64,000 nucleotides of DNA. Origin: Elusimicrobia bacterium HGW-Elusimicrobia-3 (GTDB lineage: Bacteria > Elusimicrobiota > Elusimicrobia > Elusimicrobiales > UBA9959). The notes beneath the pieces are model-generated. The model had not been told where the DNA came from, did no database searches, and worked only from the letters and a program-made list of their open reading frames with translations. Made by a program: the position numbers and the translations under genes. The stretch spans positions 1-64,000 of the forward strand of contig PHAL01000012.1 in assembly GCA_002840355.1 (NCBI GenBank), read 5' to 3'. This document shows, piece after piece, positions 1 to 64,000 of the stretch; the stretch's first letter is position 1, and every line of letters begins with the position of its first letter.

Positions 1-1
1 A

Positions 2-679
2 AGCGACGGTTCAGGCAAGGTCGCCATCAGCGCGGTGACCAACACTGAACTGGGCTACCTGTCCGGTGTGACCTCCGCGCTGCAGACGCAGCTGGACGCC
101 AAGGCCGCGTTGGGAGGCGCTACGTTCACAGGCGCGGTGAACCTGACGGATGTGGCGTTGAACGTGACTGGAGCTAACGGTAATATCGTCAGCGCTTCTT
201 CCATAACGACTAGCGGCGGTATGTTCGCGGGAGAGATGACTGTAACTAACGCGGTTACCGCCGCCAGCGGTACCTTTACCGCCGTGGGCGACGCTCAGTA
301 CAGCGTGGAGACCAGCTCCGGTATAAAAATGAATGCCGGCATTCTCTCCGTGACCGGGCTCTCCGCATTCCCTAATAACGGAGTGGCCTCCGTGAATGAT
401 GCCTCTGCACTGGCTGTGGATCGTACTTTCATGAAACTGGTTGGAAACAATGCCGGAGCAACAGCGACACTGACCAGTATAATTGCCGGGGTCGCCGGGC
501 AAATGGTGATACTTGAAGGTACGAGCGATACCGACTCCATAACTATACCTGCCGGTATCAATGTTAAACTTGCCGGCGCCATCCCCCCGGAGGCTGCGGT
601 GCTCGGCGCAAGCGACACCATAATGCTGATATTCGACGGTTCCAACTGGGTGGAGGTCAGCCGGTCCGACAACGGCTAA
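2..679 (+). CDS. C-terminal part of a repetitive surface/tail-fibre-like protein (5' end outside window)
   Basis: Open reading frame runs from the window edge; VTNTELGYLSGVTSALQTQLDAK motif typical of fibre/adhesin-like proteins; stop at 679. Confidence 0.6.
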   Translation, partial: SDGSGKVAISAVTNTELGYLSGVTSALQTQLDAKAALGGATFTGAVNLTDVALNVTGANGNIVSASSITTSGGMFAGEMTVTNAVTAASGTFTAVGDAQYSVETSSGIKMNAGILSVTGLSAFPNNGVASVNDASALAVDRTFMKLVGNNAGATATLTSIIAGVAGQMVILEGTSDTDSITIPAGINVKLAGAIPPEAAVLGASDTIMLIFDGSNWVEVSRSDNG

Positions 680-735
680 AGCCCGGGGTTAAACCGGGCG
701 GCGGTTGCGGTTAAAGAGAGTCTGGATGGCTTTTT

Positions 736-2892
736 ATGAGATATAAAAGCGTTGGTCTGGCTATTGCGGGGATTTGCGCCGTGCTGTGCGGCGCTGTCCC
801 GGCGCTGGCGGCCGGGTCGCTAGAGACCCGGGCGTTCACCGGCGGCCTCGGCATCTCCAGCGGAACCTCCAAGATACTGGAATCCGTGGTGGGGGAGATC
901 TCCGGCGCGCAGATCAGCGGCGCCTCCAAAAAGGTATTGTCCGGCCACTCTTCCACCAGCCACAGCCCCGGCGTGGTCTATGACCTCATAGCCACCACCC
1001 AGCCGGTGGGCGAAGGCCAGGTGCGCGTCAGCTTTACCAGCGTCGGGCGCGACGGTTTCCGCGGCACCGCGGGCTCCGTGGTGGTCAAGATCGCCACCTT
1101 CCCGGTCACCTACGCCAACTACGACAGCATCGCCACCTCGGTCACGCTGGTCGGAGCTAGCACCGGCACCATAGCCGTCAGTACCTCGTCGCACCTGGTG
1201 CCCGGCCCCGAGTATTACACCGCGCTGCGCGTGCGCGACAGCTCCGGCATTTACGGCCGCCTGTCCTCTACCGCCGCTTTCTATACCACCGCTTTCGCGC
1301 CCGACCCCGTCAGCTCGCTGACGGTGCAGTCGTCCACAGGCGGCGCCGTAACGCTGTCCTGGAACATGACCGGCGACGACGCGTCCTCCGGGGACTTCGC
1401 CCCCGGCTACCTGCGCATAGACTATTCCACCGATCCGGCCCACGCCTTCTCCAGCTCCACTTACGCGGCGCAGTTCTCCACCGCCGCCGCCGCGCTGGAG
1501 GCCGCCTATTACGGCCTGACCGGCCTGCAGGGCAATGTCGCCTACTACGCCGCCGTCTACATCGGCGACGACGTGACCGTCTACAGCGGGCTGGGCAACA
1601 TCGCCCAGGTCGTCACGATGGCCTACCCGCCCACCGTCACCGGCTTCTCCGACCTGTCGAGCGACGGCTTTACCGTCTCTTACACGGCCAACAATACTCC
1701 GGGCACGCAGTACTTCGTGCAGGTCTCGAGCTACGCCGACTTCTCCGACGTGACCGAGTCCGGCTGGATAACGACCTCTTCCGCCGCCTTCTCGGGCCTC
1801 GACACCAACATGACCTATTACGCGCGCGGCAAGGCGCGCAACGCTTCGGCCGTCGAGACCATCTACGCCGACCTGGGCAGCATCTCGCTGGCGCTCGACG
1901 TGGCCGCGCCGGCCGCGCCGGTCGTGGCCGGCGCCATTTCCGGGGCGGGCTTCACGCTCTCCTGGAGCCCGGTGCTCTACGACGTCTACGGCGCCACCAC
2001 CAGCATAAAGAATTACCTGGTCTACCGCAGCACCGCCATCAACGGCGTGCCCGAGCTGGCCGCGACGCTCTCGAGCGCCACCTTCAGCTACACCGAGGCC
2101 GTCAGCGCCGTGCGCTGGTACTTCGTCAAGGCGGCCGACCAGTACAACCTGCGCAGCGCCGCTTCGCTGTGGATGCGCAATTCTAGCGACCAGGCCCGCC
2201 TGGTGGCCGACGACGCACGCGCCGCGGCCGACATGCCGCCCGCGGAGGCGGCCCAGATCGGCGCCTCCGGCCTGGCCCTGCGCATGGACCACCAGGCCCA
2301 GTACGAGAGCGGCCTCACGCAGGCTTCCTACAAGCTCTACTTCGTGGACGCCGGCGGCAACGAGCTGCTCAACATGGACTTCCCCGGCCAGGTCACGCTG
2401 ACCATGCCCGTCTCGCGCACCGGCGCGGTGACCATCAGCGCCTCCTACTCGGCCTACGACTACGCCATCTACTACTATAACGGCGTAGAGGACGTGAAGA
2501 TAGGCGGCGTGGTGGACCCCGTCACCGGCACCATCTCGGTGCTCACCTCCAAGACCGGCGTGTTCAAGGTCAAGCAGGTGATACGCCCGCAGGCGTTCCG
2601 CATCAGCCAGACCGTCCCCCGCAAGATCTTCACGCCCAACGGCGACGGGATCTGGGACGAGTTCAACATCATCTATGAGAACCCCGAGGGCCTGGCCGTG
2701 ACCAGCGCCAAGGTTTACGACCTCTCCGGGGCCGAGATAGCCAGCCTGCGCGCCGGCACCTACAACTCCGAGGCCTCGCTGGCCTGGGACGGCAGGCGCT
2801 CCGGCGGAGACAAGGCCCAGGCGGGCATCTATATCTACCAGTTCAAGGCCGGGGACAAGTACTTCAACGGCACGATGGTGCTGGCCCGGTAA
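736..2892 (+). CDS. Secreted protein with fibronectin type III-like repeats and a C-terminal FlgD-Ig/gliding-motility-type domain
   Basis: Signal peptide; repeated FN3-like segments; C-terminus FTPNGDGIWDEFNI...VYDLSGAEIASL...WDGRRSGGDKAQAGIYIYQFKAGDKYFNGTMVLAR. Confidence 0.75.
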   Translation: MRYKSVGLAIAGICAVLCGAVPALAAGSLETRAFTGGLGISSGTSKILESVVGEISGAQISGASKKVLSGHSSTSHSPGVVYDLIATTQPVGEGQVRVSFTSVGRDGFRGTAGSVVVKIATFPVTYANYDSIATSVTLVGASTGTIAVSTSSHLVPGPEYYTALRVRDSSGIYGRLSSTAAFYTTAFAPDPVSSLTVQSSTGGAVTLSWNMTGDDASSGDFAPGYLRIDYSTDPAHAFSSSTYAAQFSTAAAALEAAYYGLTGLQGNVAYYAAVYIGDDVTVYSGLGNIAQVVTMAYPPTVTGFSDLSSDGFTVSYTANNTPGTQYFVQVSSYADFSDVTESGWITTSSAAFSGLDTNMTYYARGKARNASAVETIYADLGSISLALDVAAPAAPVVAGAISGAGFTLSWSPVLYDVYGATTSIKNYLVYRSTAINGVPELAATLSSATFSYTEAVSAVRWYFVKAADQYNLRSAASLWMRNSSDQARLVADDARAAADMPPAEAAQIGASGLALRMDHQAQYESGLTQASYKLYFVDAGGNELLNMDFPGQVTLTMPVSRTGAVTISASYSAYDYAIYYYNGVEDVKIGGVVDPVTGTISVLTSKTGVFKVKQVIRPQAFRISQTVPRKIFTPNGDGIWDEFNIIYENPEGLAVTSAKVYDLSGAEIASLRAGTYNSEASLAWDGRRSGGDKAQAGIYIYQFKAGDKYFNGTMVLAR

Positions 2893-2966
2893 GCGGCTGG
2901 AGAGCGGCGTGAGCGGCCCGCGGGCGGGGAAATCCGCCCCAGGGACGTCACAATCAGGTAATATTT

Positions 2967-4412
2967 ATGAAACAGTTAAAAGTTAAAATTATAACTGTGG
3001 CAAAAGGTTTATCTATTTTACTGTTAGCCATTGCCGCCGCTACTATGAACGCGAACGCAACATTCTCTGCCGATTCCTGCGGGGCCAGGGCCACCGCGAT
3101 GGCCGGCGCATTTACCGCGGTGCCCGGCGGCTCCGAGGCCGCCTGCGCCAATCCTGCCACGCTGGTGGAGCTCGCCTCGCCCGAGGTGACCGCCGCCTAC
3201 GGCCGCCTGTATTCCGGCCTCAGCGACGACTCTTCCATCGGCCAGGGCTATTTCGGTTTCGCCGCGCCCGTCAAACGCCACCTGCCGGGCAGCGCCGCCT
3301 TCTCCTGGAGCGACACCCGCCTCAGCGAGGCCTACTCCGAGAGCTACTACGCCGTCAGCTACGCCACCTCGGTGTACCGCGGCATAGGCGCCGGCGTGAC
3401 GCTGAAGTACATGCGCCGCGGCTACACCTCCGATTCCTACACCGCCCTGGACCCCGTGTTCTCCGGCGGCTACTCCAAGAGCGCGCTGGGCGCCGACCTG
3501 GGCTTCTTCTACCGGCCCCGCCCCGCCTACGCGCTGGGCCTGGCCCTGCGCAACATCAACAAGCCCGACCTGGGCCTGGACGCCGCCGACCCGCTGCCGG
3601 TGGAAGTGCGCGCCGGCGCCTCTTACCAGGTCCGCTCCAGCCTGATAGATATCGACGCGGCTTTCTCCGGCCCCGACTACACCATCTCCGCCGGCGCTGA
3701 ACATATTTTCCAGCGCCGCTACGCGCTGCGCATGGGCCTGGCCTCCGGCAACGACTCCCGCCGCAGCGTCAATCTCGGCGTGGGCGGGCGCTTCGGCCTG
3801 GCCTCCTTCGATTATTCCTTCAGCCTGCCCATCAGCGGCATCGCCGGCACCGTGGGCTCGCACCGCCTGGCTTTCTCTTTCCGCTTCGGCGCCGACGCCG
3901 TCGCGGCCGAGGAGCTGGCCGCCGCCGCCGACCTCAGGCGCGCCCAAGACAAGGCCGCCTTGCAGGAGGAGAAGATCCGCGTGCTGCAGGAGCGCCTCGA
4001 CGCCGTCACCCGCGCCGCCGCGGCCGTGCCGCAGCCCGCCCCTGCCCCCGCCGCCGCGCCGGTACAGCCCGCACAGCAGCCGGTGGTCATCACACAGCCC
4101 GCGCCGGCCGACGCCCAGGTACAGGCGGAGATAACCCGCCAGATAGAGGCCCTCAAGATCGAACTGCAGAAGTCCCGCGCCGAGATGGAGTCCCTCAGGG
4201 CCAGGCCCTCGGCCGCGAAAACCGCGCCGCAGGCCAGGCCCGCGCCGGCCCGCCGCACTTCCTATACTGTTAAGGAAGGCGACACGCTGGGCAGCATAGC
4301 CGAGCAGGTGTACGGCGACGCGGGCCGCTGGATGGAGATCTACCGCGCCAACGCCGGCTCGCTGGGCCGCGGCGGCGAAGTGAAGCCCGGCCAGGTGCTG
4401 GCGCTGCCGTAG
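2967..4412 (+). CDS. PorV/PorQ-like outer membrane beta-barrel protein with C-terminal LysM domain
   Basis: GARATAMAGAFTAVPGGSEAACANPATL motif of PorV/UPF0164 barrels; Pro/Ala linker; LysM-like YTVKEGDTLGSIAEQVYGDAGRWMEIYRAN. Confidence 0.75.
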   Translation: MKQLKVKIITVAKGLSILLLAIAAATMNANATFSADSCGARATAMAGAFTAVPGGSEAACANPATLVELASPEVTAAYGRLYSGLSDDSSIGQGYFGFAAPVKRHLPGSAAFSWSDTRLSEAYSESYYAVSYATSVYRGIGAGVTLKYMRRGYTSDSYTALDPVFSGGYSKSALGADLGFFYRPRPAYALGLALRNINKPDLGLDAADPLPVEVRAGASYQVRSSLIDIDAAFSGPDYTISAGAEHIFQRRYALRMGLASGNDSRRSVNLGVGGRFGLASFDYSFSLPISGIAGTVGSHRLAFSFRFGADAVAAEELAAAADLRRAQDKAALQEEKIRVLQERLDAVTRAAAAVPQPAPAPAAAPVQPAQQPVVITQPAPADAQVQAEITRQIEALKIELQKSRAEMESLRARPSAAKTAPQARPAPARRTSYTVKEGDTLGSIAEQVYGDAGRWMEIYRANAGSLGRGGEVKPGQVLALP

Positions 4413-4442
4413 TACGGAGAATAATGTTTTCGGGATACCTCT

Positions 4443-7400
4443 ATGAAAGAGAACTTTGACGAATCATCGCTGAACGAACAGGCCATCAACGACGTTGAGA
4501 CGGCCCGCCTGGCCCTGCGCTGGGCGCTGGACAAGATCCGCGGCCTCCACGAGGACGACCTGAAGACCCGCCAGAACCTGCAGGAGAAATCCAGCCAGGT
4601 GGCTTTCCTCGAGAACCAGCTCAAGACCAAGAACGCGGAGATAGAGCGCGCGGGCCGCACGCACGAGGAGGAGATGAAGTCCAGGCAGGACTCGATGGAG
4701 TACCAGTTCCGCTCCCGCCTGGAGCGCCTCACCGACCGCGAGAAGGAGCTCGAGGACAAGATCTCCAAGAGCGAGGAGATCTTCAAGCAGAAAGAGTCCC
4801 GGCTGGAAACCGATTACCAGAAGAAGGCCGAAGAGCTGCGCGCCCGCTGGGCCAGCGTGGAAGGCGAGCTGTGGCAGCTGCGCCAGGAGCAGCTGGCCAA
4901 GCAGCAGGAGTTCGAGCGCGTCTACGGCGCCCGCCTGGAAGAAGAGAAGAAAAAATTCGCCGAAGAGGCCGCCATACAGCGCTCCTCGCTGGAAGAGACT
5001 TACAGCAACCGCGTGGAGGAACTGCAGAAGCGCGAGCGCCAGGTCAGCGACGAGCTCAAAAAGCAGGAGGCCGTGCTGAAATGGGCCAAGGACAGCTGGC
5101 AGAAGGACGCCGAGGACCGCGAGCGCGTCCTCAAGCAGAAAGACCTGGAGATCGACAAGAAGATCCTGGAGAAGAACCAGGAGATCGACGATTACCGGGT
5201 CAAGGTCCAGCTGCTCGAGAAGCAGCTTAAGGAATTTCCCGAAGCCGTCAAGCGCCGCGATGACGACCTGTCCCGCTACAAGGACGCCATCGGCAGCCTA
5301 GAGAGCGTCATCCGCACGCTCGAGACAGAGAAGAAGAACCTGCAGGCCGACTACGAGGGCCGCCTGGCCAAGGCCACCGACGCCGCGGAGACCGAGCGCA
5401 ACCGCTTCCGCGAGATGGAGTCCGAGATCCCCAAGCGCCTCAAGATCGCCGTGGAGCACGAGCGCAACCGCTTCGCCGAGAAGCTGCAGGACCTGGAGCA
5501 CGGCTACCGCGAGGACGTCTCCAAGAAGCAGGACGAGATCGAGTACCTGCAGCGCAACCTGCGCACTTTCGAGGAGACCATCAAGACGCTGCAGGCCGAG
5601 CGCGAGGCTTTCGCCCACAAGGTGGAGCAGCTGCAGACGCAGTACAATGTCCGCCAGGAGGAGGTCTCCTTCCGCGAGAAGCAGCTGCAGTCGGAATACG
5701 ACGTGCGCCTGAAGGTGGAGATGGAGAAGCACACCGCCTCGCTGCGCTCCGAGCTCGAGACCGCCGGCCGCATCTACGAGGACAGCCTGCGCCTGAAGGT
5801 GGAGGAGATCTCCCACCTGCGCCGCGACATAGACGACCTTTCCAAGGATAAGAACGCCGCCAAGGACCAGCTGGCCGAAGCCCGCCGGCAGGCCGAGGCG
5901 CTCTCGCAGCGCGCTACCGCCGAACAGGACGCCCTGCGCGCCCGCCTGTCGGCCGAGTTCGACCGCAAACTGGGCGAGGAGGCCGTCGCCGCCGAGCAGC
6001 GCCGCGCCGCGGACAAGCAGAAGGCCGCCGCCGAGCTGGAAGCCAGGAGCGCCGAGTTCAAGGCCGAAGTCGCCCGCAAGGAGGACGACCTCAACACCCT
6101 GCGCCTGGCCGTGCAGAAGGCGGGGGAAGACCTGCGCATGGCCCGCCAGGTGGCCGGCGAGGAATTGAAGGCCGCCGTGGCCGCGGAAAAAACCCGCGCC
6201 GCCGCCGAGCTGGAGGACAGGCTGTCGCGCCTGAATACCACGGTAAAGCTGCGCGAGGACAAGATCAACGAGCTCTCCGGCGCCCTCGAGGCCGCCCGCA
6301 TAGAGCGCGAGGAACTGGTGCTGATGGAGCGCGAGCGCCTGCAGCGCGTCTACGCCGAGAAGGAAAAGGCGATGGACGAGGAGCTGGCCGCCCGCGACGC
6401 CGAACTGCTGCGCGCCCGCGACGCCGCCGTCCGCGCCGCGGCCGACAAGGACGCCGCCGTGGCCGCCGCGGCCGCCGAGAGGCGCGGCCTGGAAGAGAAG
6501 ATCGCCGCGCTCAACCTCCGCATCTCCGAAGACGAGTCTTCCGCCGGGGTCAAGCTGGACGCCGCGCTGAGGCGCGAGGCCGAGCGCTACGGCGAGATCA
6601 TCGAGCGCAAGAACAAGGAGCTGGACGCCGCCGCGCACCTGCGCCAGTCCGAAGAGGACGCCTACCGCAAGTCCCTGGCGGACTTCCGCTCCAGCCTGTC
6701 CGAAGCGCTGGGCAAGATGGAGACGCTAAAGGGGCTGGCCGACGAACGCCAGGCCCAGGTGCTGGCCCTGCAGGTCGAGCTGTCGCAGGAGAAGAAACAG
6801 GCTGGCGACCAAACCTCTTCTCTCTCCAGCCGCCTCTCCGACAAGGAAAAACTTTACCGCGACCTCATGCTGCAGCACGAAGACCTCAAGGAGACCTTCG
6901 AGGAAGAGGTCAAGGTGGGCGAGCGCCGCTACAACGACGCGCTGCTGAAACTGCGCGCCGCCGAGGAACAGCGGGCCGGCCGCGACAAGCAGATAGAGGC
7001 GCTCAAGCGCGACCTCGAGCTGCTGCGCGCCGATAACCTGCGCCGCGATCACGAGGCCTCCGAGCTGAAGTCCTCCGTGTCCAAGCAGGTGGAGAGCGAG
7101 CGCCGCGAGATGCACGCCTCCGGCGAGCGCCGCGCGCACGAGTACGCCCAGAAGGAAAAGGCCCTGCTGGCCGAGATCTCCTCGCTGCGCGACATGGTCA
7201 ACGCCAAGGACATACAATTGGAGAAGCAGAAGGTGCAGTCCGACGAGGCCCGCAGCAGCGCCGAGCGCCTGCGCGGCGTGCTCGAGGAAGAGCGCGTCCG
7301 CTACGTGGAGAACGAGGCCGCGCTGCGCGCGGTCAAGGACGATTACGACTCGCGCCTGGCCGCGATGGCCGAGCGCGAGAAGGCACTGTCCGCGGAGCTG

Positions 7401-8093
7401 ATCTCGCTGAAGCGGTCCCTGTCCGCCAGCGCCGGCGACGCCCTGGAGAGCCGCGGCGAGGCCGAGAACCTGCGCTCCGGCCTGGAGCGCCTGAAGGCCG
7501 CTTTCGAGGAAGAGAAGAAGAAGCGCGCGGAGGCCGAGGCCGCCGCGCTGACCGCCGGCACGGCCCTGCGCGAGAAGTCCGCCGACGCGGAAGCCCGCCG
7601 GGCCGACGTGGAGGCGCTCAAGAACGGCATCGAGCGCCTGAAGGCCGCCTTCACGGACGAGCGCAAGAAGCGTTCCGACGCCGAGCTGATGGCCGAGAGC
7701 GCCACGATGGCGCTGCGCGAGAAGGGAGACCAGCTCTCCTCGCAGAAAGCCGACCTGGACGGGACGCGCAACGCCGCCGACCGCCTGAAGGCCGCGCTGG
7801 AAGAGGAGAAGCGCAGGCGCGCCGAAGCCGAAGCCGCGGCCGAAGCCGCGCGCCACGCCCTCGCCGCCAAATCCGACGAGTCCGGCAGCCGCCGCTCCGA
7901 GATAGAGGCCCTGCGCCACGCCATAGAACGCCTCAAGAGCGCTTTCGAGGACGAACGCTCCAAGCGCGTGGAGAGCGAGCTGCTGGCCCAGACGGCCCAC
8001 TCCGCCCTGCGCGAGAAGCAGGAGGAGTTCCTGCGCACCCAGAAGCTCGTAGAACAGCTCAAGGACAAGCTCCGCTTATGGAAGAGCAAGTAA
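4443..8093 (+). CDS. Giant coiled-coil protein (1216 aa)
   Basis: Nearly entire length is charged heptad-like sequence; no TM or signal peptide seen; four 49-aa tandem repeats near the C-terminus. Confidence 0.85.
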   Translation: MKENFDESSLNEQAINDVETARLALRWALDKIRGLHEDDLKTRQNLQEKSSQVAFLENQLKTKNAEIERAGRTHEEEMKSRQDSMEYQFRSRLERLTDREKELEDKISKSEEIFKQKESRLETDYQKKAEELRARWASVEGELWQLRQEQLAKQQEFERVYGARLEEEKKKFAEEAAIQRSSLEETYSNRVEELQKRERQVSDELKKQEAVLKWAKDSWQKDAEDRERVLKQKDLEIDKKILEKNQEIDDYRVKVQLLEKQLKEFPEAVKRRDDDLSRYKDAIGSLESVIRTLETEKKNLQADYEGRLAKATDAAETERNRFREMESEIPKRLKIAVEHERNRFAEKLQDLEHGYREDVSKKQDEIEYLQRNLRTFEETIKTLQAEREAFAHKVEQLQTQYNVRQEEVSFREKQLQSEYDVRLKVEMEKHTASLRSELETAGRIYEDSLRLKVEEISHLRRDIDDLSKDKNAAKDQLAEARRQAEALSQRATAEQDALRARLSAEFDRKLGEEAVAAEQRRAADKQKAAAELEARSAEFKAEVARKEDDLNTLRLAVQKAGEDLRMARQVAGEELKAAVAAEKTRAAAELEDRLSRLNTTVKLREDKINELSGALEAARIEREELVLMERERLQRVYAEKEKAMDEELAARDAELLRARDAAVRAAADKDAAVAAAAAERRGLEEKIAALNLRISEDESSAGVKLDAALRREAERYGEIIERKNKELDAAAHLRQSEEDAYRKSLADFRSSLSEALGKMETLKGLADERQAQVLALQVELSQEKKQAGDQTSSLSSRLSDKEKLYRDLMLQHEDLKETFEEEVKVGERRYNDALLKLRAAEEQRAGRDKQIEALKRDLELLRADNLRRDHEASELKSSVSKQVESERREMHASGERRAHEYAQKEKALLAEISSLRDMVNAKDIQLEKQKVQSDEARSSAERLRGVLEEERVRYVENEAALRAVKDDYDSRLAAMAEREKALSAELISLKRSLSASAGDALESRGEAENLRSGLERLKAAFEEEKKKRAEAEAAALTAGTALREKSADAEARRADVEALKNGIERLKAAFTDERKKRSDAELMAESATMALREKGDQLSSQKADLDGTRNAADRLKAALEEEKRRRAEAEAAAEAARHALAAKSDESGSRRSEIEALRHAIERLKSAFEDERSKRVESELLAQTAHSALREKQEEFLRTQKLVEQLKDKLRLWKSK
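7479..8066 (+). repeat. Four tandem 147-bp coding repeats (49 aa, seven heptads each)
   Basis: GLERLKAAFEEEKKKRAEAEAA../GIERLKAAFTDERKKRSDAEL../AADRLKAALEEEKRRRAEAEAA../AIERLKSAFEDERSKRVESEL.., each exactly 49 residues. Confidence 0.8.
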
Positions 8094-11044
8094 GCAGCCA
8101 CATCAGCGACCTCGAAGGGCTCAATACCGAGCTCGAGGGCTTCCTCTCCGACCTGCACGGCCGGGAGGAATCCCTGTCCGCCCGCGTCAAGGGCCTGGAG
8201 GAGGAACTCTCCGCCGCGCGCAACTCCGCCGCCTCGCGGCTGGAGCTGTACGCCCAGAAGGAAGCTTCCATCTCGGCGGCCCTCGAAGAGCTGCGCGGCG
8301 CGCTCACGCGCGAAAGTTCCAAGACCATTTCCCTGACTTCGGAGCGCGACGAGCTGCAGCGCAAGCTGGACGCGTCGTTCGCCGCCGCCGCGGAAAAGTA
8401 CGCCGCCCTGCTCTCGGACCGCGACGCCCTGCTGCAGCGCCTGGAGGGCGCGGAGCGCCTGCACGAGGTGGAAAAGGCCCGCGGCGCCGAGAAGGAGCAG
8501 CTGATCGCTTCCGGCCGCGCCGCGCTCAAGGCCAGGGAAGAGGAAGCCGAGCGCCTGCTGCGCTCGATAGACGATCTGAAGGCCGACCTGGCGCTGGAGC
8601 GGGCCAACGTGAAGGACCGCGAGGCGCAGCTGCAGAAGTCCGCCCGCCTGCGCGAGGCCGTGGAGAAGAAGCTGGACCTGGCCGCGCAGGAGAACGCGCG
8701 CTCCGAGGAAGGCTTCCTGCTCAAGATCGAGCTGGTCAAGAAAGAGATGCGCGACCAGGGCAGGCGCGCCGACGACCTGGAGCGCAAGCTCTCGGCCGCC
8801 GGGGCCAGACTCGAGGACGCGCTGTCCGAGACGGCCAAGGGGGAAAAGACCCTGGCCGAAACCGCCGCCGCGCTGGCCGAGAAAGAAGCCCAGCTGCGCG
8901 ACGCCAACCACAAGCTCAAGGAGCTTACCAGGGAATTCGCCGAGATCAAGAGCGGCGCCCTGCACGAGAACGCCGCCCGGGCCCGCGAGGCCGCGGCCGC
9001 GATGGCCGCCCGCGTGGAGGAGCTGGAAAATTCGCTGGAGGAGAACGCCCTCCGCCATACGGAGAAATTCCGGGCGGTGCAGGCGGAGCTGGTGGCCGTA
9101 AGGGCCGACCTGCGCGCCCGGGAAGAGGAGAACTCCTCCCTGCGCTCGCGCGAAGAAACGATTTCCAAGGAGCTCGGCGACGCCGAGGAGAAGTGGAAGT
9201 TCTCCACCGCCCAGCTCAATAACGCCGCCTCCAGGCTGCGCAACGCCGAGAACGAGCTGGAAATAATCCAGGGGCGCCTCAGTTCCGTGGAGGAGGAGCG
9301 CGACAAGTTCCGCGCCGCCGCCATCAAGGCCGAGACCGCCTCCTCCGCCATGGCCGCCAGGGAAGCCAAGGCCCGCGACGGCGAGGCCGCCGGGCTGGTG
9401 GCCGCGCTCGAAGAGCAGTCCGCCAAGTACACCGACCTGCTGCGCAGGTACGACGACCTGGTGCTGCAGCGGGAGGCTTCCTCCCACGAAAAGGCCGGCC
9501 TGCGGGCCGAGTCCGACTCGCTGCGCGCCGCGCTGAAAGCGGCCCAGGACGCGCTGGACGCCGGGACCGGCGAAAAGCTGGGGGAACATTCCAGCTACGT
9601 CGAAAAGGTGCGCGCGCTGGAACTCGGGCTGAAGAAAAAGGATTTCGAGCTGCAGGAGGCCCTCTCCGCCGCGGCCTCCGCCGCCCGCGAGACCGAGGAG
9701 CTGCGCGCCGAGCTGGAAGAGAAGGAATACTCCGCGGCCGGCGCCGCCGAGGCCGAGAAGGCGCGCTATGCCGTGCTCTCCGAGAAGATGCACAACGCGG
9801 AAAGCCTGCTCAAGAAGAAAGAATTCGAACTGGACGAGGCCCGGGCCGCGCTCTCGGGCCTGGAGGACGAGTGCCTGCTGCTGCGCCGCAGCCGCGCCGA
9901 CCTGGGCGAGAAATTCTCCCGCGAGATACAGGCGGAGAACGAGCTGCTCAAGGAGTCGCAGACCCGCATTGTGGAGCGCGAGGCCCTCATTTCCCGCCTC
10001 TCCCTTACCGAAGAGGCGCTCAAGAAGGAGACCGAGGCCCTCAGGAAGGAAAAACAGCAGCTGCTGGCCCAGGTACGCAAGAAGGCCTCGGGCAAAGGGC
10101 AGTCCAAGGTTACCGAGGCCGAGCGGATGCTCGCCGAAAAAGAGAGCGGCCTGGAGCACCTGCGCGCCGAACTCGAGCGCACCCGCGCCGAGAAGGCCGA
10201 GCTGCAGGGCAGGGAGAAGGGCTTGCGCGAGGAGCTCAGGGCCAAACCCTACCGGGCGATGCTGCGCGAGGCCGAGGAGAAACTCCTTATCAAGGAGAAG
10301 ATGCTGGCCGACATGAATTCGCGCATGAAGAAGATCGGCAAGGATTTCGAAGAGCTCAAGACGCGAGGCCAGAGCGCCGGCGCCCCCGGCTACATGCCGG
10401 ATTTCGAGGAGCTGGTCGCCGGCGTGGCGCACCAGATAGCCAATTCCATCAGCATCATCCGCAGCCACGCGGAGTTCTGCGCGGAGGCCCCCGACGCCGA
10501 CGGCGCCCGGGAATCCCTGGACGTGATCGTGCGCAACATCGTCAACCTGCAGAAGAAGATAGACATCATCATGAGCTTCTCGCGGCCCGTCATCCCGCAG
10601 CGCTCACCGGAGCGCCTTCGCGCGGTAGTGGAGGAGGTCCTCGACGGCCTGCGCGCGGCCGGCAAACTGGAGAGGATCAACGTGCAGCTGAAGGGCGGCG
10701 AAAAGACCAGGCCGCTGAGCATGGACCGGGTGCGCTTCGCTTCCGCGGCCGAGCAGCTGCTGCTCAACGCGGCCGAGGCCATGCCCGACGGCGGAGAGAT
10801 CTCCGTCTCCATCTCCGGGGCCGGCGGCAGGCAACGCCTGGAAGTCTCCGATACCGGGCCCGGCATAGAGAAAAAGAACCTGGGCCCCGCTTTCCACCCG
10901 TTCTTCACCACCAAGCCGGGCAAAATGGGGCTTGGCCTTACGCTGGCGCGCAACGTGGCCAGGGCTCACGGCGGCTCGCTGGAGCTGCATTGCGAGCCGG
11001 GCAGAGGCGTCCGCGCGGTCCTGGACCTGCCCGAAGTTTCTTGA
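8078..11044 (+). CDS. Coiled-coil histidine kinase (about 770 aa coiled coil plus HisKA/HATPase_c)
   Basis: C-terminal H box VAGVAHQIANSISIIRSH, N box LLLNAAEAM, G1 DTGPGIE, F/G2 FFTTKPGKMGLGLTLA; no TM segment; overlaps upstream CDS by 16 nt. Confidence 0.85.
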   Translation: MEEQVSSHISDLEGLNTELEGFLSDLHGREESLSARVKGLEEELSAARNSAASRLELYAQKEASISAALEELRGALTRESSKTISLTSERDELQRKLDASFAAAAEKYAALLSDRDALLQRLEGAERLHEVEKARGAEKEQLIASGRAALKAREEEAERLLRSIDDLKADLALERANVKDREAQLQKSARLREAVEKKLDLAAQENARSEEGFLLKIELVKKEMRDQGRRADDLERKLSAAGARLEDALSETAKGEKTLAETAAALAEKEAQLRDANHKLKELTREFAEIKSGALHENAARAREAAAAMAARVEELENSLEENALRHTEKFRAVQAELVAVRADLRAREEENSSLRSREETISKELGDAEEKWKFSTAQLNNAASRLRNAENELEIIQGRLSSVEEERDKFRAAAIKAETASSAMAAREAKARDGEAAGLVAALEEQSAKYTDLLRRYDDLVLQREASSHEKAGLRAESDSLRAALKAAQDALDAGTGEKLGEHSSYVEKVRALELGLKKKDFELQEALSAAASAARETEELRAELEEKEYSAAGAAEAEKARYAVLSEKMHNAESLLKKKEFELDEARAALSGLEDECLLLRRSRADLGEKFSREIQAENELLKESQTRIVEREALISRLSLTEEALKKETEALRKEKQQLLAQVRKKASGKGQSKVTEAERMLAEKESGLEHLRAELERTRAEKAELQGREKGLREELRAKPYRAMLREAEEKLLIKEKMLADMNSRMKKIGKDFEELKTRGQSAGAPGYMPDFEELVAGVAHQIANSISIIRSHAEFCAEAPDADGARESLDVIVRNIVNLQKKIDIIMSFSRPVIPQRSPERLRAVVEEVLDGLRAAGKLERINVQLKGGEKTRPLSMDRVRFASAAEQLLLNAAEAMPDGGEISVSISGAGGRQRLEVSDTGPGIEKKNLGPAFHPFFTTKPGKMGLGLTLARNVARAHGGSLELHCEPGRGVRAVLDLPEVS

Positions 11045-11054
11045 TAGGGGAACT

Positions 11055-12278
11055 ATGTCACGAATCCTTATTGTCGACGACGAACCTGACATGCGCCTGG
11101 CGGTGCGCAACGTCCTGAAGCTGCGCGGCTACGAGATCGCCGAGGCGGGCGACGGCCCGGCGGCGCTGGCTATCGCCAGGGAGAGCAGGCCCGACCTGGT
11201 GCTGCTTGACATGCGCCTGCCCGGCATGGACGGCATAGAGGTGCTGGAAGGCTTGAAGAAGATCGACGATTCGATGCCGGTGGTGATGATAACCGGCTAC
11301 GGGCATATACAGTCCGCGGTGGACGTGATGAAACTGGGCGCCAGCGAATATCTGCAGAAACCTTTCGAGAACGCGCAGCTGGTGGAGACCGTGAAGCGTT
11401 TCGTGCAGGGCCCTGTCAGGCGCCCCGCCCCGAAGCCGCAACCGCGGCCCGAGCCCGCGGCCGTCCCTCTGCCCGGGCCCGAACCCAGGCCCGCGGCCGC
11501 CCCGGCCCCGGCCCCTGCCCTTGTATTGCCCGCCGCGAAAAAGAGCCTGTTCTTCCCGCTGGCCGCCGCGCTGGCCGTGCTGGTCGCCGCTTTCGGCGTC
11601 TACCGCCTGACCGCCGGCAGCCTGAACGATTATTACCGCGAATATCCCGGCGTTCCCGCCAATATTTCCTCGCTGGTCTGGTCGGGCGGCAAGCTGTTCG
11701 CCGGCGACTGGCTGGCGCAGTCCGTGTACCTTTACTCGGCCGACAAGGACGGCCTGCGGCAAGAGCAGGCTTTCCCGCTGGACAAGACACATATCAGCGG
11801 CCTGGCCGCCACCGGAGACGTGCTTTATGTGGCCGATTCCTGGCGCAAGGTCATAGAGGCGCGCCGCATCGCCCCGGGCCTGCCGCTCCTCGCCACCTTC
11901 GCCGCCCCGGGCAAGGTCAGCGCCCTGTTCTACGACGGGGAGTATCTCTGGACCTGCGACAGCTCCGGCAACGCCGTGCTGCGCCGCCCCGACTCCGAGC
12001 TGACTCCGGCGGTCTCCTTCAGGCTGCCAGAGAAGCCCGACCAGATCTTCAAGGACAAGGACTACCTGTGGACGGCCGTTTCCTCCACCGGCAAGATCTA
12101 CCGCCACAAGCTCGACGACAGCCTCTCGCTGGATGCGGTCTTCACGCTGAAGACGGCCAGGCCCGGCTATCCCTTATCCGCCTTCGCCTGGCGCGAGGGC
12201 CGGTTCTGGTTCGCCCGCGACGGGCTGGGCGTGGTGTTCGAGACCGGCAAAGGCGAACTGGTAAAGCAGCCGGAATAG
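11055..12278 (+). CDS. Receiver domain - Pro-rich linker - TM helix - beta-propeller-like protein
   Basis: ILIVDDEPDMRLAVRNVL, DLVLLDMRLPGMDG, VMITGYG, YLQKPF (complete receiver); hydrophobic SLFFPLAAALAVLVAAFGVYRL; WD/NHL-like repeats after it. Confidence 0.8.
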   Translation: MSRILIVDDEPDMRLAVRNVLKLRGYEIAEAGDGPAALAIARESRPDLVLLDMRLPGMDGIEVLEGLKKIDDSMPVVMITGYGHIQSAVDVMKLGASEYLQKPFENAQLVETVKRFVQGPVRRPAPKPQPRPEPAAVPLPGPEPRPAAAPAPAPALVLPAAKKSLFFPLAAALAVLVAAFGVYRLTAGSLNDYYREYPGVPANISSLVWSGGKLFAGDWLAQSVYLYSADKDGLRQEQAFPLDKTHISGLAATGDVLYVADSWRKVIEARRIAPGLPLLATFAAPGKVSALFYDGEYLWTCDSSGNAVLRRPDSELTPAVSFRLPEKPDQIFKDKDYLWTAVSSTGKIYRHKLDDSLSLDAVFTLKTARPGYPLSAFAWREGRFWFARDGLGVVFETGKGELVKQPE

Positions 12279-12293
12279 CCCGCGATGAGATAA

Positions 12294-12326
12294 ATAAAAA
12301 AACCCCGCCGAGGCGGGGTTTTTTTA
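12294..12326. terminator. Bidirectional intrinsic terminator between convergent genes
   Basis: aaaaaCCCCGCCgaGGCGGGGtttttt. Confidence 0.85.
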
Positions 12327-12342
12327 TTGATTGCCTGGTCCG

Positions 12343-12801
12343 TTATTCTATGAGGTCGGTGGTGCAGGCCCCGGCGCCCGCGCCGCCGCAGGTCATCCCG
12401 CCGGTGAGGCCGTTGTAGATGATGGTGTAGCCGCCGTTGTACCTGGCCGCTACGGCCGGGGGGGTGGTCCTGGTGGCGGTGATCGTGTAGGAGTTGCCGG
12501 CGAGGGCCATCGTGAAGGAGTAGTACTTCATCGGGCAGGCCGCGGCCGAGGAGCAGTCGCCGCCGTTCTTGTCCTTGAGGGTGATGTCCATGGAGCCGAA
12601 GCTGGTTGTGTACACGCCGTTGCGGGCGAGGGCGCGTTCCTGGGCGGCCCTGATGCTGGTGAAGATATTCTGGGCCTCGGAGACGCGGGACTTCTCTACG
12701 ACCTTGAAGTACTGCGGGATGGCGATGGAAGCCAGGATGCCTATGATGAGCACGACCACGAGCAGCTCTATCAGCGTGAAACCTTTCTTAACGTTCTTCA
12801 T
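12343..12801 (-). CDS. Type IV pilin/pseudopilin-like protein
   Basis: MKNVKKGFTLIELLVVVLIIGILASIAIPQYFKVVEKSR prepilin motif; start moved inside the supplied ORF. Confidence 0.9.
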   Translation of the reverse strand: MKNVKKGFTLIELLVVVLIIGILASIAIPQYFKVVEKSRVSEAQNIFTSIRAAQERALARNGVYTTSFGSMDITLKDKNGGDCSSAAACPMKYYSFTMALAGNSYTITATRTTPPAVAARYNGGYTIIYNGLTGGMTCGGAGAGACTTDLIE

Positions 12802-12857
12802 AATGGTTGTTTTTCCCCTTTTAATCTTATTGTTGCCGATGCCCAAACTACACGAAA

Positions 12858-12886
12858 AGTATACAAATATGCCGTAATCCTCGCAA
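12858..12886 (-). promoter_or_regulatory. Putative sigma70-type promoter for the pilin gene
   Basis: Minus strand TTGCGA-N17-TATACT, lying between tRNA-Lys and pilin. Confidence 0.5.
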
Positions 12887-12893
12887 TACGGAG

Positions 12894-12968
12894 TGGTGCG
12901 CCCGGCGCGATTCGAACGCGCGGCCACCCGCTTAAAAGGCGGATGCTCTACCACTGAGCTACGGGCGC
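12894..12968 (-). tRNA. tRNA-Lys(TTT), CCA encoded
   Basis: Cloverleaf GCGCCCGTAGCTCAGTGG...CTTTTAA...GCGCGTTCGAATCGCGC-CGGGCGC-ACCA. Confidence 0.93.
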
Positions 12969-13033
12969 AAAACTCCTTACCGTTTTTAATTATACAAAAA
13001 AAGCCCGGCGAAACAAGAACCCTGTGCCGCGGC

Positions 13034-13064
13034 TTTGTTTACGGGAGCGACTTTAGCATATAAT
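13034..13064 (+). promoter_or_regulatory. Putative promoter for the fts cluster
   Basis: Good -10 TATAAT at 13059-13064; weaker -35 TTGTTT with about 18-nt spacer. Confidence 0.4.
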
Positions 13065-13071
13065 ATACGCC

Positions 13072-13908
13072 ATGGCGGCAAAGCGAAAATTTAAAGTGCG
13101 CGTGCGCGGCAAGGTGCGCAACCAGCTGCTGCGCCGCGGCGGCGTGGCCGCCGGCGTTACCGCCGGCCTGCTGGCGGCGGCCTGGCTGGCTGGCTACGCG
13201 GTTAAGAATTCCAGGGCTTTCATCGAGAGCCGCCTGCAGTTCAGGCCCGAAGCCGTGGACGTGGCCTGCGCTTCGGCCGATGCGCTGGGCTCGATCCGTG
13301 AGCTGGCTTCCGCCGCCGTTAAAAAACCACTCAGTTCCGGGCGCGCCGAAGCGCTGGCCGCCGAGATAAAGCGCCGGCATCCGGGACTCGCTTCGGTCAG
13401 CGTCTCCAGGAATTTCCTCACCCGCAAAGCCTCCATCGAAGCCGAGCCCGAAGAGGTCGTCGCACAGGTCCTCGCCGGCGGGGCCACGGCCTACCTCGGC
13501 GTTACCGGCCGCCTGATGGCCGAGAATCTTTCCGGCGCCGGTGAGGCGCCTTTCGCGGTGGAGCTGCGCGGCGGCCCGGGCGCGGCCCCGGAGCTCGCGG
13601 CTTTCCTGGCCGAGCTCAAGCCGCTGGCCGGGCTTTTTTACGCGCAGCCGGCCCGGCTCGCCTGCGCGGGGAACGGCCGGGACTGCAGCCTGTGGCTGCG
13701 GGACGGTTCGGTGGCCCTGTGGGGAGAATTTGAATTCACGCGTTTAAAAATATTAAGATTGAACGAAGTCATGAAGGACGCCCTGGCCAAATCCGGGGGC
13801 CCGCTGCGCGCGGACCTGCGGAGCTTCGGGGAAGGAAAAATTTTCGTTTCCGCATTAAAACAGGCGGCCCCGTCCAAGCGGACAAAGGCCGCCGGCGCCT
13901 ATCGGTAA
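13072..13908 (+). CDS. FtsQ/DivIB-like cell division protein (divergent)
   Basis: Basic N-terminus, single TM, POTRA-like region, immediately upstream of ftsA-ftsZ; call rests mainly on synteny and architecture. Confidence 0.55.
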   Translation: MAAKRKFKVRVRGKVRNQLLRRGGVAAGVTAGLLAAAWLAGYAVKNSRAFIESRLQFRPEAVDVACASADALGSIRELASAAVKKPLSSGRAEALAAEIKRRHPGLASVSVSRNFLTRKASIEAEPEEVVAQVLAGGATAYLGVTGRLMAENLSGAGEAPFAVELRGGPGAAPELAAFLAELKPLAGLFYAQPARLACAGNGRDCSLWLRDGSVALWGEFEFTRLKILRLNEVMKDALAKSGGPLRADLRSFGEGKIFVSALKQAAPSKRTKAAGAYR

Positions 13909-13932
13909 GACGGTTTCTGTCGGGAGCATCAT

Positions 13933-15165
13933 ATGGGAAAATCCGAGATCATCGCCGGGCTTGACATGGGGTCGGGCCGGGTAACCTGCGTAATAGCCGA
14001 ACGCGACGACGAGCACAACAAGCTCCGCGTCCTCGCCGGGGCCAGCGTGCCCTGCCGCGGGCTCAAGGGGGGCGTCGTCGTCAACATCGAGGAGGCCGCC
14101 AGCGCGGTGGAGCGCGTGATGGACGCCGCCGAGGGCAAGGCCAACGAGGTGGTCGGCGAGGTGTATCTCGGCGTGCGCGGCGCGCACATCCAGGCCTTCG
14201 ACAGCAAGGGCGCCTACAACATCGCCCGCACCGACAAGGAGATCACCAGCGAGGACGTGGCCAACGTCATCGAGACCGCCAAGGCCTTCCAGCTTTCCCC
14301 GGACCGCGAGATCCTGCACGTGATCCCGCAGGGCTTCTCGCTCGACCGGCAGCGCGGCGTGCCCAACCCGATAGGCATGGAAGGTTCGCTGCTCGAGGTC
14401 GGAGTGCACATCATCACCGCCTCCAGTCCCGCCATCAACAACCTGGTAAAATCCGTCTCCAAGGGCGGCTTCCGCGTGGTGGCCCCCATCTACACGCTGC
14501 TCGCCGTCGGCGAGCTCGTGGTCTCCGAGGAGGAAAAAGAGCTGGGCTGCCTGCTGATAGACGCCGGCGGCCAGACCACCTCGATAGCGATCTACTCCGA
14601 GGGCGGCATCCATTTCTCGCGCGAGATCCCCATAGGCGGCGACAGCATCACCCGCGACATCGCCTACGGCCTGGGCACCAAGATCGATTCCGCCCAGGAG
14701 ATCAAGGAGAAGTTCGGCGCGGTGCTCTCCAAGATCATCGAGGACGACAAGCCGATCGTCATTACCAAGCTCGACGGCCGCACCAAGAAGGAAGTGAAGC
14801 CCCGCGAGCTGCTCGATTTTATCCAGCCCCGCGCCGAGGAGATCTTCGAGAAGATCAGCCAGTCGGTGCAGGCCTCCAGCTACCCGGACCTCCCGGGCGG
14901 CGCCATCCTCACCGGCGGCGGCGCGCTGATGCGCGGCATGCCCGAGGCGGCCGAGGTGATGCTCGACCTCAACCAGTCCAGGCTGGGCCTGCCGGCCCAG
15001 GAACTGCTGCAGTGCCCCGAGGAGTACATGACGCAGGCCTACACCGGCGCGCTGGCGCTGGTCTGCTACCCGTACCTGAAGAACTGGACCGCCGACGTCT
15101 CCGCCCCGGCCCGGAACGGTTCGATGGAGAAAAAATTCTGGCGCTGGCTCAAGGACATGTTCTAG
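13933..15165 (+). CDS. ftsA: Cell division protein FtsA
   Basis: IIAGLDMGSGRVTCVIAE; LLIDAGGQTTSIAIY; GGAILTGGGALMRGMPEAAE; followed by ftsZ. Confidence 0.95.
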   Translation: MGKSEIIAGLDMGSGRVTCVIAERDDEHNKLRVLAGASVPCRGLKGGVVVNIEEAASAVERVMDAAEGKANEVVGEVYLGVRGAHIQAFDSKGAYNIARTDKEITSEDVANVIETAKAFQLSPDREILHVIPQGFSLDRQRGVPNPIGMEGSLLEVGVHIITASSPAINNLVKSVSKGGFRVVAPIYTLLAVGELVVSEEEKELGCLLIDAGGQTTSIAIYSEGGIHFSREIPIGGDSITRDIAYGLGTKIDSAQEIKEKFGAVLSKIIEDDKPIVITKLDGRTKKEVKPRELLDFIQPRAEEIFEKISQSVQASSYPDLPGGAILTGGGALMRGMPEAAEVMLDLNQSRLGLPAQELLQCPEEYMTQAYTGALALVCYPYLKNWTADVSAPARNGSMEKKFWRWLKDMF

Positions 15166-15185
15166 AACGGGCGAGCGCAACTTCT

Positions 15186-16337
15186 ATGTCTGAAAACAGG
15201 ATACGCTACAGCGACGATTTCCACGACCGCGAGGCCGTGATCAAGGTCATCGGCGTCGGCGGCGGCGGCGGCAACGCCGTCAACCGCATGGTCGAGGCCG
15301 AGATCCGTCTCGTCGACTTCGTGGCCATCAATACCGACGCGCAGGACCTGCGCCGCAGCAAGGCCCCCAACCGCATCCAGATCGGCGAGACCCTGACCAA
15401 GGGGCTGGGCGTGGGCGGGGACCCCTCCAAGGGCGCCGCCGCGGCCAAGGAATCCGTGGAGCTGCTGCGCGAGGCCGTCGCCGACGCGGACCTGATCTTC
15501 GTGACGGCCGGCATGGGCGGCGGCACCGGCACCGGCGCGGCGCCGGTGGTGGCGCAGACGGCCAAGGAGACCAACCAGAACGCGCTGGTCATCGGCGTCG
15601 TCACGCGGCCGTTCTCGTTCGAGGGCAAGGCCCGCGCCGACCAGGCCGCGGTCGGCATCGCCGAGCTGCGCAAGAACGCGGACTGCCTGCTCGTTATTCC
15701 CAACGACCATATCCTCAGCGAGGTGGACCGGAGCACCAGCACCGAAGACGCCTACCTGAAGGCCGACGACGTGCTGCGCCAGGCCATCCAGGGCATCTCC
15801 GACGTGATCACCAGCGCCGGCGCGATCAACGTGGACTTCATGGACGTGCGCCGCATCATGAGCAAGTCGGGCGAGGCGCTCATCGGCATCGGCCGCGCCA
15901 CCGGCGACGACCGCCACATAGAGGCCGCCAAGCAGGCCATCCACTCCCCGATGCTCGAGAGCGCCGTGATAGACGGCGCCAAGGGTATCCTGGTCAATTT
16001 TACCGCCTCGCGCGAGATCCGCATGGTGGAAGTGCACGAGGCGATGGAATATATCAGCAAGAACGCCAACCCGGAAGCCATCGTGAAGTACGGCCAGGCT
16101 TTCGACGACACGCTGGGCGACGAGCTGAAGATCACCGTGATCGCCACGGGCTTCACCGCCAAGCGCAACGACCTGGCCGGCGAGCTTACCCGCCGCAAGG
16201 CGCTGGACCGCTCCGGCAAGCCGCGCCGGCTCGACGGCGGCGACTTCCAGCCGGAGCCGGCCGCGCTGGCCTCTTCGGCGGAAGACCTGGAAAAGCCGGC
16301 CTACCTGCGCCGCACCAGGTCGCGCAGGCTGGACTGA
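15186..16337 (+). CDS. ftsZ: Cell division protein FtsZ
   Basis: IKVIGVGGGGGNAVNRMVEAEI; VTAGMGGGTGTGAAPVVAQ; C-terminal peptide-like LEKPAYLRR; start moved to ATG 15186. Confidence 0.97.
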   Translation: MSENRIRYSDDFHDREAVIKVIGVGGGGGNAVNRMVEAEIRLVDFVAINTDAQDLRRSKAPNRIQIGETLTKGLGVGGDPSKGAAAAKESVELLREAVADADLIFVTAGMGGGTGTGAAPVVAQTAKETNQNALVIGVVTRPFSFEGKARADQAAVGIAELRKNADCLLVIPNDHILSEVDRSTSTEDAYLKADDVLRQAIQGISDVITSAGAINVDFMDVRRIMSKSGEALIGIGRATGDDRHIEAAKQAIHSPMLESAVIDGAKGILVNFTASREIRMVEVHEAMEYISKNANPEAIVKYGQAFDDTLGDELKITVIATGFTAKRNDLAGELTRRKALDRSGKPRRLDGGDFQPEPAALASSAEDLEKPAYLRRTRSRRLD

Positions 16338-16354
16338 CACGACGGGGGGAACAT

Positions 16355-17443
16355 ATGGCCATAGATCTCAAACTGCTGCTGAAAGTGATGGTGCAGAACA
16401 AGGCCTCGGATACCCATATCCGCGGCGACTCGCAGGTCTTCCTGCGCATCAACGGCGCCATCACGCCCATCAATTCCTCCAACATGACCGAGGCCGAAGT
16501 GCAGGCCATGATCGCGCCCATGATGACGCCGCGCCTGAAGAGGATCTTCGAGGAGAAGCACGAGTGCGACTTCTCCCACGAGGGCGGCGAGCTGGGGCGC
16601 TTCCGCTTTAACGTGTTCCTGCACAAGGGCAAGACCGGCGTGGCGATCCGCCACATCCCGCTCAAGATCCCCACTTTCGACGAGCTGCGCCTGCCGCAGG
16701 AGTCCATCAAGAAGATCCTCACCAACGAGCGCGGCCTGGTGCTGGTCACCGGCATCACCGGCTCCGGCAAGACCTCCACGCTGGCCGCGATGATCGAGTA
16801 CCTCAACTCCACCTGGGACGCGCATATCATCACGATCGAGGACCCGATAGAGTTCTCTTTCACCGAGAAGAAGTGCATCATCAGCCAGCGCGAGCTTGGC
16901 TCGGACACGACTAGCTTCGTGGACGCGCTGCGCGCCGCCATGCGCCAGGACCCGGACATCATCCTGGTCGGCGAAATGCGCGACCTGGAGACGGTCCAGG
17001 CGGCGATCACCGCCGCGGAGACCGGCCACCTGGTGTTCGGCACGCTGCACACGATGAACGCCGTGCAGACCATCTCGCGCATCATCGACCTCTTCCCGCC
17101 GCACCAGCAGGTCCAGGTGCGCATGCAGCTCTCGGAGAGCCTGCGCGGCATCGTGTCGCAGCGCCTGCTGGCCTGCACCAAGGGCGGCCGCCTGCCGGCG
17201 GTGGAGATCATGACCAACACGCCGCACATCAAGAAGATGATCGCGGACAACACTCTCGACGCCGTGACGCAGGCCATCGCCAAGGGCGGCTTCTACGGCA
17301 TGCAGACCTTCAACCAGTCGCTGGTGAAGATGCATAAGGACGGCATGGCCAAACTCGAGGACATACTGCAGGCGGCGTCCAATCCCGACGACGTGCTGCT
17401 GGCGGTGAAAGGCATCGAGCAGGATATCCAGACCAAGCATTGA
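16355..17443 (+). CDS. pilT: Type IV pilus retraction ATPase PilT-like
   Basis: Walker A GITGSGKTST, Walker B, MRQDPDIILVGEMRDLETVQAAITAAETGHLVFGTLHT. Confidence 0.93.
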   Translation: MAIDLKLLLKVMVQNKASDTHIRGDSQVFLRINGAITPINSSNMTEAEVQAMIAPMMTPRLKRIFEEKHECDFSHEGGELGRFRFNVFLHKGKTGVAIRHIPLKIPTFDELRLPQESIKKILTNERGLVLVTGITGSGKTSTLAAMIEYLNSTWDAHIITIEDPIEFSFTEKKCIISQRELGSDTTSFVDALRAAMRQDPDIILVGEMRDLETVQAAITAAETGHLVFGTLHTMNAVQTISRIIDLFPPHQQVQVRMQLSESLRGIVSQRLLACTKGGRLPAVEIMTNTPHIKKMIADNTLDAVTQAIAKGGFYGMQTFNQSLVKMHKDGMAKLEDILQAASNPDDVLLAVKGIEQDIQTKH

Positions 17444-17480
17444 GCGCGGGGCGGCCCGGGCTTATTCCATCGGAGGGAAC

Positions 17481-18200
17481 ATGTTCGCTGAAGGCTACAT
17501 CGGCATCGCGGGAATCATCGGCGTGGGAAAGTCCACGCTCACCATGGAGCTGGCCAAGGCGCTCAATTTCGAGCCCGTGCTCGAGGAGGTGGGCGGCAAT
17601 CCCTACCTGGAGCATTTCTACAAGGACATGGCGCAGTACGGCACGATCATGCAGATCTGGCTGCTCAACCACCGCTTCCGTCAGCACCGCGAGTTCGTCA
17701 GCCGCATCAGCCTCGGCAAGATCCGCGGCGTGGTGCAGGACCGGACGATCTGGGAAGACACGATCTTCGCCCGGATGCTCAACCGCCACCCCGACAAGAT
17801 CATCAGCGACATGGACTACAACACCTACCTGGACCTGTTCGATAACATGGTCCTGCGCGAGATGGTGTTCCCGCAGCTGATGATCTTCCTCGACTGCCGC
17901 GTCGAGACCTCCATCGCCCGCATCAAGGCCCGCGGCCGCAACATGGAGAAGGGCATAGACCCCTCCTATCTCAAGAGCCTGCAGGAGAACTACTACGAGT
18001 TCATCGAGGAGATGGAGGACGCCGGCGTGCGCATCCTCCGCCTGAACTGGGAGAATTACCAGCCCATCAGCGAGGTGGCGCGCCTGGTGCACGAATATTC
18101 GCTCAAGCCGTCGGCCTTCACCAAGTGGGTGCGCCCGCTGCGCAAGCTCGGCATGGAGAACGAGGCCAACCTCCCCAACAAGGTGGCGGTCTCACGGTAA
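17481..18200 (+). CDS. Deoxynucleoside kinase family protein
   Basis: IGIAGIIGVGKSTLTMELAKAL; VVQDRTIWEDTIFARML; dNK-like length. Confidence 0.85.
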   Translation: MFAEGYIGIAGIIGVGKSTLTMELAKALNFEPVLEEVGGNPYLEHFYKDMAQYGTIMQIWLLNHRFRQHREFVSRISLGKIRGVVQDRTIWEDTIFARMLNRHPDKIISDMDYNTYLDLFDNMVLREMVFPQLMIFLDCRVETSIARIKARGRNMEKGIDPSYLKSLQENYYEFIEEMEDAGVRILRLNWENYQPISEVARLVHEYSLKPSAFTKWVRPLRKLGMENEANLPNKVAVSR

Positions 18201-18880
18201 TGCGCGCCCACGGCCTCGTGATCGCCATCGACGGGCCCGCCGGGGTGGGGAAATCCACCGTGGGCAAGCTCGTCGCCTCGCGCCTCGGCTACAGCTTCAT
18301 CAGTACCGGCAAGATGTACCGCGCGCTGGCGTGGAAGGCGCTGGAGCTCGGCGTCAGCCTGGAGGACGACAACGCCCTCGTCGGGCTCGCCCGCGCCGCC
18401 CGCTGGGCCTTCCCGAAAGGCGCCGGCCCCGAGGCCGACGTCTCGCTGGACGGCCGCGTGCTGGTCCTGGAGCTCGCCGAGGAGCGCGTCAGCCGCGCCT
18501 CTTCCGCCATCGCCAGGTTCGCGGGTGTGAGGTTGTTCATGAAGGACATGCAGCGCCAGGCCGGGCTCGAGGGCGGGGTGGTGATGGAGGGCCGCGACAT
18601 CGGCACCAACGTCTTCCCCGACGCCGAGCTTAAAATATACCTGGACGCCTCCCCCGAGGCCAGGGCCCGCCGCCGCGAGGGGCAGCTCAAGCAGCAGGGC
18701 CTGCCGGCGAATTACGCCGAGATACTCGATTTCATCATCAAACGCGACGCGCAGGATTCGGGCCGCGAGAACAACCCGCTGCGGAAAGCGGACGACGCCC
18801 GCTACCTGGATTCCACCGCGATGCCGCGCGAAAAGGTCGTGGACGCTATAGTGGCCCTGTTCGCGGCCGCGAAAGAGTAA
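18200..18880 (+). CDS. cmk: Cytidylate kinase
   Basis: LVIAIDGPAGVGKSTVGKLVASRLGYSFISTGKMYRALA; VVMEGRDIGTNVFPDAELKIYLDA; start at ATG 18200 overlapping upstream stop. Confidence 0.95.
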   Translation: MRAHGLVIAIDGPAGVGKSTVGKLVASRLGYSFISTGKMYRALAWKALELGVSLEDDNALVGLARAARWAFPKGAGPEADVSLDGRVLVLELAEERVSRASSAIARFAGVRLFMKDMQRQAGLEGGVVMEGRDIGTNVFPDAELKIYLDASPEARARRREGQLKQQGLPANYAEILDFIIKRDAQDSGRENNPLRKADDARYLDSTAMPREKVVDAIVALFAAAKE

Positions 18881-19507
18881 ATGCCGGCCCAACCTGACAT
18901 AGAGAGACCCCTCACCCTGCTGTTCGTCTACGGCTTTTTCAGGGCTTTTTTCCGCCTGTTCAACTCGCTCAAGGTGCTGGGCCTGGAGAACATCCCGCGC
19001 ACGGGCCCGCTGATAGTGGCGTGCAACCATCTCTCCCTGTCGGACCCGCCCGCCCTGACCTCCAGCCTCGCGCTGGTGCGCCTGCCCAACGTCATCGCCA
19101 AGAAGGAGCTGTTCTCCTTCTGGCCCTTGAGCTATTTCCTGCCCCGCTGGGGGGCCATTCCGGTGGACCGGACCCGGGCCGGGGGGGACCTGGGGGCGCT
19201 GCGCGGCTGCCTGACCGCCCTCAAGCGCGACGGCTGCCTTATCATCTTCCCCGAGGGCACCCGCGCCCAGGGCAGGACCCTCAAGCCCAAGCCCGGGGTG
19301 GCGCTGATGGCCCACAAGTCCGGCGCCCCGGTGCTGATAGCCCGCATTTTCAACAGCGATAATTTCTCAAAATTAGGTAAAATAACTATTAAGTACGGCG
19401 GCCTTAAAACCTTCGTGCCTCCGGCCGACGGGGACCTGAAGGCCGCCTACGCCAGATTTTCAGAAGAAGTGATGGCCGACATCTTTTCATTAACAGAGGA
19501 GCAGTAA
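18881..19507 (+). CDS. plsC: 1-acyl-sn-glycerol-3-phosphate acyltransferase family protein
   Basis: NHLSLSDPPAL (an NHxSxxD variant of the acyltransferase motif), IPVDRTRAGG, FPEGTRAQG. Confidence 0.92.
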   Translation: MPAQPDIERPLTLLFVYGFFRAFFRLFNSLKVLGLENIPRTGPLIVACNHLSLSDPPALTSSLALVRLPNVIAKKELFSFWPLSYFLPRWGAIPVDRTRAGGDLGALRGCLTALKRDGCLIIFPEGTRAQGRTLKPKPGVALMAHKSGAPVLIARIFNSDNFSKLGKITIKYGGLKTFVPPADGDLKAAYARFSEEVMADIFSLTEEQ

Positions 19508-19512
19508 CCCCC

Positions 19513-20712
19513 ATGGAAACCAACCAGACCCCCAACCCCGAAGAGCAGGAAAATACCAAGAAAGGGCCGGAGCAGGGGCAAGAAGAAGAGCTCTCGATGG
19601 CCGATCTGCTGAAGGCCGAGGAGCAGGTGGCTGAAAAGGTCCAGTCCCGCGGCGTGGTTTCCGTGAAGGTGGTCCAGGTCACCGCCGACCTGGTGCTCGT
19701 CGACATAGGCGAGAAGAAAGAGGGCGCGATACCGCTGGCCGATTTCCAGGACGAGAAAGCGCCGGTCGCCGGCGACGAAGTGCAGGCCGTGCTCGAGAAG
19801 AAAGGCGGCGAAGGCCGCTACACGATGCTGTCCCACCGCCGCGCCCGCGAGCGCGCCGCCTGGGAGCTGGCCAAGAAGCTCTTCGAGGCCAAGGAGCGCG
19901 TGAAGGGCAAGGTGACCGAGATCGTCAAGGGCGGCTATATCGTGGACATCTCCGGGATGCGCGCCTTCATGCCGCTGTCCCTCTCCGAACTGGGCGGCGC
20001 CCACAAGCATTACCTGCCGCCGAACGCCAAGATCAAGTTCTACATCACCGATTTCAACGAGAAGGACCGCAAGGTCGTCGTCTCCCGCCGGCAGGTGCTG
20101 GAGGAGGACGAGAAGGTGCGCCGCGGCCAGGTGCTGGCCGAAGTGGCGCCGGGCCGCATCGTGCGCGGCGTCGTGGCCAAGGTAACCGAGGACGCGCTGC
20201 TGGTGCGCTTCCAGGGCATCGAGGGCTCGGTGAGCCTCGAGGACCTGGCCTGGAAGGACCCGCAGGAGGCCCTCAAGGGCTACAAGCGCGGCCAGCGCGT
20301 CAAGTGCAAGATCCTCGCCGTGGACAAGGACGGGGAAAAACTCGCTTTCGGCATCAAGCAGCTGCTGCCCAACCCGGTGGACATGCTCAAGCGGCGCTTC
20401 GCCCGCTTCGCCCGCGTAAAGGCCAAGGTGGTCTCGGTGGCCGCCGAGGGCGCCGTGGTGAAGGTCGGCGAGCAGACCGAAGGCTTCATCCGCCCCGAGG
20501 ACTACGGCGCCGAAGGCGCGCCCAAGGAAGGGGCCGAGCTCAACGTGGTGGTGGTCGGCATCAACTACGACAATTTCCGCCTCAACCTCTCCGTCAAGCG
20601 CGCCGAAGAAGTGGAAGACCGCAAGCGCATGGCGCAGTACCTCAAGGGCTCGCCCTCCCTCACCCTCGGCCAGATCCTCCTGGAGAACTCGGAGGACGAA
20701 GGTGAGTTATGA
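19513..20712 (+). CDS. rpsA: S1 RNA-binding domain protein (ribosomal protein S1-like)
   Basis: Four S1-like domains, e.g. GKVTEIVKGGYIVDISGMRAFMPLSL; follows cmk-plsC. Confidence 0.9.
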   Translation: METNQTPNPEEQENTKKGPEQGQEEELSMADLLKAEEQVAEKVQSRGVVSVKVVQVTADLVLVDIGEKKEGAIPLADFQDEKAPVAGDEVQAVLEKKGGEGRYTMLSHRRARERAAWELAKKLFEAKERVKGKVTEIVKGGYIVDISGMRAFMPLSLSELGGAHKHYLPPNAKIKFYITDFNEKDRKVVVSRRQVLEEDEKVRRGQVLAEVAPGRIVRGVVAKVTEDALLVRFQGIEGSVSLEDLAWKDPQEALKGYKRGQRVKCKILAVDKDGEKLAFGIKQLLPNPVDMLKRRFARFARVKAKVVSVAAEGAVVKVGEQTEGFIRPEDYGAEGAPKEGAELNVVVVGINYDNFRLNLSVKRAEEVEDRKRMAQYLKGSPSLTLGQILLENSEDEGEL

Positions 20713-21673
20713 GAAGCGCCGCGAACTAAAAGAAGCTCTCGGCAAACTGTTACACTCCTACGGAGCGCCGCTCGGCATGCTGTTGGTGATTGTGCTGGCG
20801 GCGCTTTACATTTTCATGGCGCGCGCTGCCGGCCCGCTGCCGGAGTTCCCGAGGACCGCCGGCGACTCGATGCAGTCGGCCCGGGCGGAGCGCCGACTGG
20901 AAGAGCTCGCCGCGCGGCTCGCCGAAAACCCCGACGATATCAAGGCCCTCTCCGAGAGCGGCCGGCTCAAGTTCCAGCTCGGCGCGCAGCGCTACGTGGA
21001 AGCGATCGCCGACCTGGAGCGCGCCCGCGCGCTCGGCCTCGCCGACGCCCGCTCCTTCTACTACCTCGGCGTGATGTACCAGGGCGTGGGGCTCTACGAG
21101 TTCGCGGCCCAGGAGTACCGCAGGTTCCTGAATAATTTCCCCAAGGACGAAGAGGTCCGCATGCTGCTGGCCAAGCTGCATTATACCTCCGGCGACCACG
21201 CCGGGGCGGTGCGCGAGTACGAGGCCCTGCTGAGCGACGGCAGCGAAGACCCCGTGCTGCTGGAGAACCTGGCGCTGGCCCTCTGGAAGGCCGGCCGCGA
21301 CTACGCCCCCATCCTCTCCCGCCTGCGCGGCCTGGGCGACACGGGCGCCTTCCTGGCGGATTACGCCGAGGGCAGGATACGCTACGAATCCAAGGATTAC
21401 GCCGGCGCCCTGGCGCCGCTGACCCGCGCGGCCGGGGCCGCCCCGGCCTCCGGCTCCTTCTCCGACCAGCCCTCGCTTTTCTGGATGACGGCGGACAGCG
21501 CCTACCGCGGCAAGGACGAGGGCGCCGCCCACGGCTGGCTGCTGGAACTGCTAAAGGTTTCCCCGGAGCACCAGGAAGGCAAGCGCCTGCTGGCGAGGAT
21601 AGAGAAGGCCCGCGCCGCCGCCGCCAAGGCCGACCGGAAGGCCGCCGCGGCCGCGGCAAGGAAAAAGAAGTGA
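20702..21673 (+). CDS. Membrane-anchored TPR protein
   Basis: N-terminal TM followed by TPR-like repeats; overlaps S1 gene stop. Confidence 0.75.
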   Translation: MSYEKRRELKEALGKLLHSYGAPLGMLLVIVLAALYIFMARAAGPLPEFPRTAGDSMQSARAERRLEELAARLAENPDDIKALSESGRLKFQLGAQRYVEAIADLERARALGLADARSFYYLGVMYQGVGLYEFAAQEYRRFLNNFPKDEEVRMLLAKLHYTSGDHAGAVREYEALLSDGSEDPVLLENLALALWKAGRDYAPILSRLRGLGDTGAFLADYAEGRIRYESKDYAGALAPLTRAAGAAPASGSFSDQPSLFWMTADSAYRGKDEGAAHGWLLELLKVSPEHQEGKRLLARIEKARAAAAKADRKAAAAAARKKK

Positions 21674-21695
21674 CCCGCCCGGGGGCTACTGGCAG

Positions 21696-24527
21696 ATGCG
21701 AACCCACGAGAGACTGAGAACCCTGGCCGCCGCCCTCCTGCTGGCGGCCGCCGCCGCGGCCCCGCTGGCCGCCCTGGAGCCCAACCAGGTCATCATCCGG
21801 GACTTCGCCTGGCAGGTCTACGCCACCGAGCATTTCGACATACACTACTACGACGGGTCAGAGCCCTGGCTGGCCTACGCCTCCGGCGTGCTGGAAGACG
21901 CCTACCGGCGCGAAGCCGCCGAACTTAACCCGGACCTCTCCAAGCGCATCCCCTTCTTCCTCTACGGCAGCATCAACGACATGCAGCAGTCCGGCATCGC
22001 CGCCGTGGGCGACGGCGTGGGCGGCCTCACCGAGCCTTACAAGGACCGCTTCATGGTATGGGCCGACGGGTCCAAAGGCTGGCTGAAGGACGTCATAGAG
22101 CACGAGTTCGCCCACGAGGTGCAGTTCAGCATCCTGATAGACGGCTTCTGGAAAAGCGCCCGCATCCTCAAGACCTACATCTACCCGCTGTGGATGATGG
22201 AGGGCATCGCCGAGCAGCAGACCGGCCTGAGCGACTACGCCGTGGAGAAGCTTTACGTGCGCGACGCGGTGCTGTCCGGCACGCTCATCCCGCTCTCGCG
22301 GCTCAACCAGTTCGCCCACCTGAAGCCCCACCAGACCACGCTGGCCTACAAGACCGGCGGCCACGCCATGCGCTTCCTCGCCGACCAGTACGGCGCCGAC
22401 AAGCCCCGGCGCATGCTGGAGCTGTTCCGCACGCGCTACGAGGCCGGCACCGTGCTAGGTCCCCTGATCGGGGCGGACCTGCAGGCCTTCGAGAAAAAAT
22501 TCGCCGAATACCTGGAGCTGAAGTATTTCGCCGAGGTCCAGGACGAGCGCCTGCAGGAGCCGCACCATTACGGCGAGCGCCTGACGCGCGGCAGCGACAA
22601 TATCCCCGAATTCAACGTCAGCCCGGCCCTGTCGCCCGACGGGAAAAAACTGGCCTTCCTGTCCACGCGCGACGGCCATCCCGCCGAGGTGCGGGTGCGG
22701 GACCTGGCCACCGGCCGGGAGAAAAAGCTGACCGGCCTGGCCGCCGGCGCCGAGAACATCCCCTACGGCCGCTTCACCAAGCCGCTGCGCTCGCTGGCCT
22801 GGTCGCCGGACGGGAAATACCTGGCCTTTTCCGGCCAGAAGAACCACCGCGAATACCTGTTCCTCTACGACGAGCGCGCCGGGAAAGTGGCGCGCGCCCG
22901 CGTGGAGGGGCTCACCGAGGCGCGCCAGCCGGCCTTCTCTCCCGACGGGAAAAAAGTGGCCTTTATCGGTATGCGGGGCGGCTATAACGACATCTACGAG
23001 CTGCCGACGGAAACCATCGCCGCCGGCGGGGTGCTGCCGCCGGCCGCGGCCGCGCGCCTGACCGAGAGCGCCCAGGACGAGGCCTCCCCGGTCTATTCCC
23101 CCGACGGCGCCTCGCTGGCCTATTCCTGCGAGGTGGACGGCTCCAGCGGGCCCGTGCGCGCGCTCTGCCTGCTGCGCCCCGGCGCGGCCCCGGAGGAGAT
23201 CCGCTTCCCCGGCGGCAGCGTGTACGACCCGGTCTTCGCGGCCGATGGCTCCGGCGTCTACTTCGTCTCCGACGCCGGCTACGACTTCGAACTTTACCGG
23301 CGCGAGAATTCCGGCGAAGTCCGCCGGCTGACGCGCACCATGGGCGGCATCTTCACGCCGGCGGTGTCGGGCGACAAGGTGTACTTCTCGGCCTTCAGGC
23401 GCGGCGGCATGGACGTTTACGCCGGCACGCCGGAGCACTTCCTGTACGAGGCCGGAGCCCCCGCCCCGGCGGAGGGGGAGCCTTTCGCGGTGTCGCCCTC
23501 CACCGGCGCTTTCCAGCCGTACCGCTTCAAGGCCTCCACGGACCTGTTCTTCCCGGCCTTCATGTTCTCCTCGCCGGGCGGCCTGTTCTGGATGAATTAC
23601 TGGCAGGCGTCCGACATGCTGGGCCGCCACAACCTGGGCATGTTCCTCAACTACAATTCCGGCGCCGATTACCTGAGCCTGCAGACCAGCTATTCCTACG
23701 TGCGCCGGCGCATGCCGCTGTTCCTGCAGACCACGCTGCTCAGCTACGACGGGGCGTCCACCGCCGACGATTTCGAGTACAACCGGGACTATGTCCGCCA
23801 CGCCGCCGGCACGGCCTGGCCCTTCGACCGCTACAACCGCCTGGAAGCCTTCGTCGTTTCCAAGAACGAGCGCAACGTCTACACGGACGTGGACTTTACC
23901 GAGCGCCTGCGCACGCGCTCGCTGCAGACCTCCTACATCCGCGACACCATCGACGGGCTGTACCTGACGGCCGTGCGCGGCTCGCGCACCGAGCTCTCCT
24001 GGCTCACCGCGGTGGAGCGGCACGGCGGCAACCTCAAGTACGACGTCTTCCTGCTGCAGTACCTGAAATATTTCCCGCTCTCCAAGCGCGCGGCCTTCGT
24101 GAACCGCTTCCTGGCGGGCCGCAGCGTGGGCCGCGACCGGCGCTATTTCGGCTTCGGCGGGCTGGGGGGCATACGCGGTTTCTCTTCCACCTCCGACCGC
24201 TACGAGAAGCCCGGCCTGCTCATGAACAACGCCGAGCTGCGGGTGCCGCTGGTCAAGGACATGAACTATTACATGTGGTACATGTTCCCTGATTTCTACT
24301 TTAAAGGCATCTACGCCAAGCTGTTCGCCGACACCGCCTACGGCTGGGACGCGGCCCGGGAGTTCGGCCGCGCCGGCGCCTCCGGGCCGGAGACCTCCGT
24401 GGGCGCGGGCGTGAACGTGCACACCTTCGTGCTGCAGGCCTTCCAGCTGGTGCTGAGTTTCGACTACGCCGTGCGCACTTCCGACGGCGGCAAGATCTTC
24501 TATTTCTACCTGGGGCCGCTGTTCTAA
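21696..24527 (+). CDS. Peptidase-MA-like metalloprotease / TolB-type propeller / outer-membrane barrel fusion
   Basis: Signal peptide; HEFAH plus WMMEGIAE (gluzincin-like); repeated SPDGKKLAFLS-type propeller blades; C-terminal surface-antigen-like barrel ending in aromatic F. Confidence 0.8.
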   Translation: MRTHERLRTLAAALLLAAAAAAPLAALEPNQVIIRDFAWQVYATEHFDIHYYDGSEPWLAYASGVLEDAYRREAAELNPDLSKRIPFFLYGSINDMQQSGIAAVGDGVGGLTEPYKDRFMVWADGSKGWLKDVIEHEFAHEVQFSILIDGFWKSARILKTYIYPLWMMEGIAEQQTGLSDYAVEKLYVRDAVLSGTLIPLSRLNQFAHLKPHQTTLAYKTGGHAMRFLADQYGADKPRRMLELFRTRYEAGTVLGPLIGADLQAFEKKFAEYLELKYFAEVQDERLQEPHHYGERLTRGSDNIPEFNVSPALSPDGKKLAFLSTRDGHPAEVRVRDLATGREKKLTGLAAGAENIPYGRFTKPLRSLAWSPDGKYLAFSGQKNHREYLFLYDERAGKVARARVEGLTEARQPAFSPDGKKVAFIGMRGGYNDIYELPTETIAAGGVLPPAAAARLTESAQDEASPVYSPDGASLAYSCEVDGSSGPVRALCLLRPGAAPEEIRFPGGSVYDPVFAADGSGVYFVSDAGYDFELYRRENSGEVRRLTRTMGGIFTPAVSGDKVYFSAFRRGGMDVYAGTPEHFLYEAGAPAPAEGEPFAVSPSTGAFQPYRFKASTDLFFPAFMFSSPGGLFWMNYWQASDMLGRHNLGMFLNYNSGADYLSLQTSYSYVRRRMPLFLQTTLLSYDGASTADDFEYNRDYVRHAAGTAWPFDRYNRLEAFVVSKNERNVYTDVDFTERLRTRSLQTSYIRDTIDGLYLTAVRGSRTELSWLTAVERHGGNLKYDVFLLQYLKYFPLSKRAAFVNRFLAGRSVGRDRRYFGFGGLGGIRGFSSTSDRYEKPGLLMNNAELRVPLVKDMNYYMWYMFPDFYFKGIYAKLFADTAYGWDAAREFGRAGASGPETSVGAGVNVHTFVLQAFQLVLSFDYAVRTSDGGKIFYFYLGPLF

Positions 24528-24552
24528 GGCGGGCCGGGAGGGAGCTATTTTT

Positions 24553-25596
24553 ATGCTAAAATTCAAGGGTATGAAGACCACGAAAACAGTAGCCGTGTTA
24601 GCCGTTTTTATCCTCGCGCAGGCGCTGACGCTCTGCGCGCAGGCGCCCGCCGCCAAACCCGCTGCCAAGAAGCAGGCGCCCGCCGCGGCCAAGCCCGCGC
24701 CTAAAACCGCCGCCCCCGCGGCCCCGCAGGACCCTTTAGAGGCCGCCAAGGTAAAGCTTAAATCCAAGGACGCCTCCGAGCGCCGGCAGGGCGCCGATAT
24801 GATAGGCCAGAGCCGCAATCCCAAGGGTGCCCAGGCGCTGATGGGCGCTCTCTCCGACGATTCTCCCCGCGTGCGCCAGGCCGCCGCGGACGCGCTGGGC
24901 CTGCTGTCCTGGCGCGAGGCCTCGCCCAAGCTCAGCGAACTGCTGCTCAAGGACAAGGACGCCTCGGTGCGCCAGCAGGCCGCCATCTCGCTGTCCCTTA
25001 TCATGGACCAGGGCGCCGGCCCCTCTCTGGCCAAGGCCCTCGGCGACAGCGAGCCCTCGGTACGCTACGCCGCGCTGCATACCATCTCCGTGCTCAAGTA
25101 CGCCCCCGCCGAGGAGCAGGTCCGGGAGCTGCTGGACTCCGGCGACTCCACGCTGCGCCGCAGCGCCATCGCCGCGCTGGGGCAGCTGCAGTCCAAGAAG
25201 TCCGGTCCGGCCATCGTGGCCGCCCTCAAGGACGCCGATCCTCTCGTGACGGCCGAGGCCATAAGGGCCATAGGCGTCATTCCCTACGCCGAGGGGGCCG
25301 CCGAGCTGGTGAAGATCCTCGACGCCGGACGCCAGCCAGCCCTGCGCATGGAGGCCGCCCTGGCCCTCTCCAAGCTGGGCCGCAACGACGGCCTGCTTAC
25401 CGCCTATGAGTTCCTTAAATCCCCCGAGCTCAGCATACGCAGCCAGGCCATGACCGTGGTGGGCGACGTCGGCGACGCCCGCAGCCTGCAGCTGATAGAA
25501 GAGATGTATGTAGCTGAGCAGGACCCGGCCAATAAATCCATGCTGGACTTCACCCGCCAGCGCCTGCAGGCCCGCCTGAAGACGGCTACGAAGTAA
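24553..25596 (+). CDS. Secreted HEAT-repeat protein
   Basis: Signal peptide, KPAAKK linker, repeated HEAT units such as ALMGALSDDSPRVRQAAADALGLL. Confidence 0.85.
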   Translation: MLKFKGMKTTKTVAVLAVFILAQALTLCAQAPAAKPAAKKQAPAAAKPAPKTAAPAAPQDPLEAAKVKLKSKDASERRQGADMIGQSRNPKGAQALMGALSDDSPRVRQAAADALGLLSWREASPKLSELLLKDKDASVRQQAAISLSLIMDQGAGPSLAKALGDSEPSVRYAALHTISVLKYAPAEEQVRELLDSGDSTLRRSAIAALGQLQSKKSGPAIVAALKDADPLVTAEAIRAIGVIPYAEGAAELVKILDAGRQPALRMEAALALSKLGRNDGLLTAYEFLKSPELSIRSQAMTVVGDVGDARSLQLIEEMYVAEQDPANKSMLDFTRQRLQARLKTATK

Positions 25597-25637
25597 TTTA
25601 CCTTTCTCCGGCGGGCGCGGGCCCGCCTGGCGGCCGG

Positions 25638-25919
25638 ATGGCAAAGAAAAACTCAACCAAACACCGCGCTGAGTCCCCTGCAAAGTCGCAGGAGGCCGGC
25701 GCGGCGCCTTTTTCGGCTGCCGGTGAGGGGGGGAGGCGCGGCAAGGGCCGCTGGCTGTGGTTCTCGGCCTTCTTTTTGATAATTTCAGGCTACGCCCTGC
25801 TCCATAAGGTGGATCCGGGGGGGAGCAACGCCTGGGCCATAGTTTCGCCAGCCTGCTTGCTGGCCGGCTACCTGCTGATAGTCCCCGCCATACTCTTTAC
25901 TTACCGCGATTCCCGCTAA
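25638..25919 (+). CDS. Small two-TM membrane protein
   Basis: Basic N-terminus followed by two hydrophobic helices; coding-like composition. Confidence 0.6.
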   Translation: MAKKNSTKHRAESPAKSQEAGAAPFSAAGEGGRRGKGRWLWFSAFFLIISGYALLHKVDPGGSNAWAIVSPACLLAGYLLIVPAILFTYRDSR

Positions 25920-25951
25920 AACCCCCTTTTTAGTGTTTTTTTGCCCTGCCG

Positions 25952-25975
25952 CCCCTTTCCAGGGGCTATTTTTTT
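25952..25975 (+). terminator. Intrinsic terminator
   Basis: CCCCTttccAGGGGctattttttt. Confidence 0.6.
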
Positions 25976-26113
25976 GCTATTTCGACCCCCATTGTGTTTT
26001 TTGACCGATCATTCCGGCTATTGGCCAGGCTTTTTTCCTGTTTTCCCCACCATAGAGCCGGGCCCGGAAAAGCCGGCGCGTTATTCCTGCCTCTTATTGT
26101 TCTCCTGGATCTC

Positions 26114-26481
26114 CCTCGTGGTATTCTCCGGTTGTCCGTGCCTGGCCTATTGTGGGCATTTTGGGCCCCAAAAAGCTCTTCATGGTATTTTCCAAGTGTA
26201 TCGTTTTTGACTGATCCTGTCTGTTTTTCCAGCTTCCTTGCCCCTTCTTCCCTTCATGGTATTTCAAACTTCCTTAAAATCAGCCTGATTTTCGGCTATT
26301 CGGGGCCTCTGAGGGGGGTGGATCTTCATGGTATTCGGGCCTGGAGGCCATTTTTTCGGTTCTAGGGGGGGTGGCCAGGCTGTTTGCCCTCCCCGGCCCC
26401 TGGCCCGGTCTGGAGGTTTTGTAAAAGTTGGCAACTTTTTGAACTCTTGCGCAGCCGCTTTTTTGAGCTCTTGATGGTGTT
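26114..26481. repeat. Spaced short repeats, consensus CTTCATGGTATT (minus: AATACCATGAAG)
   Basis: Exact 12-mers at 26178, 26252 and 26324; two-mismatch copies at 26114 and 26470; start-to-start distances 64, 74, 72, 146. Confidence 0.7.
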
Positions 26482-26911
26482 CCCGGCCTGGCCTGAATCT
26501 TGGCTAATTCCGATCTTCGCGGTTTCGCGTTCTTCAAAACTTGGCAAAATTTTTGAATTTTTAAAATTTGAAAACCGGCCGGCCGCGGTTGCCGGGCGGG
26601 AAAAAGGCTGCTATTAATAAAATACTATAAACGATATTGGAATATTGAAAATAAGCGTTGTAAAATAATCACTATTTGAGAAACACTGATTCCGTGTGTT
26701 GGAATGGAGGCTATTCTTGAGGGGATATACAAGTTGACATAATATATCTTATCGTAAGTTATGGATAAGACCAGGGGGCGGCCTTGTTCTCCTGGTGTTC
26801 TGGGGTTGTTCTGCCGATTTTGGCTGTTCGGCTGCGGTCTTGGCTGGCGGGTTATTGCGGTTGGCCGGGAGCTGTTTGTCGCTGCTTGGGGCTGTTCTCC
26901 TGCTGGCCGGC

Positions 26912-27397
26912 TTATTTCTCTAGTTTTCGGGCTTCCAGCCAGGCCGCTTCCAGGCCCTTGTCGGTTATGTGGTATGCCCTGTTTCGCTTGGTGCCGGAGG
27001 CCTTGATCAGGCCTTCTCTTATGGCTTTTACCAGTATGCGGTCCAGCCTGTCCGGGGCATAGCCGGAGGCTTTTACGGCCTTGGACAGGGTGATGGCGCC
27101 CAGTTCGCGGCTGCCTTTCAGGTTGCTTTCGGCGGCCAGCAGCAGCAGGGCGGCTTCTCCTGATTTGAGGCCTAAATGCTTGTTTTTGAGGGTTAAAAGG
27201 TCATTCCTGGCCTCTGTCAGTGCTCCCCAATCCGGATCTTCCAGGGCTTTCATGGTGTTTTTGGCCGGCTCCTGGGGTGCCCCGGAGCCTTCGATGCCCT
27301 TAAGGAAGCCTTCTTTTTCGGTCAGAATGAACTCGGCCGGGCCCTCGGCTTCGAATTCCGCTCCTGAAGGGTGCTTGATCCTGAGCTTGTAATTCAT
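26912..27397 (-). CDS. Hypothetical protein with C-terminal winged-helix-like region
   Basis: 161 aa; GAITLSKAVKASGYAPDRLDRILVKAIREGLIKASGTKRNRAYHITDKGLEAAW resembles a wHTH; SD-like GAGG and promoter upstream. Confidence 0.75.
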   Translation of the reverse strand: MNYKLRIKHPSGAEFEAEGPAEFILTEKEGFLKGIEGSGAPQEPAKNTMKALEDPDWGALTEARNDLLTLKNKHLGLKSGEAALLLLAAESNLKGSRELGAITLSKAVKASGYAPDRLDRILVKAIREGLIKASGTKRNRAYHITDKGLEAAWLEARKLEK

Positions 27398-27448
27398 ATA
27401 TTGCCTCGCGGCGGCTGTTATTTGGCTGTCCTGTGGTCTTGGTTGTTC

Positions 27449-27520
27449 TATATGTCAATAGTATAGCATATGCACTATCATATGTCAATATATGGCTAGC
27501 ATATGGCAGTCATATGTCAA
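27449..27520. promoter_or_regulatory. Operator-like array of ATATGTCAA and CATATG elements
   Basis: ATATGTCAA at 27450, 27480, 27512; CATATG at 27467, 27479, 27500, 27511. Confidence 0.65.
27460..27488 (-). promoter_or_regulatory. Sigma70-type promoter for the 161-aa gene
   Basis: Minus strand TTGACA-N17-TATACT. Confidence 0.75.
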
Positions 27521-27974
27521 CAACTGTTGATAACTTGTTAGTAACTCTGGGCCGCTCCGGTACTGCCGGCCGCGGCGGGACAGGCCGGAATACCCCGCGA
27601 ACGCTTATAGGGCATTTTTGGGCCGTTTTTCCGGGTTCTCATAGGAGAAAAAGGCCTATTTTGGGGTCGTTTCGGGGCAATTTAGGCTATTTGAGGCTGC
27701 TCCGGTCTGCTTCCGGTCAGGGGCCACCCGGCCGCTATTCCCCGGGCCGCGGATTTACGCTGGGTTCCGGTCGGGCGGTTCGGAATTATGGGGCTGGCTG
27801 CTTCGAAAGGTATTGGCTCCGGCCGGTTTTGGGCTGGGGGAAGGGGGAGGGCCACTATTTCCCCCTTTTCGCTCCTGGCCGTTCCGGGGGCTGCCGGTCT
27901 GCCCCGCCCCCTCCCCCCGCCCGCTTGCTGCCGGCCTTGAGCGCGCGTGGCTCAGGGGGCGTGTCGGGCGGGCG

Positions 27975-28000
27975 CAAAAAAACCGGCCGTGGCCGGTTCT
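27975..28000 (-). terminator. Intrinsic terminator for the downstream end of the 28036-29280 gene
   Basis: Minus strand AACCGGCCacGGCCGGTTTTTTT. Confidence 0.85.
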
Positions 28001-28035
28001 TTGCGCTAAGAATTAACGAAGCTGTAGCAGGCAGG

Positions 28036-29280
28036 TCAGAATTTAGCTGAGATTGCGCCGTAGATGAGTTTTGCCTGGCTGCCCGAGGGGTACAGGCCAA
28101 GCGGAGTGAAAACGGCGTAGACGGCGTTTAAACGGAGATTGTCCCCCATCGGGTACGAGGCCTTGAGGTCCCATTCGCTGGCTATCTGCAGCGAGCCGTC
28201 GTTGGCGTTCTTGGAGGCGCGGAACTTGTACAGGTCGGCCGAGAGGGTGAGCTTCTTGTACGGCAGGTCGGCGCCGATGTTGATCACGTTCAGGCCGGAC
28301 ACGCCGTGCGGCAGGCCGTTGAGCGTGTCGGAGGTCTTGATCATGTCGTAGATGGTGGCCCCGGCGATGGCGCCGTAGCCGCGGCGCTCGAGGCCGCTGT
28401 TCTTGCTGCCGAAAGTGGGGAAGAAGGCCTTGTCGGTGTCGGAGGCGCTTCCGGGGTTGCCCGACGAGCGGCCGTAGCCCAGGCGCAGGTGGGACTGGCC
28501 GAAGAAGGGGACGCTCTGCTTCCAGGCGCCCTTGAGCATGAAGGCGTGGGCCTCGTACTTGCCGCTGCCCCCCCCTGCCAGGTCGGCCGAACCGCGCTGC
28601 ACCACGGCCTCGCCGTCGAAGGAGAGCTGGCTCTGGCTGAGGAAGTAGCGTACGCCGGTGAACTTCTTGGTCCTGCCCAGCGTATTGAAGATCATGTCCT
28701 GGCCGGCGCCGCTGTCCTTCTGCCAGAAGTGGTAGACCTGCCACAGGCCCTCGGCCGCCGGGTAATACAGCGAGCCGCCCAGCACGCTGTAATAGCGGTC
28801 GGTCTTGAAGGGGCGGAAGGCGAAGAGGTCGGCCTTGACGCGGCGGTACACGTTCTCTATCTCCAGCAGGCCGCCGGGCAGGCCGGTGTCGCCGCCGGAG
28901 AGGGTGATGGCCTGGCCCAGCCGGTAATCCTGCCGGCCGAAGGTGGCGGTCACGCTGGGGCGCATGAAGTTGTAGATCTTCACGTAGGCGTTGCGCACGT
29001 AAGGGGTGCCGTTGGCGTTGGGCAGGCGGGCGGGCAGCACTATGCCCACGTCCATGCTGGAGCCCTGCGTTTTCTCCAGCTTGATGTCCTTGATGACGAA
29101 GCCCAGCGTGGCGTTCTCGGAGAAAAGGGACTGGGAGTTGCGCCCGTCGCCGTAGACCAGGTTCTGGTAGTTGGCGGCGCGGATCTCCACGTTGGAGCTC
29201 AGGTCCAGCTTGGTGGCGTGGGCGGCACCGGCTAGCAGCGCGCAGGAGCCTAAGATCGTCAGGAAGGCGGGGCGTTTCAT
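28036..29280 (-). CDS. Outer membrane beta-barrel/porin-like protein
   Basis: Signal peptide; alternating barrel pattern; terminal phenylalanine (...LIYGAISAKF). Confidence 0.75.
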   Translation of the reverse strand: MKRPAFLTILGSCALLAGAAHATKLDLSSNVEIRAANYQNLVYGDGRNSQSLFSENATLGFVIKDIKLEKTQGSSMDVGIVLPARLPNANGTPYVRNAYVKIYNFMRPSVTATFGRQDYRLGQAITLSGGDTGLPGGLLEIENVYRRVKADLFAFRPFKTDRYYSVLGGSLYYPAAEGLWQVYHFWQKDSGAGQDMIFNTLGRTKKFTGVRYFLSQSQLSFDGEAVVQRGSADLAGGGSGKYEAHAFMLKGAWKQSVPFFGQSHLRLGYGRSSGNPGSASDTDKAFFPTFGSKNSGLERRGYGAIAGATIYDMIKTSDTLNGLPHGVSGLNVINIGADLPYKKLTLSADLYKFRASKNANDGSLQIASEWDLKASYPMGDNLRLNAVYAVFTPLGLYPSGSQAKLIYGAISAKF

Positions 29281-29302
29281 GCGGTTTTAATTATAACAAA
29301 AT

Positions 29303-29337
29303 AAAAACCCCGGGGCTTTGCGGCCCCGGGGCTTTTT
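29303..29337. terminator. Bidirectional intrinsic terminator
   Basis: aaaaaCCCCGGGGctttgcggCCCCGGGGctttttat. Confidence 0.85.
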
Positions 29338-29357
29338 ATCTATTAACCTTTAGGTTA

Positions 29358-30659
29358 TTAGAACTTCACGGAGAACGCCGCACCGAGAATCTCGGTGGAG
29401 TCGTCGCTCGCGGTGAGGGAGTTCCTCTGCGCGTAGTCCTTGTCGGGCATGAACATCGCGTAGTAGGCCTTCAGGCCGACGCTCTCGTTGTGCTGCCAGT
29501 TGGCGCACAGGTCGAACTCGTTGCCGTAGGTGTCGTAGGACTTCGCCGTGCCGGTAAGTTTCTCCGTAGGGGAGAAGTTGAAGTACTTCGCACCAAGGGT
29601 CAGCTTCTCGGCATTGGAGGGATTCCACATCGCACCCAGGTTGAAGGTGGTCAGGTTGGACAGGCCCGCGCCGCCAATGACGCTCAGGTGGCTGCCGCCC
29701 CACAGGATACCAGGGCGGTAATCCGAGTTGGGGCTGTAGAACGAAGCAGCCTCGTCGTCGGTAGCGGCGACGTTGTCATCGCCGGAGCCCATGGCGAACT
29801 CACCCATGAAGGTGATTTTGCCGGCCAGGTCCATGCCGTACTTGGCATTGGCCAGGAAGGCCATACCAGTATAGTCGTTGGTGGCCGCGCCGCCAACGTT
29901 GTTGATGAGCCGGTTGTTCTTGCCCATGTTCTTGGCGACTTCGGCATTGTACTCGAAGCCCTTGAACACGCCCATGGCTTTCACGCCGAAGGTGTCCAGG
30001 TGGTCGGCAGGCCCCGCAAAAGCGGTGCCGGACTGCTCGTTGTAGCGATAGAAGTAGCCGGTGAGCTTAACTTCTTCCATCAGGTCATACTTGGCGTTGA
30101 GGCCGAATATGTCCTCGTCGTTGTCGCCCACGAGGTTCGTGTCGGCATCTTTGGCCAGAATGCCGTGGAAGTCCCACTTGCCGGTTTTGTACCAGCCGGT
30201 GTAACCGTCAATCGCATTGCGGTTCATCGCGCTGGTATAGGGCCAGCCCTGGGGACCGTAATAAACAATGAGGTCGCCCTCATTGCCGTAATACTGGCGG
30301 CCCAGTTTGTGGTCGAAGCCCAGCACGCCTTTGAGGTTCAGGTAGGCCTGCTCAAAGAACATGTTGTCCATGATGGTGTTGGCGTCTTCGCCGCGACCAG
30401 CATCACCGTACTGTTCGTTGTTCTTCACAATGGACACTACGGCGTCAACGTCCTCGGTGAGGTCGAAACCAGCGTTTATCTGGACGCGGGTGTCGACATC
30501 GTTGGTCTTGTCGGCGGCATTCTTGTTGTAGTCAGTGTCCTTCACCTGGAAGGCGTTGACTTCTATCTTGCCGTCATACTTGAAGTTCTTGAGCAGTTCG
30601 GCGTTGGCAATGTTGCCAACAAGCGCGATCAGCGCAAGCATACCTATTACTTTTTTCAT
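29358..30659 (-). CDS. Porin-like outer membrane protein
   Basis: Signal peptide MKKVIGMLALIALVGNIANA; barrel strands; terminal F (...ILGAAFSVKF); strong SD AGGAGGAG. Confidence 0.85.
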   Translation of the reverse strand: MKKVIGMLALIALVGNIANAELLKNFKYDGKIEVNAFQVKDTDYNKNAADKTNDVDTRVQINAGFDLTEDVDAVVSIVKNNEQYGDAGRGEDANTIMDNMFFEQAYLNLKGVLGFDHKLGRQYYGNEGDLIVYYGPQGWPYTSAMNRNAIDGYTGWYKTGKWDFHGILAKDADTNLVGDNDEDIFGLNAKYDLMEEVKLTGYFYRYNEQSGTAFAGPADHLDTFGVKAMGVFKGFEYNAEVAKNMGKNNRLINNVGGAATNDYTGMAFLANAKYGMDLAGKITFMGEFAMGSGDDNVAATDDEAASFYSPNSDYRPGILWGGSHLSVIGGAGLSNLTTFNLGAMWNPSNAEKLTLGAKYFNFSPTEKLTGTAKSYDTYGNEFDLCANWQHNESVGLKAYYAMFMPDKDYAQRNSLTASDDSTEILGAAFSVKF

Positions 30660-30884
30660 TAATTACTCCTCCTGTTTGTCGTAAGCCCGTTACCGGGGCT
30701 TAGTTACCTGCCCTTGCGGGCGGGTTACTGTACTCTTCCCGCGGGTTGAATCGCGGTTAGGGCCTGCCCCTCGCGGGGCCTACGGCCTTGCAGGAGAAAC
30801 GCCTTAAATTGGCGCCCCGCTTCCCCCTTCCCCGGGTTGGCGATTCCCTCTCGAACTGCTATTGAAAGGGCCTCCTAACAGAGC
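30660..30884 (-). promoter_or_regulatory. Long structured 5' leader of the porin gene
   Basis: Between a strong promoter and start codon; RNA-sense hairpins GCCCC-GCGA-GGGGC, GCCC-GCAA-GGGC and TAAGCCC-N7-GGGCTTA. Confidence 0.6.
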
Positions 30885-30890
30885 AATGTA

Positions 30891-30920
30891 ATTATCACAA
30901 AAATCCCAAAAGGCTGTCAA
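30891..30920 (-). promoter_or_regulatory. Sigma70-type promoter of the porin gene
   Basis: Minus strand TTGACA-N18-GATAAT. Confidence 0.75.
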
Positions 30921-30947
30921 CATCTATATTATTATAATAAGGGTAAC

Positions 30948-30978
30948 TTATGTCACATATGTCAAAATACTGACATAT
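30948..30978. promoter_or_regulatory. Operator-like palindrome upstream of the porin promoter
   Basis: ATATGTCA-aaatac-TGACATAT (30957-30978) plus half-site TTATGTCA (30948-30955). Confidence 0.65.
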
Positions 30979-31003
30979 AGTAATTAATTCCTATGAGGGG
31001 CAA

Positions 31004-31033
31004 TAAAAAAGCCCGGCAGGTGCCGGGCTTTTC
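31004..31033 (-). terminator. Intrinsic terminator
   Basis: AGCCCGGCAggTGCCGGGCT flanked by A-run and T-run. Confidence 0.8.
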
Positions 31034-31046
31034 TGGCTCGCTTTTT

Positions 31047-31703
31047 TTACTTCTTGGCGGGCGCTATCCGGGCCTTGGCCAGCATGGCCCAGGTGGTTTC
31101 GGGGTAGAGCAGCGAGATCTTCTCGTAGGTGGCGCGGGCCAGTTCGGGCGTGCCGGCCAGCTCCTGCAGGCGGGCCAGCGAGGCGTGGGCCTCGGGGGCC
31201 ATGAAGTGGTCGGGGTACTTGGCGATGAAGTCGGAGTACTGCACCTGCGCGCCGGCCAGGTCGCCCGCGGCTTCCTTGCTCTTGCCCACATTGTAGGCGG
31301 CGAAGGGCCCGAGGTCCCGGTTGGTGAGCACCTTGGCGTATTCGGCCTCGGCTTCCTTGAACTTCTCCTGCGCGTAGAGGATGTCGCCCTTGGTCAGCGT
31401 GGCGTAAGGGGCGGCCGTGGTGCTGCCGTAGGACTTCTCTATTGTGTCGAGCTGCTGCTGGGCCTGGGCTATGTTGCCGCCGTAGCCGATCTGCTGGGCC
31501 ATGAAGAGGGTCTTCCAGGCGGTGTCGCGCAGGCCGCGGTAATGGGTGAAGAAGTAGACGCCGAAGATGACGGCGGCCACCAGGATCACCAGCGAACCGA
31601 TGAAGGTCTCGCGGTTCTTCTTGATCCAGTGCAGGGCGAGGTCGTAGCGCGAAGGGCCGGTGTGCTCTATTTTGCCGCCGGCTATCCAGGATGTATCAGG
31701 CAT
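31047..31703 (-). CDS. Membrane-anchored TPR protein (YfgM-like architecture)
   Basis: Cytosolic N-terminus, TM ETFIGSLVILVAAVIFGVYFF, TPR repeats. Confidence 0.8.
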   Translation of the reverse strand: MPDTSWIAGGKIEHTGPSRYDLALHWIKKNRETFIGSLVILVAAVIFGVYFFTHYRGLRDTAWKTLFMAQQIGYGGNIAQAQQQLDTIEKSYGSTTAAPYATLTKGDILYAQEKFKEAEAEYAKVLTNRDLGPFAAYNVGKSKEAAGDLAGAQVQYSDFIAKYPDHFMAPEAHASLARLQELAGTPELARATYEKISLLYPETTWAMLAKARIAPAKK

Positions 31704-31723
31704 AACTCTCCTTAACTTAAATC

Positions 31724-31795
31724 TGCCCTCTAGAGGAATCGAACCTCTATCTAGAGTTTAGGAAACTCCCGTTCTATCCGTTGAACTAAGAGGGC
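31724..31795 (-). tRNA. tRNA-Arg(CCT)
   Basis: GCCCTCTTAGTTCAACGGATAGAAC-GGAGT-TTCCTAA-ACTCT...AGAGGTTCGATTCCTCT-AGAGGGC-A; CCA not encoded. Confidence 0.92.
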
Positions 31796-31801
31796 TGCAA
31801 A

Positions 31802-32341
31802 CTAGTATTTTATCAAAGAATGAATGTCGCGGCCAGCGAGCTTGCTGCGCCCGTTGAGGAATTCCAGCTCTATGAGCATGGCCACGCCGGCGACTTTGCC
31901 GCCGAGCTTTTCCACCAGGTCGCACACCGCGGCCGCGGTGCCGCCGGTGGCCAGCACGTCGTCCACCACCAGTACCTTCTCGCCGGCCTTCACGGCGTCC
32001 TCGTGCATCTCCAGCGTGTCCGTGCCGTACTCCAGCGCGTAGGAGGCCGCCACCGTCTTGTAGGGCAGCTTGCCTTTCTTGCGCACCGGCACAATGCCCG
32101 CGCCCAGCGCCATGGCTATCGGCGCCGCCAGCAGGAAGCCGCGGGCCTCGATGCCCAGCACCTTGGTAACGCCGGCGCCGCGGTAGGCCTCGGCGAAAGC
32201 CTGCACCAGTTCGGTGAAGGCGGCATGGTCGGCCAGCAGCGGGGTGATGTCCTTGAAAACTATCCCCGGCTTGGGGAAATCCGGGACGTCGCGGATTATG
32301 CTCTTAAGTTTGTTGCTCAGGGCTTCGGCGGTAGCGGACAT
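31802..32341 (-). CDS. apt: Adenine phosphoribosyltransferase
   Basis: IRDVPDFPKPGIVFKDITPLL; VLGIEARGFLLAAPIA; VLVVDDVLATGGTAAA; start moved to 32341. Confidence 0.95.
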   Translation of the reverse strand: MSATAEALSNKLKSIIRDVPDFPKPGIVFKDITPLLADHAAFTELVQAFAEAYRGAGVTKVLGIEARGFLLAAPIAMALGAGIVPVRKKGKLPYKTVAASYALEYGTDTLEMHEDAVKAGEKVLVVDDVLATGGTAAAVCDLVEKLGGKVAGVAMLIELEFLNGRSKLAGRDIHSLIKY

Positions 32342-32352
32342 AAGTCTCCCAG

Positions 32353-33426
32353 TTATTTCTTTCCCTTCTGCCCTTTCTGCGGCTTGCGCGGCTCGTAGGG
32401 TTTGGTCGGTATGGCGTCGCCCAGGATGTCGGTCTTCACCTTGGGCGCCTGCCAGCCGGGCTGCAGGTTGGTGTGGTCCGGCCTGCGGCCGAGTTCTATG
32501 AGGCCCATCTTGGCGGCCACGCGGCGCAGGCGCAGCAGGGCGCGCTCTTCTATCTGACGCACGCGCTCGCGGCTGAGGCCGAGCTTCTTGCCGATGTCGT
32601 TGAGGGTCATCGGGGTCTGGCCGGTGAGGCCGTAGCGGTATTCCACTATCATGCGCTCGCGCTCGCCTATCTCCACCAGCGCCTCTCTGAGTTCGTCGTG
32701 CAGGCGCAGGATGGAGATCAGGTTGTCGGGCGTGGAAGAGGCGGAGTCCTTGAGCGTGTCGCCCACGGTGTCGTCCATGCCGTCGCCGGAGCTCAGCGGC
32801 GTCTCTATGGATCTCAGGCCGGTGACGATCTCGCTGGCGTTGAGGGCGGTGCGCACCTGGTTGGCGTTCCAGTGCATGTGCTTGGCCATCTCGGCCATCG
32901 TCGGATCGCGGCCCAGCTTGCCGTGCATGGCGTCCCACTGCTTGAGCCATTTGCGCAGCGCGGTCCACGCGTGCGGAGGGATGCGGATGGTCTTGGAATT
33001 CTCTTCCACCGAGCGGCGCACGTACTGCTCCACCCAGTAGGAGGCGTAGGTGGAGAAGCGGTAGCCCTTGCTGGGCTCGAACTTGTCGATGGCGTGCAGC
33101 AGGCCCAGGTTGCCCTCTTCCACCAGGTCCATCAGGTCGGCGCCCTGGTAGAGGAAGCGCTTGGCGATCGGGATGACCAGCTTGAGGTTGAGCTCCATGA
33201 TGCGCTCTTTGGCGCGGCGGTCGCCGCGCTTCACGCGCTTCCACAGCTCGTGGCTTTCCTCGCGCGAGATCTTGTGGTCGATCTGGCTGATCTTGCGGAT
33301 GTACTGGTTGGTAGAGTCGATGTTTATCTCGCTCAGCTTTCCCGCGGGCTTCGCGGAGGCGGCCGCTTCTTTGGGCGCCTCCTCGGAGGTCTCTTCCCTT
33401 TCATGTTCGTCTTTTTCTTCAGCCAT
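32353..33426 (-). CDS. Sigma-70 family RNA polymerase sigma factor (RpoD/RpoS-like)
   Basis: Region 2 LVIPIAKRFLYQGADLMDLVEEGNLGLLHAIDKFEPSKGYRFSTYASYWV; region 4 TLNDIGKKLGLSRERVRQIEERALLRLR. Confidence 0.93.
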   Translation of the reverse strand: MAEEKDEHEREETSEEAPKEAAASAKPAGKLSEINIDSTNQYIRKISQIDHKISREESHELWKRVKRGDRRAKERIMELNLKLVIPIAKRFLYQGADLMDLVEEGNLGLLHAIDKFEPSKGYRFSTYASYWVEQYVRRSVEENSKTIRIPPHAWTALRKWLKQWDAMHGKLGRDPTMAEMAKHMHWNANQVRTALNASEIVTGLRSIETPLSSGDGMDDTVGDTLKDSASSTPDNLISILRLHDELREALVEIGERERMIVEYRYGLTGQTPMTLNDIGKKLGLSRERVRQIEERALLRLRRVAAKMGLIELGRRPDHTNLQPGWQAPKVKTDILGDAIPTKPYEPRKPQKGQKGKK

Positions 33427-33436
33427 GTGCCCTCTT

Positions 33437-33715
33437 TTAAACCGTAGGTTTGATGTGAAAATCTTTATCCGCCGTTTCCTGGTCCAGCATCTCCTGCGTC
33501 TCGGTGCGCTCCACGCGCGCCCAGGGGTGCCCGGTCTTGATGTCTTTAAGGAAGCCGTCCAGCTCCGGCACGCCGCCCTGCGCCTCCCCCTCCACCGCGC
33601 CGTCGGCGGTGTTGCGCACCCAGCCCGTGACGCCGCAGCGGGCCGCCGCTTCTTTGACGAACCAGCGGTAGCCCACGCCCTGCACGCTGCCGAAAATCCT
33701 GAAGGTTAGACGCAT
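33437..33715 (-). CDS. acyP: Acylphosphatase
   Basis: [42 protein letters not shown]; start moved to 33715. Confidence 0.92.
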
Positions 33716-33775
33716 AATTATAGAACAAGTAAATAATACTAAAAGGCAAGGGTATTGACAAGGCAACCGCCCGGC

Positions 33776-33800
33776 AAAAAAAGAGGCCCGCCACGCGGGC
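33776..33800 (-). terminator. Intrinsic terminator downstream of tRNA-Pro(CGG)
   Basis: Minus strand GCCCGCgtgGCGGGCctcttttttt. Confidence 0.8.
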
Positions 33801-33832
33801 GGACCGTCTTTTCTGCGGCTGCTTAAAAAGGA

Positions 33833-33906
33833 TCGGGGCGGTGAGATTTGAACTCACGGTCTCTCGCACCCGAAGCGAGCGCTCTAGCCAGCTGAGCCAC
33901 GCCCCG
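33833..33906 (-). tRNA. tRNA-Pro(CGG)
   Basis: CGGGGCGTGGCTCAGCTGG...CTCGC-TTCGGGT-GCGAG...GTGAGTTCAAATCTCAC-CGCCCCG-A. Confidence 0.92.
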
Positions 33907-33958
33907 ATAAAACAAAGCTCCGGGTTTTCCTACGTGGATATGATACTAAAAAGGGCCC

Positions 33959-35101
33959 TCAAAGTCCACCGTTGCCGCCGGTGAGCGCCGTGATCACCGC
34001 GCCGGCGATGTCGCGCGCGGCGTGCGGGCGGGCGTGCTCGGCCAGGGCCCGCGAGGCCCGCGCCAGCAGGTGCGGGCTGTGCAGGTATTTGCGCACCAGC
34101 GGCTCCAGCTCCCCGGGCGAGCCGGCCGCCTCCGCGAGCCGGTGCCGGCAGAGGAAGGCCGTGTTGCGCGCCTCCTGCCCGGGCAGCGGCGCGTAGATGA
34201 TGAACGGGCGGGACATGGCCATGGTCTCGGCCAGCGTCACGCCGCCGGGCTTGCCGATCACCAGGTCGGCGGCGCGGTAGTAGTCGGCCGGCGAGTCGGT
34301 GAAATTCACAAAGCGCACGCCCCTGAGCTGCGCCGCGGCCCGCTCGGCCTGGCGCGAGAGGCGGCGGTTGTTGCCGCAGAGCACGGCCACCTGCACGCGG
34401 CCGAGCAGCGGCTTGAGGGCCAGCGCCGCCTGCAGCAGGTCGCCCAGGCCGCGGCTGCCGCCGGTAAGCAGTACGGTGAAATGGCCGGGCAGCAGGCCGA
34501 GCGCCCGGCGCGCGGCGGCCTTGTCGGGCTGCTCGCCGGTGAATTCCTTGCGCACCGGGATGCCGGTGAGGTGTATGCGCTCGTGCGGCGCGCCCTTGGC
34601 CCTGAGTTCGGCGGCGGCCCCCCTCTCGGGCACGAAATAGGCGCTGACGCCTTTTGGCGGCCAGTAGGTGTGCGCGCAGAAATCGGTGAGCACGGAGAAG
34701 AGCGGCATTTTGGCCAGGCGGCGGTTCTTGGTGATGAGCAGCGAGGACAGGGCCTGCGTGGAGATGGCGGCCTTCACTCCTTTTTTGATCAGCAGGCTGG
34801 CCAGCTTCTGCGAAGAGAAGGGCAGCACGGTCTCGCGCAGCGCGCTGGCCGCGAAGGCCACGAAGTCGTTGTCGTAGACGTAGTTCCACAGCGCCGGCGT
34901 CTTGTGCAGCACCTGCAGGTAGGTCCTGGCCACGAAGGGGCCGAAGTCGGGGTAGACTTCGGACAGGTCTATGAAGACGGGTTCGATGATGCTGGGCGGC
35001 AGGAACTCGGCGATGGCGCGCGCGGCGGCGTGATGGCCCGAGGGCCTGGCGCCGTAGATGAGCGCGACTTTTAAAGGATAGCTCTGCCCCGCCGTTTCCA
35101 T
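33959..35101 (-). CDS. GT28/MGDG-synthase-like glycosyltransferase
   Basis: GARPSGHHAAARAIAEFL; FTVLLTGGSRGLGDLLQA; YYRAADLVIGKPGGVTLAETMAMSRPFIIY. Confidence 0.85.
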   Translation of the reverse strand: METAGQSYPLKVALIYGARPSGHHAAARAIAEFLPPSIIEPVFIDLSEVYPDFGPFVARTYLQVLHKTPALWNYVYDNDFVAFAASALRETVLPFSSQKLASLLIKKGVKAAISTQALSSLLITKNRRLAKMPLFSVLTDFCAHTYWPPKGVSAYFVPERGAAAELRAKGAPHERIHLTGIPVRKEFTGEQPDKAAARRALGLLPGHFTVLLTGGSRGLGDLLQAALALKPLLGRVQVAVLCGNNRRLSRQAERAAAQLRGVRFVNFTDSPADYYRAADLVIGKPGGVTLAETMAMSRPFIIYAPLPGQEARNTAFLCRHRLAEAAGSPGELEPLVRKYLHSPHLLARASRALAEHARPHAARDIAGAVITALTGGNGGL

Positions 35102-35216
35102 ATGCTGATTATAGCAATCCGCGGGCGGCCGCGCTTAAACAGACGGTCCCGGGGCCCGAAGGCACCGGGACCGCTTCTCTCTGTCACTGCTTTATCCCGC
35201 CCCGAAGGGCGGAAAG

Positions 35217-35828
35217 CTATTGCAGCTGTTCCCCCACCTTGCCCACCAGCTTCTCCGAGGGCTTGAGCGTCTTTTCGCCGGGCTTCCATTTGGCGGGGCA
35301 GACCTCGGCGGGGTTGGCGTAGGTGTGCGCGAAGGCGCGCAGCTTGCGCACCAGCTCGGCCATGTCGCGGCCAACGTTGTTGAGGTTCACCTCGGCGCCG
35401 GCCAGCACGCCGTCGGGGTTGATGACGAAGGTGCCGCGGTAGGCGAGGCCGCTCTTGTAGTCGTAGGCGCCGAGCGCCTGCGCCAGGCGGCCGCGGGCGT
35501 CGGCGGCCATGGGGAATTTAACTTCCTTGAGCAGGCGCTCCTGGCCCTGCCAGCCCATGTGGGTGAACTTGGTGTCGGTGCTGACCGAAAGCACCTCGGC
35601 GCCGAGCTTTTCCAGCTCGCAATGGTGCGCGGCCAGGTCGGCCAGCTCGGTGGGGCAGACGAAGGTGAAGTCCGCGGGGTAGAACACCAGCACGGTCCAG
35701 CGGCCCTTCTTGAGGGCGTCGGCCAGGCTGAACTTGCCGAACTTGCAGGCGGCCGGATCGAAAGTCTCCAGCTCGAAAGGGGCCACTTTCTCCCCGACGG
35801 TGATCACTTGCGCTTTTTCTTCTGACAT
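35217..35828 (-). CDS. Peroxiredoxin (AhpC/Prx family)
   Basis: VLVFYPADFTFVCPTELADLAAHH; second VCPAKWKPGEKTL; start moved to 35828. Confidence 0.95.
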   Translation of the reverse strand: MSEEKAQVITVGEKVAPFELETFDPAACKFGKFSLADALKKGRWTVLVFYPADFTFVCPTELADLAAHHCELEKLGAEVLSVSTDTKFTHMGWQGQERLLKEVKFPMAADARGRLAQALGAYDYKSGLAYRGTFVINPDGVLAGAEVNLNNVGRDMAELVRKLRAFAHTYANPAEVCPAKWKPGEKTLKPSEKLVGKVGEQLQ

Positions 35829-36250
35829 AATGTCTTCTCCTTGGCGCCGGCCTTTTTGCCGCAGGCCGGGCATATCCCGTAAAATTCCACGTTGCAGCGC
35901 AGCACCTTGAAGCCGCGCGGCGCGCCGGCCGCGGCCGGCGGGCTGGTGACGGCGAGGTCCGAGATGGCCCCGCACTCCACGCACATCAGGTGGGCGTGGC
36001 CGTCCGTGCAGGGGTCGAAGCGCGAGCGCGAGCGGTCTATGCGCACTTCCGCCAGTTCGCCGATGGCCAGCAGGGACTGCAGGGTGTTGTAGACGGTGGC
36101 GAAGGACACGCCGGGAAACTTCTTTTTAAGGCGGCGGTGCAGCTGCTCGGCCGAGGGGTGGCTCTTGTTCCCCTCCAGGGCGCGCAACAGCTCCGCGCGC
36201 TGCGGGGTCATGCGGAAGGCGGGTGAAGGTCTGGCGGGCGTCTTTTTCAT
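35804..36250 (-). CDS. perR: Fur-family regulator, PerR-like
   Basis: MTPQRAELLRALEGNKSHPSAEQLHRRLKKKFPGVSFATVYNTLQSL; HLMCVEC and CPAC metal ligands; overlaps peroxiredoxin start by 25 nt. Confidence 0.88.
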   Translation of the reverse strand: MKKTPARPSPAFRMTPQRAELLRALEGNKSHPSAEQLHRRLKKKFPGVSFATVYNTLQSLLAIGELAEVRIDRSRSRFDPCTDGHAHLMCVECGAISDLAVTSPPAAAGAPRGFKVLRCNVEFYGICPACGKKAGAKEKTLCQKKKRK

Positions 36251-36251
36251 G

Positions 36252-36325
36252 TTAGAATCATTCCTGTCTGTAAAGAATACCAGATTAGAACCATTCTTGT
36301 CAAGAGCGCGCGCCTGGTGTATAAT
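36252..36325. promoter_or_regulatory. Divergent promoters with PerR-type direct-repeat operator
   Basis: TTAGAAYCATTCYTGTC at 36252-36268 and 36285-36301; minus promoter TTGACA-N18-TATTCT, plus promoter TTGTCA-N17-TATAAT. Confidence 0.7.
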
Positions 36326-36342
36326 ATAAGCAAGGAGAACTT

Positions 36343-36546
36343 ATGAAGATCACTCTTAAGATAACCGGGATGACCTGCAACGGCTGCCGCGCCGGCGCAG
36401 AGAACGCCCTGAAACGCGTGCCCGGCGTGCTGTCGGCCGCGGTCAGCCTGGAGCGGGGCGAGGCCGTGGTGGAGTACGACGAAAAAACGGCCGCCCCCGA
36501 AACTCTGAGGGCGGCCGTGGAAAAAGCCGGCTTCAAGGCCGGTTAG
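36343..36546 (+). CDS. Heavy-metal-associated (HMA) domain protein, CopZ/MerP-like
   Basis: KITGMTCNGCRAGAENALKRVPGVLSAAVSLERGEAVVEYD. Confidence 0.92.
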   Translation: MKITLKITGMTCNGCRAGAENALKRVPGVLSAAVSLERGEAVVEYDEKTAAPETLRAAVEKAGFKAG

Positions 36547-36547
36547 G

Positions 36548-37750
36548 CTACTGCGCGGCGGGATTCTGCATCCTGCCCATGAACAGCACCAGGCCGCTCT
36601 TGGGGTCTTCTATGAAGAACATGAACGGCCGGTCGGCCCTGAACACGGCGAAGTCCATCACCATGGATTTCAGGCCCATCGCCACGCCCGTGGCGGCAGC
36701 GGCCTCCGTCCCCTCCTCGCTCACTTCCACGAAAGCCTTGTGGAAGGCGGTCTGTATGTACAGCCTCTTCCCCTTTTCCATCCCGGAGAAATCGGCCTTG
36801 TCGGTGAACGCCTCGGGCATGCCCAGGCCGGCCAGCGCGCCGTTTAGCTTGTAGCCGGAGCTGAACTTGAAGCGCGGCAGGAACACCTTTACCTTCTGGT
36901 TGAAGAGCCCCTTGCGGATCTCTTCCAGCTTCTCGGGAGAGAAGCTCCGCTCCAGGTCGGCGAGGGTGCGGCCTTCCTTGGGCAGCAGCACCAGCATGGA
37001 GAGTCCGCCGCCGGCGTAGGGCAGGCGCACGGCCTGCAGCTCTCCGGTTTCGCCGTATTCGGCCTCGCGCGTGCCGGGGGCCGCCATCATGTGCACACGG
37101 GTTTTGGTGCCGCCGTCCAGCGTAAAATCGGCCTCGGAGGTCATCTCCTTCTTGAACGGCGCCTTCCAGCGGCCCTTGAAGTAGACGGCGTTCACGAGCA
37201 CCAGCCGGGTGAGCTGGTCCAGCGAGCCCTGCGGAAAGAGCTCGCGGATCTTGCCCCGGGTCTTGTTCTCGGTCCAGGCGTTGATGCCGCGGCGCGCCGC
37301 TTCGGTCTTGCCCAGGAAGTCGGCCTGCATGGCGTCGGCGCCGTAGGCGGAGCGCAGGGTCTTGAGGTAGGCGGGCAGGAACTTGAAGTCTTTCTGCGCC
37401 CAGAAAGAGTTGGCCTGCACGAACTCGGCGTCCTTGGCGGCGCGCTCCAGGTCCTTCTTGATGGCGCCGAGCCCGGCGCGCAGGTCCTTGGTCTTGGCCG
37501 GGAAGGAGAACACCGAGGCGATCTCTTTGGCGGTGCTGCCCGCGGCGCCCTCGTAGGCCATGGCGAAGGCCGTGTACATGCTGTAGGGCGAGAAGAAGAC
37601 ATTGCCCGGCTTCTGGGCCTCGGCGGCGTAGAATTTAAAGGCTATCCCGTTGGCGCGGGCCACGGCGTCGTCGGCGGGCTTCTTTCCCGCGGCGCCGCAC
37701 AGACCGGCGGCCAGCGGCAGCAGCGCTGAGATGATGGCGATCTTTTTCAT
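36548..37750 (-). CDS. Exported serpin
   Basis: Signal peptide; serpin core NKTRGKIRELFP, LVLVNAVYFKGRWKAPF; hinge EEGTEAAAATG. Confidence 0.95.
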   Translation of the reverse strand: MKKIAIISALLPLAAGLCGAAGKKPADDAVARANGIAFKFYAAEAQKPGNVFFSPYSMYTAFAMAYEGAAGSTAKEIASVFSFPAKTKDLRAGLGAIKKDLERAAKDAEFVQANSFWAQKDFKFLPAYLKTLRSAYGADAMQADFLGKTEAARRGINAWTENKTRGKIRELFPQGSLDQLTRLVLVNAVYFKGRWKAPFKKEMTSEADFTLDGGTKTRVHMMAAPGTREAEYGETGELQAVRLPYAGGGLSMLVLLPKEGRTLADLERSFSPEKLEEIRKGLFNQKVKVFLPRFKFSSGYKLNGALAGLGMPEAFTDKADFSGMEKGKRLYIQTAFHKAFVEVSEEGTEAAAATGVAMGLKSMVMDFAVFRADRPFMFFIEDPKSGLVLFMGRMQNPAAQ

Positions 37751-37791
37751 TATAAGTCTCCTTACCCTGGGATCAACACGGATATTCTACA

Positions 37792-37820
37792 ACAAAAAAA
37801 CCAGCCTCACGGGGCTGGCT
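37792..37820 (-). terminator. Intrinsic terminator downstream of tRNA-Pro(GGG)
   Basis: Minus strand CCAGCCccgtgaGGCTGGttttttt. Confidence 0.85.
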
Positions 37821-37831
37821 TCGCTGCGGGC

Positions 37832-37934
37832 GTTTGACGGACCTCATCGGGGCGCCGGGAATTGAACCCGGAGTCTCTCGCACCCCAAGCGAGCGCTCTA
37901 CCATTGAGCCACGCCCCGGTGGGGTCCGTCAAAC
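37832..37934. repeat. 12-bp perfect inverted repeat flanking tRNA-Pro(GGG)
   Basis: GTTTGACGGACC (37832-37843) and GGTCCGTCAAAC (37923-37934). Confidence 0.9.
37847..37918 (-). tRNA. tRNA-Pro(GGG)
   Basis: CGGGGCGTGGCTCAATGG...CTCGC-TTGGGGT-GCGAG...CCGGGTTCAATTCCCGG-CGCCCCG-A. Confidence 0.92.
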
Positions 37935-37998
37935 CAAAGCAACGCATTTATTATACCAAAAAGTGGGAACGACGGGGAAAACCGCGCGGCGCTCCGGG

Positions 37999-38337
37999 CT
38001 ACAGCTCGGCCATCAGCTGGCGCAGTTCTTTCTTTATCTCTTCCAGCAGTTCGTCCTTGGCGTGCGCCGTGGCGGCCATAACCTTGACGGCTTTTTTCTG
38101 GCGCTTCTTGGCGGCCAGCGCCTTGCGCGCCCCGTCGAGGGAATAGCCTTTTATGAAGACCAGGTCCTTGATCTGCCGCAGCGTGTCCACGTCGGCGCGC
38201 GTGTAGCGGCGGTGCCCGCTGGACAGGCGCAGCGGCCGGAGCAGGCGGAATTTAGCCTCCCAGTAGCGTATGGTGTATTCCGGCAGGTCGGCCAGACGGG
38301 ACACCTCGCGCATGGTCAGGTAAGTCTTTTCGGACAT
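37999..38337 (-). CDS. MerR-family regulator
   Basis: YLTMREVSRLADLPEYTIRYWEAKFRLLRPLRLSSGHRRYTRADVDTLRQIKDLV. Confidence 0.9.
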   Translation of the reverse strand: MSEKTYLTMREVSRLADLPEYTIRYWEAKFRLLRPLRLSSGHRRYTRADVDTLRQIKDLVFIKGYSLDGARKALAAKKRQKKAVKVMAATAHAKDELLEEIKKELRQLMAEL

Positions 38338-38603
38338 TACATCCCGATCGTCAGCTTCTTGGACGGCTTGAAGCGGATGCTCTTGCGCGGCCCCACCATC
38401 ACGCGAGCGTTGGTCTTGGGGTTGCGCATCTGGCGCGGCATGCGCTCCTTAACTTTGAAAGTGCCGAAGTTGGAGATCACTACCTTGCGGTTGTCGCGCA
38501 GGGCTTCGCCCATGATCTCGAAGGTCTTGCAGACCGCCAGCTTGGCGTCGCGCTCGGTGGTCAAATGCTTGGTCAGTTCCCTTATCAGGTCAAGTCTGTT
38601 CAT
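38337..38603 (-). CDS. HU/IHF-family DNA-binding protein
   Basis: 88 aa; NRKVVISNFGTFKVKERMPRQMRNPKTNARVMVGPRKSIRFKPSKKL. Confidence 0.93.
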   Translation of the reverse strand: MNRLDLIRELTKHLTTERDAKLAVCKTFEIMGEALRDNRKVVISNFGTFKVKERMPRQMRNPKTNARVMVGPRKSIRFKPSKKLTIGM

Positions 38604-39177
38604 CGTCCTCTTCCCCCTCTTCCTCGCCCTCGTCTTCTTCGTCCTGTTCTTTAGGGCCCCCGCCCTGCAGCCCGTCGCCGAGGAGCTGGCCGATGATGTC
38701 GTTGGGCTTGAGGTGCTTGAGGTCGTGCTTGAACTTGGTGACCTCGTCCTCGGTGATGGGCTTGCTCAGGACCTGCGTCTTGCCGAAAACTTTCTCGTTG
38801 ATGTACACCGGGCAGCCGAAGCGCACCGCCAGCGCCACCGCGTCGGAGGGCCGCGCGTCGATCAGGCGCAGGCCGCCGCCGTCCGGGTCGGTGAGGTGGA
38901 GGCTGGAATAATAGGTGTTCTCCACGATATCCGTGATCACCACTTTCTTCACCGTCAGTCCCAGCGTCTTGATGACGGAGAAGAGGAGGTCGTGAGTCAT
39001 GGGCCGCGGCGACGGGTAGCCCGAGAGGCGGATGGCGATGGCCTGGGCTTCCATCGGGCCTATCCAGATGGGCAGGATGCGGCTGCCCTCGGTCTCGTCG
39101 AGGAAGATGATCGATTCGGTCATGCTCGTGGCGATCGAATAGATGCGCACTTCCACGTCTTTGGGTTCTTGTGTCAT
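38590..39177 (-). CDS. Bifunctional nuclease (DUF151) family protein
   Basis: LDETEGSRILPIWIGPMEAQAIAI; RLIDARPSDAVALAVRFGCPVYINEKV. Confidence 0.9.
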   Translation of the reverse strand: MTQEPKDVEVRIYSIATSMTESIIFLDETEGSRILPIWIGPMEAQAIAIRLSGYPSPRPMTHDLLFSVIKTLGLTVKKVVITDIVENTYYSSLHLTDPDGGGLRLIDARPSDAVALAVRFGCPVYINEKVFGKTQVLSKPITEDEVTKFKHDLKHLKPNDIIGQLLGDGLQGGGPKEQDEEDEGEEEGEEDDEQT

Positions 39178-39782
39178 TAGTTTTTCCCGGCGCCTTCCCG
39201 CTTGTGTTTGAAAGAGAGCTCGGCGCCTTTTAGGATGCGCCGGATGTTGGCGATATGGGTGTAGAAGATCAGCACGCAGACCGTGAGCGCCAGCAGCGTG
39301 AAGGGGCGCTGGTAATCCTTGGCCAGCGCGAAGCAGAGCACCGGCAGCGCCACCGAGGCGGCCATGGAGCCCACCGAGATGTGGCTGGTGATGCCCACCG
39401 CTATGGCGAACACCACGAAGGCGCCGGCGGTAGGCAGCGGCAGCAGCGCCATGAAGACTCCGGCCGCGGTGGCCACGCCCTTGCCTCCGTGGAAGCGCAG
39501 AAAAGGGGTCCAGATATGGCCGGCTATGGCCAGCGCGCCGGCGGGGACGAAGAAATACTGCGCCGCTATCAGCGTGGGGATGAAACCTTTGAGGAAGTCC
39601 GCGAAGAAAGTAAGAAGGCCGGGCACCTTGCCCAGCGTGCGGTAGACGTTGGCCGTGCCGGGGTTGCCGGAGCCGTGCTGGCGGATGTCTATGCCTTTGA
39701 GGCGGCCGATGATATAGCCGGTAGGGATGCCGCCTAGGATATAGCTCGCGATGAAAAGCAGGCCTATTTGGATGTGATTCAT
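39177..39782 (-). CDS. plsY: Glycerol-3-phosphate acyltransferase PlsY
   Basis: YILGGIPTGYIIGRLKGIDIRQHGSGNPGTANVYRTLGK; FHGGKGVATAAGVF. Confidence 0.95.
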   Translation of the reverse strand: MNHIQIGLLFIASYILGGIPTGYIIGRLKGIDIRQHGSGNPGTANVYRTLGKVPGLLTFFADFLKGFIPTLIAAQYFFVPAGALAIAGHIWTPFLRFHGGKGVATAAGVFMALLPLPTAGAFVVFAIAVGITSHISVGSMAASVALPVLCFALAKDYQRPFTLLALTVCVLIFYTHIANIRRILKGAELSFKHKREGAGKN

Positions 39783-39832
39783 TATAAAAAGATTATATAA
39801 AACCGAGGGGTTTTAGGATAGCGGCGGCGGGG

Positions 39833-41089
39833 CTAGTCGCCGCCCGCGGCCGCCTTCTTGCGCAGCCGGGCGTAGTTCTCCGGGGTGGCCTTGAACTTGA
39901 GCGCCACCCCCTCCTGGCCGTAATCCGCGGCTTTTACGAGGCAGGAGGAGTAGATCTCCTTGATCAGGCCTTTGGAGCCGACGGGGACGGTAAGTTCGTA
40001 CTCGCCCCAGCGCGCGGCCAGGGCCCGCTCGCAGGCGGCCAGCAGTTTGTCCACCCCCTGCCCGGTGAGGGCCGAGATGAAAAGGGGCCGCAGGCGCTCC
40101 GGGGCCCAGGCCGAGACGGCCGGGTTCTTGACCGCGTCGGCCTTGTTGAAAACGTGGATCACGGGGATGTCCTTGATGCCCAGCTCCTCGAGCGTGGCCT
40201 TCACGGCGTCGTGCTGCTGGCGCGCCTCTGGCGAGCTCAGGTCGTGCACGTGCAGGATGAGGTCGCTGTAGCGGATCTCCTCGAGCGTGGCGCGGAAAGC
40301 GGCTATGAGGTCGTGCGGCAGCTTCTGGATGAAGCCCACCGTGTCGGTGAACAGCGCCCAGCCTCCGGCCGGCAGGCGCACGCGCTTGGTGGTGGGGTCC
40401 AGCGTGGCGAACAGCTTGTCGTCGGCGTAGACCGCGCCGGGCTTGGCGGTGAGGCAGTTGAGCAGCGTGCTCTTGCCGGCGTTGGTGTAGCCCACCACCG
40501 AGATCTGGGGCATGGGCACCGAGTCGCGCCGGGCGCGCTGGGTCTGGCGTTCGCGGCGGATGGAATCTATCTCTCGCTCCAGCTCGGTGATCTTCACGCG
40601 CAGCTCGCGCTTGTCGTACTCCATCTTTTTCTCGCCGGAGCCGCGGCCGCCTATCATGCCGCGCTGCTGGTCCATGCTGCCGCCCTTGCCGCCCAGGCGC
40701 GACAGCGCGTAGTTGAAGCCGGCCAGCCGCGCCTGCAGCTTGCCCTCTCGCGTGCGGGCGCGCATGGCGAAAATGTCTATGATGAGCCGCGGCCGGTCGG
40801 CCACCTTCACGCCCAGGGCCTTCTCCAGGTTGCGGCCCTGGCCGGGGGTCAGCTCCTCGTCGAAGATCACCGCGCCGGCACCGAGCTCTTGTGCCAGGGC
40901 TTTGAGCTCCTCCACCTTGCCCGAGCCCACCAGCGTGGCCGGGTTCCAGGCCTGCAGGCGCACCAGGATCTTCCGCACCGGCTCAAGGCCGGCGGTCTCG
41001 GCCAGGCGCCAAAGTTCGTCGAGGGAGGTGCCGCCGGAGGGGCCAGGGCGGCCGTGCTTCAGTTCGGCCCCTATCAGTATGGTCTTCAT
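39833..41089 (-). CDS. hflX: GTPase HflX
   Basis: VIFDEELTPGQGRNLEKALGVKVADRPRLIIDIFAMRARTREGKLQ; ISVVGYTNAGKSTLLNCL. Confidence 0.96.
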   Translation of the reverse strand: MKTILIGAELKHGRPGPSGGTSLDELWRLAETAGLEPVRKILVRLQAWNPATLVGSGKVEELKALAQELGAGAVIFDEELTPGQGRNLEKALGVKVADRPRLIIDIFAMRARTREGKLQARLAGFNYALSRLGGKGGSMDQQRGMIGGRGSGEKKMEYDKRELRVKITELEREIDSIRRERQTQRARRDSVPMPQISVVGYTNAGKSTLLNCLTAKPGAVYADDKLFATLDPTTKRVRLPAGGWALFTDTVGFIQKLPHDLIAAFRATLEEIRYSDLILHVHDLSSPEARQQHDAVKATLEELGIKDIPVIHVFNKADAVKNPAVSAWAPERLRPLFISALTGQGVDKLLAACERALAARWGEYELTVPVGSKGLIKEIYSSCLVKAADYGQEGVALKFKATPENYARLRKKAAAGGD

Positions 41090-42048
41090 GAATTGATTAT
41101 CCTCTCCGCTATGGCGGCGGGGTCGTACTCGGTAAAACTTTTAAGCTCTATGAGCTGCGCGTTGCGGTAGCGCGCGAACCAGGTGTTCTGGCGCTTGGCG
41201 TAGGCCATCGAGGCCGAGACTATCTGCTTTATCGCGTCGGGCTTGCTCAGCCGGCCGGCCAGGTAGTCCAGCATCTGCGGGTAGCCCAGCGTCTTGAGAC
41301 CGGGGCAGTCTTCGGCGTAGCCGGCCTTCAGCAGTTCGCGCGTCTCGGCCGCCCATTCTTCGAAGCGCGTCACCGTGCGCAGCTTCACGCGCTCGGCCAG
41401 CAGCTCTTTGGCCCACTTCAGGAAAACGAACTTGCCCTCGTGCGCCGGCAGCGAGGTGAAGAACTTGCCGCTCCACACCTGCGAGGCGGGCTTGCCGGCC
41501 AGCTGGGTGATCTCTATGGCGCGCATCACGCGCTGGATATTGTTGACCGGGATCTTGGCCGCGGCCTCGGGGTCCATCGCGGCCAGCTGGGAGTGCAGGG
41601 CGGCGCGCCCGTCGGTCTCGGCCACGGCGGCCAGGCGCGCGCGCAGCTCCGGGTCGGCCGGCGGCAGGTCGTCGAGGCCGTTCCAGTAGGCCTGCACGTA
41701 CATGCCGGTGCCCCCCGCCATGAGGGGCACCTTGCCCCGCTGCCAGATCTCGGGGATCAGCCGCTTGACTTCCTTGACGAAGGAGCCGGCGTCCCAGGCG
41801 GAGCGCGGGTCGAGCGTATCCACCAGATGGTAGGGGATGCCTTCTACAAGGTAGGCGCGGCCGGCGGGCGAGTCCGCCCAGGCGCCGGCGGGCTTGGCGG
41901 TGCCGGCCTCCAGCAGCCGGTAGACCTGCTTGGAATCGGCCGAGATGATCTCGCCGCCCAGCTGACGGGCCAGCTGCAACGCTATCTCGGTCTTGCCGGA
42001 GGCGTTGGCCCCCATCAGGGTTATCGGTTTAAGCGGTTTCAGGGACAT
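41086..42048 (-). CDS. miaA: tRNA dimethylallyltransferase
   Basis: LMGANASGKTEIALQLARQLGGEIISADSKQVYR; MAGGTGMYVQA; KRQNTWFARYRNAQ. Confidence 0.96.
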   Translation of the reverse strand: MSLKPLKPITLMGANASGKTEIALQLARQLGGEIISADSKQVYRLLEAGTAKPAGAWADSPAGRAYLVEGIPYHLVDTLDPRSAWDAGSFVKEVKRLIPEIWQRGKVPLMAGGTGMYVQAYWNGLDDLPPADPELRARLAAVAETDGRAALHSQLAAMDPEAAAKIPVNNIQRVMRAIEITQLAGKPASQVWSGKFFTSLPAHEGKFVFLKWAKELLAERVKLRTVTRFEEWAAETRELLKAGYAEDCPGLKTLGYPQMLDYLAGRLSKPDAIKQIVSASMAYAKRQNTWFARYRNAQLIELKSFTEYDPAAIAERIINS

Positions 42049-42117
42049 CGTAAATTGAAAGCGGCCAGTAGGGTTCGCCTACCGGCCGCCTGCTAGCTTA
42101 TCGTCCGGCCAGCCTGA

Positions 42118-42600
42118 TCACTTCTTCTTGAACAGCGGCTCGTCCTTCTGCGGCTTGTTGCACAGGCCGTGGGCGCGGCAGGTTTCCACGCACACCTCGG
42201 GCAGCTTCAGCTCGTAGCGGGTGTCGCAGTCGGTATAGTCTTCGGCCATCTCGTTGATGCGCTTGCGGTCGTCGTGGCTGATGTGGGAGAAAGAGATGCC
42301 GTTCATGAACACGCCGCCCTTGTCTTTTACCCAGGAGATCTTGCCGGTCACCGGTATCTCCTTGACGCCGTTGAGCTTGAGCATGATGTTGAGCTCTTTG
42401 GTGTGGGGCGGGGCCATGAAGGTGATCAGGCGCATGCCGCCGGCCGAGAGGTCGGCCAGGATGGCGGGCTGGGGCACGGCCTTGCCGTGCGCGTCCTGCG
42501 CGTAAAATTCTATCTCCACGGGCTCCAGGATGCCGTGCAGAATGGGCAGGCGCACGTGCTCGCGTCTTTCCTTGAGAACCTTGCTGGTTTTTTTGGTCAT
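42118..42600 (-). CDS. PilZ domain protein
   Basis: RREHVRLPILHGILEPVEIEF...LADLSAGGMRLITF...VFMNGISFSHISHDDRKRI. Confidence 0.82.
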   Translation of the reverse strand: MTKKTSKVLKERREHVRLPILHGILEPVEIEFYAQDAHGKAVPQPAILADLSAGGMRLITFMAPPHTKELNIMLKLNGVKEIPVTGKISWVKDKGGVFMNGISFSHISHDDRKRINEMAEDYTDCDTRYELKLPEVCVETCRAHGLCNKPQKDEPLFKKK

Positions 42601-43850
42601 ATTAGTTTCCCGTTCAAAGTATTTTTGGCCGCGCCCGTCACCAGTACCTTAGCGGTACTGCCGGGCGCCCCGCCTGCCTTCACTCTCACGGCGAAATTGC
42701 CGGAGGCGCGGCCGTACGTTTGCGTCTCGAAAAGAACTTCTTCTATTTTACCAATTCTTTCGTTCAATACAAGCCGCGAATTTTCCTTCACGGCCGCCAG
42801 CAGTTTCTCCAGGCGGGCCTCCATTTCGGCCTCGCCTATAGTAGCGGCCATTTCGGGCTTGTCCGAGCGCGGCGAGTACTTGAAGCAGTAGGCCAGCGAG
42901 AACCGCCCCTCGCGCACCAGCGCCAGCGTATCTTCGAAATCTTGCTCGGTCTCGCCCGGGTAGCCCACTATGAAATCGGTGGAGACGGCCAGGCCCGGCG
43001 CGGCCGCCCGCAGGCGGCCTATCAGGTCCAGGTAAGCCCTCCGCGTGTAGCCGCGGCGCATCAGACCCAGTATGCGGTCGGAGCCGCTCTGCACCGGCAG
43101 GTGTATGTAGCGGGCCAGGCGCGGCTCGGCCGCCAGCAGCCTGGTGAACCCCTCGTCGAAATAGAGCGGGTGCGGGCTCATGAAGCGCAGCCGCCGCAGC
43201 CCCGGCAATGCCAGCACTTCCTTTAAGAGTTCGGCGAACGTGGTCTGGCCGTGCTTGTAGGAATTGACGGTCTGGCCCAGCAGCACTATCTCTTTGGCGC
43301 CGGCGGCTATCTTGTCCGCGGCGTCTTTGAGCACCGCGGCCGGCGACAGGAACACGGCCGGCCCGCGCACGGCCGGCACTATGCAGTAGGAACATTTCAG
43401 CGAGCAGCCGCGCATGATGGTGACATAGGCGGTCTGCGGCGAGCGGAACAGGTTCTGGTGGGCGGTCTCGCTTTCGGGCGTGGGGCCCAGCTGCGCCACC
43501 AGCGCGTCCTCGAAGCTCTCTATAGCCTTGGCCCCCACCACTTCGTCCACGAAGGGGAAGCGCCCCTTGAGGTTCTTCCCCCCCAGCTTCTGGGCGGCGC
43601 AGCCCACCACGAAGATCTTGCCGTCCGCGTGTTTCTCTTTCCACACGCGCAGCCGGCCTATCTGCGAGATGGCCTTATCCTCGGCGCGCTGCCGCACGGT
43701 GCAGGTGTTCACCACCACCGCGTCGGCCTTCTTCAGGTCGTCCGTGAGCGAGTAGCCGCGCCGGCGAAAAGCCGCCGCGATCCCCTCGGAATCCGCCTCG
43801 TTCATCTGGCAGCCGAAAGTAATAATGTGTACTTTCTTGGTGGTAGGCAC
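42597..43850 (-). CDS. miaB: tRNA-2-methylthio-N6-dimethylallyladenosine synthase (MiaB-type methylthiotransferase)
   Basis: TFGCQMNEADSEGIAAAF; RGCSLKCSYCIVPAVRG (radical SAM CxxxCxxC); TRAM-like C-terminus. Confidence 0.93.
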   Translation of the reverse strand: MPTTKKVHIITFGCQMNEADSEGIAAAFRRRGYSLTDDLKKADAVVVNTCTVRQRAEDKAISQIGRLRVWKEKHADGKIFVVGCAAQKLGGKNLKGRFPFVDEVVGAKAIESFEDALVAQLGPTPESETAHQNLFRSPQTAYVTIMRGCSLKCSYCIVPAVRGPAVFLSPAAVLKDAADKIAAGAKEIVLLGQTVNSYKHGQTTFAELLKEVLALPGLRRLRFMSPHPLYFDEGFTRLLAAEPRLARYIHLPVQSGSDRILGLMRRGYTRRAYLDLIGRLRAAAPGLAVSTDFIVGYPGETEQDFEDTLALVREGRFSLAYCFKYSPRSDKPEMAATIGEAEMEARLEKLLAAVKENSRLVLNERIGKIEEVLFETQTYGRASGNFAVRVKAGGAPGSTAKVLVTGAAKNTLNGKLI

Positions 43851-43885
43851 AGGTATATTTTACCTTTTAAGAGGAAGGGGCCGGT

Positions 43886-44308
43886 CTACTTGAAGCCGTT
43901 TACCGGGTAGAGGTCTGAGACCGTGATCTTAAGAAGCGCGCTGGCTGGAGAGCGCGCGAATTCCGCCAGCTCGGGATGCCTGGCTTTGTACAGCTCAAGA
44001 GCTATACCGCGTTCCTCGCCCGACAATTCCCGGGCCGTCCCGGTTATGGTGACGGCCGCTGAGCGGCTGAAATCGGCCTGCCCGCCGGGCCGGTCGTCTA
44101 TAAGCAGGGCCACGCGGCTTTCTGCTTCGAGGTTGGCCCATTTACGGGTGTTGCGCGAGGTGACAAAATAAAATGAGCGCCGGTCCGCGCTGGCCGCGAA
44201 GGCGACCAGGCTTAAATAAGGGCCGGCGGCGCCGCTGGTGGCCAGCACCGCCAGGCGCTGGCCGGAAACCAGCCGCTCCAGCGTGCTGCCGCTTTCGATC
44301 GCGCTCAC
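43886..44308 (-). CDS. Pyridoxamine 5'-phosphate oxidase-like flavin-binding protein
   Basis: RLAVLATSGAAGPYLSLVAFAASADRRSFYFVTSRNTRKWANLEAESRVALLID. Confidence 0.82.
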   Translation of the reverse strand: MSAIESGSTLERLVSGQRLAVLATSGAAGPYLSLVAFAASADRRSFYFVTSRNTRKWANLEAESRVALLIDDRPGGQADFSRSAAVTITGTARELSGEERGIALELYKARHPELAEFARSPASALLKITVSDLYPVNGFK

Positions 44309-44850
44309 TTATACTCCTCCGGCCAGGGGCCGGTGCGGGTCTTGGGGCCGCCGGGGTCGGCCCAGGCCAGGCGCCCGTCTTGCTCCACGGTCGGGAACAG
44401 GGGCACGGTTATTTCTTCCGGGTGGAACCAGAGCTTGATCTCGCGCTCGCCCTCTATGGGGTCGGAGGAGACGTGCACCACGTTCTCGAAGACGCCTTTA
44501 GTGGTGACGCGGCCGAAGCTGCCGCGGATGGAGCGGTAGTCGGCCTCCTCCGGGTTGGTGGCGCCGGCTATGGCGCGGGCCCGCTTCACCGCGCCCTCGC
44601 CGGTGTAGGCGAAGGCCAGCACGGTGTCCTGGCCGGCGTAGAGCTTGCCGGTGATGAAGTTGATGAGCTCTTCAAAGAAAGGCTTTTCCCTGAGGTGGTG
44701 GTAATGGGTGGCGGCCAGGTCATGGCTGACCTTGGCCAGGCGCGCGCCCACAAGCTTCAGGTCCGTTTCTTCGAAGCGCCGCAGCACGTGGCCGGCGAGG
44801 CCCTTCACCATGCCGTCGGGTTTGATGATCAGCAGTATGGATTCGGTCAT
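44305..44850 (-). CDS. ndk: Nucleoside diphosphate kinase-like protein
   Basis: SILLIIKPDGMVKGLAGHVLRRFEETDLKLVGARL; ENVVHVSSDP; GERE. Confidence 0.87.
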   Translation of the reverse strand: MTESILLIIKPDGMVKGLAGHVLRRFEETDLKLVGARLAKVSHDLAATHYHHLREKPFFEELINFITGKLYAGQDTVLAFAYTGEGAVKRARAIAGATNPEEADYRSIRGSFGRVTTKGVFENVVHVSSDPIEGEREIKLWFHPEEITVPLFPTVEQDGRLAWADPGGPKTRTGPWPEEYK

Positions 44851-44915
44851 GTTTGTATTTTACTTTTTTAGGGCAGGGCTGCGTTCCCGCGGCGGGCTCT
44901 GCCTTCCCGGCTAAA

Positions 44916-45347
44916 TTACGCCCGGGTCCTAATGCGGGTTATGTGTATGGTGACGGCGGCGCCTACCAGCGCGAGGGCCGCCGCCAGCCAGGGCCGCGCC
45001 GGCCAGGCCCAGACCATTGAAGCACCCAGGGTGAGCCAAAGCAGGGAAATCGTTGTGACTTTTAACGGCAGGGGCAGGCCTTCGCCGCTCCTGTAGCGGC
45101 GCAGATATTCCCCGAAGAGGCGGTTGCCGTGCAGCCAGGCGTAGAGCCGCGGCGAGCTGCGCGCGAAGCACCAGGCCGCCAGCAGTAGGAAAGGCGTGGT
45201 GGGCAGCACCGGCAGCAGTATGCCCAGCAGCGCCAGGACCGTGAAGAAAAGGCCCGCCGCCTTCAGCAGCGTACGTCGGGGCCGGCCCCCCTCCGGGAGA
45301 GGGGCCGGTTCCGGCGGGAGGACTGGGTTGCGCGGTCTGGTGTTCAA
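44916..45347 (-). CDS. DUF454/YbaN-family membrane protein
   Basis: LGILLPVLPTTPFLLLAAWCFARSSPRLYAWLHGNRLFGEYLRRYRSGEGLPLPLK. Confidence 0.9.
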   Translation of the reverse strand: MNTRPRNPVLPPEPAPLPEGGRPRRTLLKAAGLFFTVLALLGILLPVLPTTPFLLLAAWCFARSSPRLYAWLHGNRLFGEYLRRYRSGEGLPLPLKVTTISLLWLTLGASMVWAWPARPWLAAALALVGAAVTIHITRIRTRA

Positions 45348-45361
45348 CGGCTGGCTCTCCC

Positions 45362-46822
45362 TTATTTCGTTACGGCTTCTTTTACCGGCAGGCCCAGGGC
45401 CCTGGCCACGCCCTCGCCATAGGCGGGGTCGGCTTTATAGCAGTTGCCGATGTGGCGCAGTTTTATTTCTTTCGGGGCGTCGCCCATGGCGCGGGCGGTG
45501 TTCTCGAAGAGTACCTGCTGCTGCGCGGCCGGCATCAGGCGGAACAACTTGCCGGGCTGGATGAAGTTGTCGTCCTCCTGCGCCCAGTGGTCGGCGGCAC
45601 CTTCCAGTTTGAGCGGCGGCTCGGCGAAGCCGGGCTGCTGCGCCCATTCGCCGTAGCTGTTGGGCTCGTAGCCCAGCGTGCCGCCGTGGTTGCCGTCGGT
45701 GCGCATAGCCCCGTCGCGGTGGTAAGAGTTGAACGGGCAGCGCGGCTTGTTGACCGGGATCTGGTGGTGGTTGACCCCCAGGCGGTAGCGCTGGGCGTCG
45801 CCGTAGGAGAACAGCCGCCCCTGCAGCATCTTGTCCGGCGAGAAGCCTATGCCGGGCACTATGCTGGCCGGGTTGAAGGCCGCCTGTTCCACGTCGGAGA
45901 AGTAGTTCTCAGGGTTGCGGTTGAGTTCCATCACGCCCACTTCCTGCAGCGGGGCGTCCTTGTGGTACCACACCCTTGTCAGGTCGAACGGGTTGTAGGG
46001 CAGTTTGGCCGCGGCCTCTTCGGTCATCACCTGTATGTACATGGTCCACTTCGGGTAGTCTTTCCTTTCGATGGCGTCGAAGAGATCGCGCTGGTTGCTG
46101 TCCCTGTCCTTGCCTATCAGGGCTTCGGCTTCCTGGTCCGTAATGTTCTTTATGCCCTGCTGGGTCTTAAGGATGAACTTGACCCAGCACCTTTCGTTCT
46201 TCGCGTTGATAAGGCTGAAGGTATGGCTGCCGAAGCCGTGCATGTGCCGGTAGGAATACGGGATGCCGCGGTCGCTCATGGTGATGGTCACCTGGTGCAG
46301 CGCTTCGGGCAGCGAGCTCCAGAAGTCCCAGTTGTTCCTGGCGCTGCGCAGGTTGGTTTTGGGGTCGCGCTTTATGGCGTGGTTGAGGTCCGGGAATTTC
46401 AGCGGGTCGCGCATGAAGAACACCGGCGTATTGTTGCCCACCAGGTCCCAGTTGCCCTCCTCGGTGTAGAACTTCAGGGCGAAGCCGCGTATATCGCGTT
46501 CCGCGTCCGCCCCTCCGCGCTCCGCCGCGACAATGGAAAAGCGGGCGAACATCTCGGTCTGTTTGCCCACCTTGGAGAAGATGGCGGCCCTGGTGTATTT
46601 GGTTATGTCTTTGGTGACCGTGAAGGTGCCGAAGGCGCCCGAGCCCTTGGCGTGCATGCGGCGCTCCGGTATCACTTCCCGGTCGAAATGCGCGAGCTTC
46701 TCGAGATACCAGACGTCCTGCATCAGCATGGGCCCGCGCGCCCCGGCGGTCAGGCTGTTCTGATTGTCCGGTACAGGCGCGCCGGTCACCGAAGTCAGTT
46801 TGTTGACTTTCTTTTCTTTCAT
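45362..46822 (-). CDS. katA: Catalase (heme, clade-3-like)
   Basis: [112 protein letters not shown]. Confidence 0.97.
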
Positions 46823-46824
46823 AT

Positions 46825-46834
46825 CCCCCCCCCC
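46825..46834 (-). repeat. G10 homopolymer (minus strand) in the catalase ribosome-binding region
   Basis: Ten C on plus strand, two bases upstream of the catalase ATG on minus. Confidence 0.85.
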
Positions 46835-46927
46835 TTACTTATCCTTCTTCCCTATTATCACCAAATGGAGGGAGGGTTTCAAGTGCTTCCTGGCGCCAGC
46901 CGGCTTTCGGCGCGGCGGGACAACGCC

Positions 46928-48829
46928 CTAATGGGTTTCCAGCTTGAAGCCCAACTTGTACCAGACCGGGCAGAGGGCCAGGCCCAGCGCCAGGTTGCCG
47001 GTTATCCAGACCGCCGGCCAGGGGCAGAAGGCCGGGGGCGGGCTGCCCACCAGCGCTGAGCCGGCCCCGACGAGCAGGCAGAACACCGAGACGCCGGCGG
47101 CGCCCACGGCGCCGGCAGAGAGCAGCAGCCGGCGGGCGCCGTTGTGCGTGTGGTCGCCGCACTCCACGGCGATCTTGTGCCAGAAGCCCTTGGGGCGGAC
47201 TAACTTGTAGAAGCCGTGCAGGTGCTTCCTGTCTTCGGGGCCGAAGTAAAAGATGGCCGCCAGGGAAGCCGTCAGGGAGAGGCCGGCCATGATCAGCAGG
47301 CGCAGGGCCGGGTCCGGGACGTAGAGCAGCAGCGGCAGCGCGGCCAGGGCCGAGACCGTTATGGCCGCGATCTCCGACCAGGCGTTGACGCGCCACCAGA
47401 GCCAGCGCAGGATGAGTATGGGCCCCATGCCCGCGCCCAGCAGCAGGCTGGCCTGCCAGGCCTGGTTGATCGACGAGAGCCTGGTCATGATCACCAGGGC
47501 GATGCCGATGAGCATCACGTTGGAGCCGCGCGCCACCCAGACCAGCGCCTTGCCGGAGGGCTCTTTCTTCAGCCAGGCCTGGCAGACCAGGCGCTTGAAG
47601 ATGTCGTTGGCCCAGTACGACGAGCCCCAGTTTATGTGCGTGTCCACCGTGGAGGCCAGCGCCGCCAGCATGCCCGTGATCATCAGGCCCTTTATCCCGG
47701 CGGGCAGCAGCTCGGCCATGCCGCGCACGTAGACGCCTTCCCGGTCGGCCTGCAGCAGGTCCCCGGCGAGGTTGGCGGCCGGCGGGAACAGCACCAGCAG
47801 GCCCAGGCCGAGCGGCAGCCATAGCAGGCTGCGCAGCAACACCTGCGTGCCGGTAAAGACCAGCGCCGCGGTCTTGGCCTGGCGCTCGTCGCGGCAGGCC
47901 ATGGAGCGCTGGGCCAGGTAGCCGGTGCCGTCCGAGTTGAGCTGTATGAGCCACTGCAGGGCGAACAGCGCCAGCAGCGGGAAGGTGGCGCTGTAGGCGC
48001 GGTCGGGCGTGAAGGCCAGTATCTGCGAGGGGCTTATGCCCCCCAGCGTGCCCGCCGCGGCTATGTTCTGCAGCCCGGCGTGTATGCCGCTTACCCCGCC
48101 CGCCTTGACGAAGACTATGCCGGCGAACAGCAGCGTGGCGCCCAGCATGATGAAGACCTGCACCACGTCGGTGTCCACCACGCTGCGCAGGCCGCCGGTG
48201 GCGGAATAGAAGGTGGTGACCAGCAGGATGGCCAGTACCGAGATGAGGTTGTTGGCCGAAAGCGTGACGGCCAGGCCCGTGCCGGCCGCGGCCGAGGAGA
48301 GGTTGACGCCGACGGCCTGCACCAGGGCGGTGAAGGGGCCGAACAGCCAGACGGGCAGCCACTCGTTCCACGGCAGGAAGGGCTCGGCGATGCGCGAGGC
48401 CGCGAAGAAGACCCAGGCCAGCACCACGCAGTTGAAGACCGTGCCGAAATAGAGCGCCTTGAACCCGCGCAGCGCCAGCGCCCGGCCGCCGCCGTAGCGC
48501 AGTTCGGTGAGCTCGGCGTCGGTTATCACGCCGGCGCGCCGCCAGTGGGAGGACAGCACGAAGCCCATCAGCAGGAAGGCCAGCGCGTAGATCCACATCT
48601 GCCACAGCGCGAAGATGCCCGAGACCGCGATGATGCCGGTGACCAGCAGCGGCGTGTCGGCCGCGAACTGCGTGGCGGCCATGCTCAGGCCCGCCTTCCA
48701 GCCGGGCAGCGAGCGGCCGGCCAGGAAGTATTCTTCCAGGTTTTTGGAAGCGGCGTCCTTGTTGCGCAAACCGGAATAGATGGAATAGGCTATGAAAGCC
48801 AGGATTATAATTATGTCGATGCCAGCCAT
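46928..48829 (-). CDS. Sodium:solute symporter family protein
   Basis: Multiple TM helices; EYFLAGRSLPGWKAGLSMAATQFAADTPLLVTG; SD AAGGAGG before ATG 48829. Confidence 0.9.
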   Translation of the reverse strand: MAGIDIIIILAFIAYSIYSGLRNKDAASKNLEEYFLAGRSLPGWKAGLSMAATQFAADTPLLVTGIIAVSGIFALWQMWIYALAFLLMGFVLSSHWRRAGVITDAELTELRYGGGRALALRGFKALYFGTVFNCVVLAWVFFAASRIAEPFLPWNEWLPVWLFGPFTALVQAVGVNLSSAAAGTGLAVTLSANNLISVLAILLVTTFYSATGGLRSVVDTDVVQVFIMLGATLLFAGIVFVKAGGVSGIHAGLQNIAAAGTLGGISPSQILAFTPDRAYSATFPLLALFALQWLIQLNSDGTGYLAQRSMACRDERQAKTAALVFTGTQVLLRSLLWLPLGLGLLVLFPPAANLAGDLLQADREGVYVRGMAELLPAGIKGLMITGMLAALASTVDTHINWGSSYWANDIFKRLVCQAWLKKEPSGKALVWVARGSNVMLIGIALVIMTRLSSINQAWQASLLLGAGMGPILILRWLWWRVNAWSEIAAITVSALAALPLLLYVPDPALRLLIMAGLSLTASLAAIFYFGPEDRKHLHGFYKLVRPKGFWHKIAVECGDHTHNGARRLLLSAGAVGAAGVSVFCLLVGAGSALVGSPPPAFCPWPAVWITGNLALGLALCPVWYKLGFKLETH

Positions 48830-48891
48830 TGAGCCTCCTTGTCCTGACCGCGCGGCGAAGAATAAATTATGCCGCACTATGGCGGCGAAAA

Positions 48892-49605
48892 TCAAGCCTT
48901 GCGCGGGTCCCGGACCAGCGCCGCGCTGCGCGAGCAGACGGCGTCTATTTTAAGTTTATAGTTCCTGTCGCAATGCAGGTGCACGTCGGCCCAGTTGCGG
49001 CTTTGGGCGCCGTAGGCCTTGAACTCCAGCAGGTTGCTGCGCACGTAGGTGGTGAGGGCCTTCCTGACCGAATAGCCGCGCTTGACGATATCGCGGCCTA
49101 TGCGCGTGCGCAGCTGGGTCCACCAGTGGGAGTCTATGAAGACGGAGAAATCCACCAGCTCGTAAAAATCCGGGTAGGTGGCTATCTCGCCTTCGGCGAT
49201 CACGAACCTGGCCGGGGCGAAAGGCTCCGTCTGCGCGGCCTGGCCGCTCTTGCGGCAGTAGACCGGCTTGTCTACGCTTTCGCCGTGTTTGAGCCGGCGC
49301 AGCTGGTCCTTGAGCAGCGCCATCTCATTGGCCTCGGGATGCGGCCCCTGGAGTCTTTTAATGGCGCGCGCCGCGCGGGAGGTCTTGTAATCGTCGAGTT
49401 TCAGCACCCGCGCGTCAGGCAGCGCGCCCGCCAGCCTGGCGGCGAAGGTGGTCTTGCCGGTGCCGCCGGGGCCGCCCACGGCTATCAGTACGGGCTGCTT
49501 TCTCCCGGCGAACTTCTCGAGCAGCGCCCCCGCCAGCAGCAGGTGCGGCGCGGCGGCGCGGCTGACCTTGTCCAGTTTTACGTGCAGCCTGTAATGTCTT
49601 TTCAT
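48892..49605 (-). CDS. Uridine kinase-like P-loop NTPase
   Basis: LIAVGGPGGTGKTTFAARLAGALPDARVLKLDDYKTSR. Confidence 0.8.
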   Translation of the reverse strand: MKRHYRLHVKLDKVSRAAAPHLLLAGALLEKFAGRKQPVLIAVGGPGGTGKTTFAARLAGALPDARVLKLDDYKTSRAARAIKRLQGPHPEANEMALLKDQLRRLKHGESVDKPVYCRKSGQAAQTEPFAPARFVIAEGEIATYPDFYELVDFSVFIDSHWWTQLRTRIGRDIVKRGYSVRKALTTYVRSNLLEFKAYGAQSRNWADVHLHCDRNYKLKIDAVCSRSAALVRDPRKA

Positions 49606-49615
49606 CCGGGCGGAT

Positions 49616-49948
49616 CTACCTGGAGCAATTGACGCAGAGCGGGGTTTCGGGCATGGCTTCCAGGCGTTTCACGGCGATCGGCTGCTTGCAGGCCAGGCAG
49701 ACGCCGTAAGTGCCGTCCTCGATGCGGCGCAGGGCCGCGCCGACCATCTGCTGCCGTACGCTCAGGTTGCCCTGCAGCGCCTGGGCTATCTTCTGCGACT
49801 GCAGCGCCCCGGCCCGGGAAAGGCGGCCTATGGATTCGTCGAGAGAGACTATATCGGTCTTGCCGGCGTCGGCGGCCAGCGCCTGCGCCATCTCCGAGGC
49901 CAGGGCCTCCAGCAGGCCTTTGAAATGTTCCAGTCCTTCTTTTTCCAT
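49616..49948 (-). CDS. DksA/TraR-type C4 zinc-finger protein
   Basis: LRRIEDGTYGVCLACKQPIAVKRLEAMPETPLCVNC. Confidence 0.9.
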   Translation of the reverse strand: MEKEGLEHFKGLLEALASEMAQALAADAGKTDIVSLDESIGRLSRAGALQSQKIAQALQGNLSVRQQMVGAALRRIEDGTYGVCLACKQPIAVKRLEAMPETPLCVNCSR

Positions 49949-51772
49949 TTATTCCCCCTCCGTGTCGCGGCGGCCGCCCGGCTGCAGCGCGGCCAGCTCG
50001 GCCGTGAAGTCGGCCAGGCGCGCCTCGAGGGCCAGCAGTCTGTCGCCGAGTTCCTTCACCTGCGCGTAGTCGGAGTAGATCTCCGGGGCCGACATCTTCG
50101 CGGCCAGGGCCTCCACCGTCTTGCGGGTGTAGTCTATCTCTTTTTCCAGCGTTTCCGCGCGGCGGACGCGCTTGCGGGTCTCGGCGTCCAGACGCCTCTT
50201 TTCTTCCCTGTCCTGCCCGGCGGCGGCCGCGGCCGCCCGGCCCGGACCGGCGGGCGCCTGGCGCGGGGCCTCGAGGCGCAGCCGCTCCTGGCTGTAGCGG
50301 AAGTAGTCGTAATTGCCGGGGTAGACGGTGGTCTTGCCAGCCTCTATGTGCACCACGGAATCCGCCAGCGCGTTGATGAAATACACGTCGTGGCTGATGA
50401 AGCAGAGCGTCCCCTCGAAGTTCTTCAGCGCGGCGATCAGCGCGTCCACGCTGGTCATGTCCAGGTGGGTGGTGGGCTCGTCCATCAGGATGACGTTGGG
50501 CGGGTCGAGCAGGAGCTTCACCAGCATCAGGCGGCTCTTCTCGCCGCCGGAGAGCACCTCTACTCGCTTGTAGACGTTGTCGCCGGGGAAGAGGAAAGTG
50601 CCGAGCACCGTGCGCACCACGAGGTCCGGGGTCATGCGGCCGTTGTCCATGGCCTCCTGCAGCACGGTCTTGCGCGGGTCCAGTATGCCTTCGCGGTGCT
50701 GCGAGAAATAGCCGGTCTTCACGTTGGCGCCCGGCGCCCGTTCGCCGGAATCCGGCTCTATCACGCCGGCGAGCAGCTTGAGCAGCGTGCTCTTGCCCGC
50801 GCCGTTGTGGCCCACGAAGGCCATCTTCTGACCGCGCTCCAGCTCGAAGTCGAAGTTCTCGTAAACCCGTATCGGCTCGCGGCCGGGCACGTTGTAGGCC
50901 TTGCTCACGCCTTTCAGCCGCAGCACCTTGGTGCCGGTGCGCACCGGCTGCGGGAAATGGATCTTTACGGTCTTGGCCTCCGGGGGCAGCTCTATGCGCT
51001 CCATCTTCTCCAGGCGCTTGAGCATGCTCTGCGCGCGGCTGGCGGTGGTGGCGCGCGTGCGGTTCTTGGCGATGAACTCCTCCATGTGCGCTATCTCCTC
51101 GCGCTGCTGGCGCCAGGCGGCGTGGATCTTGCGCTTCTCCATCTCCTGCTGGGCCAGGTAGTTCTCGTAGTCGCCGTGGTAGACGCGCAGGGTATGGTTC
51201 TGCAGCGCCACGATGGAGCGGCAGATCTTGTTGATGAAGTCTCGGTCGTGCGAGATGACGAAGATGGCGCCCTGGTAGCCGCGCAGGTAATCCTCCAGCC
51301 AGAAGAGCGAGTCCAGGTCCAGGTGGTTGGTGGGCTCGTCGAGGAGCAGCAGGTCGGGCTTCTTGAGCAGCAGCCTGGCCAGGGCCGCGCGCATGGCCCA
51401 GCCGCCGGAGAGGGTGTTGACCTTGCGGCCGAAGTCCTCCACCTTGAAGCCCAGGCCCATCAGGATAGACTTGCCCTCGGCCTCCAGGCGGCCGTCGTGG
51501 TCTTCGGCCCCGTCCAGCACCTCGGCTATCACCGAGCGCTCCGAGACCGGCGCGTTCTCCTGCGGCAGGTAGCCCACGGCCGCGCCCTTCTTGAAAAGTA
51601 TCTCCCCGTCGTCGGGCTCCTCGGCGCGGAGCATCATCTTGAAAAGGGTGCTCTTGCCGGCGCCGTTGGGCCCCACCAGGGCGAAGCGGTCGCCGTCGTT
51701 TATCTGCAGCGAAGCCCCCTCGAAGATGGTCTGGGCGACGTAAGCTTTATGGATGTTCCTGATAGTGATCAT
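49949..51772 (-). CDS. ABC-F family ATPase
   Basis: Two ABC domains (GPNGAGKSTL, GHNGAGKSTL), signature LSGGWAMRAALARLLL, ABC-F linker and C-terminal coiled coil, no TM. Confidence 0.95.
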   Translation of the reverse strand: MITIRNIHKAYVAQTIFEGASLQINDGDRFALVGPNGAGKSTLFKMMLRAEEPDDGEILFKKGAAVGYLPQENAPVSERSVIAEVLDGAEDHDGRLEAEGKSILMGLGFKVEDFGRKVNTLSGGWAMRAALARLLLKKPDLLLLDEPTNHLDLDSLFWLEDYLRGYQGAIFVISHDRDFINKICRSIVALQNHTLRVYHGDYENYLAQQEMEKRKIHAAWRQQREEIAHMEEFIAKNRTRATTASRAQSMLKRLEKMERIELPPEAKTVKIHFPQPVRTGTKVLRLKGVSKAYNVPGREPIRVYENFDFELERGQKMAFVGHNGAGKSTLLKLLAGVIEPDSGERAPGANVKTGYFSQHREGILDPRKTVLQEAMDNGRMTPDLVVRTVLGTFLFPGDNVYKRVEVLSGGEKSRLMLVKLLLDPPNVILMDEPTTHLDMTSVDALIAALKNFEGTLCFISHDVYFINALADSVVHIEAGKTTVYPGNYDYFRYSQERLRLEAPRQAPAGPGRAAAAAAGQDREEKRRLDAETRKRVRRAETLEKEIDYTRKTVEALAAKMSAPEIYSDYAQVKELGDRLLALEARLADFTAELAALQPGGRRDTEGE

Positions 51773-52000
51773 TGTTGTGCCTTGAGTCGTGCCGCGGTGC
51801 CGGTGGCGGCCTGGAAATAACGGGGGCCGGCCGCCGTAAATAAGCGCCGGACGAGATGATCAACTGCTTAAGGCGGAGTGCAGGTAAGGCGGACGCCCGG
51901 GCCGGAAGCCCGGGCGGACCGGTTGGCCGGATATGCGGCAGAAAGGTCTCGCATAACCTGATTATATCATTTCCGGCGGGGGAGGTTATTTAGCCGGTCC

Positions 52001-52858
52001 TCAGAATTCCCAGGTGAGGCCGGCCAGCAGGTAGTTGAGCCAGGCGAAGGTGTAAACCTCGCCGGCCCCGGAGCCGCCCTCCAGGAAGCGGTAGCCGGCG
52101 CGCGCGCGCAGGCCGGGGCGCAGTTCGCGGCTTAAGGCCAGCATCACGTCCTCGGCCCTGCCCTGCGGGGCGCCCAGCGCCTCGATGTCCAGCAGCAGCA
52201 GCCAACCGGGCCTGAAGGCGTAGTCCAGCGAGAAAGCCGCCAGCGGCACGAAGCCGGTGTTCTTGCTCTCGGCGCTGGCCCCCCCGCCGGAGAGCGTCAC
52301 GCCGGCGTGGCGCAGCTTGAGCGCGCCGCCCCAGCGCAGCGTCAGGGTTTCGGTGCGGTGGAATTCGTAAAGATATTTCACGCGGTAGGAATTGAAGCGG
52401 TAGACGGCCTCCACCGGCACCCCGCCGGGGAAAGACGCGCCGTTGAAGATCACCGGCTTGTCCAGCCGGCCGCTGGAGCGCAGCGTCAGCGGCGCGGCCA
52501 GGAAGGAGAGGTCGCTCTTGGCCCAGCGCCGGCCCAACCGCAGCCGCGCGTAAGGCGCCGCTTCCGACTTGAGTTCGTCGGTCAGCGAGAACCGCGTGCC
52601 GCCGTCGAGCGGGACCTTGACGGTGTTGTGGCCGGCCCAGACCGAGCCTCCCTCGGCGTCGAAGTAATACTGCGCGCGCGCGGCGCCGGCGGTCAGTAGT
52701 ACGGCGCAGCAGGCGGCGGCCAGTCTGGAGCAAATTATTTTTATCATGTCCTGATTATGAAAAATCCGTTGTTTAAGGTCCGAAGCGCAGTGAGCGCACT
52801 TCACCGCTTTGAGCGGTATCACCGACAGGCACAGCGGGCATTCCCTGGTGCTAAGCAT
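52001..52858 (-). CDS. Beta-barrel-like outer membrane protein preceded in frame by a zinc ribbon
   Basis: ATG 52858 has SD GGGAG and encodes CPLCLSVIPLKAVKCAHC; alternative ATG 52747 begins a signal peptide. Confidence 0.6.
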   Translation of the reverse strand: MLSTRECPLCLSVIPLKAVKCAHCASDLKQRIFHNQDMIKIICSRLAAACCAVLLTAGAARAQYYFDAEGGSVWAGHNTVKVPLDGGTRFSLTDELKSEAAPYARLRLGRRWAKSDLSFLAAPLTLRSSGRLDKPVIFNGASFPGGVPVEAVYRFNSYRVKYLYEFHRTETLTLRWGGALKLRHAGVTLSGGGASAESKNTGFVPLAAFSLDYAFRPGWLLLLDIEALGAPQGRAEDVMLALSRELRPGLRARAGYRFLEGGSGAGEVYTFAWLNYLLAGLTWEF

Positions 52859-52885
52859 TTAAGTCTCCCTGGTGTTTGCTCCGCG

Positions 52886-53605
52886 TCAGTAGTTCACGAT
52901 GAGGGACAGCATATTCATCGTATCGGTCTTCCTGAAACCGGCCGACGGGGAGTTGACGTATTTCCAGACATGGGAGGCCTTGAGCGAGAAGTGGCTGTTG
53001 ATGGAGGCCACCAGGGCGGTCTCGGCGTTCATGCGGTAGCCGTCCGACTCCTTGAGGTTGCCCAGGTACTCGAAGTCCTGGCTGGCGTTGGCCGTGGCCG
53101 ACAGCGTGCGGATGTACTTGGCGTAGGCTCGGTAGGTGCCGAAGGATTTGTTGTCCGAGCCGGGCATCCGGTCCTCGAAGATGTAGCCGCCGCCGAGTTC
53201 GGCGAACAGCTGGTTGTCGGCGGACTCCAGTATGTGGCGGCCGAAGCCGACGCCCAGGTCCCAGCGGTCCTTGAAGCCGGCGAAGCGGTTCTTGTCCCAG
53301 GCGACTTTCTCGAAGGTGTAATTCTTGCCGGTCAGCTTCCAGCTTACTTTCTCCGAGGCGTTGTACTGCTCGGCGGTCACGGAGGTGCCGCTCTTGGTGC
53401 CCAGTCCGCCGGCGACCAGTTCCAGCGCGGCTTTCTGCCAATCATAATTGAAGAGATTCTTCGCGGAGATAGTGGAGGTCTTGGAGTTGCCGGAGGTCTG
53501 CACGTAGGACAGCTCGGCGGCGTCCTTCCATTTCTTGGGAGTTTCCTGCGCCTGGGCCGCGGCCGCGAGGGCCATAACGGGGATGAGCAGCATTGCGGTT
53601 TTCAT
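52886..53605 (-). CDS. DUF481-like outer membrane protein
   Basis: Signal peptide; ELSYVQTSGNSKTSTISAKNLFNYDW...ERRT-type barrel pattern. Confidence 0.82.
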   Translation of the reverse strand: MKTAMLLIPVMALAAAAQAQETPKKWKDAAELSYVQTSGNSKTSTISAKNLFNYDWQKAALELVAGGLGTKSGTSVTAEQYNASEKVSWKLTGKNYTFEKVAWDKNRFAGFKDRWDLGVGFGRHILESADNQLFAELGGGYIFEDRMPGSDNKSFGTYRAYAKYIRTLSATANASQDFEYLGNLKESDGYRMNAETALVASINSHFSLKASHVWKYVNSPSAGFRKTDTMNMLSLIVNY

Positions 53606-53687
53606 GTGTTCTCCTTGTAAGTCGATGTCGGTCTGGCTGTAAAATTATAAACCGGCCCCCCGCGGGGCCGGTCTATGACGCGGTTTA

Positions 53688-54251
53688 TTATTTCCTGCCG
53701 CCGCCCTTCTCGGGCCTGTCCATCTTGGCGGGCCTTTCGGGCCTGTCGCCCTTCATGCTTTTGTGGTCCTTGTGGCTTTTCATCTCCTTGGCCTCTTTCC
53801 TGGTCCTCTCCTTCTTGGCCTTGGCTTCTTCTTTGCGGAGCTCGGCGGCGGCCTTCTTGGCCTTGCTGATGGCCGGGCCCACCTTGAGGCCCAGGTCCTT
53901 GGCTATCTTGCCCCAGCCGGCCTTCGGCGGGCCCTGGCGCAGGGCGGTGAGTTCCTGCACGTTCTCGTCGTTGATGCCGCCGGGCATGCCCTGGGCGAGC
54001 GCGAGGGCGATCTGTATCTCGCCGTTGCTCAGGCCGGAGTCACGCATGGCCTGCACGCGGGCGTCGTCCACGCCGAACTGGGTCTTTATCTTGTTGGCCA
54101 CCCGCGCCTGTCCCTCCGGCGTGGCTCCGTTCTTTTCCATCTCCATGACGGCGGTGTTCGCCTGCTTGTCCTCGGGGGTTTCCTGGGCGAGGGCCGGCAT
54201 GGCCGCCGCTAACAGGAAAAGCCCTGATATAAGAAATGCCGATTTTTTCAT
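53688..54251 (-). CDS. Secreted protein with highly basic, low-complexity C-terminus
   Basis: Signal peptide MKKSAFLISGLFLLAAAMPALAQ; Lys-rich tail; start moved to 54251. Confidence 0.75.
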   Translation of the reverse strand: MKKSAFLISGLFLLAAAMPALAQETPEDKQANTAVMEMEKNGATPEGQARVANKIKTQFGVDDARVQAMRDSGLSNGEIQIALALAQGMPGGINDENVQELTALRQGPPKAGWGKIAKDLGLKVGPAISKAKKAAAELRKEEAKAKKERTRKEAKEMKSHKDHKSMKGDRPERPAKMDRPEKGGGRK

Positions 54252-54420
54252 TTTGTGTCTCCTTAACCGGGTTTTATTGCGTTTAGAGGCAAGCGCCAGC
54301 CTCCGTTCTCCGGAAGCTGCGCTCGCGTTGGCTGTACTTGAATTATCCCTTCCCCTCTGCCCCAATGACACAATATATCGGTGCGGGCAGTCAAGACCGC
54401 CGGCGGCGCGGCCGCAGGTG

Positions 54421-54453
54421 AAAAGAAAGGCCCTCCGCAGAGAGCGGAGGGCC
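54421..54453 (-). terminator. Intrinsic terminator
   Basis: Minus strand AGGCCCTCCGCtctctGCGGAGGGCCTttctttt. Confidence 0.85.
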
Positions 54454-54478
54454 TGCCCGGCCGCCGTTGCGGCGGGAG

Positions 54479-56278
54479 TTAGCGGGTAAGGCCGGCGGCC
54501 GCGGCGTTGACGGCCGAGGTGTAGGCCTTGAAGCCGGTCTGCAGGTCGCCGGGCTGCACCGCGTACGGGATGTCCGGGGTGACGCCCAGGCTCTCTATGG
54601 GCCGGCCGTTGGCGCGTATGGCGATGGTCTGGGTCAAGCCGAAGTTGTTCATGCCGAGCAGGCTGTTCTCGTACCGGTATTGCCTCACCGCTCCGCCGGC
54701 GCCGCTGGTACGGGCGCCGAAGGTTACGCCGCGCCTGTTGTCCTGCATAATGGCCGGGAAGAAATCGCCGCAGGAGATGTCCGCTTCGTTGGTCAGTACC
54801 AGGAGGGGTTTGGTGAAGCGCGGCCCGTAGGCCGGGGCGACTGTTGCCACTCCGAAGTTGGGCAGCGGGTCGGTGAGGGTCTTCCCCTCCCCCCACTGCT
54901 TTATTACCGAAGAAGAGAAAGCGCGGTAGTCGTTAAGGAAAGCCAGGTCTACTGGGTAACTGCCGAAAGTGTCGCCCAGAAGCTTGCGCGCGTCGTCGTC
55001 CGTCTTGGCCCCTTCGGTCTGGCGCAATAACTTCACCGAGCTGTTCACGTCGGCCGGGGTGAGGGTGATGCGGTGCAGCGGGACCTGCAGGGGCGAGTCG
55101 GTCAGCATGGAGAGCAGCCGGTACATGTAGGGGACGATGCCGCCCGGGTTGTTGAGCTGGTCTATTACCAGCGCGTCGGCGCCGCGCTCGAATTCCCCCG
55201 CCAGCAGGGAGAAGTCGGCGGCCAGGGCGTCCGGATCATCCACCATATAGGTGGGGATGCGCACGTAGCCGGTTTTTTTGCCGTCTACGGGGTTGCGGTA
55301 GATATAGGCCCGGAACAGGGAAGTCGAGGGCGCCTGCCAGATCTTCTCGCCGAGGTCGGGCAGGAAGCCGTCCCGGTCCCCTATTTCGTAGCCGGCGGTT
55401 TCCGCGCCGCTCCCGGCGAAGAGGTCGGAGTACATGACGGTCATCCAGTCCAGCGGCAGGGCATCGCCGCCCAGGCGTTTGGCGACGAACTGCTGGGGAG
55501 GGATCTGTTCCTCTGCCCTCAGCCAGTCCAGCCGGACCGCCACGGCTTCCGCCGCGCCGGCGGGCTTAATGGAGAGGGTGGCGGGTTCCAGGGGCATGTC
55601 GTCGGCCCGCGAGCCGAGCCGCTGCGTCAGGCGCAGCGCCGCCAGGGCCCGGTCGGTGCCGGGTACATTGTCGATACCCGCCTCGGCCAGGTATTCGGCT
55701 ACGGCTTCGTCCATGCTCTTGCCGCCGATGGAGGTCACTTCGTCGCCCGTTTTGAACGGGAAAGCGGATTCCGGCAGCACTCTGCGGTTGATGCCGTTGA
55801 TGTAATACCTGCCTCCGGACTCGGTCAGGGACAAGGGCAGGACGGCCCCGGCGGTGGAATGGAAGCTGACGGAAACGTGGTAGTCCTGCGTGGAGGCGAA
55901 AAGCCGTTTGACTATCTTGCGGTACTCGGCCACGCTGACCGGCTGCTGGGCGTTGACCGCCTCTTTGGCCTTAATGATCTCGGCGTCCAGGCTCCAGCCG
56001 TTAAGCTCGCCCTTCCACTCGGCCGGTGCGTAGCGCGCCTCGAAAATGTTCTTTATGGAATCCAGGTCGGCCAGCATGGTCTGGCGCAGCTGCTCCTGGG
56101 TCATGGCGCGCGCGTCTGTGGCGCCCGCGGCCGGGGCGGCGTTGTCGAAGACCTTGCCGAAGTCCTCCGGCGAGGAAGCGGCGGCGGCCTCCAGTTCGGA
56201 GAGCGGGGCGGCGGAGGCGCCGGATAAAAGCGAGAGACCGCAGAGGGCGGCGAACAGGCCCCCAAGAAGAGATTTCAT
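54479..56278 (-). CDS. S41 family peptidase-like exported protein with PDZ-like region
   Basis: Signal peptide; TGDEVTSIGGKSMDEA; ALVIDQLNNPGG; LLVLTNEADISCGDFFPAIMQDNRRGVTFGARTSGAGG. Confidence 0.8.
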   Translation of the reverse strand: MKSLLGGLFAALCGLSLLSGASAAPLSELEAAAASSPEDFGKVFDNAAPAAGATDARAMTQEQLRQTMLADLDSIKNIFEARYAPAEWKGELNGWSLDAEIIKAKEAVNAQQPVSVAEYRKIVKRLFASTQDYHVSVSFHSTAGAVLPLSLTESGGRYYINGINRRVLPESAFPFKTGDEVTSIGGKSMDEAVAEYLAEAGIDNVPGTDRALAALRLTQRLGSRADDMPLEPATLSIKPAGAAEAVAVRLDWLRAEEQIPPQQFVAKRLGGDALPLDWMTVMYSDLFAGSGAETAGYEIGDRDGFLPDLGEKIWQAPSTSLFRAYIYRNPVDGKKTGYVRIPTYMVDDPDALAADFSLLAGEFERGADALVIDQLNNPGGIVPYMYRLLSMLTDSPLQVPLHRITLTPADVNSSVKLLRQTEGAKTDDDARKLLGDTFGSYPVDLAFLNDYRAFSSSVIKQWGEGKTLTDPLPNFGVATVAPAYGPRFTKPLLVLTNEADISCGDFFPAIMQDNRRGVTFGARTSGAGGAVRQYRYENSLLGMNNFGLTQTIAIRANGRPIESLGVTPDIPYAVQPGDLQTGFKAYTSAVNAAAAGLTR

Positions 56279-56362
56279 GTCAGCTCCTGGCAGAGGAATA
56301 GAGTCACTAATACGATTATAGCCGCGCGGGGAACGCGGCGGCAGGTGCTAAGGGCCCCTTAT

Positions 56363-57409
<1,047 letters not shown>

Positions 57410-57431
57410 GTTTTTATTCTACCAAAGAAAA

Positions 57432-57473
57432 CAGCCGCCTCACGGGGTCCCGGTGGGATCCCTGAGGCGGCTG
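57432..57473 (-). terminator. Strong intrinsic terminator
   Basis: CAGCCGCCTCA...TGAGGCGGCTG stem followed by tttt on minus strand. Confidence 0.75.
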
Positions 57474-57490
57474 TTTATCCGGCCGCGGTC

Positions 57491-57829
57491 TTAGCTGACT
57501 TTGCAGCGGCGGCGCTTGGAGATCAGGTACTCCCCGTTGCGCTTGTGCATGCGGGCCACCAGCTGGTGGGTGCCGGGCTGGAAGCTGGTCCAGTCGAACC
57601 ACCAGTAGCCCACGGCATGGCGGCAAGGCTGCCAGGGCTGGTCGTTGATGGAGATGTCCATCCCGGTGCAGTCGCTGGCGCCCATGCGCACGCAATAGTG
57701 GCGGGCGTTGATGGTTTCCAGGTTCTTCGGGTAGTCGATAACCACGTATTCCTCGGTGTTGAGGATCTTCGCCGGCTTGGCGGGTTTGGCTGCGGTTTTG
57801 TTGTTCTTTTTCACGGCTAACTTAAGCAT
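57491..57829 (-). CDS. Hypothetical small protein with Lys/Ala-rich N-terminus and compact C-terminal domain
   Basis: 112 aa; MLKLAVKKNNKTAAKPAKPAKI... then WWFDWTSFQPGTHQLVARM; own promoter and terminator. Confidence 0.7.
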   Translation of the reverse strand: MLKLAVKKNNKTAAKPAKPAKILNTEEYVVIDYPKNLETINARHYCVRMGASDCTGMDISINDQPWQPCRHAVGYWWFDWTSFQPGTHQLVARMHKRNGEYLISKRRRCKVS

Positions 57830-58043
57830 TTCGCTTTCCTCCGTCTTGTCTAGGGCAGCGGGTTGCGTCCGGCTGCGTGTCCGGCGAAAGGCTTGCGCTT
57901 TCGCGGACCTAAGGTTGGCTTGCGGTCAATATAAGGAAGTCGCGGTATACGCGCCGTTCCGACCGCTGTTGCCTGTAGTGTGTTTTTCCCCTCAGGTCTT
58001 ATTATACACGTTCGGGGCGGGGCAGGTCAAGGATTTAGGGGTA

Positions 58044-58075
58044 TAATGATACCAAACAGGTATCATTAATGTCAA
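58044..58075 (-). promoter_or_regulatory. Putative promoter with embedded 10-bp palindromic operator
   Basis: TTGACA-N18-TATCAT on minus; TAATGATACC-AAACA-GGTATCATTA at 58044-58068. Confidence 0.6.
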
Positions 58076-58110
58076 GCGGGGGCGTTTATCTGTGTTCTTA
58101 CGACGGGGAG

Positions 58111-58560
58111 TCAGACTCCCCGTTCCAGGTCTTCTACTTTCTTAAGGCGGCGCTTGTGGCGTTCCTCGTCGGAGAAACGGGCCGAGGCGAAGGCGGCGAC
58201 TATCTCGAAAGCGAGCGACTGGCCTATGATGCGCGCGCCCAGGCAGAGCACGTTCATGTCGTCGTGCTCCACGCCCTGGTGGGCGGAGTAGGTGTCGTGG
58301 CAGAGGCCGGCGCGTACGCCCCGGACCTTGTTGGCGGCCACGCAGGCCCCTACGCCGGAGCCGCAGACCACGATGCCTCGTTCGGCGCGGCCGGCGACCA
58401 CCTCGCGCGCCACGGCGGCGGCGAAATCGGGGTAATCCACGGCTTTGTCGGGCGAGTCGGTGCCCAGGTCGGCGGCCTCGTGGCCCAGGGCCCTGAGATG
58501 CGGCAGCAGGGCCGCTTTTAAAGTGTATCCGGCGTGGTCGCCGGCGATCGCGATTTTCAT
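58111..58560 (-). CDS. rpiB: Ribose-5-phosphate isomerase B
   Basis: [49 protein letters not shown]. Confidence 0.95.
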
Positions 58561-58579
58561 AGTGTCCTTGTTGCCGCCG

Positions 58580-59326
58580 CTATATTTTTTCTATGTCCGT
58601 CTTGAGGGCCCAGCCCTTGATCCCCTCTTTGGGCAGGCCGATCTCGTAGTAGGCCTCGTCGCCGGTGTCGAGGATCTTGACGATGCGCCCCTCCGGCGCC
58701 GAGGCGTAGGTCTTGAAATTATCTCCCGGGCCGCTGAGCATGCGCGTGCCGCCGGCCCTGGTCACCACGCCGGCGGAACTGAAGGCCGAGGACTGGCGCG
58801 CGCCCAGCCAGGCCAGCGAGCACAGGAGCAGCAGCCCGGCGGCGGCGGCCGCGCGGCAGGCGGGACCGCTCCACTTATTGCCGTCGAGCAGGTAGCCCGC
58901 GGCCCAGGCCAGGCAGCCGAGCCAGAACAGCAGCAGCGACAGGGCCTTCAGCTCGCGCTCCGAGACTATGTAGTAGAAGTAATGCAGGGCCGCGGGCGCC
59001 CCCTCCGGCACCAGTTTCTGGCCGGTATGGCGCAGGGCGAAATCCAGGTTGCCCCGGATGTCCTGCGAGCGAGGGTCGAGCGTGAAGGCCTTGGCATAAT
59101 GGTAGACGGCCGGCCCCATGCGGTTGAGCCGGAACAGCGCGTTGCCGGCGTTGTACCAGCCCCACTGGTTGGCGGGCTCCTTGGCGATCAGCTGCCTGTA
59201 CCCGTCGAGCGCCTCCTCGTACTGGCCGGCGCGGTAGAGGTCGTTGAATTCTACCAGCTCGCCGCGGTCGTAGGCGGCGGCGGAGGCCGGCAGGGCGAGC
59301 AGCAGGGCGAGCAGCAGGCGTCTCAT
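58580..59326 (-). CDS. BatE-like TPR plus SH3 protein
   Basis: Signal peptide, TPR repeats, two TM helices, SH3-like C-terminus; start moved to 59326. Confidence 0.82.
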
Positions 59327-61173
59327 CTCAGCTCCTTTTCCAGGAACTCGAGCAGCAGCGAATATTTCTTGGCCAGGTCCGAGGCCCCTTCTTTGCCGGC
59401 GGTGCCCGGAGAATAATGGCGCAGCTCCAGGGCCTCCCACAGCTCCCTGATCTCGCCCAGCGAGCGCTCGGACGTCGCCGGGAAGCGGCGCTTGATGTGC
59501 TCGGCGGCCTTCTTCATGGTCAGCGCGCTGACCTTCAGGCCGCACTTGTCCGAAAGGTAGTCCAGGAAGGAATCATAGAGCAGGGCCACGGCCTCGTTGG
59601 TCTTGCCGGCCTTGATCAGGGCCTCGGCCTCTTCGATGTCGCGCGAGGCCTCGCTCCGCGCCTGGCGGAAGCGGAACAGCAGCGGGTTGGCCAGCTTGAA
59701 GCGGTTGAAGCGGGCCAGCCAGAAAGAAAGCGTCAGCAGCGCCAGCGGCCCCGTGTGCACCCACCACGGCAGCGACAGTACCGCGCCGGCCAGCAGCGGC
59801 AGGCTGTCCCTGCCGGCCTGGTCGCTGACATAGGCGATGTCGGAGCCGGAGGCCCGCACCGGCGCACCCGGGGTGCCGGGGTTGAAGTTCACGCTCCTGG
59901 CGGCCTGCCCGCCCTTCTCCACCGTCAGGGTGACGGGCTCGGTCTGCAGTTCGCGGTACTGGCCGGCGCGCGGGTCGAAATAGGAGAACCTGACCGGCGG
60001 CACCGTCTTGCGGCCCTCGCTGCGGGGCACCAGGATATAGGTGAAGGTCTTCTTGCCGGTGATGACGTCGTTGTCCTTGCGCACGTCGAGCGAGCTCATG
60101 GTGTCGAAAACCTTGAAATCGGGCAGGTCGGGGAACTTGGGCGCGATGACGGCCTTCAGGTTGCCGCTGCCCGAGACCGTGACCGAGAAGTTGACGGCCT
60201 CGCCGGCGCGCGCGTCGGGCCGGTCGGCCGCGGCGCTGACGGTATAGTCGCCCACGGCGCCGCCGAACGAGGCGGGCGCCCCCGCGGGCAGCGGCTTGAT
60301 GTCGAGCTTGACCAGGTTGGTGGTGAACTCCATGCTGCGGCCCTGCGCGCCGCTCATGGCCATGAACTTCTGGAAGAAGTTGGGGTCGAACGGGTCGATC
60401 TGGTCCTGCGACGGCACCTGGGCGATGACGGTGGCCGGGCCGACCTGCGCGGGGCCCGGCGCCAGCGCGAAGAGCGCGGCCTTGATCTCGCTGTAGGCGT
60501 AGCGGATGCCGTTGATCTCGGTCTCGCCGTTGCGCACCGGCGGCAGGTCCTCGGAGATGAGGTTCTTGAAAGAGGGCGGCATGTACTGCGGGTTGGAACT
60601 CAGCGGCACCGAGGTGTAGAACTTGACGCTGATATTGATCTGCTCGCCGGGGTAGGCCGACTTGCGGTCGGTCTCGGCTTTCAGGAAGATCCGCTCGCCC
60701 TTGACCGCCGCGGTCCTGGCCGCCGGCGACGGGCGCTGCGGCCTGGCTGCGGGCTGCCGGGGCGCGGCCGGCTGCTGCGGGGCCTGCTGGGCGGCCTTGA
60801 CGACGGTGACGGTGAGCTCGTTGGTGACGGCCTTTTCCCTGCCGTTGAAGACCGAGATGGACGGGATGGTCTGCGCGCCGATGAAGCGCGGGGTCAGCAT
60901 GTAGGTGAAAGAGACGGAGGTGGTGATCTTGCCGTTGATGATGGAGATGCTCTGGCTGCGCCCCGAGGAGTAGACGTTGAAATTCTGCATGTTCGGGAGC
61001 TTGGGCTCGGGCACGCTGGCCGAGTCCCCGGAGACCGTGACGGTCAGGTAGAGGTTGTCGTCGATCTGCACCGTGTTGCGGTCGGTCTCGGCCGTGACGG
61101 TGAGCAGCGCCCGGGCCGGGACCGCGCAGAGCAGCGCGGCCAGCGCGAGCAGGACGGGGAAGTTCTTCCTCAC
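59323..61173 (-). CDS. BatD-like oxygen-tolerance protein
   Basis: VTAETDRNTVQIDDNLYLTVTVSGDSASVPEPKLPNMQNFNVYSSG; TM near C-terminus; operon position. Confidence 0.87.
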   Translation of the reverse strand: MRKNFPVLLALAALLCAVPARALLTVTAETDRNTVQIDDNLYLTVTVSGDSASVPEPKLPNMQNFNVYSSGRSQSISIINGKITTSVSFTYMLTPRFIGAQTIPSISVFNGREKAVTNELTVTVVKAAQQAPQQPAAPRQPAARPQRPSPAARTAAVKGERIFLKAETDRKSAYPGEQINISVKFYTSVPLSSNPQYMPPSFKNLISEDLPPVRNGETEINGIRYAYSEIKAALFALAPGPAQVGPATVIAQVPSQDQIDPFDPNFFQKFMAMSGAQGRSMEFTTNLVKLDIKPLPAGAPASFGGAVGDYTVSAAADRPDARAGEAVNFSVTVSGSGNLKAVIAPKFPDLPDFKVFDTMSSLDVRKDNDVITGKKTFTYILVPRSEGRKTVPPVRFSYFDPRAGQYRELQTEPVTLTVEKGGQAARSVNFNPGTPGAPVRASGSDIAYVSDQAGRDSLPLLAGAVLSLPWWVHTGPLALLTLSFWLARFNRFKLANPLLFRFRQARSEASRDIEEAEALIKAGKTNEAVALLYDSFLDYLSDKCGLKVSALTMKKAAEHIKRRFPATSERSLGEIRELWEALELRHYSPGTAGKEGASDLAKKYSLLLEFLEKELR

Positions 61174-62909
61174 CAGTCCTCCAGCCGGTTCTGCGGCGCG
61201 GGCTTGCCGGCCCGCTGGGCGGCCTGGCGCATGTTCTCGGGGTCGCGGGCGGCCGCCTTCTCTTTTTCTTTCATCATTTCCAGTATCTGCCGGCTGCGCG
61301 TCTGCGCTTCGGCCTTCTTCTTTTCCTGTTCCTTCTGCTTCTCTTTCTCCCGGTCCTTCTTATCCTTGCCGCCGTCCTTCTTGTCCTCGCCGCCCTTGTC
61401 CTTCTTGTCCTTATCCTTCTTATTGTCCTTGTTGTCTTTGTTTTCCTTATTCTTGTCGCAGGAGTTCTTCTGCTTCTGCTCCAGGGCCTTCTGAAGGTTG
61501 AACTTGGCGTTGCTGTCGCCCGGCTCGAGGTCGAGGGCCTGCCGGTAGGCGGCTATCGCCCCGGCCAGGTCTCCCTTCTTGAACAGCGCGTTGCCGCGGT
61601 TGTAGTGCGCGCGGGCCGCCACCTTGGGGCCGGCCGAGGCCTGCTCGAAAGCTTCGGAGGCTTTTTCATAATCTTCCAGCCGGTAATAGGCGTCTCCGAC
61701 GTTGAAAGTCAGCCGCTTGTCGGCCGGTTTCTTGGCCGCCGCGCGCGAGTAATGCTCCACGGCGGACTGCCAGTCCTCGCCCTCGTAGGCGGCGTGGCCG
61801 CGGCGGGCGTCTTTGGACGGGCCGGCCGCCTGCGCGGCCGCGGCCAGCGCCAGCAGCAGGGCCGCCGCTCCCTTGGAAAAACGCGGCAGTCTGAACGAGG
61901 GCCGGTTGAAGCTGAACCCCTTTTCCATGATCAGTAATTCTATCAAAAGCAGGAGCAGGGCTAAAGCCAGCGGCCACTGGTACCGGTTCTTGTAGGCGGA
62001 CCGCCCCTTGCCCTTGCTTTTCTCCAGGTCCAGGGCGGCCACTGCCGAGCGCACCGCATCGGCGGCGGAGTCGGGGTCGGTGTAGCGCTGGTAGGCGGCG
62101 CCGGTGCGGCTGGCGATCTTCATCAGCGTGGCCTCGTCGAGCCGGCTGACGACGGTCTTGCCCTGCCTGTCCTTCTTGTACTCCATCGTATTGCCGCCGG
62201 AATCCGTCATGGGGACCAGGTCCCCTTCGGGGTTGCCCAGGCCTATGGTGTAGATCTTGAGGTTCTGTTCGACCGCCGCCTTCAGCGCGGTGTCCAGGCC
62301 GGACGAGTGGTCCTCACCGTCGGTGATGAGGACCATCACCTTCTGGCCGCCGTAGCGCGACAGCATGCCCAGCACGGTGTCGACCGCCTCGGAGAAATCC
62401 GTGCCCTGCTCCGGCATCATGCCCGGCCGCAGCGCCGAGGCGAAATAGGTGATGGCGTCCTGGTCGGTGGTGAGCGGGCACTGCACGTAGGCCTGCCCGG
62501 CGAAGGCTACCACGCCTATGCGGTAGTCGGCGAATTTCTCGGCTATCGCGCCCAGCAGCAGGCGCGCGTTGGAGAGGCGGTCCGGCTTGAGATCGCGCGC
62601 GGCCATGGAGAGGGACGCGTCTACGGCGATCACGATGTTGCCCTTGAGGTCGGTGACCGGGGCCAGTTCCACCCCCCACTGCGGCCCGGCGGCGGAGACG
62701 GCGAGCAGGGCCAGCGCTATGAAATAGAGCAGGCCGCGCAGGCGGCGGCGGGCCGCCTCTGGCCCCGCGGCCAGGCGTTCGTAGGCCGGGCCCAGCACGG
62801 CGCGGGCGGCGGCCAGCCTGGAGGTCTCCGCCCTGAAGCGGAAGGCGACCAGGGCGGCGAAGGCCGCGGCCAGGCCGGCGAGCAACAGCGGGTATCTGAA
62901 CAGTTCCAT
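61170..62909 (-). CDS. BatB/BatC-like VWA plus TPR fusion
   Basis: VWA MIDAS IVIAVDASLSMAARDL; ITDGEDHSSG; C-terminal TPR and Lys/Asp-rich tail. Confidence 0.88.
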   Translation of the reverse strand: MELFRYPLLLAGLAAAFAALVAFRFRAETSRLAAARAVLGPAYERLAAGPEAARRRLRGLLYFIALALLAVSAAGPQWGVELAPVTDLKGNIVIAVDASLSMAARDLKPDRLSNARLLLGAIAEKFADYRIGVVAFAGQAYVQCPLTTDQDAITYFASALRPGMMPEQGTDFSEAVDTVLGMLSRYGGQKVMVLITDGEDHSSGLDTALKAAVEQNLKIYTIGLGNPEGDLVPMTDSGGNTMEYKKDRQGKTVVSRLDEATLMKIASRTGAAYQRYTDPDSAADAVRSAVAALDLEKSKGKGRSAYKNRYQWPLALALLLLLIELLIMEKGFSFNRPSFRLPRFSKGAAALLLALAAAAQAAGPSKDARRGHAAYEGEDWQSAVEHYSRAAAKKPADKRLTFNVGDAYYRLEDYEKASEAFEQASAGPKVAARAHYNRGNALFKKGDLAGAIAAYRQALDLEPGDSNAKFNLQKALEQKQKNSCDKNKENKDNKDNKKDKDKKDKGGEDKKDGGKDKKDREKEKQKEQEKKKAEAQTRSRQILEMMKEKEKAAARDPENMRQAAQRAGKPAPQNRLEDW

Positions 62910-62911
62910 GG

Positions 62912-63892
62912 TTAAGGTATGGTCCTGAAGTACGTGCGCTCCAGCACGAACATCAGCGCCAGCAGCAGCAGCGCCGGCGCCAGGAAGTACATGTATTTAT
63001 CCGAATACTCGGTATAGGTCTTCACCTCGAATTTGGTCTTCTCCAGCGAGTCTATCCTGCCGTAGATGTGGTCGAGCTCGGCGTAATTCTTGGCGCGGTA
63101 GAACTCCCCCCCGGTCAGCGCCGCGATCTCGCGCAGCGTGGGCTCGTCCAGGTCCTCCTCGATGTAGACCACCGGCTGCATCGGGTCCCCGGTGCTGACG
63201 GCGGCCTTGCCCTTGCCGGCGGTGCCGATGGTGTAGACCTTGATGTCGAAGGCCGCGGCGGTCTTGGCGGCCAGGTTCAGGTCCGTGACGAGGCCGGTAT
63301 TGGACCTGCCGTCGGTGAGCAGCACTATCACCTTGCTCTTGGCCTTGCTCTCCTTGAGGTGGTTCACGCCGGTCACGATGGCGTCCCCGACGGCGGTGCC
63401 CTCGGCGCGCGTCATGTTGAGGTAGGCGGAGTCCAGCATCTCCAGCACGGACTGGTAGTCCAGCGTGAGCGGGCAGGTGAGCATGGCCGCGCCGCCGAAC
63501 ATGATGACGCCTATGCGGTCGTTCTTGCGCTTTTTCACGAAATCGGCCGCGGCCTTCTTGGCGGCCTCCAGCCGGTTGTACGGGTGGAAGTCTTCGGCCG
63601 CCATGCTGTAGGAGGTGTCCACCGTCAGCATGATGTCGATGCCCTCCGACGGCGGCACTTCGCCGCGGGTGGCCTGCTGGGGGCGGGCCAGCGCGAAGAC
63701 CAGCAGCGTCAGGGCGAGCACCCGCCCCCAGAAAGGGACGATCCTGAAAAGCCGCGTGCGCAGGGTGCGCAGGGCCGGCAGCGTGGCGGGGACCCCGGCC
63801 GTGACGTTGCGGCGGTAGCGCTGGCTCCAGGCCAGCCCGGCGAGGATGCCGATGACCGGCATCAGCAGCAGCACCCAGGGGTGCTTGAACAT
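62912..63892 (-). CDS. BatA-like VWA protein
   Basis: DIMLTVDTSYSMAAEDFHPYNRLEAAKKAAADFV; VIVLLTDGRSNTG; ATG at 63892 preferred over GTG 63898. Confidence 0.9.
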   Translation of the reverse strand: MFKHPWVLLLMPVIGILAGLAWSQRYRRNVTAGVPATLPALRTLRTRLFRIVPFWGRVLALTLLVFALARPQQATRGEVPPSEGIDIMLTVDTSYSMAAEDFHPYNRLEAAKKAAADFVKKRKNDRIGVIMFGGAAMLTCPLTLDYQSVLEMLDSAYLNMTRAEGTAVGDAIVTGVNHLKESKAKSKVIVLLTDGRSNTGLVTDLNLAAKTAAAFDIKVYTIGTAGKGKAAVSTGDPMQPVVYIEEDLDEPTLREIAALTGGEFYRAKNYAELDHIYGRIDSLEKTKFEVKTYTEYSDKYMYFLAPALLLLALMFVLERTYFRTIP

Positions 63893-63894
63893 GT

Positions 63895-64000
63895 TCACGG
63901 CCTGCCCCCCCGGCGCCTGGCCTGTTCGGCCGCGGCGGCTTCGGCGGCGGCCTTGAGCGCGCGGGCCTGTTCGGCCGCGGCGCTGAATTCGGCGAGCAGT
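63895..64000 (-). CDS. C-terminal fragment of an upstream Bat-operon gene (5' end outside window)
   Basis: Open frame from window edge LLAEFSAAAEQARALKAAAEAAAAEQARRRGGQ to TGA overlapping batA start region. Confidence 0.5.
   Translation of the reverse strand, partial: LLAEFSAAAEQARALKAAAEAAAAEQARRRGGRP

Follow-up and report, generated by a model that had tools for sequence, protein, structure and literature searches.

The window, a stretch of 64 kb, carries on its forward strand three consecutive open reading frames (ORFs), at the positions given in the initial annotation. The first codes for a 1216-aa coiled-coil protein (CC; 4443 to 8093), the second for a soluble 988-aa histidine kinase (HK; 8078 to 11044) with ~770 aa of coil ahead of HisKA and HATPase domains, and the third for a 407-aa response regulator (RR; 11055 to 12278) organized as a receiver, a Pro-rich linker, a TM helix, and a predicted five-bladed propeller. 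CC and HK overlap by 16 bp (8078 to 8093, forward strand), a length that is the same in all loci with both ends assigned and that suggests translational coupling; HK and RR are separated by a gap of 10 bp. The gene run extends past these three genes, and the two directly upstream belong to it too, coding for a secreted 718-aa surface protein (P2; 736 to 2892) and a PorV-type outer-membrane barrel with coils and a LysM domain (PorV-LysM; 2967 to 4412), with P2, PorV-LysM, and CC all on one strand with gaps of 30 to 74 bp. On the 3' side of RR are a pilin gene on the reverse strand, an ftsQ-like gene, ftsA, ftsZ, and pilT, just as previously described. HK, PorV, REC, and propeller profiles each have a single match in the window, all within the operon.

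The coils of CC and HK, recognized in the initial annotation, are beyond chance because their heptad contrast exceeds that of both shuffled sequences and controls. Values for CC and for HK residues 1 to 770 are 0.49 to 0.50, compared with 0.29 to 0.30 in shuffles, and 45 to 47% of sequence windows in these coils are above the shuffled 95% level, compared with 5 to 9% in control proteins; there are two prolines among the 1216 residues of CC and two among the 770 of the HK coil. CC is best conserved in residues 1 to 450 (~65 to 80% identity per block), with length variation mostly C-terminal, and it has an N-terminal tag, AINDVETARLALRWALDKIRGL (4482 to 4547, forward strand). The lengths of CC and HK have a correlation of 0.59 across 20 loci in which several HK starts are misassigned, and this is not used as evidence. 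Matches of CC to SMC, intermediate-filament, and similar HMMs are far under their cut-offs and are regarded as generic coil matches.

The catalytic part of HK is composed of HisKA (10409 to 10585, with His785; 25.4 bits, slightly below the cut-off of 26.9) and HATPase (10724 to 11035; HATPase_c, 71 bits, cut-off 26.4) domains, and its H, N, G1, and G2 boxes are all intact. The H-box reads HQ[IV][AS]N in 15 of 18 aligned HK sequences, including that of the window, and HQVGK at locus L022. Phosphorylation does not appear to be kept everywhere, because individual lineages have another residue in place of the phosphoacceptor His (L023 and L161, and L013, with Asn) and the kinase at L165 lacks a HisKA match. 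HK and RR had been proposed to belong together, and they do form a conserved pair, which also occurs as a detached two-gene unit away from CC (G116 and G234). Genus g12 has a 230-aa HK that lacks the coil, retains an intact H-box, and adjoins a REC-TM-propeller gene away from CC, which shows HK-RR to be the core pair. The nearest named sequence relatives are AtoS/ZraS-type histidine kinases for the HK catalytic part and NtrX/AtoC-type receivers for that of RR; NtrX/AtoC-type regulators have DNA-binding outputs, and AtoS/ZraS-type kinases have other sensor parts.

The RR receiver (11055 to 11408; Response_reg, 115 bits) contains the Asp pocket together with Asp52, Thr80, and Lys102, and receivers in the family are nearly invariant in sequence. 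It is followed by the Pro-rich linker (11409 to 11549), the TM helix (11553 to 11627), and the propeller (11634 to 12266), and this layout, part of the initial description, is reproduced by an AlphaFold prediction on 33 relatives (mean pLDDT 88) with a disordered Pro linker at residues 121 to 160, a TM helix at 167 to 191, and an all-beta domain at 194 to 404 with pLDDT above 90. The output domain is confidently predicted to be a five-bladed propeller, and AlphaFold and Foldseek agree that it is a fold of its own, as had been suspected. Foldseek matches it best to glutaminyl cyclases from bacteria and plants (TM-score 0.69 to 0.75 by target length, 16 to 18% identity), and Pfam offers no convincing family, with a weak Glu_cyclase_2 match in 1 of 21 propellers (E 0.09). 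The propeller is probably periplasmic; counting against this placement, the positive-inside rule favours a cytoplasmic receiver in only 52 of 75 sequences.

P2 has a signal peptide-like start, fn3 and FlgD_ig domains, and a C-terminal domain (CTD) of type-B-like character (~2623 to 2850) as in the type IX secretion system (T9SS), which matches CHU_C (29.5 bits, cut-off 27) and scores 22.5 bits against TIGR04131, under the cut-off of 35. PorV-LysM is a predicted FadL/PorV-type barrel (~3183 to 3884) with periplasmic coils after it and a LysM domain at the C-terminus (4263 to 4409); LysM and TraF_2 matches are above cut-off, and PorV_fam scores 57 bits, below its cut-off of 90. In the AlphaFold model (mean pLDDT 73), the barrel has 14 strands and is joined by two coils and LysM, and the best Foldseek match of the barrel is 8gl6_F, a T9SS translocon complex chain, with FadL-family channels close behind. 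The linkage of these two genes strengthens the surface-signalling role first suggested for the locus. Farther upstream is the 3' end of a gene for a fibre-like surface protein (2 to 679, forward strand; Phage_depo_C, 33 bits, above cut-off), which is open at its 5' end at the contig start and whose membership in the run is uncertain. Full-length versions are present in relatives (L118:8655-11837, and also L119), and that of L118 matches the Bdellovibrio mosaic adhesive trimer N-terminus (Bdello_MAT_N), under its cut-off. In relatives (L117:2044-4590, L118, and L119), the fibre gene is preceded by a separate pair of genes, for an HK and for a sigma-54-type response regulator, which could regulate the operon.

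A pattern-based scan of genome contigs, the one scan on which distribution outside Elusimicrobiota is based, identifies 31 relatives that are complete or nearly so, from Elusimicrobia MAGs as well as other bacterial MAGs; those of full length come solely from Elusimicrobia or from other MAGs with the same gene order. All of the genomes are MAGs, and contig ends hide some neighbours, but relatives with enough sequence keep the order P2-PorV-CC-HK-RR-pilin-ftsQ-ftsA, some with an extra HK/regulator pair or a second pilin ahead of ftsQ; the neighbourhood comparison called for in the initial annotation thus finds CC, HK, and RR to be a conserved unit. Several lineages have nrdJ-CC-pilin-ftsQA (nrdJ named by eye from its sequence) without P2, PorV, HK, and RR, with CC alone retained where HK and RR are lost, and a P2 orthologue is absent genome-wide in lineages lacking the cassette. 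G121 has CC, a His-less HK, and a receiver-TM protein without a propeller, and P2 and PorV are absent from its locus. On an FtsA tree, the presence of the propeller and of P2 plus PorV agrees at all 27 scored loci, with five to six changes, an agreement of modest statistical weight because there are only two independent contrasts on well-supported branches. Divergence among HK, REC, and propeller is also correlated (r 0.86 to 0.95), but this reflects shared ancestry and is therefore not used as proof. The adjacent pilin and ftsQAZ genes had been read as a clue to function, and this did not survive comparison, as the arrangement is confined to the window's own family: FtsA, FtsQ, and this pilin are nearby in none of ~60 related loci from other families, and a cell-division or pilus module as the defining feature is rejected because of their absence.

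The proposal that CC is a scaffold needs revision, in that CC is not simply independent and is the N-terminal part of a kinase in other families. In six genomes of families f7 and f8, CC and the kinase are a single ORF of 2092 to 2860 aa, with the CC tag at the start, HisKA-HATPase at the end, and a REC-TM-propeller gene next, and CC of the window therefore corresponds to part of the kinase. Tag scores in four of the fusions are 19 to 24 bits, compared with at most 11.2 in 600 shuffles, and at the f7/f8 loci a small LysM protein adjoins instead of the PorV barrel. A further fusion, of CC and HATPase, is present in G282 (the HisKA-less L165), and the tag also starts coil-TM-propeller proteins at L242, L266, and L267. 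The CC tag profile has matches in 90 of 290 genomes, often in ~3 proteins per genome. Locus L284:5827-11929 (G000:C89) includes a 1054-aa CC paralogue with the same N-terminal tag that overlaps a 981-aa ORF without a Pfam match, an arrangement repeated in G018.

The propeller is widespread in Elusimicrobiota, with profile matches in 110 of 290 genomes, spread over 56 of 89 genera, and with none among the gut-family (f2) genomes listed. Forty loci were hand-picked from these matches, so the fractions obtained from them are descriptive. HK immediately precedes 17 of the 20 sampled genes with an intact receiver (same strand, within 190 bp), and D9, D52, T/S80, and K102 are kept in all 20. Degenerate-receiver genes have no HK directly upstream (0 of 7 sampled) and have PorV-LysM there in 7 of 7, one of which is reduced by a contig end to a LysM fragment. 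Other TM-propeller proteins have TPR-like repeats or a coil (assigned by eye) as the cytoplasmic part. The order P2-like, PorV-LysM, HK, (REC or TPR)-TM-propeller is present at 11 sampled loci in seven other families (f4, f5, f16, f17, f21, f23, and f26). At L252:4015-6534, tandem REC-TM-propeller duplicates face a convergent run of HK, PorV-LysM, and P2-like genes.

An open-access full-text literature search returned no description of this gene set. The set has the HK catalytic boxes, receiver residues, and HK-RR pairing of a two-component system and shares parts with several known systems. In Bacteroidota, PorE, with a propeller and peptidoglycan binding, binds PorP, which in turn binds a type-B CTD protein, and porE-like genes adjoin porP-like genes in Flavobacterium johnsoniae (PMC9143113). 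The likeness extends to a barrel of the FadL/PorV/PorP kind, a protein with a type-B-like CTD, a propeller, and a peptidoglycan-binding domain. However, PorE combines the propeller and an OmpA-type peptidoglycan domain in one lipoprotein, whereas here the barrel carries the peptidoglycan-binding domain (LysM), the inner-membrane-tethered RR carries the propeller, and a histidine kinase belongs to the set. PorX/PorY is likewise a two-component system tied to T9SS-type export, in which the phosphorylated PorX receiver binds the membrane-bound secretion-motor protein GldL (PMC10951265), but PorX is a receiver-helical bundle-PglZ protein, and RR has a TM helix and propeller with no PglZ match. With the parts distributed otherwise than in PorE-PorP or PorX, the locus is filed under neither. 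AglZ, FrzS, and RomR of Myxococcus xanthus, which control surface motility, combine receivers with coils of great length or with a Pro-rich linker (PMC4546325, PMC12719032). They are described without a TM helix or propeller and outside any gene set with HK and PorV, and RR does not follow their plan of a receiver on a coil, or on a Pro-rich linker with a Glu-rich tail, and no TM helix; AglZ and FrzS receivers are without a functional phosphorylation site.

As to export, a 1776-aa SprA-like ORF (G000:C31, locus L199:5867-11197, forward strand) has three in-order SprA matches (77, 49, and 23 bits; cut-off 200) and is a possible T9SS-type translocon in Elusimicrobiota. A complete Bacteroidota-type T9SS is not supported, with the SprA-like ORF under cut-off and no GldM_1st match for the GldM motor in the genome; the Peptidase_C25 (PorU) profile has no match anywhere, controls included, and is therefore uninformative. 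The PorV family is unusually expanded in G000 (2.9 Mb), with 27 matches, at least 17 of them above the curated cut-off.

These features suggest a signalling system whose target is the cell surface and not DNA, and we somewhat favour an Elusimicrobiota two-component system that acts across the cell envelope, through the propeller, on PorV-LysM and P2. CC and HK, a coupled pair here and one protein elsewhere, would assemble as an elongated cytoplasmic scaffold, and the coil kinase would phosphorylate the adjacent RR receiver, which would be tied to the periplasmic five-bladed propeller by a flexible linker rich in Pro and a single TM helix. The phosphorylated receiver, with no DNA binding, would change how the propeller is assembled or placed, and the propeller may then act on the PorV-type outer-membrane barrel, with LysM holding the barrel to peptidoglycan, and so influence how P2, the surface protein with the type-B CTD, is secreted or anchored. 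Phosphotransfer, propeller-barrel contact, and the direction of signalling are what we infer, with a possible role in adhesion or surface motility.

Signalling could instead run from the outside in, with the propeller reading PorV-LysM or its cargo and passing the signal via the TM helix to the receiver, serving as a docking site, and on to the coil kinase, with the output elsewhere. This is unlikely. In its favour, it involves identical gene linkage, extracytoplasmic propellers often serve in sensing, and degenerate receivers or TPR-like domains can replace the receiver while TM-propeller and PorV-LysM stay. Against it, intact receivers retain all of the checked catalytic residues and are paired with kinases, and the conserved order holds no further regulator gene. 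A structural polarity or gliding scaffold similar to AglZ, FrzS, and RomR, associated with a pole or track and only tuned by phosphorylation, is improbable: the great length of the coils, with strong conservation over the N-terminal 450 aa, the retention of CC alone after loss of HK and RR, and the adjoining pilin, pilT, and ftsZ in the window's family are consistent with it, but the pilin and fts neighbours are missing outside that family, the conserved order includes no MglA-type partner, and other families carry CC within the kinase itself. It is highly improbable that the propeller is a receiver-regulated enzyme of glutaminyl-cyclase type acting on exported proteins, as the top Foldseek matches might imply; type I glutaminyl cyclases have the five-bladed fold in common with it and no family-level sequence match, so the likeness is in fold only, and the domain also occurs on coil and TPR-like proteins. 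Unrelated genes can share operons, but that coil, kinase, receiver, and barrel are merely co-operonic, with no joint function, is scarcely credible given an order common to many families, natural fusions, and joint loss.

The favoured two-component system may, more tentatively, represent a phylum-wide inside-out class in which an extracytoplasmic propeller output directly controls a PorV-type outer-membrane barrel and the display of its surface protein, and in some lineages a giant coil scaffold would incorporate the kinase. Response regulators known so far mostly work inside the cytoplasm, with DNA as the usual target, and an RR acting through the membrane on the outer envelope would be an unusual form of bacterial surface control and a recognisable trait of Elusimicrobiota, a little-studied phylum with few cultured members. 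The CC-HK fusions, the kinase-less versions with degenerate receivers, and the lineages that have lost parts provide testable predictions as to which parts are partners.

Two further modules contain related components. The second is composed of an N-acetylmuramoyl-L-alanine amidase, PorV-LysM, and a degenerate-receiver-TM-propeller protein (L115:845-5230, L112, L113, L114, L162, L210, and L211), and its PorV-propeller pair also occurs in other families. The third (L111:3151-9951 and L116) codes for a PorV-family protein, a 579-aa coil-TM-propeller protein, and FlgD_ig-rich surface proteins.
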